Assembly: GCA_019096195.1 (NCBI GenBank)
Contig: JAGTXK010000091.1
Coordinates: forward strand, 744,001 to 808,000
Length of the DNA: 64,000 nt
Source: Boletus sp. NGJ
Taxonomy: Eukaryota > Basidiomycota > Agaricomycetes > Boletales > Boletaceae
Direction of reading: 5' to 3'
Shown: positions 1-64,000 of the stretch, in pieces
Position numbering within the stretch: position 1 is the first letter of the stretch
How the letters are laid out: each line of letters begins with the position of its first letter
Position numbers and translations under genes: made by a program
Notes under the pieces: generated by a model
Told to the model about the DNA's origin: nothing
The model's input: only the letters and a program-made list of their open reading frames with translations
The model's database searches: none

Positions 1-750
1 AAGTGGTCTTATCTCAACGCTTTCGATCCCGACTCGGACGAGTTTTTTGACAATGAAAATGCCGTGTACGAGGACTTTATTGACCCTGTCACGTCCGTGA
101 ACCGGGGAGAGGAGGAGGATGATGAAAGAGACATGTTGGTCGTCCGGATGGGCAACGCCAGTCCGATTACATCCGAGAGCAGCTTGAGTGACAGCGACAG
201 TCCACTCGCTGTTGGTGCAGAAGATCTCGCGCATCTCGTCGATGCGTTCCATGATATCAGACAGATCGAGGAGGCAGAGTTGGCGCTCGTGGAACCCGCG
301 GTGCGCGTCCGTCTCGCGACACGTACCTTGCCCGGGGAGCTGCGATGGGGCGCTCAGATATCAGATTCTGGACGGTCGCATTCGCGGCGCGGGTTTGCGA
401 CGCCAGCCGCGGTTCGAACTGTCTCTTATCGCCCTTACCCGCAACGAGAAGAATCGTTTCCTGTACCCGCTCCAAGCGCACCTATCCCTGTGCCTGCCGT
501 CTCCCGACGCTCTGCCGCAGTCGATGAGCGTGCATTACCATCACCATCTACTCCGTCCCGTCAGACTCCCATGACGTATTTCTCCATGTCCCCCCCACCC
601 ACCAGCACTCCCAGGCTTTACTCGTGGGCGCGCAACCAAAGTCACTCTGCCTCGCCGTCTTCTGGTGGCCCCTTTACCAATCCACACGCCCGCACATCAT
701 ACGCCCATCTCTCACCCGCACTCATTCGTATCCGCGATGTAACTGTCTAA
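1..750 (+). CDS. C-terminal part of an unrecognised Ser/Pro-rich protein
   Basis: The frame is open from the first base of the window to a stop at 748-750, so this is the 3' end of a gene that begins outside. About 249 residues are visible. The first 60 are acidic (an Asp/Glu run near residue 37); the rest is Ser, Pro and Arg rich with no repeats, membrane segment or domain that I recognise. The composition suggests a disordered regulatory tail. I cannot name a function. No intron is needed in the visible part. Confidence 0.6.
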   Translation, partial: KWSYLNAFDPDSDEFFDNENAVYEDFIDPVTSVNRGEEEDDERDMLVVRMGNASPITSESSLSDSDSPLAVGAEDLAHLVDAFHDIRQIEEAELALVEPAVRVRLATRTLPGELRWGAQISDSGRSHSRRGFATPAAVRTVSYRPYPQREESFPVPAPSAPIPVPAVSRRSAAVDERALPSPSTPSRQTPMTYFSMSPPPTSTPRLYSWARNQSHSASPSSGGPFTNPHARTSYAHLSPALIRIRDVTV

Positions 751-780
751 ATCCCGACTCGTCGCATTGCTCTCAAATCT

Positions 781-801
781 CCCCCCCCCCCCCCCCCCCC
801 C
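781..801. repeat. C21 homopolymer in 3' UTR
   Basis: Twenty-one consecutive C lie 30 bases after the stop of the upstream gene, in the 344-base stretch between that gene and the RPP40-like gene that points toward it. Nothing else is seen in the stretch. Homopolymer length is often unreliable in assemblies. Confidence 0.9.
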
Positions 802-1094
802 GATTTTCCTTTACCCCATTCCTTTCCGCATTCTCCTTGTTTGAGGGACATTTTGCACGCATCTACCGTCATTTTTATATTCTTTCTACCGCACATCTAA
901 TCCACTCACTTATCCATCATATATACAATGACCGCAAAGTACTACGACACATGCTTTGCTGTACCATCATGTGCTTCTATAGTTATTGCGGCAAGTGATT
1001 AGATTAGACAAGCTTAGGGCCCGACTCTCGAATCTCAATCTGCTTTCCAATGTATACACCCCCCTTTTTGCTTGCGACCATCATCCAACGACAT

Positions 1095-2577
1095 TCAACC
1101 CCACCGTGCGTCCCACTTGCCAATACTCTGACCGATCGCCCACGTCGACTTGCTCGGCGTTTTGGATAGAATCAAGCAAATAGTATCCTCTGCTTCTGGT
1201 CCAGGCACCCTCAGAGGTGCTTCTTTAGTCGGTGACTCTGGGATGTACGACACGGGTGTCGTAAGATTAGAATGCAGCGTGACCGAGACAAAAGGGTGTT
1301 CGTCTCCGCTAGACGTGGACGTGGACAAGACCGACCTGTAGATCATCTAGCATCAGCGGTAGGAAAAATGAGGGGGACCGCGTACACGGCAGTATCAATC
1401 ACGGATTGGACAAAGGTACTGTCCATCAAGCCTTTCCATCGGAGATGCGTCACGTCGTCGATCGAGGCTGGAGAGGGCGCGTCGTACGCGGCTACATACG
1501 GATCGACGCGATCGTTGGCGTGAAGTCTGTTTCGGCGACGTCCAAAGATATCGATAAATTTCCAGAGGACGATGATGCGGATGTACCCACCTCTGCGCAC
1601 CCAGACAAGCCATGCCGACCCATTCAAAGAGTGCTTCGAGGCGCTCCCGATGGTCCTCTGCGATTTCTTCCTCGGTGGATTGGGTGAGGTCGCCGACGTG
1701 GGGGACGTACACGTCCGGCTGGTGTCGCACGTGTACTGTCACATCTTTTGTCGTGTACCCCTCAGGTTCGTTCGTCGACGCCAACGGACCTGCCATACCA
1801 ACCAACGGAGTGCCGTTTAATAGGAGAGAGGGACGGGACTTGAAAGAATAAAAAAACACACCACCTGCACCCGCACTCACACCAACATACGCAACATGCC
1901 ACCTCCCAAGCCCCTCCACCGCCCTCACGCCATCCCAAACACCGACCGCTGTCTTCTGACGCGCCTGCACCGCAACGCTCGTCGTCTCGCGCTTCAGCGG
2001 TACATGAATCACTGTTTCCAAAACACGTCCATACTACGTTTGCATCAAAGGGGAAAGAGGGCCGACGCACCGTATCGTACCGGACACCCCTTGAACGGGA
2101 GTTTCGTACCCACCAGCCCGAGCTTTTCGTACAAGATTTTCGAGATGGAGAGGGTGAGGATACCCCGTGGATCGATGCACCACGTATCCTCGGCGTCGCG
2201 TTGAATAGGGAAGGCTTTGAAAGGCCTGGTGGAAATGGAAACGTCAATGGGGCGGTTCGCGTTGGGTCCAGAAACCCATATCGGAACTGACTGACACGTT
2301 TGGGATCGCAAGGTGGGAGGCGTACTCATACAGTTCAGACAAGGTAAACTGGGCCGTCGAGTAATTTGTTTTTAGGGACGTGAATGCGTGATCCTGCGCG
2401 GTACGCGATGAAAAGACAATGTCAATCTATCCCAAGAACGAAACTAAGATACAAGGATCTCCGAGAGGGATGATCAAAGGGACAGACTTGCTGGACGAAC
2501 GGATGCGACGTCGCCAGTCGCTCTGATTGTAGTGAGGGTAGCGTCCCAGTGGTCAGCCTTATTCTCGATTCTCGCAT
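1095..2577 (-). CDS. RPP40-like subunit of nuclear RNase P / RNase MRP
   Basis: Exon pieces on the minus strand line up with the Rpp40 family, a protein subunit of RNase P that matures tRNA 5' ends in the nucleus. A central piece (2045-2329) contains LTLSISKILYEKLGLVG, matching the family's Leu-rich step followed by Tyr..Gly-Leu. A later piece contains RLEALFEWVGMACLGA, matching the family's 'ELFDWLGA' site. The last exon (1095-1346) ends in a Thr-Ile-Cys-Leu-Ile-Leu strand and a Trp-rich tail as in human RPP40. A plausible start is the ATG at 2577 (MRESRIRLTTGTLPSLQ), 87 bases from the end of the pantothenate synthetase gene. There are at least four introns. I could not close the frame between the exon ending near 2330 and the next one, so exact N-terminal exons are uncertain. 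Confidence 0.62.
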
Positions 2578-2663
2578 CGTGTCGAGGGAAGGGTAGGTGG
2601 ACACAGCCACAGGTTTGGGGTAAAATAACCCCTAAACGAGGCGTGGTCCTTACAGAGGTAATC

Positions 2664-3776
2664 TCACCGAACAGCACGCCCAAGCTCACCAACGACGATA
2701 TTGTCAATCAGCCTCGTTCTCCCCACCCAAACGGCCCCACTCAAAATCACGGATCCACCCTCCGACTGCCTCTGCGACTGATCATCCAAAACCTCAAAGG
2801 TATCCGAGTCGTTCATCTGGAGATAGTCCAGCTTCATATCGACACCCCTCGAAGCGGCACCTCTGACCGCTCCATCCACAAGCACCTCAGCCGCCTGTAT
2901 ACACACATCCTTTGTCTCTCCCGCCAACCAGCCAGACTCGGCAGCTTGCAGGGCTCTGTAAAGAGTATTCGCGACAGAACGCTCTTCCGTCGACAGATAC
3001 GAATTTCGCGACGACAGCGCCAACCCATCGACTGGATCGCGCTCTGTTGGAACGATGTGTACATGGTCCGCACCCGGGTTCGCTAGGAGCAGGTCACGGC
3101 ACATTCTACGAAGCAACAGCGCTTGCTGGATGTCCTTTTGCCCGAAATACGCGTTCGTTGGCTTGTATTGCCGTGTCAGCGTCCATCTACACGATCGAAA
3201 GAAAGGAAAGACGCACTTGAACGATATTGAAAAGCTTGGTGACGATCGTAGCCACACCTCTGAAAAAGTGGGGTCGGCTGATACCTTCCATTTGATGGCC
3301 GTACCCCTTGACCTCGACGAACGTGCCCTTTTGCAGGGAAACGTCTTGACTTATCCCGGATGGATACATGTCCTGGACACCAGGCAAGAACACCGCAGAG
3401 GGTGTCCGGACGTCGCCCGAGACGTTCACCTGCTGCTTTGTTAGCTGCTCAAGATCCGCGGGCAACGTGCGCGGGTAGGCGTCTAGGTCTTCATGCGGTG
3501 CAAACTGGGCGGGGTTGACAAAGATGGAGACGACCGTCAGGTCGTTTTCCTGGAGCGACCTGCGAACTGCGCATTAGACGTGTGTGTGAGCACGCGTGTC
3601 CTCGGATTCGGAAGGGGTGGCTGACTGAGAGAGAAGTGGCCGTCGTGCAAGGCGCCCATCGTAGGCACCAAGCCCACGGTTTTCTTGTGGTCAAAGGCAG
3701 TTTGCCTCCATGCTCTGTATGCTGGGATGGAATTGAAGATCGGGATGGGAGACTGTGGGAGTGTCGAAAAGGACAT
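2664..3776 (-). CDS. PAN6: Pantoate-beta-alanine ligase (pantothenate synthetase)
   Basis: This enzyme joins pantoate and beta-alanine with ATP to make pantothenate, the coenzyme A precursor. Three exons (3776-3626, 3566-3217, 3161-2664) give 332 residues, close to the usual length with a short N-terminal extension. Exon 1 holds the nucleotide-binding site VGLVPTMGALHDGHFSL (the HIGH-like motif). Exon 2 continues VVSIFVNPAQF and FLPGVQDMYPSG, and exon 3 has AYFGQKDIQQ, then LALSSRNSYL, the KMSKS-like loop region of the family. The first intron uses a GTCAGC donor and the acceptor that gives a Leu-Ile-Arg-Arg-Ser continuation; other acceptors break the frame. It lies in the same orientation as the RPP40-like gene, 87 bases upstream of it. 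Confidence 0.93.
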
Positions 3777-4150
3777 CGTGGACCTATGAACGTAGTGAAA
3801 CACTTGCAAGCTTCGCCAAGTGCCTGCAAACATGTAGGAAATAGGGATAATTAGTAGGCGTGTTTGAGAACGGATAACGAAACGTCGAGAAAGCCGAACA
3901 TGGTCACCGAGTGTGAAGGTTTCGCAAGCGATGCGTTATGATGTGGCTGACATGTACAAAAGTTGAAATGGCCCTGTGACAAGGTAGATGGGTATCTTGG
4001 GGCACACGGTGAACCAAGGTCAGTGACCCCCACACCCTCAGGGTTGATGGGTATCAACGTGCGTCAATCTCTACAGCAAGGGTTAAACTAGTCCCCCGCC
4101 ATAATCGTGGTATTACAATGGTCTCCGGCTGTTCTTCCAATGCCGGCGAG
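3777..4150. other. Intergenic: PAN6 promoter and CAX4 3' flank
   Basis: This is the stretch between the start of the pantothenate synthetase gene and the stop of the dolichyldiphosphatase gene, both on the minus strand. I see no coding sequence, RNA gene or clear TATA box. A 68-codon open frame here has no coding character. Confidence 0.5.
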
Positions 4151-5091
4151 TCAATTAACGCGCTTCTGTGCAACCCGTGTCCGTTGCTCGTCGTACGCCG
4201 TTTTCCAGCGCTTCCATTCTGTCTCTCTCCCACCGTCAGCCCAGATCGCCCATCCATCTCTGATCTGCAACCACCTCACCACAGGATGGGCAAGAATAGC
4301 AGCGCGCGCGCGTCCAAAGACCGAGAGTGGGTATGTGCCGGGAAGCAGTTCTGTCAGGACGTAATGTCCGACACCGAAACCAGTGCCAATGCCAAGTCCC
4401 CAAATCACCTGATGTGGCGCGTGGTATAACAAGTTCAATCTAAGGGGGAATGATCACGCTCTTTCAGAGTAAGGTCGCATCGGTCCTGACTGACCTCGAG
4501 TAGGCAACAAGCGCGACCCATGAGACGAGGCCGAGATAGACTATCAATCTAAATGCCTGATCGAGCAAGGGATACCCGCAGGAGGTAAAGCGATGGCGGA
4601 AATACATGTGGCAGGCCAGAAAGGCACCGAAATAACCCATGTATTGACTGTGTGAAGATGGAAAGCCATACCCGTTGAGGTGGAGGTTACTGTCTATATC
4701 CAATGAGATTCAGCGCTCGGTCAGGACAGCGATGAGATACGTACTGTTCGGTCGTTCTTCCTTGATGATGTGCTTCAAGATCCAATTGAGCACTTCTGAA
4801 AGTAGCTGGCCTCCCCACATATTAATGATAGTGAGCTCGCGCGTTTGTACGGCAAGGGCAGCATATGCGGGCTAATAGTCTCGTCTGCTCGCGTGCAACT
4901 GATAGGATGATATGATGCTGCTGTACGCACCATGAGAAGGATGGGGGTTAACGTGAACAACGCCAACACGAGGGAAGTATCTGAGGACGCGTCGTCTGAA
5001 ATGGCTCGTCAGCAATACGGTGTGATGCGGGCATCCACGGTCATGCCTCACATAAGACATGCGTCAGATCCAGAGAAATCCTGTTAGTCAT
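4151..5091 (-). CDS. CAX4: Dolichyldiphosphatase, PAP2 superfamily
   Basis: Removes a phosphate from dolichyl diphosphate on the ER lumenal side so that dolichol phosphate can be reused in protein glycosylation. Five exons (5091-5052, 4995-4931, 4871-4745, 4693-4495, 4439-4151) give 239 residues, matching human DOLPP1 (238). All junctions are GT-AG and in frame. The PAP2 motifs are visible: KHIIKEERPN (motif 1, Lys and Arg), GYGFPSSHSQYMGYF (motif 2, the PSSH signature), and YSRLNLLYHAPHQV (motif 3, Ser-Arg and the catalytic His). Hydrophobic stretches before, between and after fit a multi-pass membrane protein. It is divergently arranged with the BCS1-type gene, 232 bases apart. Confidence 0.93.
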
Positions 5092-5255
5092 TGTCAAGCG
5101 CGAGTGTTGGTCGGAAGGGAACTTTCAACTACAGCACGTGCCAGTGCGGTTACTTCATCTCACCACACAGCCATCATTACACCTTTCACCACGTCAAATG
5201 ACATTCAATTCCTGTGCTCAGCTCGAGTCACTGCACCGACGGGACGTACTGACTC

Positions 5256-5263
5256 TATAAAAG
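5256..5263 (+). promoter_or_regulatory. TATA box of the BCS1-type gene
   Basis: TATAAAAG lies 61-68 bases upstream of the ATG at 5324, in the 232-base shared promoter between this gene and the divergent CAX4 gene. The position fits a short 5' UTR. Confidence 0.55.
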
Positions 5264-5323
5264 GAGGCTCCGTGCGTGAACAAGTGTTCTTCACCTCCGC
5301 CCTTTAATTTTCCAACTTTCCGT

Positions 5324-7355
5324 ATGGCCTCGTTACAGCAAGTTGTCGAGCAGCTGGCGTTGCTCGCTGCCACAGGCACAAACGGCACCGCCAGTGCCGA
5401 TGCTACGTCTGCGATGTCTGCCCCGCGAGGGCCAGTCGATCTCATGGCATCCACGTTCAAAGTGCTCTTCTCTGCAACTGCTTTGCGTGACTGGGCGATC
5501 CTCTTGGCCATCGGCAGTCTCTTTGAAACGGCTCGCAGGCTGCTGGCTGCGCTCTGGCGTTGGTTGATCAACTCGTTCTTCATCACGGCGGTCTTTGAGG
5601 AAGATGATGTCAGCTTCCGTATGTCACTCGTCTATGATGACCCTCGATTCGTGTGTTGACTTTTGTCTGACAGAGTGGATCATGCATTGGCTATCCAAGC
5701 AGCCTTCGTGGAGTGCGTCGTGCTGTCCGATATATCGTCCGTTGGCACTGACCGTGAAATCCTGCAGAAGGAGCACGAAACGTTCAAATTAGCACTTCCA
5801 ACTTTAACCTTCATGCTGTGCAGATCGACTCAAATGACGACCAGGGTGCCCACTCGCGCAAAGTGACTTATCTTCCAGCGGTGTCGGAGTCGTATACCCT
5901 TTGGTATCATTATCGCTGGATGAAGGTCACTCGCACTATCGAGTCTCACCATGGCGGATGGTCTACTAGAGAAACGCTCGCAATGAGGTTGGTTCTGCAT
6001 GATGATATGACCCGAACATTACTCAATCGTTCCAGTATCATGACTCGCGAGCATGGAATTCTTGCAGGCATTCTCCAGGATGCCAAGAACGGGTACATCG
6101 AGGCTCAAAAGGACAAGATTACAATTTTTGTTTCGGACAGATATAACAGGTACTCTCATTCAAATCAAGCCTCAGATCTGCCTTCTAAAGACGTCTCGTC
6201 GGTAGCGCTAACGGCTGGAGGGAACTTGCGACGCGTCCTAAACGGCCTCTCAACTCTATCATCCTTGACCCCGGCATCACGGACCTTGTCGTTGAAGATG
6301 TCCGAGATTTCCTTAGCAGCAAGGCGTGGTACGCTGAACGGGGTATCCCCTTCCGCCGTGGATACCTGCTTGTACGTGTTATTATTTCGTACGCGGTTGG
6401 ATGCTCACCCCGCTTCTAGTATGGTGCCCCCGGATCCGGCAAGACATCTCTCATCCACAGTATCGCAGGAGAATTGGGTTTAAACGTCTACATCGTCTCA
6501 CTTTCCCGCTCTGGACTGGATGACACTGGTCTCTCTGAGCTTATCTCGGCTCTCCCTGAGAGATGCATCGCACTCATGGAAGACATCGACGCCGCCTTCC
6601 ACCACGGTCTCAGCCGTGAGTTCCCGCAGGCACCATCCACCCAAACGTCCGACAACCCCGAGCAACAACAGGATATGCACAACACCGGTCCTCCCGCGCC
6701 CACCGGCAACCGCGTATCTCTGAGCGGTCTCCTGAACGCGCTGGACGGCATCGGTGCGCAGGAAGGCCGCGTCCTGTTCGCGACGACGAACAGGTACAGC
6801 TCGCTCGATTCTGCGTTGTGTCGACCTGGTCGGATGGACCTGCACATCGAGTTTAAGCTCGCGAGTCGGTTCCAGGCTGAGGAGCTCTTCAAGCGGTTCT
6901 ATGCCCCTTCGTCCTCTGCCTTTGCCTACGTGGGTGCTACGGAGAGCAAGCGCGAGAATGGTGTCGGTGCGGGGGAGGAGGATCTCTGCTCAAAAGACCT
7001 CATCGATCTGTCCGAGTCGTCGATACCCCCTGTCCGCTCGTCCTCGTCCTCACCCTCGCCAATGTCATCCTCCTCACCGTCACTCTCTGAAAAGACCGAG
7101 GAGAACGACTCGGCAGGACCGTCCTACGTCGGCGTCTCGCACCGCGCCCGCGCCCCCAAGCTCTCCCTCGACCGCATCAACGCGCTCGCTGCCCAATTCG
7201 CGCTCGCCGTCCCGGAGCGCCAGCTGTCGATGGCGAGCCTGCAAGGCTTTCTGATGATGCACAAGACGCGGCCGTTTAGCGCGGTGTCGGATATTGGCGC
7301 ATGGGTGGAGAAGGAGTTGGCGGAGAGAAAGGGGGTGGAAAAGGTGGATGGTTGA
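5324..7355 (+). CDS. BCS1-type mitochondrial AAA ATPase
   Basis: Six exons (5324-5618, 5674-5712, 5768-5987, 6036-6149, 6191-6371, 6420-7355) with GT-AG introns in consistent phase give 594 residues. A single hydrophobic segment near residue 55 precedes the BCS1 N-terminal domain, recognisable from WIMHWLSKQPSW and ISTSNFNLHAVQ. The AAA module follows: Walker A GAPGSGKTSL in exon 6, Walker B region CIALMEDIDAAF, and the sensor/arginine-finger stretch VLFATTNRYSSLD then CRPGRMDLHIEF. True Bcs1 inserts the Rieske iron-sulfur protein into complex III at the inner mitochondrial membrane. Basidiomycetes carry many BCS1-like paralogues, and the Gln/Pro-rich insert after Walker B and the long Ser-rich C-terminus suggest this is one of them rather than the core chaperone. 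Confidence 0.88.
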
Positions 7356-7737
7356 TGTAGTAGATCTCTGTTTTCTATTTTTCTTTCCTCGCGTCTTCCT
7401 TGGCAATGTACAACAGCTGCATGCATAGAATAACCATAGGGATTCATAATGATACTGTCGCCGACGGGTGATCCTCAGGCACAACCACCGAAAAATGTCT
7501 AATGCTTGAGCTTGATGTCAGTACCTCCATTTGTATCCTACATGGTCGATCACACTACTTATGCTTGGTCCTGAATACAACATTCATAGTCGCTACTACA
7601 GTTGTATATACCCTGGTATCTCTAGACAAAAAGAGGAAAAAGAACAGTCTAGATGTGCGCAAAAGCAAATCCTGCAATTATGGCCACTAAAAAAATCTGT
7701 AACGTGTCGCAAAAATGGGTGAAAAAGTACATGCGAT
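7356..7737. other. Intergenic between convergent genes
   Basis: Holds the 3' ends of the BCS1-type gene (+) and the HMG-CoA synthase gene (-). AT-rich; small open frames here have no coding character and I see no RNA gene. Confidence 0.5.
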
Positions 7738-9394
7738 CTAGGCAACTGGAGCGCGGGCGTATTTCCTGCGAAACTTGCTGTCCACGGACTCGAGGTAAAA
7801 GTCACCAGGCCAGATGTTTTCGACCGAGCCTTCTGGCGTGTAGTTGGCAGCATTGTGGTTTTTCTCACGGAGCTGAAGAAAGAAAGAGCAAGGTGAGTGG
7901 GATGTCGGACGAGTGAACATAAAAAGCGGAGCTCACAGTGAGTGCGTCGACGTATTCCTGGCACGGCACGACCTTCATGCTCCCCAATCGCTGGAGAAGG
8001 TCCATTTTTTCCCGAATCTCGCATGTGTCACCCTTGACACGAAGCGTGAAGAAACTCGATGCGCAACCGCTTCCGAAAGCAAACATACTCAGACGTTTGC
8101 CTTTCAACTCGGCAGGTTCAACGGAGGAGAGGAGCGACGCGAGACAGCCATATAGGGAGGCGGTGTACATGTTGCCCAGACGTTTCGAGCAGTGCATGGC
8201 CGGCTCAACCTTGTTGCTGTAAGCTGTCTTGGATGCAGCAATGAAAGTCTTCTCAAGGTTCTTGTCGGTGAGCGATGCGTTGTAGGGACTCGCAAGGATG
8301 GTATCGGGAGAAGGAACATTGGCGAACTGGGGTGCTGAGGGGGAGCTGACAAAGTCGTTGTAGAATAAACGCCCGAAAGCCTTCTGAACCTGCTTGCCGT
8401 ACGGGGCATGGAATACAGCATAGTCCACGTCATCAAGGGAAAAGCCCTTTTCAGACTTGCTGTTAGCGTGGCCATTCACATGGAGGAGCTTCTTCGTTCT
8501 AGCGGTCTTCTCACGGAAACGTGCATAGGAGGCATCAAGAGCGGAGATGTAAGTGGTTACGGAAACTGGTCCATCGACCTCGGGATACTCGGAATCCAGT
8601 TTGGGCTTGTAAAAGTCATAAGTGTTTGTCATGTGGTTTCCATGAACGGCTGGGAAAGATAAACGTCATTGTTGGGTTGTCACTAAATCGGTTAAGGCTC
8701 ACGTTCGATGACCACTGGTGCGTTTGGACCAATAAGGATAGCACATGCACCGGCACCACCAGCAGGACGTGCAGCCCCCTCGGCATAGATTGCGATATCA
8801 CCCGCGACAACGATAGCATTGCGACCATCCCAAGATGTCGACTCGACCCAGTTGACGGCATTGAAGAGAGCAGCAGTAGAGCCGTAGCAAGCGTTTTTTG
8901 AATCGACACCCTCAATGTCGAAGTTACCCGACTCTGCAAATAGGTCCATGAGAGTGGTTTTGACGGATTTCGACTTGTCGATGATGGTCTCTGTACCGAC
9001 ATCGAGACGACCAATGGACTTGGGGTCGATGTTGTACTTTTCAAGAAGGCCACTGACAGCTATTGCACAAAACCCGTCAATACAATGTTCCGCGATGGTT
9101 TGATGCGACGCACCGTTCAGGGCAAAAGAGTTGATGTCCTCGCGGTCATCACAACAAGCCATGTACTCCTGGCCAAGACCAATGGTGTACTTTCCGGCGG
9201 AAACGTTGTCAAAGACCTCTAGGTCAGCCTCGGAGATGCACTAACATCGGGAAAGTGAATAGACAAGAAGGTGTCGCGTGAGCAATGCATACCCTGCGGG
9301 GGAAGTAGACCTCCATGGCGAGGATACCAACATCCTTGGGACGGGGGAGGACGGAGTCTTCGGATGTGGGGACGGATACGGGAGGGATGGCCAT
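7738..9394 (-). CDS. ERG13: Hydroxymethylglutaryl-CoA synthase
   Basis: Condenses acetyl-CoA with acetoacetyl-CoA to HMG-CoA, the second step of the mevalonate (sterol/isoprenoid) pathway. Four exons (9394-9293, 9240-8703, 8649-7937, 7872-7738) give 495 residues, the normal fungal length (yeast 491). Key sites: [13 protein letters not shown] at the N-terminus, the catalytic Cys in [16 protein letters not shown], the catalytic His region [13 protein letters not shown], and GSGCASSFF before the C-terminal exon. The small last exon encodes [16 protein letters not shown] and a conserved Tyr-Tyr-like tail. Introns are 52-64 nt. The start is the ATG in MAIPPVSVP, just ahead of the conserved block. 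Confidence 0.96.
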
Positions 9395-10090
9395 GGCTGA
9401 GTGAAGATGGGAGAGGACTGATAGGCTGGAAAACGGAAGGCGGGGGGATTATATAGCGGCTAAAGTCGAGGATAGGTTAATTTACATAACTGATTTATCT
9501 GAAAATCATAATAGTTGTGGTACGATATCTTTTGAGTGGCGTGTTTCACCCCCCCTCTCGAAAAAAAAAAAGAAAACATCGAGTTTACCTCTTTGGGTTA
9601 ATGCGAGACACCCCCTCTGCTGAATTCTGCTTCATCTGAGACATTCAAGAGTCCCAGGGATGGGAATGAGGCTCGCCTCGAGTTAGACTCATCCTCAACG
9701 TTCCCTCAACGTTCTCCAGTACGTTTCCCGGGCTGGTACAACCCGAGCCCGAACACTAGCACCGCACTTCCCCGAGACCCGACTGTCTCACTACCATCGA
9801 GTTGGTACATCGTCCAAGATGCTGCCTGCGAGGTGCCTGACCACCGTGATGTTCGTATCAACCGTCACAACTATGGCATTTTTATACCACACTCCCTCAG
9901 CTCTTGTCCGCACAAACACATATGTTGACGCCAATCCTTTCAAGCCCTCTCCACTAACGACCTTTTGCTGCCGGCGCAGGAGATACCCACATTTGGATGG
10001 TCAGGTTCATTGTCAGCCGCATCCACCGGGCCAGGATGAATCCGGCTCTTTCTCAACTGGAGCCAAGAACGTTCCATCAGCACCGCCAAT
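9395..10090. other. ERG13 promoter and an open but unassigned frame
   Basis: Upstream of ERG13 there is a pyrimidine run followed by an A11 tract near 9563. From about 9604 to 9936 the plus strand has a stop-free frame without an ATG (it contains PGWYNPSPNTSTALPRD and SWYIVQDAACEVPDH) that reads like real protein. It may be an upstream exon of the hypothetical gene that follows, but I could not join the two in frame with GT-AG introns. Confidence 0.35.
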
Positions 10091-11125
10091 ATGCCATTCA
10101 CGCTCTCCACTCTTATCGGGCGCGCTCATCCCTTCCATTCACGTCCCCCGACAAGCTCGAAAAGCCAACGAAAACTTTATTTCCCCCCTGGCGGCCACAC
10201 TCACGATCGGCACACTATTCCTCCGGACCGGGTACATATCTCGCTTTCTGACCCTGTTCTCGTCGCAGCAGAACGGAGGCTTTTCGACGTCCCGAACACG
10301 CAGAAGCGGAGCAATTGGTTGATTATCGAGGATGCCGGCGCCAGGAAGACCGCCAAAGCCGGTTCAATCGTGTTTCACCTCGAACAGGACGGACTTCCCT
10401 CGCAATTGTCGGCTGATTGCCATCTCGTGCCCGAAGCTGTGAACCCTCTGGCAACTATACTCAATATCCAAGGAACAACGCAAGGACATTGTTGGAAGAC
10501 CGGGTGTCAAGGAGCTGCGGGCAACACTGACAGCTCTGCCTCCGAGAATAGGTACACATTAATAAGTCTTAGCTTCCTCTCCCTGACCAATGACACCAGT
10601 CGAGACAGATCTGGTCTGGCGCCTTTGGCCAGCGAAACGTTCAAGGAAGAGCTGTACACCAGAGGTTACTTGAAGAGGCCCACGAGTCGGCCATCGAACG
10701 TCGTCCCACGAAAATCGAAAACCAGCCTCATGTTTGTGAGCCGCAAGGTATTTCCGAAAGTCCTGGGACGACGTCAGGGACGCAAGGTTGTGGAATGTCT
10801 GAGAGCGGGACAGGTAACCAGCCTGGGTAAGTACAGATCAGCCGCTAATTATTTCCCAAGGACATAGCCGATACTCCTGGCGGACTTGACGTGCAATTTG
10901 CCGAGAAGCAGCCCATCGACCTCCGTCGCTTCCGTAACGCTCCGGACCCCACATGCGCACGGCCTCGAATCCCCCGGGCTGGACACAAACTCGTCCGCAT
11001 CCGAGTCGTTCGATCTACACGAATTTTCGTACATTACAGCATTTACAACACCGCCTTCTTCGCCTTCGATTATCATTGATGCTGAGACGTTCAAGAGAGG
11101 GGTCGACAGCAAGCACGCGGTATAA
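10091..11125 (+). CDS. Hypothetical protein, gene structure uncertain
   Basis: The plus strand frame from 10091 is open to 10867, with AERRLFDVPNTQKRSNWLII and a Lys/Arg-rich segment (SRKVFPKVLGRRQGRKVVE) among the most protein-like stretches. A possible intron lies at 10549-10599 and another at 10827-10859. After the second, a different frame ends at 11125 with IIIDAETFKRGVDSKHAV, which also looks coded. The phases do not agree for the simplest splicing, so the model is provisional. I recognise no domain. The start may lie further left in the open frame at 9604-9936. Confidence 0.35.
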
Positions 11126-11759
11126 CGGGGAGCTATGTCATGATGCACGACTGTATTGAGTGGAGATGTGTCAGTATGGCGTGGTGCCAACGACGACCTT
11201 CTGGAGACGCACCGCAGTAAGACGCAATGGGCGATTTTAGCGTGTACTAGTTCTCAACGTCATTGTTGCGGTACTCGAGCAATCAGGATTTCATGATTGG
11301 ATGTGATAAGATGATCAAAATGATATTCCTCAGAGGAAATAAGCCGCCCACTAGCGAATCTAGAATCGCATGGCATGTTTAGTGCGTGTCATGATTGAAG
11401 GGAAGGCAAATGCAAGCAGCCGAGAACTGATTGTTTGGCTGTCGTGTCAGAAACAAACAAACGTACTACGGAATGAGCCCCAGCGAATTCTGCCCCTTTA
11501 ACCTCACATGAAGCCGCAAGGAGCCTTCCAAACTGAACGTTTACATAGCGGCCCCGCGATGAGTTCCATCTCGGCGATAGAATTTTCTTTGCTATTGCCT
11601 CATGTTGTCAACAGTAGATGCCTGCGTCACTGTCATGCCATGCGCACAACTGACCTGAACCTCATGTAATAGTGGTGAACTCGTGTTTGTGTGGTGGTTA
11701 TATTATATCTGCATCGGAAGCGCAGTCTATCAAGCACTCACTAGCTTCCATTGCCTCCC
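11126..11759. other. Intergenic, AT-rich
   Basis: The 634 bases upstream of BTB gene A show no gene, repeat or RNA that I can support. The stretch is richer in A and T than its coding neighbours. Confidence 0.5.
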
Positions 11760-12777
11760 ATGCAAGTCGTCGTTGATATGTCGGCGTTGACACTCGAAGT
11801 CACGCCATATCGTTCTCCCTTTGACGACGGGGACGCCGACCTCACTCTCCACGCCTCAGACGGCGCACGGTTCGCTGTTCACAAGTTATTATTGACCATG
11901 TCTTCACCTATGCTGAAGCGTTGTCTGATGGTGGGATCCTCTTCACCTTCTCCCGCTTTTGAGGGATTGGTCGTGAGACAGGAGGGAGGACGGGACACTA
12001 TCGACCTTGTCGAAGATAGTGTGACGACTGAGAGGGTTCTCCAGTATTGCTATCCCTTTCCCAACCCCATCCTCGGGAATCTCGACGACATCCAACCCGT
12101 GCTGGAGATGATGAGGAAGTTTGGGATGAAGGGCATCATGGACCGGGTGCGGAGTCTACTAGTCCAGCCTTCGTTCCTAGAGGAAGAACCGCTGCGCGTC
12201 TTCGCCATCGCCTACCGCTTCGGGTTCGAAGCCGAAACGCGCTTGGCAGCCCGACACACGCTGCGCTCCCCCATGTTCGGTCCGTACGTCAAGGAGCTAG
12301 AGCACATACCGGCTTCGGTGTACCACAAACTCCTTCAGTACCATCGCAAGTGCAGCGTGGCAGCGTGCTCGCTCACGTCCGACTTTTCGTGGTTCCCCGG
12401 CTTCGCTTCGCGCTGGGTGTGGTTTCAGTGTGATGACTGTGTCCACCACCCGCTGTCGTGGCCGCTCGCAGACGGGAAGATTTACGAGGTGAACGCTTGG
12501 TTCATCGAGTATATGGAACGCACGCGGGAGGTACTTCGGGAGCGGCCGTGTGCCAAGGTGGTCACCGACCCCATGCTTATCGTAGAGGCACTGGAAACTG
12601 CCGCTCCCTGCCATACCTGTCGACCAGCAGCATATCTGGATCTGAGCGCCTTCATTGCGGACCACTTCACGACGGAAGTGGAGAAGGCGACGGAAGGGGT
12701 GCGTGTTCCAGTGACCTTGTCTCCGTTTGTCTCAGAACTCAACTTTGTTTCAGGTAGAACTCGATATACCTTTCTAG
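11760..12777 (+). CDS. BTB/POZ protein, family member A
   Basis: Two exons: 11760-12698 and 12754-12777, giving 320 residues. The BTB fold begins near residue 23 (DDGDADLTLHASDGARFAVH, then KLLLTMSSPM). It is followed by a helical region with FLEEEPLRVFAIAYRFGFEA, the signature shared by all copies in this window. The C-terminal third carries a Pro-Cys pair (RERPCAKVV) and CxxC (PCHTCRPA). The last exon adds only VELDIPF. BTB domains form dimers and often act as Cullin-3 adaptors, but no function is known for this fungal group. It stands 8 kb away from the other copies and is the most diverged. A GTG-initiated or TTG-initiated longer form is unlikely. Confidence 0.85.
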
Positions 12778-13137
12778 AGGCATCGGGTGTAATGGCAATG
12801 GAAAACAGGTGTTTAGATCATTCGTCGTGTATCACCCACCTGTATAATAGCTACAGTAGATTTTCTTCGGGTGTATGACCCTACTTGAAGTTCACTCCTC
12901 GAGTTCTTTGCCAGCTGGTCGATTTTGAGTGAATATGGCTCGACTGCATCTGTATTTTCTTGGCCGGTTTCAAGCTGGAAATCAACGGGCCAATGTCACA
13001 AGGAGAGAGCACTCACAGCTCCGTGTTCAATTCAAAGTTCCGAGATTGAATGGGCTAGCGCTTGTACGTACTACTGATTAGTAAGCGCTTGCATATGCCA
13101 AATTTGGTAGTCTAACTTGGATCTCTTCAGCTTGCCC
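12778..13137. other. Intergenic between BTB A and CRD1
   Basis: Both flanking genes point right, so this is the 3' flank of BTB gene A and the promoter of the cardiolipin synthase gene. I see nothing else in it. Confidence 0.5.
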
Positions 13138-14362
13138 ATGTCTTCACTAGTCTCCGTTCGTACTTTGCTTGCTCTCTCCCGTACTCGACCACCACCCATC
13201 CTTTCGCCTTGTCACCGTGTCTCCCAGATATCCCCCCACTTTCGTTGTCAACTCAAGTTCATAGCGACCCCCCTTCTGCGCAGGAACGTCGCATCGACAC
13301 GTTGCGTGCAATATGCACGTCCTCCCCCTGTCATCAAGTCAGACCCGGATCCAAGGAAGGGGACCGACGTCAACACCGAACCGCGCGAACGACCCACCCT
13401 TCGCGAAAATATTTACACCCTTCCAAACCTGCTGACCGCCTCACGCATCCTCGCCTGCCCCGTCCTCGGATGGTCCATCTTCCACGACGACTTTTATCTC
13501 GCGACTGGCTTGCTCGTCTATGCCGGCTTCTCAGACATTGTGAGTGATGCATTATGATCGTTTATTCGTTTGAACAGTGGACTCGACCACGCCGTCGAAC
13601 GCTGGAAATAAATAAATAAAAACGACAATAACGATAATGATGACATGAATGAAAAAAAGGTCGACGGGTTCTTGGCGAGGCGGTTCAACATGCACTCCGT
13701 GCTCGGCAGCATCCTCGATCCCGCCGCTGACAAGGCATTGATGACCACTCTTACCGTCACCCTCGCCGTCAAAGGCATGCTTCCCCGTACGTACCACCAA
13801 CTCTTCCCTCCTTGACCACATCCTGAACCCCCTCCGTACGAACCAGTGTGGTTAGCGACTATCGTCATCGGACGCGACGCGCTCCTCAGCCTATCCGCGT
13901 TCTACATCCGTTACACCTCCCTACCCTCCCCAGTAAGCGGTGCTACTGGAAACAGAGGAGCACACTATCGATCCTTTCATGCTATGTAGAAAACATGGCG
14001 ACGTTATTGGGATTTCTCGATCCCTTCTGCCGAAGTACGTCCAACGACCATTAGCAAGGTGTGCACGTCTTTGTTGGTCTGTTACGTACAATGCCTACTT
14101 TTTTGGTGTAGTACAACACTGCTGCGCAGCTTGCGTTGATGTTCGGCACGACCGTCTCCCCGATTGGCCCGGCATTTCTCAGTGCATATCTCCCAGAGAT
14201 GCAGTACGCCTGTCACTTGGCTATCGTACACTCACTGATACTGTCCTCATCAGGGCCCTAGTTGCTGTGACCACCGTCTGGAGTGGTTTGTCTTACGTCT
14301 TCTCCAAGGACGCGGTTCGGGTTATCTCGGAGACGCGCAAGAAGCGACAGCCCCCATCCTAA
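13138..14362 (+). CDS. CRD1: Cardiolipin synthase (CDP-alcohol phosphatidyltransferase)
   Basis: Makes cardiolipin from CDP-diacylglycerol and phosphatidylglycerol in the inner mitochondrial membrane. Six exons (13138-13539, 13660-13786, 13847-13932, 13990-14058, 14112-14203, 14254-14362) give 294 residues with every phase consistent. The N-terminus is Arg/Ser/Pro rich and free of acidic residues, as expected of a mitochondrial targeting peptide. The CDP-alcohol transferase signature is split over the first intron: DI then VDGFLARRFNMHSVLGS and ILDPAADKA, which supplies the D-x2-DG-x2-AR...G-x3-D-x3-D residues. Membrane segments follow, including LWLATIVIGRDALLSLSAF and a later LALMFGTTVSPIGPAF. 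The first intron (120 nt) is longer than its neighbours. Confidence 0.94.
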
Positions 14363-14472
14363 CCTTCGTAGTAATATTCCACTCGGTCCTATTTGACTTC
14401 AGTGCTGAAATGATAATAATATACACTACACAACATCGGGAAGATACAGACAACAGCCGGAGGGTGTACATG

Positions 14473-17400
14473 CTACGACGGGCAAAACATGACAACGACG
14501 ATACAAAACGTTTCATCTATGCTGAACCGTCGTTCTACGTCGACGGACCTCTTGCAAGGCGTCCGCAATGGCTTGCTTGTTGCCACAGGCTTCTCGCCAA
14601 GCATTGCTTGCACACCTATACCAGTTTCAGAAGCTGCGTATAACGTGACCGCAAGGACGCACTTTGCACGGCGAATAAATACGATGCACCACGCAGCACT
14701 CTTGAGGGTCCGCCGCTTTCTCGTGGCGGCGGGCGGAGAAGGCTTAGGGTATCCTATTCGCGATATGCAGGCCAGGATACGCTTGTCGCTAATCAAAGAT
14801 ACGTCAGGTCGAACATGACTAGAAGATACCTGTCCACGATACCTTTCTTCGAAACTCGACAGGAGTACGAGGAGGTACTGCTTTTGATAGCTGAGACCGT
14901 CCCGCAATGTCGATTCCCGAGTGAACTTGGCCTTCAAGTAATGGATCTGAACGATCAGCCCTTTACACTCTTGTTTATGTTGCACCCTCAGTTCATCGAG
15001 CTGGCCGTCATCGCTGCTAAAGGGGGCATTACAACGAGTGTCTGAAGAACAGAGGGGCGATGATTACGCACGTAGAGCAGACGTGTTGCTGCAGTCTCTT
15101 CGTCTTCGCCTTTTGGTTTTCAAGCTGATCGTTGAGGAGACGAATCTGGGTCTGAGCTTGTTTCTTGGCACGTTCCGCCTTGGCGACCTCCTCCCTTTGC
15201 TTCTCTCGTGATTTCTCCTTTTCTGCACGGAGCGCCTTCAAATCACGACCAAAGATCTCCGCGTCTTTTCGGACGCGTTTCAACTCTGCCTCGAGTGTGG
15301 CAATGGTCCTGGCAATGTCTGTCTTTTCCTTCACCATCCGATTCTTTTCCTGTTCTGTCCGCTGGAGTTCGTCGGCTTGATGCAAAAGCGCATGTCGGAG
15401 TTCTTCGATCTCGGCAAGGTGGATGTCCAACTGCTGACGTCGGTTTTCGTGCGCCTTCTGCGACGTCGAGTATTCGTTCCGAAGTTTATGAGCTCGCTAG
15501 CGACAAAATGTCAGAGCGTCAGGTAAGCAGTATCCCAACAAAACTTCACCTCGGAGACTTGGGCATATCGCTGTTGAAGGTCCTTGTGATCGCGTGCAAG
15601 GATAGAACGTTCTTGTCGCAATTGCTCGATCGAAGACGTGTTTTCGCGCACTTTGGCTTCCAAAACTCGTGCTTTCTGTTCCGCGTTCGCATTCACTGTG
15701 TAGAAGCTGTTTCAGGCAAGTAATCTCCACAGGAAACTAGTCCTCGTACCTCGGAGCTCGGTCTCGAGTTCGTTGTTGTCCTGCTTGGTCTTTTGCAACT
15801 GAAATTTAACGTCGTCCATATCCTTGGGTTCGATGTCAATCGATGGATCAAAGCATGACATCATCACAAATACCATTTCAGTGCGCTGCAGCTGTCGAGC
15901 AACGTCTCCGATCTCGCGTTGCAGGCGATGCTGTTCAGTGGACATCTTTCTCAGACGCATCCGTTCTGCCTGTAATTCTGCTTCAAGATCAGCGATGACT
16001 GCCTTTGCCTTCTCGGCCTCCTACAAATGAGACAACGTTAATTCATGCATAGATTGCACAGGTGAAGTTTCTAACCCCTTGTGTTCCCACTCTTGATCTT
16101 CGACTCTCCCGTTCCGCTTCGATCGCTTTCCTCACCTCTTGTTTCGCATTGCGCACTTCAATGTTCATACGGTTCGCGGCGTCCTGGAGAACTGCCTTTT
16201 CACCCATGAGCTGACGCTTTTCGTCCTGCCATTGTTTCTTCATGATGTCTAATTGGGCGTTCACATTTTGAAGCTCCACACGCAGCGCCTCGCTTGATTT
16301 GATGAGTGGGGTGGGTGGATTGGCCAGGGGATCGCCTCCCGACACGTCCAAGGAGAAAGTACTATCCAAAAGGGTCAATGTGGTCGTCCAGAGGATAACT
16401 GTCTCATACCTCTCATCCGCTTCATAGGCTCTCTGCAGCCTTGATGGGTCGATCTTCACAAAACAATGTTGGCATCGTAGCTTCTCGAGTCGACGAAGCC
16501 GTCTTTCCTCTCTTCTCTGCAATCTCGCGTTCTCGTTCTCAAGTGACACGATACTAGAGCGCGCATCTTCGAGATTCTTTGTGAGCTCCACGACGTCAAG
16601 ACCCGCTTCTTGTAGTTCGTCCAATTTCTGATCGATGCTCTCGTTCGCGCGGTCGAGTTCTGTCTGCAGTCTTGCGATCTCCCCCAACAGAGGCGAGGCG
16701 CTCGGATCACCCCCAGTAGTCGCATTCAACCACGAAAGCTGTCAAAGATCACCTCAATTTCGAACCTTGGAATGGTGTCGGCGACGTACGTCTCTAAGCG
16801 GTGCTCCAGGCGTCTTGGGCCCCTTGATACTCATGGATAGAACATGTCGGTGGATTGGAGTAATGCCGCTGGTGTTGACGGCTCTATGCGGAGTCGCCGT
16901 GTCCGCGTGGCTACTCTTCAAAGCCCTGACCCGCTCCAACAACTCCTCCTTCTCACGTTCCAACACCTCAATCCTCGTATCCTTGGCCTTCTCGATGGCT
17001 CGTCGAGCGGGGGACTGCTGGAGGAGGGCGGACAACCTTGCAATCTCTTTGTTGGCGTCGTCCAATTCTGCCTCGAGAGCTTCCTCGGCTTCGTGATTAC
17101 TTCGCGGGTCAGCCATCGCCAGGTCTCGCTGCTTTTCTCGCTCGCGTTCCAACGCAACCAGTTTGCTCCGCAACTCGACCATCTTCTCCTCGTCTGACCT
17201 CATCTTCTCCTCTGCGGCTTCCAATGCTTCCTCCATCTGTCGGGCAAGCTCTGTCGCCCTCTCGCCCTCGTTCTCAAGCCTCTCCATGCGATCATTGGCA
17301 TGCTCTTGCTCTACCTCATACTGATCGACGCGGTCTTGTGCACGCGCAAGTTGCTCCTGCAGATCTTTGACGCGTTCCGCCGTACCCTCCTCCAATTCGA

Positions 17401-20025
17401 CAACATACGACTTGAGCGATCGCAGTTCCTCAGCGGTCTCCTTGTCGCCCTGCGCCGCGCACCGCTGGAATTCGGCTAGCGTGTCTGACTTGATTTGCAG
17501 CTCCCCCTCGAGATGGTCGAGGTCAGTGTCGCGCTCAGCGAGTTCTCGTTGCAGCTCAGAGACTCTTGCCGTCGCTCGCATGACCTCGGTGCTCATCTCG
17601 CTGAGCTGGCTGTGGAAATCCTCTTCAGCGAGCTTATTGGAGAGCCTCTCTTCCTTGAGCTCTTTCTCGAGCCCGCCGACCTTCCGATGGAGCGCCGTAC
17701 TTTCTTCCTCGAGTTCCTTTATATGTGCTGTGGCGGCTTGCAGGCCGCTGCTGAGCGTGCTGATCTTGGTATTGGCTTCCTTCAAGACGCCACCAAGCTC
17801 CTTGCCACTCTCCAATGCATTCTCGGCTTTGCCAACGCGCTCAAGTGCGAGGTCGCGCTCTGTTTCCAAATGGTCTCGAACCTTCTCCGCCTCACGCTTG
17901 ATCTTGCTGATTTGTTCCATAGCATCGGCGTGTTTTTCTTCTGCTTCTTCGACCCTCCTCTCTAGCTCACCGACGATCTCTGAGACCCCTTCCTCCACCT
18001 CCACCATCCGCTCCCGCCACCGCTCCTTATCTCTAGCCCGCTCGCTGCGTTCCTTTCCCAGGTCCTTGGCCACTCGATCCTTCTCCACCGTCACCTGGTG
18101 GAGGTCTTCCGTCATCTTCTGGACGAGAGCTTCCAGTTCAAGCTTCTCCTCGGCCCATTCCTCCGCATCGGATTCCTCCACATCACCCAACGAGTTCCCA
18201 GCGCTAATCCGTCTCCCTTTCCCCATACTCTCGATGCTCAGACGCGGCCCTTGCTTGACTTCTTCGTACTTCCGTAATCGCGCAATGAGATCAATGTTCT
18301 CTTCTTGCAGACGGTGATTGAGCCCGTGCAAGTACGCATTCAGCTTTTGCGCATCGAAACGACCCATCTTGCCTCGTTCGCCGAGACCTAGAGCGGGGTC
18401 GTAAGAGGTGTTGGCGCGAACGTGCGTCACAAGATCGTGCGAGGATGTGGTGGAGATGACAGACGCTCTTTCGCTCGCATCATCACAGGGGGCAATATTG
18501 TCACTGTCTCCAGCCTCTGACGCATCGCCGTTAGGAATATACGTCTGCGCGAGGGGATGCGACATGCGACTCCGCCTAGGTCGGGGTGTTATTCCCGCAA
18601 AGGCCTTGTGTTTCGTAGCCCCTGGCGTCGCCTGTCCGTCTTCCGCCACCTCGTTCATGACCGGAAGCGCGCTCAGACGTCGGTGAGGATGTGGTGTGGG
18701 AACTTTCATGCGGGGACGGGCGGTGGAGTTGATGACGGAGAGAAGGAATGATCTTCGGCGTGTGTGTGGTGTGACTAGCTCCGAATCTGCCTCGATGTCT
18801 TCCTGAGTGTCTAGTTCTTGCGGGGGTGGCGGGATGTTGAACCGAGCCCGTGGACGTGGTGCGATTGCAGGAGTCGGCGTAAATGCCGTTGATGGCGCAG
18901 GTGAAGAAAATGCAGTCGATGGTGCAATCGGGGAACGAGTAGCTTGGACAGTACGGTCCATTGGATAGCTTGGGTCAGACGATGCAGACGAAAACGTTGG
19001 TTCCCTATCCGAAGTACGGTCATCATAAGTATTGGAGGGCCGCTCGGGTTCAGTCTCAAACTGTTCCTCGTGCCCATGGGGAGATGCACTCTGGTCTTCG
19101 TCACTTGTTCGTGAGAGGACCTCGTCGGGTGGTTGTATGGCCATGCTGGGCAGTGGGGTGACGGTCGGAGAGGCGGTGGTTGATCGGGGAAGTGGGACAT
19201 GGACGCCTGAAACGGGTGACTCTGGGTCTCTGGGCAATGGGATGGAACGATTACTCCGGGGGGTAGAATTAGGGGGAGAAGACCCCGAGGAGGACGTCGA
19301 TCGCGAGAGTGATGGCATTCGAGTACGAGACAGAGGCCGGCGCAGCGCGACGTTGCGATACTTGTCACTGGGTGAAGGCTAACGCGATATGTTGTATCGA
19401 GCGACAAACCTGGAGAAAGAAAAAGACTCACCTGTGGTTCGGAACGCAGAGAAACGGAGTAGTCATACGGCAGGCCTTTCTTCTTCGGGGTGGGTTCTGG
19501 TGGTGGTGGCTCGGGTGACAAAGGGGAGCTAGCACGGCTGACTGACTCTAGGGCATCCACCAGAGACATATCCTCGGCCTCGTCGCTCTCTGGAGGTGGC
19601 AAGTACGCCTCCGGCACGCTGTTTGTACTCTTCTCCGGTGGATCTTCCGCATCGGTGTTCTCCTCCGAATCATGGGGCAACGATGTAATAGCGCTCACGT
19701 CGAAGCTCTTCTGAGCACCTCGACCAAACGACCTCGATACTGACGACTTCGCTGAGGCAGAACGAGATGCAATCGAGGTTGCAAAGCGGACGGTGCTGGA
19801 TGTGCTGGATTGTAGACGAACGGTGGCAGTGGCGTTATGGGACGAGGAAATTGGTGGTGTTGAATGTACGGGTAGAAGCTCGTCATCGTCATCCGTAGTT
19901 GTTTGATCAGATTCGGCGTCGGGTACGACGGAGTGCTCGAACCCGGGCAATGAAGGCAGCGACGACGGCTCTTTCTCGTCTTCGATCCTGCGCCATATTC
20001 GTGACGGCGTTTCATACAAAGCCAT
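14473..20025 (-). CDS. Large coiled-coil protein with C-terminal PACT-like domain
   Basis: One gene of at least nine exons and about 1,500 residues. Exon 1 (20025-19432) and the start of exon 2 (19378-16790) encode a Ser/Pro-rich disordered N-terminus. From about residue 500 the protein is continuous coiled coil through exon 3 (from 16738) and several 200-330 nt exons. A short helix pair begins MGRFDAQKLNAYLHGLNHRL. The C-terminal exon (14473-14985) encodes IHYLKAKFTRESTLRDGL and SYQKQYLLVLLSSFEERY, then a basic stretch RKRRTLKSAAWCIVFIRRAK. This resembles the PACT domain that anchors pericentrin, AKAP450 and fungal Pcp1/ApsB-type proteins to centrosomes or spindle pole bodies. I infer a role at the spindle pole or other microtubule-organising centre. 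It converges on CRD1 with 110 bases between stops. Confidence 0.75.
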
Positions 20026-20648
20026 GCTAAACGGCGCAGTACTGGAACCTGCGATAAAATTTTATGAGTTCGCTTCAACGACACCCTTTGGCGAGGTGTG
20101 AATCCAGTCGAGGAGGTCAAGGTCACGCGTTCGTTGCATTACGTCACGTGACCGCGTCATTGACATTCTCACGGGGTACATATCTACTTACTTTGACTAC
20201 CTTCGCCCAGCCCACTCAAAGAGATCGATAGACTTTTGAACGGTCCCTCAAATTAAACGTGAACGTGGCAAATTACCAGCAAGGAATATCTTTGTGGCGA
20301 CCGGTATGCATAATATCACGCTACCGTAGTCGTAGTCAGATAGATGTTCATACGGGATCTCAGCAGGATTCCGAATCACGATGACGGAGCAACAAAGCAG
20401 ACTGGGGCTTGCTGCAAGAAGCCCAGCGATTCAGAATCTTCGATCACACGACCCGGATGTCGTGTAGCGTCCGGGGTTTCCAAAACTCAAAGAATATCAC
20501 AAAAGTTCAAAACACAATGGTAATAGGAGTCCACCAGAATACTTCTACAATCCACGACCAGATAGAGGTACATACATGACACGAGACATTCCCCTCCGAG
20601 TGTTTCTAGTATACAAGGACGAGATACAGTTCGAATCAATCGACTGGT
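20026..20648. other. Promoter of the PACT gene and BTB B 3' flank
   Basis: Holds an ACGCGT box at 20125-20130 and a long E-box element at 20144-20159 (separate entry). The rest (20160-20648) shows no gene, repeat or RNA. Confidence 0.5.
20144..20159. promoter_or_regulatory. TCACGTGACCGCGTCA element
   Basis: A 16-base element made of a palindromic CACGTG E-box extended by CGCGTCA, 119 bases upstream of the PACT-gene ATG. The same sequence with one base changed lies at 25102-25117 in another promoter. An MluI-type ACGCGT box sits 14 bases before it. Confidence 0.5.
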
Positions 20649-21673
20649 TCAGTAAGGTTTAATCTCCAGGTGGATCTGATGGAATAGTTTAATAGTGGAT
20701 GTCAACTTCGAATCAAGGCACATACCTCAGATATAATATCGTTTATCGGTACAGCAAGATCCTTTGCATACTCCTCCATCCTCCTCGGTGCTCTGTCGCG
20801 GCAGTTCTGACAGCTGCCAGCCTTCCTCACCATACCCTCGATCCACTCCACATTCGTCAACGTTTCTGCACATGGCCGTACTCGCAGCGCATCGATAACA
20901 CTGTCTTGATAGCTCTTCAAAGATAGACGTGGCAGTCCATTCTTCCTGCAGAACTTGCAGTCGAGCGGCGGCAGTGGGAACAACGACCAGAGCCGAACAA
21001 GTTGAGACATGGCTTGCCCACAACTCGCATGGTACTTGACCAAGCGCTGGTAATCTGAACCAGAAATGAAGTCTAGCTCGGCAACATATGCAGGTTCCCA
21101 GATTGCAAAACGCAACATGTACTGCGCAGCGATGTTTGTCTCCACTTCCGCCCTGTAGCGACATGCGATGGCGAACACTCGCATGGGCTCCTCTTCTAGG
21201 AACTCGGGGGCCGTTATCATCTTGACGACGAATTTGCCCACACACTTCATGTCGTACTTGTCAGCAGCGTCGAGGACCGACATGACAATGTCTAGATTTT
21301 CGAGGATGGGGAGCTTGGAGTCATAGACGGGAGAACAGAAACTGAGCAGTTTCCGCAAGACGAAGCTCTTCTCGGCGACAGGTATGACTGGTAGGCCGTA
21401 CTTTGTTTGGTCGGCGGCCTTGTCAAGCGGACAGGGTTGTGGCAATGCAAACATGTTTGCAAAGAAAGGGGACGCTAACGACAGGAGAAGCTTGTAGAAG
21501 CGAAAATCGACATTGTCTGAAGTTCGGAGAATCACGTCTGCATTGGCTCGGTCAAAAGGAGCAGTTGCGTCGACAGGTTCCAGACCCTGAAGTTGCTCGA
21601 GTTCGTCAGCGACGTAGTGCACCAGAGTTTCGAGTTCGGAGTCGAACGGGGAAAGGCGGGGAGATTCAAACAT
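20649..21673 (-). CDS. BTB/POZ protein, family member B
   Basis: Exons 21673-20726 and 20675-20649 give 324 residues. After a 50-residue acidic leader the BTB core reads NADVILRTSDNVDFRFYKLL and SLASPFFANMF. The helical middle contains FLEEEPMRVFAIACRYRAE. The C-terminal region has CKFCRKN, RVRPCAETL and CQNCRDR, so two CxxC pairs plus the Pro-Cys. The 27-nt last exon encodes IHLEIKPY. The start at 21673 (MFESPRL) is preferred because the longer frame upstream is Pro/Ser-rich and not shared with other copies. It is in tandem with member C, 552 bases away. Confidence 0.85.
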
Positions 21674-22224
21674 GATGGGAGAGAATGGAGCTGTCTCAAG
21701 TTGTGCCCGAGACGCACTACATGGACCGAAGAGGGGAAGTTGCAACCGTGGACACGGTGACCGGCTAGACAACTAGATATGGAGCCGATGGAACTGCACA
21801 CAGCCTCAGTGGCGCTGCAAGACCATACTATCAAGTCACACTGGCAACTGCCAACATTCGCGCTATGTATCTCTCGCAATAACTTACCTTTTGATTTCTT
21901 TTCCGTTCACACCAGCATGCCTCATTTCTAACTGGTGGTCAGTTACACTGGTCATTAGATACGCTATATCCGCTGTCATATTGCGTGATTAGCTTGGTTA
22001 CTGGAACCTGTGGCAACAGCTCACGATCGCGCTTGTTCCCACAACAACTCAGGTTTTTTTCATATCCCAAGTACCTGGGATTGGAGCGAATCACTATGGG
22101 ACCAGGCGTGTTAAGCAGAGTTTCTCACATCAAGGAACCGTTTACAATAGTAAGTTATCTATAATCTCGATACAAGTACCTGTACTTTTCCCAGGTTGCC
22201 CAGCGATCAAAATGTCAGCCATGC
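21674..22224. other. Intergenic between BTB B and BTB C
   Basis: Promoter of BTB B and 3' flank of BTB C. No gene, repeat or RNA seen. Confidence 0.5.
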
Positions 22225-23195
22225 TTACAATGATATCGCAAGTGGAATCTGCGTGGAACTTTCGGTCACGGGGGCCAACGGCGAACAAGGAGGTATGCAC
22301 TCACGCCTGCAACTGCCTCATCGACTGCCTCCGCAAACCTCTGCACAAAGTCCAACATGTAGGGCTGTGATTTCCGCCGACAAAATGTGCAGCCCCCCGC
22401 CCACTCCAAGGCTTTCTGCATATTTTGATGTACTGCAGCGGCGCAGGGAGTCTCCTGTAATATGGCTAGGGTTTCCTCCATATACTCTGCCCACCACTCC
22501 CGTGCGTATGCCCCGTGCATCAAGTAGCGAGCGTCAGCTCGCTGCGTGCACATACAACAGTTCGTCCACCATTTGAAGAAGCCATAGCTCTCTTTCTGCT
22601 GGAACCAGGCGAGATTGTTCCCAAGCGCCAAGACTGCTTGTACGCATTTTGTGCGGTAAACCGCGAGGTTTCGAAGGTCGCCTTGGCTGATGTACTTCAA
22701 CGTCGTGGGATTCGCGGTCGGTGCCGGTTGGCGCAAGAGGCACGTCGCTGCGGCTCCCGCTTCCGCTTCGTAACGAAAACGGTAGGCGATGGCAAAAACG
22801 TGCAACGTCTCTTTCTCCAGAATTGATGGTTCAAGCAGCGTCCTCCGGACGCTCCGCTCCACCTCTTCCATGCCGTATTTGATGGCCGCCTCCAACACTC
22901 CCTCTACGTCCACCGCATTTTCCAGGCGATGGTCATCGATGGTGGCGGGGTAGCAGAATCTCAGAAGCATATCCAGCACCCGACTATTTTCGGTAACTGG
23001 AATCACTTCGAGGCCATTGTGCATTTCCTCGTGTGCACTGCGCGCTTGCGGCTGGGGAAGGTCGAACATAGAGTCGAAGAAGGGTGATGCAAGGGCCAGC
23101 AAACAACGATACACTCGAAAATAAACGTCGTCAGACGAACGGAGGACAATGTCCGCCCTGTTGGAGTTGAATGGAGCTGCGGCGTCTCTACACAT
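22225..23195 (-). CDS. BTB/POZ protein, family member C
   Basis: Exons 23195-22305 and 22248-22225 give 304 residues. It starts almost directly at the BTB core (APFNSNRADIVLRSSDDVYF). The shared middle helix reads LEKETLHVFAIAYRFRYEAE. The C-terminal part has a CxC pair (CCMCTQR), ETPCAAAV and CTFCRRK. The last exon encodes IPLAISL, which keeps the alternating hydrophobic pattern of the other copies but has lost the acidic residues. Function unknown; see the family finding. Confidence 0.83.
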
Positions 23196-24093
23196 AACGT
23201 GCGGGCTTGGGGATGGTAGACAAAGGTAGGTGAAGGAGACATCAGGACCTGCTTGGGATTTATACGCATGATTGATTCCTTGAGTTTGAGAATCTAGGCC
23301 ACAGCAACCCCATTCAAGGCCATCTTAATCGTTCCAACGGTGTTAATAACGTGAAGAACTCTCAGGCACTAACCAAGGGGCCGGATAGTTTTATTCCTTG
23401 CAGTTTCGGGCTCATTACAACAACTGATCGAGGCATTAGACATCAAAACATAGTTCCCATGGAAACTATATATAAATCGACGTGAGCGACGAATGCACAC
23501 TTGTGGAAACTAACAGGCGAAGAACTTCCTTGAGATATCCCAGGTTATCTGATATAATGGTCTTCTGCCCAGTTTGTGCCTCATGGGCACGCAAATTGGT
23601 GCGCATTTTCCCCCACTGATATCGGTAGAAATAACCGAACTTGCGAAGGTAAAAAGTAAAAATCACATCCGAGGGGAACGCAAGTCTGCCCTCAAAGCAA
23701 GACGGGTATGTAACGTTATCGTTTGGCGAGTCTGACACAGGCTGATGACTGACAAGAGAGGATATCAAGCGTCGATCACTCCGAGGTTGACCTGGTAGAG
23801 TTGCTCAAATCCTCGGCCAAGTTGGCAGATAAGCTGGACGTCGAGAGCTTTCCCATCCCCGAGCCCATATATATCCCCTCGGATGCACAAAAACGTTTTA
23901 CACCCTATGGGTCATGGCCGTCCTCATGAAGATGGTGGTGGCATTCACACGACCATAGATGCAAAGATGGGACGTTGACGTGTTATACACACTGAAGTAA
24001 AAATACATGAATATGGATTGAGCAAGCACCTACAAGCATGCAGCATATAGCCACATTTCAAATTGATGTATAGCAAGATCTGAACTTGGGATG
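23196..24093. other. Intergenic, no gene seen
   Basis: About 900 bases of AT-rich sequence between BTB C and the RING gene. A 100-codon minus-strand frame at 23466-23768 has no family signature, no repeat of the BTB motifs and no spliced continuation, so I do not call it. Confidence 0.5.
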
Positions 24094-25045
24094 CTATTCG
24101 TCCCCCTCATCTTCACTTTTGAAGACAACTTCCAGTAATTGGCTGCTAGAACCAACATCTGAGTATCGGTGTGTTCGTTGTCTCTTGACGAACTGTGATG
24201 CTTGCTCGTCTTGGCGATGCGTGTTGTTCTGCAAGCGAGACTTGGGTAGAGCACGTTTTGGTCTGGGCGGATTCGGGTTCAAATCCTCGAGAGACACCGG
24301 GTGCTCTTCTACTTTAGGGTGGATCTCGCGACTAGTTTCCAAGTTCTGGCTATTCCGACGACTGAGACTTTGAGACGGCATTGCGTTGCACATGTTGCAC
24401 CCACTGTCGTTGTCAGGAGCATGGGGTTGGTTTCACCGTGAACCTAGCAAGTAGTGCTCACCGTGACTGAGTATCCCAGTATCTCTTCTTCAAAGAATGA
24501 TATTTCTTGCGTAGATCAGCCGCTTCCTGTCGTGCTTCTTCCCCTTGTTCGATGATGGTGTGTTTTTCTGATGCCAAGTTTTCGAGCGTATACTTGTAAT
24601 CTGCGCAGCGTTCGTGCAGACGCTCATTCTCTTTGGCGAAAGTCTCGAGACGTTGTGTCAAAGCATCGATTTCCGCTGTCATTGCCGCGATGGAAGGGAC
24701 GTCCATATATATTTTGCGTACGGAAGGCAAGATAAAATCATGATATTTTTGAGGAACGAATAAAAAGTCAGGTGTTGCTGAGAAAAAAGTCAGCCTTGTT
24801 GTGGATGTGATATATATAAATAAACCAAAACCTATGTGGAATGATTTGCGACAGATAGGACAGGCGGACCTGAGTGCGTCTGCCCCAGAACTGATGTGGC
24901 CCCGTAGGCATCGTTCGCAGTGGACATGGCCTTTCAGACCAGGTGAGTTGTGGTGGTGCCATGGCACAACCAGGATGCAACACATACCACATGGGATAGA
25001 AACTGGATTCCGTAGCGCGTCCAGGCAAATGCCACACTCGGCCAT
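24094..25045 (-). CDS. RING finger / coiled-coil protein
   Basis: Four exons (25045-24988, 24930-24832, 24777-24462, 24403-24094) give 260 residues. The N-terminus is a complete C3HC4 RING: ECGICLDALRNP, PCGHVHCERC (split by intron 1) and CPICRKSF, so an E3 ubiquitin ligase activity is likely. A coiled coil follows (about residues 80-150, DALTQRLETFAKENERLHER), then a basic, disordered tail ending in a Lys-Ser-Glu-Asp-Glu-Gly-Asp-Glu acidic tip. A gene of the same plan lies at 38636-39959. Its promoter is shared with the divergent coiled-coil gene at 25313. Confidence 0.83.
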
Positions 25046-25101
25046 TCTCGACTCTTGGATGGACGAGATCAAGCTGCGCCCGAAACGTGACTATCCCGTG
25101 G

Positions 25102-25117
25102 TCACGTGATCGCGTCA
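25102..25117. promoter_or_regulatory. TCACGTGATCGCGTCA element
   Basis: Fifteen of sixteen bases match the element at 20144-20159. It lies 57 bases upstream of the RING gene ATG and 196 bases upstream of the divergent coiled-coil gene ATG. Confidence 0.5.
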
Positions 25118-25312
25118 GTGTTCCTAACAATTACAAATATGGACCTCTACGCGAAATGACTTGTCAATATTAAATTGTACTGCCTACCAACATTACTACT
25201 CAGCAGCATCGCTGCGACTAGCTTTTGCCCACGTTCTAGCGCTCGGTGTTCAGTTCTTGAAGTTTGGTCGATACGCTGACCATCACGATCCTTTCACTTC
25301 ACTTTCTTTTGA

Positions 25313-27138
25313 ATGTCAAGTCCGGTCAATTCAACTTTCACTCCTGCTCGTCCCTCATCTAGGTCTTCGTCGCGCTGTTCACTGCGTTCTGCGCGCGCGC
25401 CGAGTCCATCCGTCTCTCTGAACGATCCAGGTATTTCTCAACATCGCTCATCGTGAATTGTTTGTCACTCCGAGTCTACCTGGTTCGTTCTCTTCTATGC
25501 AGTGGCTGTTCGGAATCAAATGTCAACTTTGAAACACTCTATCCGACAGCAACAGGCTCAATTACACAGTCTAGAGAATATTGTTCTACGTGGGCCACGT
25601 CCACTCCCTCCAGGCTTTATGGCGTCCTCCAGCCATGTATCCCACCCTTCCGACCATGTGCTCGATATCAGCTCTCCTCCCTCCTCTTACAACGCCAACT
25701 TCACAACCCCCAAAAAGATGCGCAGAACCAGCTTCGATGTATTGCAAGGTCTGGCTGGTCGTGACTCAAATCTTCCGCTTCCTCGGCGCGAGAGTGCGAC
25801 GCCAAACTTCAAGGCAGATGGTATCCCTGAAGGCATCCCAATGGATTTTGGGGGTCTCCCAAACACCAGAGACCCCGTCAAGCGAATTTCTAGTCCTACT
25901 CGTACTCTCAGTCGTGCGTCCTTCCCCGTCAAAGGCTAGAGGTCTTTCACTGACCAAGATTCCACCGCATTAATGAATGTTATTTCACCAGGCATACCTG
26001 TTGCATCAGTGGGTCAGTCATTCATCTATACACTCTAGGAATGTCCTCTGTCAATTACACGAAAACTTCATCCCCATAGGGAATGCTCGGGCGCTAGCCG
26101 ACGATGGCTTGACCCCAAACCTTAACCGCGCCTCCCCTCAAACACCCCCAGTATCTCCAATAGATCCGAGTCTCGCCAATAATCCTGCGAACCTAAACTC
26201 CACGCCCTCTCTCCAGGCACCAGCATCACCGAGTCGTCGGTTCTCGCTTACACCGGCAGGGACTTCCAAGGTTCTGGCCGACCTTCAAACCGGTGTTGTC
26301 AATGCTAGGAATGCACTCGAGAATACTAAAGCTCAGCTCCGCCTTTCACAACGAACGGTTGCACAGCTAACACGTCAGACGGAGGACTTGAAAGAAGGTC
26401 GTGAACGGCTTCGACTGGAAAATGAAGGTCTGAACAACGTTGTCGCGCGCAAAGAACGACTACTTCAAGAGGTACGTATCTCTGTTCTGCCTAGTCTTAT
26501 GCTCATTTTTTCCGGAGGTTCTCGAGAGGGCACGCAAAGCAGAGGCAGAAGCTGCTACTCTGAAATCGCAGCTCAAGACGGAAACGACTACGTCGAAGCG
26601 ATCGTTGCGTGAGATGGAAACTGCCCTTGCGGAATCGACCACGTTATCTCAAAAGTCCGAACGAGAGTATATCACGTTGCGCGACAGCATCAAAAACATG
26701 ACCGAGAGTTGGAAACACGAGACGGACCGACTCAGAGATGAGATGCGGAAGCGGGAGGAAAAAGTAAAGAAAGAAGCGGAAACGATTGGCAAGAAGTATA
26801 AGCAACTGGCAGAGGAGATTAAGGTAGCTCAGCTGGCCCAACCGAACGTGAAAGATCTCCAGAATGAGGACTTCAAAATTCGGAAGGAAATTGAGGACGA
26901 ATTTCGGCAAGAAATGACGCAACTCAAAGCACAACTCGAGGGACAATCTCATCGTAGTGACCATGCTATTGAAACAGCCGAGTAAGAGTCGTATCCAACT
27001 TTTCTTGCAACTGGTTGATAATGATTGATAATCAGGACCCTCGCTGCTGAACTAGCACGGCTGCGCCGACTTATGCAAATGGGTGCCGGAGCACCACCGT
27101 CATATAGTGATTCCGAAGCCGCGAGCTTAGGCTCGTGA
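25313..27138 (+). CDS. Coiled-coil protein resembling SHE3-type proteins
   Basis: Six exons (25313-25430, 25503-25910, 25992-26012, 26080-26471, 26518-26981, 27036-27138) give 501 residues with all phases consistent. Exon 3 is only 21 nt. The first 200 residues are Ser/Pro-rich with basic patches. A long coiled coil then runs from about residue 245 (LADLQTGVVNARNALENTKA) to near 480, with KERLLQE joined to VLERARKAEAEA across an intron. The end is GAPPSYSDSEAASLGS. The coiled-coil sequence reminds me of the SHE3-like family of fungal proteins (mRNA transport adaptors in yeast), but coiled coils match loosely and I hold this weakly. It shares a 267-base promoter with the RING gene. Confidence 0.78.
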
Positions 27139-27407
27139 GCTTTGCTTTTCCCTCTAGACGGTTAATTAAAACCTTCCCCATTCGCGTTCCCTCATGGACG
27201 GGCTGTCAATTCATGTATCCAATACACTCGTTTTCCTACACATACTGCGTTTTTTGTTCCATACCCAGGATATCTGCTAACTATCTAGCTAACAATGTTA
27301 ATCTTTCATTTATGGAGGAACCTGCTTGCGGGATCATCAGAATCACCTGCTAATGCTATTCCCACATTCGGATCGAGACTCTTAACCGGCCGGCGCCGCG
27401 GGCTACA

Positions 27408-27414
27408 TATAAAT
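27408..27414 (+). promoter_or_regulatory. TATA box of the nitronate monooxygenase gene
   Basis: TATAAAT lies 46 bases before the ATG at 27460, in a GC-rich stretch that makes the AT block stand out. Confidence 0.5.
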
Positions 27415-27459
27415 GAGCGCCCGGGGATACTCCTGTTCACCACCCTCATTTCATAGATC

Positions 27460-28784
27460 ATGGCCACTATCACTACCCCCGTAACGGAGATGTTTGGAAT
27501 CAAACACCCCATTCTACTTGCTGGTACATAGTGTGTAAATGGAGTGCGTCGTTCGTGTAACTCACGCTTTGCAAACTAGGCATGAATGTGGCTGCTGGGC
27601 CAGAGCTTGCAGCAGCTGTCACGAATGCTGGTGGATTGGGTGTCATCGGTGGTCACGGGTACACCCCGAAGGTGCTGAGGCAACAGGTACGCGTGAATCT
27701 TGCGATGCAAGGACATGCACGCTCATGAGGACCCGCCAGATCAAAGCTATTAAGGAGGACCTGAAGGACCCGAACGCTCCTTTCGGTGTCGACCTCCTCA
27801 TTCCACAGGTCGGAGGTAACGCACGCAAGACGAACGTGTGTCATGTCATTCTCTGCCTGGCGTGCTGTTGCTCACGGCGGCCGCTAGTATGACTACCAAA
27901 ATGGGCAGCTCAATGACCTCCTCGACGTCATTATCGAGGAGAAAACCACCCTTTTTGTCTGTGCTGTTGGTGTTCCACCTCCACATGCAGTTGAAAAATT
28001 GCACAAGGCGGGCATACCCATCATGAATGTGAGCGACGCCGAACGTCGGATTGTGACTCTGGGTTACTCATGATATTTGCTACTGTAGATGGTTGGGCAC
28101 CCAAAGCATGTCGCCAAGGCACTTGCTGCAGGTGTCGACCTCATCTGCGCCCAGGCCGGTGAGGGTGGCGGACACACTGGCGACACACCAGCGACGATTC
28201 TCATTCCTGCATGCGTGGATGCAGTCAAGGGTCACAAGTCACCCTTGACAGGAAAGCCCGTATACGTCGTTGGCGCTGGAGCTGTGTATGATGGCCGAGG
28301 TCTCGCCGCCAACTTGGCGTGGGGAGCGCAAGCTGTGTGGGTGGGTACGAGGTTTGTGGCATCCAAGGAGGCGGGCGCACCGAAAGCGCACAAGGAGGCT
28401 GTGTTGAGCGCGGAATACGAGGATGCGGTGACGACGTTGATTTACACTGGGCGCCCATTGCGAGTGCGCCGAACGCCATATGTGGATGATTGGTACGTTC
28501 GTTGTCGCCTTGTTCATGTAAGATTACCCACTTTATCCCCCAGGAACAACAACCGGCAAGATGAAATTAAAGAGTTAACGTCGAAAGGCATCATACCGTA
28601 CAGTCATGACCTCGAACAACATCCGGAAAAGTCGCTCGAGGCTCGGGCATGGCTCATAGGACGCGTGGCTGCACTTATTCACGATATCCCTTCGGCTCAA
28701 CAAATTGTGGACGATATGGTATCGGATGCTGCAAAGATTTTGCAGCAGAATGCTTTGTTCGTTACGATCAAGTCTAAGTTATAG
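27460..28784 (+). CDS. Nitronate monooxygenase / 2-nitropropane dioxygenase family
   Basis: FMN-dependent TIM-barrel enzyme that oxidises alkyl nitronates such as propionate 3-nitronate. Six exons (27460-27523, 27580-27686, 27740-27835, 27888-28028, 28089-28492, 28544-28784) give 350 residues; all junctions are GT-AG in phase. Family features: KHPILLAGMNVAAG at the N-terminus, GGLGVIGGHGYTP, then the FMN phosphate sites AQAGEGGGHTGDT (with the His taken as catalytic base in class I enzymes) and VVGAGAVYDGRGLAANLAWG with GAQAVWVGTRFVAS. There is no signal peptide; a cytosolic or peroxisomal location is possible but not shown. Confidence 0.93.
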
Positions 28785-28998
28785 TTATTGGCGGACGCTC
28801 CCAGAAACTGCACATTGATATAGTATTGTACCCAGCGTTTTCCTCTTTGGTTCTCTCGTTTTGGTTTCGTGTAGCGAGGGTATATGTGTTACCACATGAA
28901 CGAATGGAAGCCTGATTTTGTGTTTCTTGATCTTGGACGGTCTTGCACTTGCAGGTGCTTCAAGTTAGCGCTGGAGTGTGGACTCGGAGGCCGTTCTC

Positions 28999-29008
28999 AT
29001 CACGTGAT
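28999..29008. promoter_or_regulatory. Palindromic ATCACGTGAT E-box
   Basis: Perfect 10-base palindrome around CACGTG, 60 bases upstream of the HIRIP3-like ATG. The same core occurs in the promoters at 20144 and 25102. Confidence 0.4.
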
Positions 29009-29068
29009 GTGTGCATGGGCCACGGTGTCAACGTGACCCCGAACGGGTTGTCAACGCACCCATAAATT

Positions 29069-30946
29069 ATGTCCCTTCCAGATACCCAAGAGCTCGAAGG
29101 TGTTATCGTGGACATTCTTTCACGCGCACGAGACGATGGTCGACTCAGGTAAGCATCCTGTCGGACACACGGAAAGTATGACAGTCAATGACGTGCATTT
29201 TACGTGCAGTCAACTGACCGTGCGCATCGTGCGTCAAGAATTAGCGACACGCTTTGATCTCGAGGAAGATGTCTTGAACAGCGGGAGATACAAGTCCTTC
29301 ATCAAGGGCACGGTGCATGCGGCTGTGGTGAGAGACACGCGTTCTTGGTCGTCGTCGCGTGTGTTGTGAATGATTGGGCAATGGACTGAGCTCGAACACA
29401 GAGCAGCCTCCAGAGCGCGTCGGACGAGGGTGCTGGGTCGTCTCAGCGGAAAGCGGTCAAGAAGGAAACGTCGGATGGTACGGCGAAAACTGGCCCGCGC
29501 AAACGTAAATCGGTGTGTGCCTTGTTTCGTTTGTCTGGTCATGACGATGACACGTTTTTATATATAGAAAGCACAGGGGCAGCCCTCAGATGAGGAATCT
29601 CCAGAGAAGGCCGATCCGTCTGAAGGTGATGTGCCACCGTCGAAGAAAGGCTCTGCGCGTTCGAAACCTCCCAAGGTGAGATCTTATCGTGACCGTGACA
29701 TGGTGGCCAGACTGTAGACAAGCCAGTAAAGCCCATCAAAACGTCAAAGAAACCAGAGAGTGAAATGAAATACAAGTCCAAGGTAGGTCCACGTCGATAA
29801 TTTTCATGTCATTTCTCGTCATGTTCATGTACGAGTCGTCGTCAGGCTATCATCGAATCCTCAGACGAAGAGGCTGCAACAGAGTCTGGAACACGAAAGT
29901 CGGCTCATTCACCAAAGAGGGAGCACATGTCCGCAATGTCATCGCCTCCGAAACAGAAGCAGGTACCTTCATCCAAGATGACCTTCACACTTGTGGCTGA
30001 TCCATGCTCACGTCGACACCTAACATTAGCAGAAAGTGGACAAAGGTGATCCGGATGTTCAAATGGATAGTGGGAAAGGTCCTCGCCTATCCAGCTCCAG
30101 TTCCATTCCCAAGCGCACGACTGAACCGCCGGAAACATCGGTTTCGAAAGCGAAGACATTGACTAGGGATCCCGTGCGTGTTTATCCGGCGCACTAGTCA
30201 GAGTCTGATTGACACAATACAGATGGAATCAGAGTTATCTTCGGTCATTGACGAACCACCGAAGAAGCGACAGAAGAAGCAGCAAAAAGTATGCTTTATG
30301 TTCCATCTCTTATCCGTCAAATGTCAACCGTAACAGGAGTTGGTGAAACTCCAGAAAGACGAGAAGATGAAACGGGGAAAGAACAAGGAGGTTTTGTCTA
30401 AAGATGAGGAAATGGTAAACAAACTTAAGGTAAAGCATTAGTATACCAAGTGTCATGGGTTGACAGAAATTTTTCTAGGGTATGGTTGTTGCTTGCGGTG
30501 TACGCAAGGCCTGGAAGAAGGAATTTGAAGGACTAGACAAACCCTCGCAACAAATCAAACGACTTCATTCGATCCTCGGTGACCTTGGGATGACGCCACG
30601 ATATAGCCTAGAGAAGGCGAAAGCTATTAGAGAACGGAGGGAATTGGCACAAGAACTCAGTGCGTACCCTTTAGCCGCTCGGTTTCTGGATCTAACTCTT
30701 TTATTGTACTCAGAGGACGTGCAAGAGTTCGATGAGGCGATAAAGAGACGTGGAAAGGGGCTTCGCAGCTCACCCGAGACAGAACATTCCTCCGATAAAG
30801 GCGACAGTGATGTGGATGTGCCCGGGCGAAAAAAAGTGAGTGGGTGGCATCATGTTTGACTAGAAGATGAGTCAACGCCTATTTTTCAGCCAAATGCTCG
30901 GGCAAGCATAATGGCCTTCTTGCAGGACCAAAGCGAGGAAGAGTGA
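29069..30946 (+). CDS. HIRIP3-like histone chaperone (DEK_C-like and CHZ-type ends)
   Basis: Twelve exons (29069-29148, 29210-29327, 29402-29512, 29568-29675, 29711-29782, 29846-29962, 30033-30173, 30223-30288, 30337-30429, 30479-30659, 30714-30835, 30890-30946) give 421 residues. The N-terminal 60 residues form a DEK C-terminal-like helical domain (LTVRIVRQELATRFDLEEDV). The middle is Lys/Ser/Glu-rich and disordered. The C-terminal part ACGVRKAWKKEFEGL, RLHSILGDLGMTPRYSLEKA and KAIRERRELAQEL matches human HIRIP3, an H2A-type histone chaperone. Nuclear location is supported by several Lys/Arg clusters. Exons 3-9 are all multiples of three and all phase 0, so the linker could change length by exon skipping without frame loss. 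Confidence 0.85.
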
Positions 30947-31289
30947 TATTTGGATGAGAAGCGATATATGATATACCAGGAGGTAGGTATTTTCGCGTTC
31001 TGATTCCAGACCAACCACTAAAAAGAAAGAAGTCAGTGCCTGTGGGTTTTGATACTCATTATTTCCTTTCGTCAACTTCCAGTCATCGACACCCGCGAAG
31101 CAAATTTACACCACTTCATGGATGCAAAGTCTGATATCGTTCTAAAGCATCCCACCGTCGTTTGCTAACGTATACAAAACGTGATCCTTCAACTTTAAAG
31201 TGACTATAGGCTGTATTTGGGGATACTCCTCCTCATCTAAACAGACTGCATACATGATTTGATCTGACAACCGCTTGTACAAGGCAATA
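30947..31289. other. Intergenic between convergent genes
   Basis: Holds the 3' ends of the HIRIP3-like gene (+) and BTB gene D (-). Nothing else seen. Confidence 0.5.
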
Positions 31290-32422
31290 TTAACGTCGCT
31301 TCTTGCCTTTTTTCGGATCCGACTGGATTTTGTTGCTTGGTACAGATAAATCTAAATCCAGCCTGATCTATCGCTCAAAAATGTCAGATTCTCCCCAGAA
31401 ACCTCCGTACCGGTATCCTACTAGCAACTCCAACTCACCTGAGAAACCTCTTCCTCCACTTTCCTTGTCAAGAGTTCAGAAAAGTCGCGCATTCCCTCTG
31501 TGATTCTGCTAGAGCAACTTGCGCAGTTGAGATCTTTAACGCTCTGCACGGTCTTTGCTGCGAGACTCGCCACAGTCGCCCCGCACGGCTTTTCCCATAG
31601 TACCGTAAACATTTCTTTCATGAAGTCCTCCCACCATTGGAATGAGTAGCTCTCAAACAACTTGTATCGAGGTGTAAGCGATCTTGGGCACGAACACGAA
31701 GGACTACCATTGCTTTGTGGAAGATGTGTAAAAATGTTAGTGTTTGGTGGTGGTGTTCCGGTGGTGGATCTGCCAGAAATCCATACACAAGCTTGGCTGG
31801 TTCTATAATGGGATTTGATCCATGATACATCGCCCCTCAGAGCATATACGGCATCGCCGCATTCTCGGTGATAGTTGAGCAAGGCGAGAAGGTCAGATGC
31901 TGTGATGAGATTGATCTCTTTGAACCAAGAAGGAAGGAGTGGCTGCGTCAATGTATATTTTGCGGCGAGCAGCGTCTCTTCCTGCATCTGCCTTTGGCGT
32001 GCGAGTGCAAAACAGCGTAGAGGCTCAGCCTCGAGGACCTTGGGGTTGGAGAACGTACGGGCGACCCTCTTCTCGATCACGTCGAGAGAATATTTTTTGG
32101 CAGCTTGAAGAACGTCGAGGACATCCTCCAGCACTTCGAGGTTGGGATCGTCTGCGAGTGTGCATGGATAGCAAAAACGGAGGAGGGCATCGAGGGTCTT
32201 GCTGTCTTCCGTCACAGGAACGACAATGAGACCATCCTTGATCTCCTGATCCTCGCTTCCTTGGGCAGGTTGAGGAATGCCAAAGAGGGTTTCGAAGAAC
32301 GAGGATGAGAGAGAGAGGAAGAGTTTGAAGACACGAAAATCGATGTTGTCCGACGAACGCAAGATGACATCCGCCTTGGCGTGATCGAAAGGCGCAGCGG
32401 CGTAGGCAGAGTCGCTGGACAT
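31290..32422 (-). CDS. BTB/POZ protein, family member D
   Basis: Exons 32422-31439 and 31367-31290 give 353 residues. The BTB core reads FDHAKADVILRSSDNIDFRV and LSLSSSFFETLFGIPQP. The shared middle has LEAEPLRCFALARQRQMQEE. The C-terminal third has SCSCPRS, EKPCGATV and CASCSSR. The last exon is longer than in its relatives: it begins IRLDLDL in the place where others have VELKLEF and goes on to SDPKKGKKRR, a basic tail that could act as a nuclear signal. A TATAAAT box lies at about 32556-32562, some 135 bases before the ATG, as in members E and F. Confidence 0.85.
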
Positions 32423-32602
32423 TGTCGCAGATACCTGGAAACGGGTGATATTGGTTGAGGTGTCAGTGGGGCGAGAGAGAGAGAGCTCACTGGAATGATG
32501 TAGGGAGAATCAGGCAGGGGGAGAAATTGCATCGACCCGCCTGAATGCCATCATGAATTTATACCTCTACGGACCATCGATCTGCATGGGCGTCTTTTGG
32601 TT

Positions 32603-32890
32603 TCAGAAGCACCCCCACGGCATTCCTGATCCCTCCATCGGAATGCCAGCGGCCACCCAAGTCGTACAATAAGCGTTGAGTTTATCGGTGACCCAGTCGA
32701 ACCTCCTGATCATCTGCGGTAACCCGAGTTGCCCTTCGAAGATAAAACGAGGTCCTCGCTGCATAGGGATGTCAGGAATGATGATTCTACCTGGTAATAC
32801 ATCCTGAGAAAGAAAGAGGCGGAAGAATTTACACCCACAAAGAACCTTCAAGTTGGGCAGAATAACAGGCTCAGGCAAGTATCCTGACTC
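32603..32890 (-). pseudogene. Fragment resembling the end of an F-box-type protein
   Basis: A minus-strand open frame reads LPEPVILPNLKVLCGCKFFR, then VLPGRIIIPDIPMQRGPRF and ends 35 residues after LPQMIRRFDWVTDKL. The 'P-N-L-k-x-L-x-G...PGR-x-I' pattern is typical of the C-terminal half of F-box-like proteins that are numerous in agaricomycetes. No F-box and no convincing upstream exons are found before it, so I read this as a gene fragment left within the BTB cluster. It overlaps no other gene. Weakly supported. Confidence 0.3.
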
Positions 32891-33194
32891 CTGGTCGAAG
32901 TACGACTCCGATCCATGCGATCACGAATCAATGGTTCTACAAGATTCAGTGGAATTATCAGTATAGCGGACGTTCGTCTCACCGATTCCCGCACAGTGTA
33001 TGTTGAGTTGTGCATTTGGTTGTAAGTAAGATTTAAATTATCTGCCGTGATCTCAGGTCGATGTACTTATTCAGTCCAGGGGGAGTCGGTATGTACTACC
33101 AAGTTGCACAAACATTTCAAATAGTCGTACATGCAAGCATAGTACACAGTCGGAAGCACCACTGGCATCCACTTCAATGAGAACTTCGTCCGAG
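32891..33194. other. Intergenic within the BTB cluster
   Basis: Between the F-box-like fragment and the stop of BTB gene E. No gene, repeat or RNA seen. Confidence 0.5.
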
Positions 33195-34205
33195 TCAAAA
33201 GTCCAACTCTAACTCGATCTATTAAGAAAACCGTCAGGCTCTCTGAGGAATCTCTGTGGGACGATTTACCTGAGAAACTATCTTCTCTATTTTCCTCACA
33301 AATAAATCTGAAAAGTCGCGCATCTCTTCGGCGACCTTTGGGGCGCAACCTCGACAACTTCCCGCTTTCACGTTCCGCACTGCCTTCTCCGAGCAAGCTT
33401 GCACAGTTGCTTTGCACGGCTTGTGTTGCAGTTTTGGGAAGGCCTCCTCCATGAAGTCAACCCACCATTGGGGTGGATTCATGTTGAATAGCACGTAACT
33501 GGACATATCTGCTCGTGGACACCTACAATGGCGTTCATTATATGAACTGTCATAATGAGACAGCCAGGTGCAGGCTAGTAAGTTTGTGTAGTGTGATGTG
33601 ATCCAGGATAGATCAAACTTCAGCGCATATACGGCATCACCACATCTACGGTGGTAGGTGAGCAGAGAGAGTAGATCAGCCGCAGTGATCAGCTCGATCT
33701 CCTGGAACCATGACGGGACGAGTGGCTGCGTCAACGTGTATCTTGCAGCGAGCAGAGTCTCCGCCCGCAGGCGTCCTCTATGCGCTATCGCAAAGCATCG
33801 CAAAGGCTCTGCCTCGAGGATTTTTGGGTTTGAGATCGCCTGGCGAGCTTTGATTTCGATGGCATCGAGAGAATACTTCCTAGCTGCCTCGAGAACACCC
33901 GCAGCAACCTTTAATACCTCTAACTTGGGATCATCCGCCAATGTGCATGGATAGCAGAAACGGAGGAGGGAATCGACGGTCTTGCTGTCTTCCGTTACGG
34001 GAATGACAACAAGGCCGTCCTTGATCTCCTGATGGTCGCTTTCTTGGGCGGGTTGAGGGATGTCAAAGAGGGTTTCGAAGAATGGGGATGCAAGAGAGAG
34101 GAAGAGTTTGAAGATGCGAAAATCGATGTTGTCCGACGAACGCAAGATGACATCCGCTTTGGGATGGTCAAAGGGTGCAACAGCATAGGCAGAGTCACCA
34201 GACAT
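33195..34205 (-). CDS. BTB/POZ protein, family member E
   Basis: Exons 34205-33270 and 33218-33195 give 319 residues. The BTB core starts at residue 12 (DHPKADVILRSSDNIDFRIF). The middle third (33621-33897) is identical base for base to member F, including silent sites, while both sides differ. The C-terminal part has HCRCPRA, HKPCKATV and CRGCAPK; the last exon encodes IELELDF. The ATG at 34205 matches the start of D and F; an upstream in-frame ATG at 34229 could add eight residues. It is head to head with F, 1.4 kb apart. Confidence 0.88.
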
Positions 34206-34644
34206 TGTTGCAGATATGTTGGCTGACATTATCAACTGAAGCAGGACTGCGACGCGAGGGCTCACTGGAGTGATGTATAGGAGACAAACTAAGGAAGAAA
34301 GCTGGATTCTTCCGGATTCAAATCACAATTTATACTCCATAGACCCCTAATCCGCGTGTATGTGAGGATTGAATTCAAGGAGTATACGCCCCTAAAGAAC
34401 CATGCGTGGCAGGAAACAATGTTAATGGTCAGATGGGAACGAAATGGGAAAAGTCCGTGCATTCATACTGCGGACAAGAAGTCCTATGCGAAAGCGAGGA
34501 GTGTTTGCTCTGCTCTCGGTGTGACCACTGGCACGAGGAATAGAAGACGAAAAGCTTGGTGTTGCATAGTAGCGTTGGAGCACCCTCAGTAGTGGCATTG
34601 GGAGCCTTGCATATTGCATATATTACCTTGCTTGCAAGGTCTCT

Positions 34645-34795
34645 GAACCATGGCAGGAGCCACAAACCAGTGTCCAAATGGTCAAAGAACGATTTTGTTC
34701 TATAGTACTGCGAATTCGTAATTCGACAGAACTTCCATGCAAATTTTCAGTACGACAGTCATCCAATTTGCAGTTTTGACTAACCGGCCTTGGTC
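34645..34795 (+). repeat. Left arm of 151-bp inverted repeat
   Basis: Matches the reverse complement of 35015-35165 with one difference by eye (a TTTTG/TTTCG change near the inner end). A weaker, gapped match continues inward for about 30 bases on each side. The loop is 219 bases. No target-site duplication is obvious. Confidence 0.9.
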
Positions 34796-35014
34796 CATGC
34801 AGCAGGCTAGTGGCAGAAGAACCAACTGCCGTTCTTCAACGTTCAACCCTGGCCTGCCTATGTGGTAGGTATAGCTCCGGATTAACTATTTGAAGCGGTT
34901 CAGGTTAATCGTTGGTCAACATACACTCGCGTGGAAGGCGAACCATCGACATATTTTCAAGGCAAGCGACTCATTCGTTTCTTCTCAGTCCTGCCACTAA
35001 CCTGCCGTGCGCGA

Positions 35015-35165
35015 GACCAAGGCCGGTTAGTCGAAACTGCAAATTGGATGACTGTCGTACTGAAAATTTGCATGGAAGTTCTGTCGAATTACGAATTCGC
35101 AGTACTATAGAACAAAATCGTTCTTTGACCATTTGGACACTGGTTTGTGGCTCCTGCCATGGTTC
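35015..35165 (-). repeat. Right arm of 151-bp inverted repeat
   Basis: Partner of 34645-34795. Together the arms could fold into a long hairpin in single-stranded DNA or, if transcribed, into double-stranded RNA. Confidence 0.9.
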
Positions 35166-35479
35166 TCTATCGGGCGTAAACTCCATATCTTTGGTATCCT
35201 TTACCCTCTGCAGAAATCACCCTATCCACACTTTTGTAAACAAGAAAGTCACGGTCTTAAGTCTTCCCAAGGGAAGCGACCTGATAACTGGTCAGTCGAC
35301 GAGTCCAAATTTTTTTCCCTTGTGCGTCGCAAATCATCACAGCGTGCCAGTATATGCTCGCATTCTGGGAGAAAGCTGCAAGGACTCGGAACTATAAACG
35401 GCACACTACCCGAGCTGCTCCAGACCGATCTGTCGTTACTAGAACCAAAAACGCACACACGGGTTGAGGGTCCATGGAG

Positions 35480-35486
35480 TATAAAT
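35480..35486 (+). promoter_or_regulatory. TATA box of BTB gene F
   Basis: TATAAAT, 121 bases upstream of the ATG at 35607. The same box at a like distance is present upstream of members D and E. Confidence 0.5.
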
Positions 35487-35606
35487 TTATGATTTGAATC
35501 AGGATCCCGTTTTCTTCCTCAACTTGTCTCCCCCACATTACTCTAGTGAGCCCTCGCGTTGTAGCCCTGCTTCAGATACTAATGTAGTCAACAGATATCT
35601 GCAACA

Positions 35607-36624
35607 ATGTCTGATGACTCTTCTTATGCCGCTACGCCCTTCGACCATTCCAAAGCGGATGTCATCCTGCGTTCGTCGGACAACATCGATTTTCGCGTCT
35701 TCAAACTCTTCCTCTCTCTTGCATCCCCATTCTTTGAAACCCTCTTTGATATCCCTCAACCTGCCCAAGAAAGCGACAATCAGGAGATCAAGGACGGCCT
35801 TGTTGTTGTTCCCATAAGCGAGGACAGCAAGACCCTTGATGCCCTCCTCCGCTTCTGCTATCCATGCACATTGGCGGACGATCCCAAGTTAGAGGTGTTG
35901 AAGGATGCTATGGATGTTCTCGAGGCAGCTAGGAAGTATTCTCTCGATGCCATCGAAATCAAAGCTCGCCAGGCGATCTCAAACCCAAAAATCCTCGAGG
36001 CAGAGCCTTTGCGATGCTTTGCGATAGCGCATAGAGGACGCCTGCGGGCGGAGACTCTGCTCGCTGCAAGATACACGTTGACGCAGCCACTCGTCCCGTC
36101 ATGGTTCCAGGAGATCGAGCTGATCACTGCGGCTGATCTACTCTCTCTGCTCACCTACCACCGTAGATGTGGTGATGCCGTATATGCGCTGGGGCTTGAT
36201 CTATCCTGGATCACATCTCATTACGGGAGCTCAGCGACCTGCTCCTGGTTATCTGGCAATCATCACGATCACGGTCGTAATCGCAACTGTGGGTGTCCCA
36301 GACCAGTTGTGTCTACATACATGCTATTCGACATGAATTCACCTCAATGGTGGGTTGACTTTATGGACAAAACCTTCGAAGCACTGCGAGACAAGCCATG
36401 CAAAGCAACTGTGCAGGCTTCCTCGGAGAAGATAGTGAAGAGCGTAAAAGCGGCAGGTTGTCCAAGTTGCGCCCCGAAGATCGCTGATGGTATGCGCGAC
36501 CTTTTAGATTTATTTACGAGGAAAATAGAGGAGACGGTTTCTCAGGTAAATTATATCTCCCAGGGAGACTCCTCAGTGAGCCTGACAGTTTTCTCGACAG
36601 ATCGAGCTGAAGTTGGAGTTTTAA
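35607..36624 (+). CDS. BTB/POZ protein, family member F
   Basis: Exons 35607-36545 and 36601-36624 give 320 residues. BTB core DHSKADVILRSSDNIDFRVF; shared middle LEAEPLRCFAIAHRGRLRAE; C-terminal NCGCPRP, DKPCKATV and CPSCAPK; last exon IELKLEF. Reading through the 55-base intron also stays open to 36644, but the spliced form is preferred because every member has the same small last exon. The tract 35915-36191 is identical to member E. Confidence 0.88.
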
Positions 36625-36935
36625 CAAAGTTCTCGTTGAAATGAATGATGCCTCTGTATCGTGTATGTTTGCGTGTCGAATCAGCCAGATGTACTATTAG
36701 TATTCCGTTGTCTCGAGCATTTTCCAAATTGTCGTAAATCGCCTGCATAAGTACATCGATCACGCGTGCGAGGTGAGACAAGTACCCATCAATTTCATTG
36801 AATCTCCTGTACTAGGACCGTTGACTCGCGACAGCAGAATATCGTGTTTTGATCACCTGTTCAAGTTATTCTATACTGGAAAGTTCCGGTGTAGCTCTGT
36901 ACACCCGGTGCGCGCGATCTCGTCTTGTCGCTCCC

Positions 36936-37652
36936 ATGGCGTCGCACTCGCTGAGCACCTTGGGAACGCTCCAGTCCATGTACAACGTATCATTCAATCA
37001 CTCCGATTCGCCCGATACAACCTTGACGCGAATCACGCGACTGTATGAATCGGTAAGTGCAACATCTAGGTTGCGATGTGATTCGTGATGATGGTGTCCG
37101 AGTGGGGGTCCACGACCTCAATAGGTCGCCTTCTATGCCTCTCGGGTAAGTTAGTATATTAGCTCTGGTACGCCGCTTCAACCTTTGTCTCGCGCTTGTA
37201 CCATACTTACAGTAGGCGCTGACTGGCATATAGCGACTTCATTTCGACTCGTTTCCAGTCATGGCGTGCGCCCCTCCTTGCGCCATCCTTGCGGCCTCGT
37301 TTTTCATGCTCCCCGGCACCGTTTCATCGCTCTGGTAAGTACTCCGTGCCGCCCTTGACGCCTCTTGACTCCTCGGACTCGCCCAAATGGCCTCCCGGCT
37401 CTCTATCTCAACTTAACGGGTTCGTGTTGTCGATGTGCTCCTACCTATCGCCTTCAGAGCACTCTGATCTGCTGTGGAGGTTGCCTCGTAGCACAACTGC
37501 TTCTTCGCCCGGGTCAACTAGCTCACTGGCCGATTTGCTGTGCACGATTCCGTGCCGGCTGGACTGTTGTACATCGCCATGCCGTTTCGTTTCGCTATGG
37601 GGTCATTCTGATGGACTGGGGGTATGGTGCGTTCCGTCGGGGTATCTCCTAA
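36936..37652 (+). CDS. Hypothetical small membrane protein
   Basis: Four exons (36936-37052, 37125-37145, 37234-37334, 37460-37652) with GT-AG introns and matching phases give 143 residues. Exon 2 is 21 nt. Two hydrophobic stretches are visible: CAPPCAILAASFFMLPGTV and, after the third intron, LICCGGCLVAQLLL. The C-terminal half is rich in Cys, Arg and Trp. I recognise no family. The consistent splicing is the main argument that the gene is real; the last codons abut the end of a decayed BTB copy on the other strand, so the 3' part could be a chance fusion. Confidence 0.42.
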
Positions 37653-38155
37653 AAAGCCACGCGCAACGTTGGCTGCTTCCATAACGGGATTCGATCCACG
37701 ACATATCGCTTCTCAATGCATAGACAGCATCCCCGTAACTCTGGTGGTAGGAAAGGAGCGCAAGTAGATCACTTGCACTGATCAGCGTAATCTCTTGGAA
37801 TCATGGAGGGATGAGCGGCTGCGTTAACGTGTACTTTGCAGCAAGCAGGGTTTCCTCATGCGCCTGTCCTCGACGAGCGAGCACGAAGCACCGTAAAGGC
37901 TCGGCGGCAAGAGTTTTGGGATTTAAGAAAGCTCGGGTCTCCGGCTAAGCCACAAGGATAGCAAATTACGGCGAGATCATCTTTAAACTCCTGGTCCTCG
38001 CTTGTTTCAGCAAGTTGAGGGAGTTCAAATAAGTTTCAAAGAACGGGTGCGAGGGAGAGGAATAGCTTGAAGGTACGATGTTATCTGATCAACGCATAGT
38101 TATATATACCTTGGCGTGCTCAATGGGCGCAACGGCATATGTAGAACTGGTCATC
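37653..38155 (-). pseudogene. Decayed BTB-family copy
   Basis: On the minus strand, blocks of the BTB family can be followed in order but not in one frame: a start like MTSSTYAVAPIEHAK, a piece of the BTB core (SDNI, then HPFFET), AEPFTVLR/LRCFVLARRGQAHEE-like sequence, LLAAKYTLTQPL and LLALLSYHQSYGDAVYALR. Part of the BTB core is missing, several frame changes and stops occur, and the C-terminal third with the CxxC motifs is absent. The copy is closest to member D in the middle part. It ends where the hypothetical gene at 36936 begins to be read on the other strand. Confidence 0.75.
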
Positions 38156-38550
38156 ATCCCAGATATCTGTAGACAGATACTACCACGATCCGTGAAGTTG
38201 TTACGAGCAATCGCCGGTATGACCGAATACTGGGATGCTTATTGTTAGAGGGTGAAGGAAGTAGAAGGTAGGTCAAAATTTTATGGCCCGTTGGAATAGT
38301 CCACGAGCATCCCACCTGCCCTGGTAGGTAGGAAAATCTGAGCAACTGAGTACACGAACTTGAGACATGCATTTTGCAGCGCAACGCGTATCATTTAGGT
38401 TGAACGAACTCCGTGGACGAGATGCCTCGCACCTGGCCAAATTCAATCGCATGAGATTCAATACTTACTAGTCGTGCAACGGTGTGGTCTATGTGAACGT
38501 GAAAGTGGACTGTGGGATTTTGACCACGGTGGCCGACGCGTTCAACTCGA

Positions 38551-38569
38551 TTGACGCGAGTCGCGTCAA
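38551..38569. promoter_or_regulatory. 19-base palindrome TTGACGCGAGTCGCGTCAA
   Basis: Perfect inverted repeat of 9-base arms around one central base, 67 bases upstream of the RING/coiled-coil ATG at 38636. An ACGCGT box lies just before it at 38536-38541. The arms contain the CGCGTCA also seen in the elements at 20144 and 25102. Confidence 0.5.
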
Positions 38570-38635
38570 CCCACCATCTATAAGTAACGTGACTCGTAGC
38601 GCGATCTCTACAATCAATCCACAACCACACGCAGA

Positions 38636-39959
38636 ATGGACAACCTGCTCGTCGAATGCCCCATCCACCTCGGCGCAGTCCCCATCGCAGATATACTCGT
38701 TTTCAGATGCGGTAGCTCCATGAATCGGCTTCAGTATCTGCTTCCGTGAAGACTAATGAGTTACATTTGCTTTTGTTCGTTAGGGCACGGATTTTGCGAG
38801 CCATGCCTAGGGGGGCACTTTGCTCATAATGGACCGAGTCGTCTTTCATGCCCTACATGTCGCCAGCCCGTCAGACACAAAGAGGCTTTCCCCCTCTTTC
38901 TTTCCCCCGCCCAACCTGGGGCCACCCAGAGTAGTCACCCGACGGCTGAAGCTTCTCACACGCGATTGGTTAGGGAACTCAAGGAAGCAAGGGACGCCCA
39001 CGCAAATTGCTCGGGACGGTTTATTGAATTACAGCATGAAATAGATACTCTCAGACAGGATGGTGCTCACCACAACCAAGCAATACAACATCTTCGTGGT
39101 CGATGCGAGCTGCTAGAAGGACGACTTGCAAAGGAAGCAGACAATTCGGCACGTGCGAGGGAAGAAAGCAATCGAATGCAAGAAGAAGCGACAAAGCTCC
39201 AGGTTGAGAATCACAAGATATCCAAAGCTCTGGAGCAAGCATCAAAGGAGGTACAAGTACAAGTTGAGCGAGTGAAACTGTTTCAAGGTTATATTGAACA
39301 ATATAAACACAAGGTATTCTGTTCGCCATCACTTGTGTTTCTAGACTCACAACCTGTAGTGTAATCTCGAGAAGAAGAAAAGAAAGGCAATTGAGAATGC
39401 CAACCACCACCCACTACCCAGGAAGGAGGATGACTCATTGATGGTGGTTGACGCAAATGCCCCAGACATGCTACATCAAGATGGACCTGACTTTGGATGG
39501 TTAGATGAAGCTTGCAAAGTGAAGGGTGATCAACTCACTATCCCAGGTGATGAAGATTCGGAATTAGAGAAGGAGAGTGAAGACGAGGTTCAGCTCAGTT
39601 ATCCCAATACCAAAGGAAAACAAATGGTAAGCTGGAGTGACCTCGAAGGAGGTGGTGTGCAATACTTACTGCATCTCCAGCAAGATCCGGCACAAGAGCC
39701 ACCCATTCGATTTCGTTCTGATTGGAATCTCGGACTGGAAGCCTTCGCTGGACCATCAGCTGGGATTACTCGGAAACGAAGGCATGGAAGTAGGCAGGTG
39801 GGTGGAAGCAAACTTGTCAAGGTGAAGATGCCACTGGCAGTGGCCCGGGGGGCTGGGAATCACCAGGTGGTCGGAGGCCCGTTGGTCATCGATAGGCATG
39901 GCCATGTCAAAGGCCCTGTTGCCCTAGGCTCTAGGCAAAAGCTCAATTCAAAGAATTGA
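38636..39959 (+). CDS. RING-like / coiled-coil protein
   Basis: Three exons (38636-38711, 38784-39313, 39360-39959) give 401 residues. The N-terminus has the second half of a RING (CGHGFCEPC, then CPTCRQPV). The first ligand pair reads ECPIHLG, that is Cys-x2-His in place of Cys-x2-Cys, so the finger is atypical and its ligase activity uncertain. A coiled coil fills about residues 85-205 (IELQHEIDTLRQDGAHHNQA). Exon 3 gives a basic KKKRKA patch, an acidic stretch, and a Gly/Val/Lys-rich tail ending QKLNSKN. The plan is the same as the gene at 24094-25045, though sequence similarity is low outside the finger. Confidence 0.78.
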
Positions 39960-40193
39960 GATACGTGCTGGTCACAGTCATGTAGTTACTCATACCATTC
40001 AACATAATTTGTCGGGATGTATGATAGTCTATTGAAGATGCGTTTGATGTCATCCCGCGGTCTGACGAACCGACTGTAGGTGTTTTTAATTATGAATTGT
40101 TGAATTGTTTCCGTACGGCTGAGCCTCGTCAGCACTTGAGTACCGTTTGGTGACATGTTGTACTTTAATTGTAGCTCGGCGTCGTCGATCCCA

Positions 40194-40992
40194 ATGGAAC
40201 TTACCTCCTTCACCACACCGTCAGGTACATGGAAATTCCTCCAGAACAGCGCTGGACCCACTGATCCATGAAACAGGTTTCCTCTTGCCCTCTATTCATG
40301 CCGCACCTCCCTTCTTCACGTGAGATCATACAGTCTTCATAGCAAAAGCAACTGGAATGAATGTCACCCCAGAGAACAGCCAACTCCTAGCACCCAGAGC
40401 CTCTTCGCTGATCACTGGACCCGACTGATCCTCTCATACGCACGACACCGCCGACTCTTTACTCTCCGCGTCGAGGACGCGGAAGCGCCAGGGAGCGATT
40501 GGGACGAAATACTACGCAATGAACGAATAAATCGTAAGTCACTCGCACCCGCTGACGTTCATCCAAGTTGACACCTCGAATGTCCCACCGTTAGGCCGCG
40601 TGCTCCCTTCCTATCTCTCCTCGTTGCTCACCATACTCGCCTCAAAGAATCTAGCGGTCTACGAGCCTGCCAAGCAATCACGTTCTGTATTGTTGTTCTG
40701 GAGACAACCCGAAGAATGGGCGGAGGCTCTCCACGCATGGGTGATTCTTTGCCATCCTATGATTTTCATTGTGCGTTGACCTTTTATTGCGTTGAAGGCG
40801 ACTGCATCAGGGCAGCTGAACACGATATTGACATTTTACGAAATAACGGATCCACCTATCCCATCTCCTCTCTCTGGGTTACCCGTTCCGCTCTTGCGCA
40901 GAGCGATCAACATACTCACGCGCTCAGGACGGGCTCAAATCATTGGAGTTGCTGATGGTGAAGGTGTCAGGCTGTTTGCAGGGACGAAATAA
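40194..40992 (+). CDS. VPS25: ESCRT-II subunit VPS25
   Basis: Part of ESCRT-II, which sorts ubiquitinated membrane proteins into multivesicular bodies. Five exons (40194-40224, 40277-40319, 40373-40533, 40595-40740, 40798-40992) give 191 residues (human 176). The N-terminal PPFFT motif that contacts VPS36/VPS22 is present, and the spacing from it to DHWTRLILSY matches the human protein. Winged-helix features follow: FWRQPEEWAEALHAW, SGQLNTILTFYEITD, and the end AQIIGVADGEGVRLF. The 31-nt first exon is inferred: it supplies the only ATG that joins PPFFT in frame with GT-AG introns. Confidence 0.9.
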
Positions 40993-41203
40993 TTCGGTGT
41001 TTGTGTTTCGTATCACTTTCACCTTGTACTGCCAAAGCTGTGCGATTAGAGATTGGGAATGCCTTTGGATGGTCGGGAAACGCCGAATGACTACACAGTA
41101 GACGAGATTAAGGTTTCAGCCACACTCACTAAAGACGACTAGCAAAGAGCCAGTCCCTACATACTCTGCACAGCGACAAGATAACGCTAAAACGACGACC
41201 GCC

Positions 41204-41924
41204 ATGGCAAGTCTTTCCAAGCCAAAATCTCTCTCGTTTCCCGAGTACTCAACTATCATTCAGGCCGAGCAAAAGACGACCCCAACCAACCCCATGAAAG
41301 AGCTCCGAATCGAGAAGCTCGTCATCAGTACGTTCACGTCGTCTTCCCTATACGAGTAGTGAAACCGACCCGGTGTCCTTCTTTCTTTTCTTTTTGAACA
41401 GACATCTGTGTCGGTGAATCGGGTGATCGCCTGACCCGTGCATCCAAAGTCCTGGAACAACTGACCGGCCAAACGCCCGTGACCTCCAAAGCCCGGTACA
41501 CCGTCCGTACGTTCGGTATCCGTCGAAACGAAAAAATCGCCGTCCACGTCACCATCCGTGGGCCCAAAGCCGAGGAGATCCTCGAACGCGGTCTTAAAGT
41601 GAAGGAGTACGAGTTGAGACGGAAGAACTTTTCGGACACGGGGAACTTTGGGTTCGGGATTCAGGAGCACATCGATCTCGGTGCGCGATATGATCCTGGT
41701 ATCGGTATTTTTGGTATGGACTTTTATGTGGTTATGGGGAGACCGGGGATGCGTGTTGCGAGGAGGAAAGAGCGCAAGGCTCGCGTTGGCTTTCAACACC
41801 GTGTTACCAAGGACGACACGATGTCTTGGTTCAAGCAGAGGTTCGATGGTATCATCTTGGTGGGTACATGCTTTGTCGTAAACGTAGGGCTAGATTCGAC
41901 TGACTCCGTTTTTCCTAGAAATGA
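41204..41924 (+). CDS. RPL11: 60S ribosomal protein L11 (uL5)
   Basis: Binds 5S rRNA in the large ribosomal subunit. Four exons: 41204-41206 (the start codon alone), 41264-41327, 41402-41859 and 41919-41924 (Lys and stop only), giving 176 residues. Exon 2 begins [19 protein letters not shown]; exon 3 has [40 protein letters not shown] and [15 protein letters not shown]. The first intron (41207-41263) starts GCAAGT, the classic donor of GC-AG introns. It is 57 nt, a multiple of three, and has no stop, so an automatic annotation would read it as 19 extra residues; splicing it out restores the universal short N-terminus. Confidence 0.95.
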
Positions 41925-42277
41925 ATGTATACTCGTCCTCGCTTTCCCGCTATGTATACATGGCACCACGTATGAGTACATTTATGTGCAGCAGCATGTT
42001 TTCGACATCAAAAATGCATCGTTTTCATTTCCTCATGACGACTGCACGACCAGACAGATGCATGTTTCGCAATCGACCTCGTTTCAGTCGCCCCGCCGAC
42101 AACCTCCGCGTCTCATCCCAAATAATTACACAAGGTAACGGACAAAAGAGCCAGTTATGCATCGAAACACAGCGCGAATAGTATTCTGTACATTCCCTCG
42201 TACGCAATAGATAGCTAGACGAGATAGCACCGTCCCCATCAAACCGATTTTCCCTGCGATTTTCATAGTACGCGATC
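41925..42277. other. Intergenic between convergent genes
   Basis: Joins the 3' ends of the L11 gene (+) and the RXT3-like gene (-). Open frames here are not supported. Confidence 0.5.
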
Positions 42278-45200
42278 TCAGTACCATCTCCATCTCAACA
42301 CCCTCATCTCGAGTACATCCTCGCCGTCCACAACCATTCTCCCGTCGTCCATGTGGTGTTGAGCGACCTTGATGATGATGGTGTTATTCTTAAAGATAAA
42401 GTCTCCATCGGAGATGTTCGGTCGTAGGACGCGAACGGTGGGCTTTGGGCTTGCAGGCGGACGAGGTTTCGACGACGCATCGGTGTCATTACCCTCCTGG
42501 GATGTGCCAGACTCGGGAGGATCAGTCGTAGCGCCACCCAAAGGCGGTGGGTCATCAGTAACCGTCTTTCGTTCCTCCAAAGTCGGCTCGGAAAGGGAGT
42601 GGTGCGGGGTAACTTGCGTCTTTGAGGTAGCTGGTATTGATGACGTGTTAGCGAGGCGTTCGCGTGGGCCGAGCACTGAAAGTGTGTATCGCGTCTGTCC
42701 TTTGTGCACGTTCCAAGTGATGAGGTAGGTCTCTTTCGAGCTTTCGAGCACAATTCCCCGTCCTGGGTCGTCAACGGAATCCACGTCCATGTCACCGTCC
42801 GCTTGGCTTTCTCGAGCCGCAGCGATCTTCCGACGCTTGGGTGGCGATGGGTTGACTATCGAGCCTTGGTGAAGATGAGGGAAGAGCGCACACTGGACCA
42901 CTTTCGCGTCGTATTTAAACCTGACCTCAGACTGAGAATAAGACGAGAAACGAGTAGGAGAAAGCATACCCAACCCCAGTTTTGCTCTTGCCCCGATCGG
43001 GAACACCAAAGGAGATCGTCATGGCTTGCATCTTCTTCGCTTCCTCGGCGATTGCGGTTACCTCGCTCGATCCCGCCTTCTTTATTTCCATAAAGTCGAC
43101 ATTAAGCCTTCGCCTCTTTGGGGTATTTGTCACATCAAAGAGCGGCGGGGATGGCGGTGGGGGAAGACCAAGAATGTCAACGCGACGCTGTGCATACTCT
43201 GCCAAACGCTGTGCACGGTTGCGAATCCCGAGACCGGGAGCGACGTGTGCCTTGTGCTGACGAGATGCGTTAACCAGCGAATCCATCGGTGATAGGTATA
43301 AAGGGAACAAACCTCGACGACGTCGACACAGATGACCTCGAACGCACTCCCGTCATGGCCCCATCCCCATCCGCAGCTGACACACCCTCTTCCATCGTCT
43401 TCGGCTTCTTCAAAACTCGTCATTCGGCCAGCGCTATCGCCCCTCCCAGCGTTCTCTTCGCCATAAAAGGATTCACCCCATCCACCGATGAAACGGCTCG
43501 CCCAAACACCGCCCGCGTAACCCGGCGGCTGAGGGTCGTTATTCGAGGAAGACGTGGAAGGTACCGAGGAAGCTGGTGGTGGGAGAGGCGTACTGGTGCG
43601 TGTGCGAGGAACACTGGCAGTTCCGTTCGCGTGGCCATTGGTGCTGATGCCATTCATGCCAACGCGACTATCGCTTAACCCGCTTTTGACAGCTCCAGAG
43701 GCCGAAGCCAGCGTAGGCACCAGTGCGAGTACGACACGTATTGTTCGACCTTCCTTCTTTGCTCGAGCGATGCCGCTCCATGTCAATAGGCCAGCGTGCA
43801 CTGCGCATTGGATGACGTCGGAGTCGTCCGTGTAGACACGGCGTCGTGAGAAAGAGTATATGGATGGAGTGAATGGGAAAGGCGGCGGCGGAGGTAAGCC
43901 ACCTCCCCAAAGGCGGAACTTCTGAGGCCTTGCAGGTGGTAGAAAAGATGGTGGAACAAGAACTGTAAGGCGGAGTTCAGTGGGGGTCTGAGTCGCTGCA
44001 GGTGCGGAGGTGGAAGCCAAGGAGCTTGAGCTAGGTCCAGCCTCCGTGGCTATGGCCTCGACTGGCTTGTCCTCCTCAATGATAGGCGTAGGAATCCATT
44101 CCGGGAAATAGTAAGGGAAGGGTGTCCGTGGCCAAACATATGTTCCCAGACCGACAAATGGTTTCTTCTCTCTTTCCTTCCTGGCCCTCGCAAGTTCCTC
44201 GGCACTGGGCACGCGTTCAAGCATCTCCAGCCGCTCGCGTTCGAGTATCTCCAATCTCTCGCGCTCGAGCAGCTCGAAGTTTTCACGTTCCAACCTCCCG
44301 AGACACTCGCGCTCCGCGATATCGAGTCCTCCAAGTCTGTCGCGCTCAAAGAGCTCGCTGAGTTCCCGTTGAAGCATCTCGAAGCGTTCCCTGGTCTCCA
44401 GTCGTTCACGTTCGACTTCTGTGTGCTCTCCCTCGCGGTTTGTGGCATTCGTCGGCTCCCGCTCTCTGTCCACCACACCACACCGCTCGCGTTCGGTGAG
44501 TTCCAATCGCTCCCTCTCTCGGTTTTCGATCGATTCTCGATCGGCTCCAGGTCCAACGGGGCGTTCGTCACGTTCACGCTCGACCATTGGCACGTCGACG
44601 ACCTTTCGATCCTTGTCAAAAGGGCCAACTCCGCTCGCGCTAGCGGCCTCGAGTCCCCTTTCCCGATCTCTCTCCATCGCTTCAAGACGTTCACGCTCTC
44701 TCTCTCGCTCAAATGCCTCTGCCCGTTCACGTTCTACCACGTCAAAGTGGTGAGGTCGTATGGGCATGCGTTCACGATCACCAGGACGTTCCAGAATGAC
44801 CCTTTCACGCTCCAGAACTGAACGTTGTTCGGGAGGTGGGGGGCGTTCCCGTTCGTGCAGGATGCGATCCCTGTCGTTGATGGCTATGCGTTCCCGCTCG
44901 GGGAAGCTTCTGTCCCTCTCCACCATCCGTTCCCGCTCGAGCCTATCCCGTTCGAAAAAGGCACGATCCCTATCTGAGGGGACCATGCGATCGCGTTCGA
45001 ACAATGCCCTGTCTCGTTCGGCTATTGCGCGCTCCCTGTCAGTAGGGGCGATGCGCTCGTTGTCACGTTCTGGGCCCATACGTTCGCGGTCGGGGATGGG
45101 CATCCTCTCGCGGTATGGTCGACGGTCCAACTCGCGCTCGCGTTCTCTGTCTCGTTCCCAAGCGAGTTGCCGTTCGCGGTCGTTCATGAGCTGGATTTCG

Positions 45201-47146
45201 CGTTCCCGGGTGTAATCGTGGGGTGGAGGTGGAGGGTGGTGTGATCCGGGGGCACCTGGTCCGGTCGTACTCGTGCTAGGAAGGGGTGGTACGCCTGCCC
45301 CGCCAATGTTCATCCCATGAGGAGATGGCATGCGGGAGTGTGTGTGACGTTCGCGGTCTCTCTCCCTCTCGCGAGGCGGCATCCCTGGACCGGTTTCCCC
45401 CTCGCGATGTAATCCAGCGACGCGGTCACGTTCACGCTGGATATGCGTCTCCCGCTCCCGCATGTCACGTTCTCGTTGTGACATTCCCTCCATCTCCCTA
45501 GACATGAGCTCATTCATCCTCTCCCTTTCCCTTTGCACGGAAATGTCCCGCTGACCTGGCGGAATCACGTCGTGTTCGCGTTGGGAATGGTCCCTCGAGG
45601 TTTCTCTTATCCGTTGGCGGTCTCGCTCTCTTGTATAAGCAGGGCGGTCATGATCGCGGTGGTATCCGTATTCGGGGTCGCGCGTCGGATCCAGGTCTTT
45701 CTCGCGTCCCAAGTCACGTGGACGACCACCCACGCTCATCATCCCCCGCTCCCGTTCGCGGGCTGGATCCCACTCGGGAGGATGGGTCTGGAATTGGCCC
45801 TGTCCGGGAAGTAGGGGTGGAGCTTGTCTGTGTGGATGGGAGAAGGGAGGTGGTGGATGTATGCGGTCCCTGTCGTGGTGAGGAAGCGGGGGGATGCGGT
45901 CTCGCTCGTTGGGAGGTTGTATGCGGTCATGTGGAGGAGGACCTATGGGCATGCGATGAGTTGATCCCGGAGGTGACTGCTGTACTTGGGCTGTTCGCAG
46001 GGGGGGAGGTGGCTGGGCAGGGGGAGCACGAGCGAGCGGAGACGCTCTATGCATGTGGTGTGGAGGGCGGTCGCGGTCGTGAGGAGAAGGAATTGGACGA
46101 TCATGGGGAGATGTGAGGGACCGCTCATGAGGAGATGCAAGGGAACGATCACGTGGAGATGGGAGGGCCCTTTCGCGCTCTCGCTCTCTGTCGAAAGGGC
46201 CACCCACGACGCGGTCTCTGGCTGCAAGACGGATGATTTCCATATCCTCGTGCTGACGTTCACGTTCACGTTCCCAATCCTTTTCTCTATCTCTCCCGGA
46301 TTTGAAACTGGTGCCAGGGCTGGTGTTGGGATGTGCTTGGGGCTGTGCCTGCACAGGAGGTCTGGCCATTTGTTCATCGGCAGTGCGGTTATCGAGGATG
46401 AGGACGCCGGCAGCAGTGGTCAACAAAGGCTTTGAAGGGGGGGAGTGGGCGGCTGTGGGGGTGAATGAACAAAGAAACAAGGGCGTGACGAAGCGGACGC
46501 ACCGATATTTGAAGGCGTCGAGCTACCGCTTGCATGTCCACGCTGTACGACAGGACTGCGGTCTAAAAGGGATGAGGGAAAAAAAAAGACGCGCCACGCC
46601 AAGCAAAGTGAATATGATCAGCGCCCATGCAGAGGGGGCAGTGGGAGGGGGAAGCCTACCTGAGCCGGGCATAGCCGGTTTGATCTGAGCTGGTTGCTGG
46701 TGGTGGGTCGTGCGATGGTGTGACGGCCCCAAATTGGAGACAGCGAGAGGGGAGGACCCCTGACGCGGTGCCGGAGGACCCCAGGAAGTGTGAGGGTGCA
46801 CGTGAGGTGGAGGCGCGGAGGGAGATGGATGTTGCAAGCTTGCCATGGCGGGGGTGGAATCGATTGGAGAGGGCTGGATCTGTGAAGGCGGACGCTGGCT
46901 ACGGTGCATCGGGGTCGGGTCGGGTCGAAAGGGGGGGTGGGACGGGTAGTATGGGCTGGGCTGGAGGGGATAGGGAGGTTGTGTGGGCTGTGAAGAATGG
47001 GTGTGTTGGTGTGACTGGGGGGAGACTGAGGCGGAGGGGAGCGATGCTGGTGTTGATTGGGACGGGGGCGGCGAGTCGTGTTGCAACGTAGCCGGCCGTC
47101 TCCGGTGCTGTGAGGGAGAGTCTTGGAGGAGATCAGAGACATTCAT
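42278..47146 (-). CDS. RXT3-like subunit of the Rpd3 histone deacetylase complex
   Basis: Five exons (47146-46660, 46562-46503, 46452-43313, 43256-42975, 42931-42278) give 1,540 residues, all in phase. Residues 1-180 are Pro/Ser/His/Gln rich. From about residue 195 to 880 the protein is dominated by Arg-Glu-Arg-Asp repeats (for example RERERERALPSPRDRSL and ERERLEILERERLEMLERV). The Rxt3 domain follows: VGLGTYVWPRTPFPYYFPEW, LTVLVPPSFLPP, RRVYTDDSDVIQCAVHAG, VVLALVP and CGWGWGHDGSAFEVICVDVV. In yeast Rxt3 belongs to Rpd3L, which deacetylates promoter histones. The C-terminal two exons are less conserved, with a KRRRLNVDF basic patch. The repeat length is far beyond what the domain needs. Confidence 0.86.
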
Positions 47147-47152
47147 GGTGGA

Positions 47153-47209
47153 CAGAAAAAAGAAAAAAGAAAAAAAGAAAAAAGAAAAGAAAAAAAAAAA
47201 GAAAGAGGA
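47153..47209 (+). repeat. A/G tract in the RXT3 5' leader
   Basis: Almost pure A with single G at intervals of 4-10 bases, starting 7 bases before the RXT3-like ATG on the opposite strand. On the transcript strand this is a T/C tract. The remaining bases to 47595 hold the shared promoter of the RXT3-like and epoxide hydrolase genes; no further feature seen. Confidence 0.8.
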
Positions 47210-47595
47210 TGGCGAGGTCGTTCGAAGATGAGAGTGGAAAGAAGAGGAACTAAAAGTGTGAGTAAAAGGAAAGGCTGCGAGCAAAAATCAGGTTCATTTC
47301 AATTAGATTCACATCTCACGATCGAGATCTGCATCCCCACGTGGTTAGATCGAGATCAAAAGGCACTGGTGATCGCCCAATTAGGACACTACCTGCAACT
47401 TCACGCATAAGCTGCGCATTACTCGCCTCCCTCTCCGCCGTACTTTCATCGCCGTCACACTAGATACGTCACCATCACCTAATATGGATACTCTTCCCCA
47501 TTCCCTGTTTTGCCGCTTCGCCCGGAAACGCCCCGGAGAACGCCGCCGCATCGTGGGACTCTCCTGCCACAATCACTTCTTGTTCCACGTACACC

Positions 47596-49163
47596 ATGAC
47601 CGAAGTGCCATTCACGATATCCGTCGCTGACGACAAGCTCGATCTGCTCCGCAGAAAACTCGAACTCGCTACGTTCCCCGACGAGCTCGACGACGCAGCC
47701 TGGAAATACGGCGTACCTCTCGCCGACATCAAGAGGCTAATCGGACGATGGAAGAGCGGCTACGACTGGCGCAAACATGAAAAGGAACTCAACGACGAGC
47801 TACCCATGTTCACGCGAGACATCGACGTCGACAACTTTGGGACGCTCAACATCCACTACGTGCACAAAAAGAGCACCGTCACGGATGCGATTCCCTTGCT
47901 CTATTGCCATGGGTGTATGTATGCGTTGTTAACCCGTGTTCGAGTCTCTCAACGGACCACCTAGGGCCCGGATCTTTCCACGAGGCCCGCAAGTTACTGC
48001 CTCTTTTGACCGCTTCGTCCCCCGATCACGCCAGCTTCCATGTAGTAGCACTCAGTTTACCTGGGTATGGGTTCTCCGAGGCTCCCCGAAAGCAAGGCTT
48101 CGCAATCGAACAGTATGCCGAGGTATGTTCTCGTCATAAATCGTGCGTCAGTCGTTCATTTCTACCCATAGGTTGCCCACAAATTGATGCTGTCATTGGG
48201 TTACGACAAGTATGGTAAGTTCACGTCACATCAAAGATCTTTCAACACCTGATCGTATTTTTGTAGTCACACAGGGCGGGGATTGGGGATACATTGTATG
48301 TCATCACGACTTTCTGTTACAGACTATTCACCTACATCAGATCACGCGCTACATGGCTGCGGAATATGGTGGAAAATACGTCAAGGCTTGGCACACAAAC
48401 ATGCTACTGTGAGCTCTATCCATTGCTTAATCAGTAACGACAACCAACAGAAATTTCAGTGGCTTCCCCCCCATCTCCCTTAAAGGAACCATTGTCGTTC
48501 CTCGTATTCTTAGCTACCCCTTGGACTGCAAAAGAGAAAGAGGGTCTGGCACGTACCCAATGGTTCCAGAAGCAAGGCAGCGGTTACCTTGCAGAACAAA
48601 GCACCCAACCCCAGACCCTTGGTTACTCGTTGGTAGACAGTCCCGTCGGGCTGCTCGCTTGGATCTACGAAAAACTGCACAATTGGACAGACAACTATCC
48701 TTGGGAAGATGACGAAAGTGAGTCATGTAGTACAGGTCATGCTCAGTCACGAAGTTGACACTGGACAGTTCTCACCTGGATATCCATCTACTGGTTCTCG
48801 CGTGCTGGCCCGGCTGCCTCCCTCAGAATTTATTTCGAGTTTTTAAAAGGTCGATCGATTTCCGAGTCATCGGCGTCATTCCCGTCTCCGAAAATTCCAA
48901 TGGGTTTTTCGCTCTTTCCCAAGGAATTGCTTATCGTCCCAAAGGCGTACGTTTCTTTGCCCTCTTCACTGGTTTCCTCATGTATTTCTTGTTGCAGTTG
49001 GATTCGACGAGGCAATCGGGTCGTAGCTGAATTCGAACATGACGCGGGAGGACACTTCCCGGCGCACGAAAAGCCACACGATCTGGTGAACGATCTGCGC
49101 AAGATGTTTGGAAAGGGAGGCGGGGCCTATGGCGTTGTCCCCGAAAAGGACGGGTATGCTTGA
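47596..49163 (+). CDS. Epoxide hydrolase (alpha/beta hydrolase), one frame break
   Basis: Eight exons (47596-47914, 47965-48122, 48172-48214, 48267-48295, 48341-48408, 48451-48717, 48769-48946, 48998-49163). The N-terminal epoxide hydrolase domain (FTISVADDKLDLLRRKLELA) precedes the core: oxyanion loop HGWPGSF, nucleophile Asp in TQGGDWGYI, lid region with GYSLVDSPVGLLAWIYEKLH, and catalytic His in AGGHFPAHEKP. The enzyme adds water to epoxides; the soluble fungal type is cytosolic. The summed exons are 1,228 nt, one more than a multiple of three. The break maps to a run of seven C at 48466-48472: upstream the frame reads NFSGFPP, downstream SPLKEPLSF, and six C would keep one frame. This may be a real mutation or an assembly error. 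Confidence 0.87.
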
Positions 49164-49320
49164 ACGTTCCCCATTGCTCGACATCCACATCGCTGTCTGT
49201 TTGTAATATTATATCTATGAGCTGAGATACCAGATCTGATTTCTGCATGGTGGGGAACTACGTGATCCGACATATGAGATCGATACCACAGCCAGTACGA
49301 GATTGCCGAAAGCCCGGGGT

Positions 49321-50769
49321 TCATAACCACAGTCTCTTGAGTGGTTCCCGACTTTCAAGCCTGGTCTGAAAGCAGGTGTGCACGATGAGTATATTGTCAG
49401 TGGGTTGTTTCTTCCAGACTCTGTCCTCGCTCTCCTTTGTCTTGGTTGATTCATCCTTGGCCTTCAAACGGCGCAGGAGAAAGCAAACATAGTCTTTCCC
49501 TCCCTCGAGTTTACCAACCTCCTCCGGTTCCTCGGTTGCACGATAGTTCAGGATCCCAATCGCCCATTCGTCCTCTTCAATCCCAAGATCCTCGACGGAA
49601 ATCCGGATCTCAATCGGCATAAAGTCCGGACGATCACTACCGAGAGTATGACTGACAGCGAACTCGTAGTGGTCTGCTTTACCCGTGGATTGTAGATCTC
49701 CGATGGCGATCATCAACACCAAGTGTAAACCCCTGCGAGACAGGGTGAACGAGGTGTCTCCGTGGACCTTTGTTGTACTCTCGACGGGGAACCCGTCCGT
49801 GTGGATCTCCTGGTAACACTCGGGCGAGCGAGCGATGGCTTTCGTCCGGCCGTACGAGGACGGCGTTCCTGCCCATGCAAAGATCCCCCATTCATCGCAT
49901 CTCTGGATGATGACCTCCATCAATCGATAGAATGCCCAGTCACCCTCCCCGTAGGCGATCGAGAGGTTGACATCAAAGATACCGACGAGGCAATACGAGA
50001 TATCTTCGACGCGCGTCGTCTGCCGCTTGGATGCCCAGTACATCCTCTGCCGAATGTTCCTTGTCCCAGGTTCGAAAGAGGTGAGGTCGTCGAGGGGTAT
50101 GTTGGTGATGCGGGATACAAGGTTCATGAGAGAGAGGTCCTCCTTGTCGTTGGGTATATCGGAGAGCTTCTCCCAGTTTTTGCCATAAAACTTGATCATC
50201 TTGGGTGCGAGAAGCTCCTGCAGCGTCCATCCTCGCATAAACCACTCGTCGTCTTTCAACTCTGAGACGTTCAATGTCCCGGCAAGGTGGACGATGCAGA
50301 TGTGTGCCTGGCGATACCATCGAAACATGGACCTGATCGCCTCGTCGAGCTCTGCGCTGCTGCTCTTATTGATGCAGCACGTATCAGACCATGCCAGCTT
50401 ACACCCAAACTGCTCGGCTTTCCGGCAAAACTCCATAAGCTTCTCGAAGCCCTTCCCGGAGCCGTGGGGGTTCGACGACATCTCCTGGAACGAGGGCTCT
50501 CCTTCCTCGTACCATCTATGAGAGAGGATGGCGTACTTGAGAAGCCTTTTGAGATCATCGTGGATAGCCTTCTTTTTCACCGACAAAGTATATTTCTCGT
50601 CGATGTGAAGCAGATCCTTTTTGAAGAGCGAGGAGATGGACGATCCTGAGATTACCTCGATGGTGAAGGAGTTTCCTGACGCGCGGATGTAAATCAAGTT
50701 ACGGGGCAAGTGGTTAAAGATGAATTCGTCAAAGATGGCCTGAAAGGTGTGTATGAACATGCGTTGCAT
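49321..50769 (-). CDS. HET-domain protein (heterokaryon incompatibility type)
   Basis: A single open frame of 482 residues. The HET domain starts near residue 80 (LKYAILSHRWYEEGEPSFQE) and contains the other two conserved blocks, KLAWSDTCCINKSSSAELDE with RSMFRWYRQAHICIVHL, and FMRGWTLQELLAPKMIKFYG. After it come VEDISYCLVGIFDVNLSIAY, typical of the HET-E/HET-D branch, and a beta-rich C-terminal region. There is no NACHT or WD-repeat part, so if related to HET-E it is a short form. HET domains trigger cell death upon non-self recognition in fungi; whether this one does is unknown. The start could also be the ATG at 50760. It sits between the epoxide hydrolase gene and the decayed copy of that gene. 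Confidence 0.85.
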   Translation of the reverse strand: MQRMFIHTFQAIFDEFIFNHLPRNLIYIRASGNSFTIEVISGSSISSLFKKDLLHIDEKYTLSVKKKAIHDDLKRLLKYAILSHRWYEEGEPSFQEMSSNPHGSGKGFEKLMEFCRKAEQFGCKLAWSDTCCINKSSSAELDEAIRSMFRWYRQAHICIVHLAGTLNVSELKDDEWFMRGWTLQELLAPKMIKFYGKNWEKLSDIPNDKEDLSLMNLVSRITNIPLDDLTSFEPGTRNIRQRMYWASKRQTTRVEDISYCLVGIFDVNLSIAYGEGDWAFYRLMEVIIQRCDEWGIFAWAGTPSSYGRTKAIARSPECYQEIHTDGFPVESTTKVHGDTSFTLSRRGLHLVLMIAIGDLQSTGKADHYEFAVSHTLGSDRPDFMPIEIRISVEDLGIEEDEWAIGILNYRATEEPEEVGKLEGGKDYVCFLLRRLKAKDESTKTKESEDRVWKKQPTDNILIVHTCFQTRLESREPLKRLWL

Positions 50770-51162
50770 TATCTCCCCGAGTCAGTAATTGTGCACTTGC
50801 CCGATTCTTGAACTGGAGCGATTGCGCGGGACTCATGCCACTGGATGCTAGCGCTCAGCTGGGGGTAAAATCGATGGGGAGATCGGTTCCGTTTGGGCGT
50901 AGGGCACTGCCTGTGACCTCATGTCCATTGATAATCACTGCAGCACACTTGGTTGCAATTAGTACTACGGATCTATACTCAATCAGTGTGTCTTGCCGCG
51001 AGAGAGAATCCGCAAACACAAAACCTCCTGATAGCAGCTTCGTTGGCATCGGACCAGAAAGTTACACGTTAACACTGGTCATGTGGCTGACATGGATGGC
51101 GACGTGTTGCTAAGGTCGGCCCCGCTCGGTGGGGTATGGCGCTCCGTTGCCGCCTGAGCATT
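50770..51162. other. Intergenic upstream of the HET gene
   Basis: Open frames on both strands (for example 50808-51113 plus) have no recognisable family and no spliced continuation. I cannot support a gene here. Confidence 0.4.
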
Positions 51163-51375
51163 GTGACGAATGCTATTCCCTTGCTCTTCTGCCACGGATG
51201 TAGTGGAAAGATTCCAATCGTCACCTTGTAGTTGGGTTGTCGTTGCCGGATTCGATGATGAGAGTGGGGGGCACTTTGCTTCGCCGCCAAAAGTATTTGC
51301 GGATGATCTGCATAGCATGTTGGAGGTGCCTACGGTGTTGTCCGAGCGTTTGTCTTTCCGTATTATGCATGTGTT
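51163..51375 (+). pseudogene. Remnant of an epoxide hydrolase gene
   Basis: The left part reads VTNAIPLLFCHG, matching VTDAIPLLYCHG of the gene at 47596. The right part reads VVVAGFDDESGGHF and FADDLHSML, matching VVAEFEHDAGGHF and LVNDLRKMF of the same gene's last exon. About 900 bases of the gene between these blocks are absent, and the two blocks are in different frames with a stop between them. It is therefore a small internal-deletion remnant of a second copy on the same strand. Confidence 0.65.
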
Positions 51376-51598
51376 TTGAACATCCCCCAAGCTTTGTGAA
51401 ATTTCCAAGTTCGCTCCGCCCCGCGACTGTCTCACGGACGTGGCAGAGCTTCGACTCATTGTGCGGGGATTCGACGCGGTCCATCTGGACCACTGCGCTG
51501 CTCTCTCATTTTTTCTTCTCTCATTTTTCGGTCCTCCCGGTTGTGCATGAATACAAACTAACTACCGGCCGCATTTCCGAATTCCTAATCCTCCTGCA

Positions 51599-52868
51599 AT
51601 GGACCCACCTCTGCTTGCCAATGTCGCCGCAACGATCGCCGTTCTAATACCAACCGTGAGTCTAGCCGTTCCCTTCTCTCTCGCACATTTATATGATGAG
51701 AACCCATTTCATCCTTGTTCTTCGAGCCACGAGTCGTCTCTCAGAGGCGCTGCGTCGTGGCGAAGACGACACACCACTGGGTTAAAGGGTGCTACCATGC
51801 ACCCCGGTCGTCTGACTTGTTCCCCACTCTTTCGAAACGTACCCACAACGCTCGCGTCTGATCAGTCCTAGTTTTACCTAGCCCTCGTCTTCCTCTCGCC
51901 ATCCCCCATCGTGACGCGGCCATCGGAGAAGACCTACCGCTCACACACGTCCCCAACGACACCCCTCCCGCTCCCCTCTCTCTCCGACAAAGGGTCGCTC
52001 GATCTGAGCGTCGTCATTCCAGCCTACAACGAAACGGCGCGTCTCCCCGCCATGCTCGACACCACCCTCGCACACCTCCGCGCCTCCACATCCACATCCA
52101 CCAAGGGACACCACCGACGCACACACGAACTCCTCATCGTCGACGACGGCTCCAAGGACGGCACGTCCGCGCTCGCGCTCAAACTCGCCGCTCAGAACCC
52201 CACGATCGACATCCGCGTCATCACGCTCGAGAAGAACCTCGGCAAAGGTGGGACGGTAAGACACGGGATGCTCCACGCGCGCGGTCACCGTCTCTTGATG
52301 GTCGACGCAGACGGCGCCAGTCGGTTTGAAGATTTGGAGGTGTTGTGGAAGGCGATGGACGCGTTGGCGCCAGAGAACGAGCCTGCGGTCGTCGTGGGCA
52401 GCAGAGCGCACCTCGTCAAGACGGAGGCGGTCGTCAAAGTATGTGTGGCCTCGTTGTTTCATGTCTGGTTGCCTTTATTGACGTACGTGTCGGCAGCGCT
52501 CGCTCGTTCGAAACATCCTCATGTACGGACTTCATACCATCCTCCGCATAGTCGGCGTTGGACATATCCGTGACACCCAATGCGGATTCAAGCTGTTCAC
52601 GCGGCGCGCTGCACAACAGATATTCCCCGCTCAGCACCTTGCAACGTGGATATTTGACGTCGAGCTTCTCTTGCTCGCCAAACAACTCGGCATTCCCGTT
52701 GCAGAGGTACCCGTCGAATGGCACGAAGTGGCAGGAAGCAAGCTCAATGTCGTCAAGGACTCGCTTCAGATGCTGCGAGATCTCCTGGTACTCAGAGGGA
52801 AACCAACTGGTAGGACGATGGAAAGTCACTCCTTTGCAATAAAAGGTGTACGAGATACCGTTAAGTAA
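51599..52868 (+). CDS. ALG5: Dolichyl-phosphate beta-glucosyltransferase
   Basis: Transfers glucose from UDP-glucose to dolichyl phosphate at the ER membrane, giving Dol-P-Glc for N-glycan assembly. Three exons (51599-51655, 51872-52438, 52497-52868) give 331 residues (yeast Alg5 334). The N-terminal membrane anchor is built over the first intron (AATIAVLIPT then FYLALVFLSPSPI). The GT2 fold follows: LSVVIPAYNETARLPAM, LLIVDDGSKDGTSALALKL, NLGKGGTVRHGMLHARG, the Asp-x-Asp site in LLMVDADGASRFEDL, and GHIRDTQCGFKLFTRRAA with VPVEWHEVAGSKLN near the end. The first intron (216 nt) is the longest of the clear introns in the window. Confidence 0.95.
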
Positions 52869-53080
52869 TTTAATGGATGCGACGTCGAGTGGAAAATTTT
52901 CGGTCCAAAAAAGAAAAAAAAACGGTCAAAACATTCACTCCATCTAGCATCCTCCACACCTTCTATCACTGTCAACATGCATCTCTCCTTGAGTAAATAA
53001 AAGAAAAGACCGTAATTTTACATACGTGCAACATTAATCTTAGATGTGGCAAATGGGTGTGGTTCGTGAAACAGCGTCTG

Positions 53081-55379
53081 TCAAAAGGGAATATTGGCAT
53101 TGATCTCGTCAAGTAACTCTTGAGCAATCTTGGCATTCGACACCTAGATCATGATCAGTCAAACGAACTGGGCTACGAAGCGCGTAGTGAGCATACCCGG
53201 AGATTATAGTGCACGGTTTTGTTATGTTCGATAACGCTGAACCGTAAATATCGCGGGTCTTGCGCCAGGAAACACTTCATTCCCTGGAATAGCGGTACAT
53301 TCAACAACAATGTGTAAACAGCTTCTTTTCGCATTACTAGAAAAGAATGCTCCACTTAGCACGCGAACGAGCTCTCGGGAAAGCACCAACCAAGGCGGGC
53401 TCCGCTTCCGTCCGCTCGGCGAACGTTGAGCCTCAGCTGGCCAACTCCCCGCTCTTTCCACTGATTTTGTGAACAAAGCGCATAGAGCTTGCCGCGAATA
53501 TGAAGAAGTGTTTCTTCTTCCTCTTCACCAGTGATCACTGAACACACTCAACATTTCGCACATGTATCAGGAGGATCTGAACTTGCCTTCTTGTTCCGTC
53601 AATTTCTCCTTCTCTTCTTCACTCTGTTCTTCATCGCCATCTTTGCTTGCCCGCAATCGTTCACCAAACGTCGATGGTGCGCGTTCACTTTCTTCCCTAT
53701 CCTCTTCTTCACCACTCCTACTCCCTTCTCTATTTCCGAGTACACTAAACGCCGACCTTTCCATGCGCTCCAACGAGCTCCCTGAAGAACCCCCGTTCGG
53801 TGACTCTGCTCTTGCACGCTTCGGATGTGGTGCCAAAAACGTATGCGCGCCTACACCTGCATACGTGGTAAACGCACTCGCATTCATACCCATCGTCCGT
53901 CGCGTCGGAGATTTGCTCCGTCCAAGTATGCTGCTCTTCCCATTATTATTTCCCAATGGTGATTTGGACCTTGCAGGCGAAAATGGAGAAGCGGATGCAA
54001 ACGGGGAAGCGGTCCCGGCAAACGCTTCGAATCCTGTCCGTTTGGTGGCGGTGCTTGGAGTGGTGGTTTGTTGTGAAGAAGTCTGAAATGGTGCAAACGC
54101 CGCGAATGACGATTGGCTAAATGGGGATGTAAAAGGGGCATGGATGGGTGTGGTATCAAGTGGCAATGAAATGAGCTTTGTAGACGAGGACGTAGCCAAT
54201 TTTTGATTGTTAGATGGAGCGCTCGAGAAGACATTCTGTCCTTTGACAGAGGCAAACGGGGACGCAGCAGAAGCGTACGACATGAACCCACCCTGCAAAG
54301 AATTGAGTGGACACGACATGGCGCCATAGAACAAGATACCCACGAGTTTCGGTGCGGGGGTCTCTGGGGCAGGAGCTGGCGCTGGCGGTGATCCTTCGTT
54401 TTGCTCGGGTGGCGGCGACGGTCGCTTCGAGACACGTGGATTATCATCCTTGTCTGCGTCGTCCCTAGGCCGCTTCGCGGTTTCGGTCGTCGACGAGATC
54501 GTCGACGGCCCACTGTCTGGCCCTGCACTGGTCGCACGGTCTGCTAGTTTACGTTTGAGGCCCTTATCGGGTTCGCCACCGTCCGACTCAGAGGCACTCC
54601 GGGTATGTGGGAGACTAGAAGCAATATCTCGCGCCTCCTCCGCCTCTTCGGTGGCATCTTCGACGGGAGCGAACGAGCTAGATGGTGCTGGCATAGATTG
54701 GAATGCGCAGACCACCCGTGTCGCTTCGGTGTTCCTTTGCGTCTCATCCGCATCCTGGGACGGCGCGATGTCCGGCTGCGCGCCGGGTGCAGTCTCTTGT
54801 TGAGAATCCAAACTCTGTTGCCACTTGATGTCTTCCACGCCTTGACTGATTTGCCGGACCTTGACATCGTGCAGTGGCGAGACGCTGAGCACAGGTGAAT
54901 GTGGGTGCGACGGGGTCCGAGAGCGCGACTGGCTCTGGGCGTCCAGTATGTCCTCTTCGAGTGTGGTGTCGAGATGTACCCGACCCTTCTTTGCAGGCGA
55001 TTTCACGTCGAGTGCGTGCTAGTATGGGAATTGGAAAGGGCGTGTTGGGGTTGAATTTACGTCAATGATGCGCCAAGGTGTAAGGGGAGACGAATACGTA
55101 CAGTACTGGTGGCAGTCCTGGGTGTAGCTGGCTCGAGAGAAACCTCTCGTTCCCGTTTTCCTGGAGAGGGTTTGTTCTGTTCGGATAGATGTACATATGT
55201 AGTTTGGAATCGGATGCACGATGAGTCAAGGTGGCCCGTTTTGATAAAGCAAGGCCGTACTGCAGCCGGATAAACGCACCTGTACAGTCGTTTGCGTCGG
55301 GCGAGGGGGACGGCGAGGGTGGACAGGGCTTGCGGTCGTTGCAGACGGTGGCCAGGGCCTCGTCGACGGTGTCAGCCAT
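53081..55379 (-). CDS. Ran-binding domain protein, RanBP3/Yrb2 type
   Basis: The C-terminal exons encode a Ran-binding domain: GEEEEETLLHIRGKLYALCS, WKERGVGQLRLNVRR, VMRKEAVYTLLLNVPLFQG and RYLRFSVIEHNKTVHYNLRV, ending NAKIAQELLDEINANIPF. Before it lies a long disordered part (exon about 55015-53570) with phospho-type Ser/Thr-Pro sites, a KRPRDD nuclear-type patch and GFEAFAG/SPFAS repeats typical of fungal Yrb2-like proteins. Yrb2/RanBP3 helps Crm1-dependent nuclear export and stays nuclear. The first exon starts at 55379 (MADTVDEALATVCNDRKPC). The join between exons 1 and 2 does not close in frame with the strongest donor, so that end is provisional. Confidence 0.8.
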
Positions 55380-55555
55380 TGTGCGCCTGTGGTCTGTGCG
55401 CTGTGAATGTTGTGGTGTTCTTGGAAAGCGGGAACAACAGGCGCAGCTGACAGGCAGGGGAATGCACTCGGCACAACCCGATTACAACAAAAAGAGCCGG
55501 TCAAGATTCTCATTTCGAGCCACTTGCGTACAAAATAATGATACAAGTCTACGTC

Positions 55556-58500
55556 TCAAAACCCTTCTTGCCGCCGTCGCTCGTCTGCAATGGTCAACAT
55601 CTGCACGAGACTTGGCTCAAAAACCGGTTTGGTCAAGACACTGGGAACCCCGTCAGCGCGTGCGTGCGGAATCGTGGACAATTCTCACTGATCCACGCCT
55701 GCCTCAAAGTACTCTTTCTGGTCCCCGATAAGTGCATTCCCTGAGCCATCTCAGTATCACGCCAGGCATCCAAGCAGCAAGCGCCTTACCGGTCACGCCG
55801 ACGACAAAGTCGCGCCGGCCCATCTCCCGGAGCTTCGCCACCACCTCTAATCCAGACATGATCGGCATCTGGTTATCTAGGAATACGACATCGTAGCAAC
55901 AGGGTGCCGATGCGTCGTCGTCCTGCCCCGGATCCTCAGAGAGTGATCCAGATGGAGGGTCTTCACTGACCCACCTGTCGCTGCCTGAACGTCCTCCCTA
56001 TGATCATCTCGAGAGCGATCTCCCCATTCTCTGCCGTTGAGACGTGACAGCCCAGTCTCGAAAGTGTCCGCGACATAATTGTTCGCGTTAACCGGTCATC
56101 GTCTACCACGAGCACGATCATAGGCGGCTCAAATACAGTGGATGACTCCCTCCACAATGCGGGTGCCGGTGTTCCCTGGACAGGAGATTTCAGCGAGCTT
56201 GCAGCGGGTTCCACAGAAAGAGGCGGTATAGAGGTCGCCGCGAATAACGCATCCGTAGATTCAGAATCAGGAGTTGGCAATGGACTCCGATTCTTTTGGA
56301 CAAGCCCCTTGGAGTTCCCTTCCACTATATTGGGGGTACTGCCTGCTAGAGAACTCTCCGCAAGAGGATGGGAACCCTCATAACCCGATACAGTGGATGT
56401 CCCAGCTGCCGTGGAAGGCAATGGAGGGCCAAGCTGTGTTCCAGACGAGAGCTCCCCGATGGTTCTCGTGAGCACATGTGGTTCTGACTCGTCGCTTGCA
56501 TTCGGCAACTTCAACTCCACCAAGCCTCCTACACGAAAAATATCAGTGGAAGGATGCAAGAAAACGGGGTGTGTGCATGCCCTGATCCATAAGCGACTCC
56601 ATTGCATTGGGAATTGATGCCGGTCGCGGGGATCGGTTCTGGAGCAAGTCGATCGATAACGGTCCCTCTAGATCAGATGGGTGCCTCTCGCTCAACCCAG
56701 ACTCAGGGTCTGGCAGGTCCACAACTTTGACACCCACACCCAATGCTATTTCGCAATTCCCATGACGAAACGGTACCGCGATACCATTAATAACGGGACG
56801 AGAGGGCATATGAGGTCTTGATGACGAGACGGAGATGAAGTATGGTACATACGCAATTCAACCCAAAATGTCGATCCGTGCCCAAGTTTTGAGCGCACTC
56901 CCAAACGCCCACCACTCAATTTCACGATTTGCCGTACGAGAGCCAACCCCAATCCTGTACCTTTCCCACCTTGTTGTCGCCCCTGTTCGGTTTGATTGAA
57001 TGCGGCTATACAAATGAGTAGGTGGGAAGCTGTTACAAAAATGGCTCAGATGCAAGGACTCACTAAACAACTTCCCCTGTGTAATCTCGCGAGGCGGGTA
57101 TTCCATTGCCTGTATCACTGACCTCGATGCGCACGACTATTCTTTTCAGGGGGCTCTTGTGCTGTACCGTGGGGTTGTCAGCGGTTTCTTGGTCGTTTGA
57201 ATCGCTGACAGGGAAAGTGGATATTGGAAACTCTCCGTTCCCGGGAGTCACCAAGACCTCTTCAATGACATCCTCTAGTTCTGCTTGGGGTCGTGGAACA
57301 TGTCTTGGTTCAGGGTGAGGATGGGCGGGAAATACGAGACGGGTCGTGCAGGTGACACGACCACCCGCAGGAGTGAACTTGCACGCGTTACTATCGTTGC
57401 ACCGTCAGGTGAGATCCTTCGGAGAACTCCAATCCCTCACCTAGCGAGGTTGTTGATGATCTGGCGGAGTCGTATGGCGTCCCCGAGGACCACCCCATCT
57501 TCCACATCAGTCATAGTTCTTGGATCTTCCCCTGCAGCTTCACAAGCTGCACAGCGTGCGACCTGCAAACTCAGATGATGGTTCAAAACAACATGCGTAC
57601 CACCTACCTCATCAATTGCCTTGTCTAAATGTGTCACTAATTCAAGATTGCGTGCATCGGTGGCCATCCGTAACGGTATGAAGAGGGTTCGTATCATTGC
57701 ATGGAATGCATATGGTTTGGATAAGATCTCAAAGCGCCCACTATCCATGCGATTGCTGATAGGGTGTTAATGCTGATTTATGAAAAGTCTAAGGGGAACT
57801 TACAAGTCAAGCATATCGTTGAGCACTTTACAGATGTTAATCAGGGGAGATGAAAGGTTCGTAAGAAAACCAACCTTTGGACATCATCACCAAGCTACCT
57901 CCAAGTGCCATGAACTCGATTTCTTGCGCCTTGGATACTGCACCGGACGCTTCCATGTTTTGAACCGCCAAGACTGCCACAGGTAAAAGGTTAGTGGGGA
58001 TGTGGATAGTTTTCGGTAGTACGCACGCGCTGTGTTTAGAGGTACCCGGACCTGTACTAGCTACAATATGAATTATAGGACTCTTCACGGTCAAAGTAGT
58101 ACTCATCATGAAAGACATAGCTGTGATCCGCAGTCAGCTACACAGATAAAGACACGATGAAATGGAAATTTTACGATGTAAGTCGACGCTTCGAGTCCGC
58201 TTCTTTGCGTTCATTGATCTGTGCCTTCTGTGTTTCTTTGAATTGAATCTTGAGTTGTTCGCGGAGAATGAAGAGTCTCCTCTCGGACTGCGAGCCTATC
58301 AGTGCGCTAGGCTAACGAACGCGAATGAAGTCCACTTACGTTTTCGTGCATGTAATGGACAAAGAGAAGAAAAATGTGGTATAGGAGGAAATTCAAGAGG
58401 TCTTCCTTGACGTATTGAAGTTTACCCTTCCACATGGATGAAATCACGCACTCCGAACCCAGATTGGGCGATATGGCAAGATCAATACAGATGCACTGGC

Positions 58501-59753
58501 ACGACACCGTATGAGGAAGGAATGTGAGGGTGTCCCAATTTCCACTTACACGATAAAGAATGTCAAAGATCCGATGAGTGCGGCCATCCTGCTTGTCATT
58601 AATCCAAATAATGCAATCGTTTGTAAAGCCGAGGTGTAGCTGGTTGGATCGTCAACTCGTTGAAAAGCACAGAATAGGAAAGTCGTACTAAAACATGCCA
58701 AGAAAGTCTTTCGTGCCAATGTCAAAAACGTGGACAGGGCTATAGAAGCCACACAAGTACCTTAGAACAGACGATGTCAGGCACAATTGAGATTCGAAGA
58801 AGTTGGTGGTACAAACATGGAGAGAAGCTCATACAAGCCCCTGAAAATTGCTTGATATGCACTGATAAGCTGAATGAGAATCACTGACCAACACCAAGTC
58901 GCACAGCCCACAAGTATTTGGTATGGGATTTGGCGATCTCGAGGAAAGTCGAGCATGACAAGTACCAGCAATGGGAGTGTCAAAGCGGGAGTGAGCTACC
59001 TTGATGTCAGCATTCACTAGGGTGAACAAGAAGGTTTACTGACACCCCATAACCATATTTTGTCGAAGATAGTGATTGGACTGGCGATGGTGCAAGCACC
59101 GATGACCCAGTTTACGAGGAGGAAGAGAGAGGACCAAAATACCAATGACTGGGAGCAACTGAAGGGGGTATTTGAAAAGAGGGAAAAGAGAGACATACCT
59201 TTTTAATAAACCAGTGCTCTTTGTGAAACCTCCGCTCGGTTCTGTCGTCGAGAAAACGAACGCTAAAGAATTTGACGGTGGCAGGCCATGCTTCCCAGCG
59301 AAGCGACCAGAGTAAGACGGAGAGGAAATTGCCGTCGTCTGGCATTGGAGTCGCGTCACGACCAAGACTTGTGCCAATCTGAGCATGGCTGTCAGAAGAT
59401 CTTGTGTGTCCGCGTTCGGAGGGCTGATCGAGGGAACCTCTGAGGTCCTCTGTCCAATCTCTGTCAACGACGATCTCGTCCACCTCGTCTCCCTGGATGC
59501 CGTCGTCGACGCGCTGGCGAGCTTGATTGCTCTCGAAGGAGCTGTCGGCAACTGCGGAGGAGTCGGAGGGGAAGTCTGCGCCTATCCGCGTAGTGAAGCG
59601 GGCCCAATGGACTTTGAGACCAGCGAACCTGGCGGTCTTTATTTTCCTGCGGCGCGAGGAGGCCGGTGGACCCGCGAGTGCGACAGGGACGGGGAGTTGG
59701 AGAAAGTCGCGGGGAAGGGAGGTGACGGAAGGTACGTCAAGAAGGCCAGGCAT
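55556..59753 (-). CDS. Membrane hybrid histidine kinase
   Basis: Two-component sensor of many exons. The N-terminus ([17 protein letters not shown]) is followed by about six membrane segments (for example [17 protein letters not shown] and [19 protein letters not shown]). A coiled linker ([20 protein letters not shown]) leads to the H-box: TSYVFH with the phospho-accepting His at 58108-58110, then [15 protein letters not shown]. The ATPase part has [16 protein letters not shown], the N-box [14 protein letters not shown], the G1-box VSDTGNGIP and the G2-box [12 protein letters not shown]. The C-terminal receiver has [10 protein letters not shown], the phospho-accepting Asp in [12 protein letters not shown], and TKPV, ending at 55556. 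The intron right after the His (58052-58102) joins one base out of frame if cut at its GT-AG ends (see finding). The ligand is unknown. The start could be 59777. Confidence 0.87.
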
Positions 59754-60249
59754 CGCGGGAGGATGAGGGGAGCACATCAAGGGGGAACGGAGGGCGACAT
59801 TCGGGAGGAGGGATAAGGCGGGCGATCGCGGGTGCTGCAGATGGAAGTTGTAATGTATTGTGGGTCCATCCAAGCGCACTAGTGTCCTTGTCCTCCCGCC
59901 GGCACAAATTCAGGCTGCCGGATTCAGCCTCCGAACCACCTCGACCGTAACCACGCCTCGAAAATGGCAGCCGACCCTATTTGATTTGCCTCACAGTTAA
60001 GATTATAAGCCCGGCCGAGCTCGGCTTTCACATTCGCGCTCCGTCGGAGTTTCATTCTTCCACGGCATTCTGCCTTTCTCGTATCACACCTTCTCCACCT
60101 TGTCTCCTCCGTCATACGCCTCGTCCTGCTCGTAGTTACACATTCCCCTCCAGGTACGCAAAAAATATGCTTCACCTCGCATCATGGAGTGACCTCTGCC
60201 TGCTCAACACTTCGGTAGATTTTTTGCTCCCCATCTCCCCATACCGCCT
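59754..60249. other. Divergent promoter of the histidine kinase and SNT2 genes
   Basis: No gene or repeat. The start of the kinase gene is uncertain, so part of this may be its leader. Confidence 0.45.
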
Positions 60250-63200
60250 ATGGTAATGCACATCGCCCTCAAGAGCGGCGACAAGGTCAAAGTCAACGGT
60301 AAAAATCAGCTCTCCTTTTCGTCTCCTCTTATCAATAGGAATGTTATTTTCAGACCATGTGTACTGTTCCCCTCCTTGGTCAGTCCGGGACGGCACCCCT
60401 TACTCTGTGGCACGCATCATGGAGTTCCTTCCCCCGGAAGGAATTGCGAAAGGTAAAGGAAAGGGAAAGGAAATATATACTCGTGTTCGCCTCGCCTGGT
60501 ACTATCGTCCAAGCGACGTTAGCGATCGCCCCGTCGCCGATTCCCGCCTTCTCTTAGCTGCCATATATTCGGAAGTGTGCGACATCAACCAACTTCGGTC
60601 CAAATGCTTCGTCATTCACAGGGATAAAATAACTGACCTGGCTGGTTGGAAGAAACGCCCAGACAGATTTTATTTCAATCGTCTATTTGACCCTTACATC
60701 AAGAAGGAATTCGAAGTCATCCAGGCAACAGACGTTCGAAACCGTACGTATCCACAAAAGTCACGTGTTTTCGACTCTGCCTCATCCATCTGCGCAGTAC
60801 CCAATCACATACGACAGGTCTTGCTCTCCAGATATGAATATGTGGTCGCGGAGAAAGATGTCGTTCCCGACCTCACAGATACCCTTCGTCTATGTGCCAC
60901 ATGCAGCCAGTGGTGTGCCAAGTATGTGGCTGTCTCCACACTATCACGCACGGATCTTATTGACTCCGTGCATTAATTAAGCCCCGATACGGTGGGATGT
61001 GATAGATGCAAAAACTTCTTTCACATGGGCTGCGTTCAGCCACCCCTCCTCGCAAAGCCGTCGCGTGGTTACGGTTGGACGTGTGCGCCTTGTTCGAAAC
61101 GACACGAAGAAGAAGTCGATAGTCATGAAGTCCGTCATCCGACACCAGTAACGAAACCCAAGTCAAACGCGCCAGCGCCTCGGGGCCGCGGCCGCCCACG
61201 AAAGGACCGAACCCTGGCAGAAAAGGAGGAAAGCGTGGACATCAAATACTTCAAAATGTGGCCGTTCCGATATTTTGGGTGAGTGGCTATTTTGGACCTT
61301 TATTCCCTAAGTCAAACACATGGCTAACGGCAATCGCCCAAGGCAATACACTGTTGCGGAGGACACGCTTGGTAAGCGTAAAAATTACTATTTATGGAAA
61401 AGGTTATATATGGATCGTAGATCCCGACGACCTCATCTTCCCTCGCGCGGCGACCCGTGTCGGGCCAAAGTATCAGGCTGTGATCCCACCTCTCAGCGCT
61501 ATAGCCTCGTCAGCCAGTGACGATGTTTTCCCACCAAAAAACGTCGTGGACGGTGAACAAAGAGGCAGCGACAATACCGCCGAGGTACTGAGCATTATTA
61601 ACAACCTAACGGACGAGGAAGGTGCGCATATATGTGACATGCTGTTAGGTAATTCCGACTGACTCTCATCCAGTCGCAGAACGTAAGTGACTTGGTATTT
61701 TGCCGAGTTCTCTTCATTAATCGTTTTGTCTGTAAAGTTGAGGAGTGGAAATCTGCTCTGACCAGGAGGAGCGAGGATCTACACAGTGTAGATTGGCTCA
61801 TTGAGGCGTTGCGCCGCTTCTCACAGGCACATTTGATGAACAGAGGGTGGTCCACCGTGGACATGAGTGTCCCCGCTCGTACCGAGAAGGTAACCATCAT
61901 ATATTCGCTTACGCTGAGTCACCTTGATCAAACTTTACCTTGTTTCCCCCCCTCACGCCCCTCACAGTGGAAGAAGGGGGAAACTAGATATATTGATAGA
62001 GAATGGACGGCAGAAGAGGTCGCTGCATTTGAGGATGGGATTCTGCTTCACGGTCCTGAACTCCGAGCGGTACGTGACGAAGTGGGTACGCGGACAGTGC
62101 CGGAGGTCGTCAAATTTTACGGCCGCTGGAAAAAGTATGTCTCCAGTTTGCGGTGCCGTTCTATTTTTTTCATACTCGATCTTAGCTCTAAGCTAAAGGA
62201 GGAACATATGCGCGCTCGTGAGCGTGCCGCAGTCGTCAAAGAAGACGAGGAAGAGGAGCAAGTCGTAGATGTGCCCATGTCTGACGATGAAGGATCTATC
62301 ATCCGCGGATCAGCCAAGGCAAATAGTAGCTGTGGCGCTTGCCGAACACGCGAATCCGATACCTGGTGGCGGGCCCCCAAGGGTCTTGCCACCGACATCC
62401 TTTGTGACACCTGCGGCACGAATTGGAGGAAATATGCCGACTTGAATATCCGACCCGTTCGCGAGGAGATCTTGCCCCCAGGGAGGAAGGGTGCAGAGAA
62501 ACGCGAAGGCACGCCGTTGAGTGCTCCGAATGCGAAGCGGCTCAAGGTATGATTTTTGGTCCAGCGCTTTCGCTCCCTTGATTAATTTAATTTTGGACAG
62601 ACATCTATCACGACGAATGGCACACCTCCACCTGTCACACCCGCTGCAGCTCAATTACGTTGTCTGGCGTGTCAAAAGAATGGACCCATGGGTCGAGTCC
62701 TCAAGTGTAGCCAATGTCATTTCCGAGTACATGCGGGTAAATACATCATGAGTTCTGGCGGATAATGAATACTCATACGTCTGCTAAGGAGCATGTGGCG
62801 TCTCTGTAGACAAGCACGCTGTAGAATCATGGCTATGTGATCTGTGCGACAACGAGAAAACTCTGGAAGCATCCTTGGCAAGTAACCTCTCTTTGACCTT
62901 TTTATTTTCCCTACCTTACTTCAGGTCTACAGAATACCGGTTGTGTGCTCTGTCCACGCAGGAAATCGAAGATATCAACGAAGGAAACGGGTTCATTTTT
63001 GCGTGCTGCGAAACCCACAGAAGGCCAAGGATGGGTCCATGTCCTGTGTGCCGTATTCTCTCCCGAGGTAACTTTCTCCGATGTTATGCACCTACGGTTG
63101 GTGGAAGGTATCAGTACTATCCCTCGTGCCCGTTGGTCGGCGGTACGTACCTCTAGATTCCCGTGATAGCCATTCTTACATGCCATAGCGGTGCACTTTG

Positions 63201-63964
63201 TGCGGTGAGGTGGGCGGTGCTATCATTCGATGCAGCGATTGCATTCGAGAATACCATATTTCTTGCGCTTGGAGGAACGGTCATCGATTTGGTTTCGAGA
63301 TGCAACCTGCAAGTTGTTGTCTCCTTTCTTCGCTATTCCCACGCTTACACAACCGTGGCCTCCATCCAGGTTCGGAATCACCGTCGTGACGGCATCGCGA
63401 CCACGTTCAAAGGCGACACGGGCAACATGGCCCCCATCGTTTGTTGTCAAGAGCACGACGCAAGCAAACGCGTGCTGTTCGACATGTGTGAGACAGACGA
63501 GACTGGCGAGGTGATGCCCCTGAACGATTTTCATTTACTTGAGACCTGCTGACCCTTTGCTCTTTGTATTTTTTTCCCCCTCGCCCTCGCCCTCGCCCTC
63601 GCACCTCCGCATACCGTCTCGTTTTCCCATGGCGTTCCAGACCGCGCTCCAAGTGTATTGTCGAACGTACAAACAAGCGCCCGTATCCCAAGCCCACGCT
63701 CTCCTCCGCAAAGCCCGCCGCCTCGACGCCCTTATCCACCCGCACCGCCTCGACGTTTTCGACGGTGCTCCCGAATCAGACCACGAATGTGCTGTCTGCA
63801 CGACACACTACTCCCCGTGCTTTTATCAAAGCAGGTATTATCCCGATCGATGGCACTGTCACAGGTGTCATTGGTCGTTGCAGGCCGAGGTAGGGGGCCC
63901 GGCGTCGGTTGAGGAGTGGTCGGAACTTGTGTCGCCGCGCGCGTCGCGGGCGATGCAAGAGTGA
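60250..63964 (+). CDS. SNT2-like chromatin protein (BAH, PHD, SANT, GATA-type finger, PHDs)
   Basis: One gene of about ten exons. Exon 1 (60250-60298, VMHIALKSGDKVKVN) joins the BAH domain (DHVYCSPPWSVRDGTPYSVA and FDPYIKKEFEVI). Then come a PHD finger (LCATCSQWC; VGCDRCKNFFHMGC; GYGWTCAPC), an AT-hook-like RGRGRPRKDR, a SANT domain (REWTAEEVAAFEDGILLHG to VPEVVKFYGRWK), a GATA-like finger (CGACRTRESDTWWRAPKG then CDTCGTNWRKYADL), another PHD (CLACQKNG; LCDLCDNE), and an extended PHD (CVLCPRRKS; WVHVLCAVFSPEV; CTLCGEVGGAIIRC; YHISCAW; MAPIVCCQEHD). The last exon adds ALQVYCRTYKQAPVSQA and a Cys/His cluster ending near 63964. In yeast Snt2 works with Ecm5 and the Rpd3 deacetylase in stress response. 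It may be cut by a missing exon join in 63290-63420, which I could not place exactly. Confidence 0.85.
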
Positions 63965-64000
63965 AGACAGTGGACTCGGACAGAGCCTCGTTTGTCGCAC

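Follow-up and report, generated by a model that had tools for sequence, protein, structure and literature searches.

How do two neighbouring genes that have clearly diverged come to share 277 consecutive bases without a single difference? The question arises from a 64,000-nucleotide stretch of the Boletus sp. NGJ genome (hereafter the window), in which genes E and F, both encoding BTB-domain proteins, are divergently oriented, head-to-head, with first exons that are 88% identical in inverted order (Table 1). We propose, with a probability of about 93%, that E and F are diverged back-to-back BTB paralogues that have undergone a recent ectopic conversion of about 277 bases, most likely from E into F.

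Table 1. Positions of the BTB-family genes, the identical tract and the second inverted pair in the window.
Feature	Position	Strand	Description
Gene E, first exon	33270..34205	-	312-codon open frame; BTB-domain protein; Pfam BTB 38.8 bits
Gene F, first exon	35607..36545	+	313-codon open frame; BTB-domain protein; Pfam BTB 45.2 bits
Identical tract, E copy (likely donor)	33621..33897	-	277/277 identical to F
Identical tract, F copy (likely recipient)	35915..36191	+	277/277 identical to E
Non-coding inverted pair (near-identical), E-side copy	34645..34795	-	132 identical, 1 mismatch, 18 identical
Non-coding inverted pair (near-identical), F-side copy	35015..35165	+	1 mismatch in 151 against the E side
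Gene D, first exon	31439..32422	-	Pfam BTB 40.9 bits; more distant family member
Decayed local copy I	37633..38150 (ends approximate)	-	blastn match to E/F; stops and missing pieces
More distant BTB-family member	11814-12701	+	34-44% identity to F (range over three members)
More distant BTB-family member	21002-21568	-	34-44% identity to F (range over three members)
More distant BTB-family member	22299-23183	-	34-44% identity to F (range over three members)

Genes D, E and F all exceed the curated Pfam cut-off of 20.5 bits for the BTB/POZ domain (PF00651), and the first exon of E is probably followed by a GT-AG intron and a short last exon, a call made by eye from splice-like sequence common to the copies. 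Judged by their sequences, the BTB members in the window are a local family cluster. Close family members, G and H, are found on other contigs (C81 and C109, respectively). A protein search of the genome (32.8 Mb in 141 contigs, a single assembly) returned at least 13 matching places among 14 scored candidates, some of which are pieces of one gene; F itself, G, E, H and D account for five of the 13 places, with 65-100% identity across most of the protein. D served as the outgroup. Copy I, a decayed BTB-family copy beside gene F that is matched in two pieces with one TGA in each, was omitted from the codon, tree and permutation analyses and included in the 15-pair comparison of exact runs.

Open frames resembling RING-finger proteins with a coiled coil flank the BTB genes on either side, at 24458-25090 (minus strand, with sub-threshold Pfam RING matches) and at 38750-39364 (plus strand, recognized by eye). 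A 1130-codon open frame at 43130-46522 (minus strand) is rich in Arg-Glu-Arg-Asp repeats and matches the histone-deacetylation protein Rxt3 below threshold.

The first-pass annotation had described a sharply bounded 277-bp identity, silent sites included, in two diverged, head-to-head BTB genes, and each element of this description holds. The inverted copies agree at 277 of 277 bases, at exactly the coordinates first given, whereas the first exons of E and F, both with Pfam BTB matches, are 17% different over 659 aligned sites outside the tract. At fourfold sites, E and F differ at 0 of 51 positions in the tract, 5 of 37 upstream and 8 of 27 downstream. Synonymous divergence (dS) along the exon runs from 0.27 in the BTB-encoding 5′ part through 0 in the tract to 0.40 in the C-terminal 3′ part, in a calculation that cut the tract at whole codons and so included one E-F mismatch just beyond the 277 bases (Nd 1). 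The edges are abrupt. Mismatches begin on the left at 33898, followed by 33901, 33902, 33907, 33912, 33915 and 33933, and on the right at 33620, followed by 33619 and 33617; beyond these, 22 bases (33595-33616) are alike in E, F and G and give way to E-F blocks of 62-81% identity. The two sides are unequal, as E-F identity is about 90% upstream of the tract and drops to about 75% downstream.

A run of this length is far from what chance would produce. At the 10.4% E-F divergence of the adjoining 5′ exon part, its probability is about 6 × 10^-14, and when D, E, F, G, H and I are compared in all 15 pairings within the aligned region, the longest exact run after the 277 bases of E-F is 46 (E-G). 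The tract also stands out in a column-shuffle permutation test of the GENECONV type. It spans 108 consecutive polymorphic columns (F 35915-36188; 410 columns, five genes), matched in none of 5000 shuffles; its third-position run, 71 of 207 columns, is likewise of a length reached in 0 of 5000, and in a three-sequence version the run of 24 was equalled in none of 20000. The runs of some other pairs are mildly long, being reached over all columns by 13 (D-E), 25 (D-G), 122 (E-H) and 222 (F-H) of 5000 shuffles and, at third positions, by 145 of 5000 (F-G), and older or smaller exchanges between other family pairs are possible.

Outside the tract, the sister of E is not its neighbour F but G. Exon trees built outside the tract group E with G (support 98/97) and reject both an E+F clade (p-AU 0.018) and an F+G clade (p-AU 0.014), whereas the tract itself groups E with F (support 91/88), with E+G (p-AU 0.078) and F+G (p-AU 0.077) disfavoured there, neither being rejected at 0.05. 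The outside signal comes mainly from the 3′ part (97/96; E+F p-AU 0.018), and the 5′ exon part alone barely splits E+G from E+F (support 44/39, p-AU 0.42). Individual sites give a similar picture: agreement of E and G is the commonest class of variable site outside the tract, with 20 of 45 in the 5′ part and 46 of 102 in the 3′ part, and at 24 sites within the tract E and F are the same and G is different. On these alignments, the tract and the rest of the exon give conflicting gene trees.

The relationship between E and G extends into flanking DNA. Upstream, the two have about 240 bases in common (about 34377-34615, 75.6% identity) and, downstream, short pieces reaching about 32825; a match comparison found no counterpart of this shared flanking DNA at F. 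The upstream regions of E and G are clearly homologous (local score 270, shuffled mean 74), and no homology was seen between those of G and F (68.5 compared with 68.8 for shuffled sequence). Homology between the upstream regions of E (34357-34644) and F (35166-35454) was tested and not seen, the score of 63.5 falling below the shuffled mean of 72.6, and the F upstream piece (35166-35480) had no other match in the genome. These two upstream intervals are nearly the same in length (about 285-289 bases), and each separates the second inverted pair from its gene.

The same observations bear on the alternatives. The E and F copies might truly differ, with assembly or polishing having given both the same consensus letters. 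We consider this very unlikely, as the 10% divergence beside the tract would be more than read placement or polishing could easily confuse, E has either site states or flanking DNA in common with G to the left and to the right of the tract, so that the copies look in phase, and the contig is 1.16 Mb long; these points outweigh, in our judgement, the facts that both copies are known from one assembly and that E and F lie inverted a few kilobases apart, an arrangement that can trouble assemblers. Still less probable is that the whole gene was recently duplicated in inverted orientation and then changed very rapidly outside the tract. Such a duplication would fit the inverted order and the overall identity of the first exons, but it sits poorly with silent divergence of 0.27-0.40 outside against 0 inside, with upstream DNA that E shares with G and that was not found by F, and with the position of E nearer to G than to F, unless the E-G relation were itself a product of conversion. 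The choice of recent gene conversion over whole-gene duplication, made in the first-pass annotation, is therefore supported. Strong constraint at the DNA level, from an overlapping function, has a negligible probability even though the protein segment encoded by the tract is conserved among the six family members of the window, since fourfold sites in the tract differ from E/F at 8 of 44 positions in G, 18 of 41 in H and 21 of 37 in D, the member that had been singled out for comparison. With whole-gene duplication and DNA-level constraint both unfit, a converted patch remains.

For this conversion we envisage the following course. E and F would form an imperfect inverted repeat of two diverged members of a small family; a break in one copy would be repaired with the other copy as template, and ectopic non-crossover gene conversion would thereby have overwritten about 277 bases, most likely those of F with those of E. 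The direction of copying was probably from E to F, without net inversion. In a post hoc test on rounded counts, the synonymous distance of the tract to G (12/70) is like that between E and G outside it (25/143; p 1.0) and smaller than that between F and G outside it (48/146; Fisher p 0.016), which favours E as the donor. Substitutions found in E only, however, crowd the left edge of the tract, with 5 in 36 bases compared with 7 in 272 (at the right edge, 5 in 36 compared with 26 in 312), a pattern easier to reconcile with E having been the repaired copy. Because E matches G on both sides, the ends of E are in phase and no net inversion has occurred since E and G split; a net crossover inversion was accordingly set aside, and the event would have been a non-crossover repair or have involved an even number of crossovers. 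The absence of any change in 277 bases puts the 95% upper bound on E-F divergence since the event at about 1.1% for all sites and 4.1% for silent sites, well below the surrounding silent divergence.

The non-coding DNA between E and F looks homogenized too. The second inverted pair, of 151 bp, is flanked on its centre side by diverged homologous DNA (score reached by 3 of 5000 shuffles) and on its gene side by DNA in which no homology was detected (3395 of 5000). No further copy of the pair was found in the genome, and a repeated mobile element is unsupported, the three genome matches being the locus itself. As non-coding DNA of the age of the E-F split should be visibly diverged, the pair points to recent copying or recent local duplication, and we infer that it was homogenized by the same kind of event as the tract. 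A more speculative extension, which we think improbable, is that the back-to-back pair is a small, self-templating palindrome in which the non-coding inverted repeat separating E and F would repeatedly promote repair from arm to arm, keeping the core helical segment and the upstream DNA alike and leaving the C-terminal, possibly target-recognizing part free to diversify.

In protein terms, the tract corresponds to codons 103-195 of F, which in a predicted model form the helices after the BTB domain (mean pLDDT 65.9 with six window sequences as input; 63-86 in the post-BTB helix blocks). The E and F proteins carry the same post-BTB helical segment, and their C-terminal parts are still different. 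The top-ranked Foldseek matches are the BTB adaptors SPOP, KEAP1 and KBTBD2, which likewise have a BTB fold followed by helices; these matches, named from among the best 50 of 160, are weak (best E 0.004, query TM-score 0.26), and 0 of the 160 reach E 0.001. Unlike these adaptors, the E/F family shows BTB alone in Pfam at E values up to 0.1, with MATH, Kelch and BACK not found; the tract on its own, in which the BACK domain of CUL3 substrate adaptors was sought, is without a Pfam match, and a profile search of solved structures gave 0 matches at E values up to 0.01. BTB/POZ proteins are reported to be among the ubiquitination genes whose orthogroups are specific to mushroom-forming fungi with complex multicellularity (PMC8893723). 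From BTB family membership, we would guess at a role as ubiquitin-ligase adaptors.

Among E, F and G, the dN/dS ratio is 0.18-0.25 in the BTB part against 0.43-1.18 in the C-terminal part (F 36192-36545). For the latter, it is 1.18 for E-G, 0.62 for E-F and 0.43 for F-G, compared with 0.22-0.31 for pairs that include D or H. In these three genes the C-terminal part evolves much faster at the protein level than the BTB part, which could reflect relaxed constraint or diversifying selection. Positive selection on this part was considered and not upheld, as the sole ratio above 1, that of E-G, is non-significant (p 0.39).

Conversion between paralogues is a well-known process, of which the E/F tract is a clear new instance. 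Interlocus tracts average 200-300 bp in many yeast studies, are mostly refitted to about 100 bp in a review and range overall from 50 to several hundred bases, according to that review, which also cautions that a region of this sort does not necessarily reflect just one conversion event (PMC3924818). A short, fully identical patch between diverged paralogues, silent sites included, is the same in kind as the cases described there, and 277 bases lie within the published range; what differs here is that the copies are inverted and that a third paralogue serves as a clear external reference. In Tigriopus californicus, mosaic conversion is reported to homogenize one portion of the GOT1 paralogue pair in a similar way, with other portions strongly diverged (PMC3728101); population data are available for that pair, whereas E and F come from one genome with one coding and one non-coding tract. 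Meiotic gene conversion has been directly measured in a fungus (PMC10294615). Among the matches listed in our literature search, judged by titles and abstract openings, we found none on this locus or on conversion in a fungal BTB family.

The locus offers a clean natural case of recent conversion between inverted paralogues, in which a dispersed sister, G, keeps the unconverted version. It also illustrates that whole-gene trees from such clusters can put copies in the wrong place. Should repeated tracts turn up in related strains, the locus would be well suited to studying how inverted repeats are homogenized part by part.
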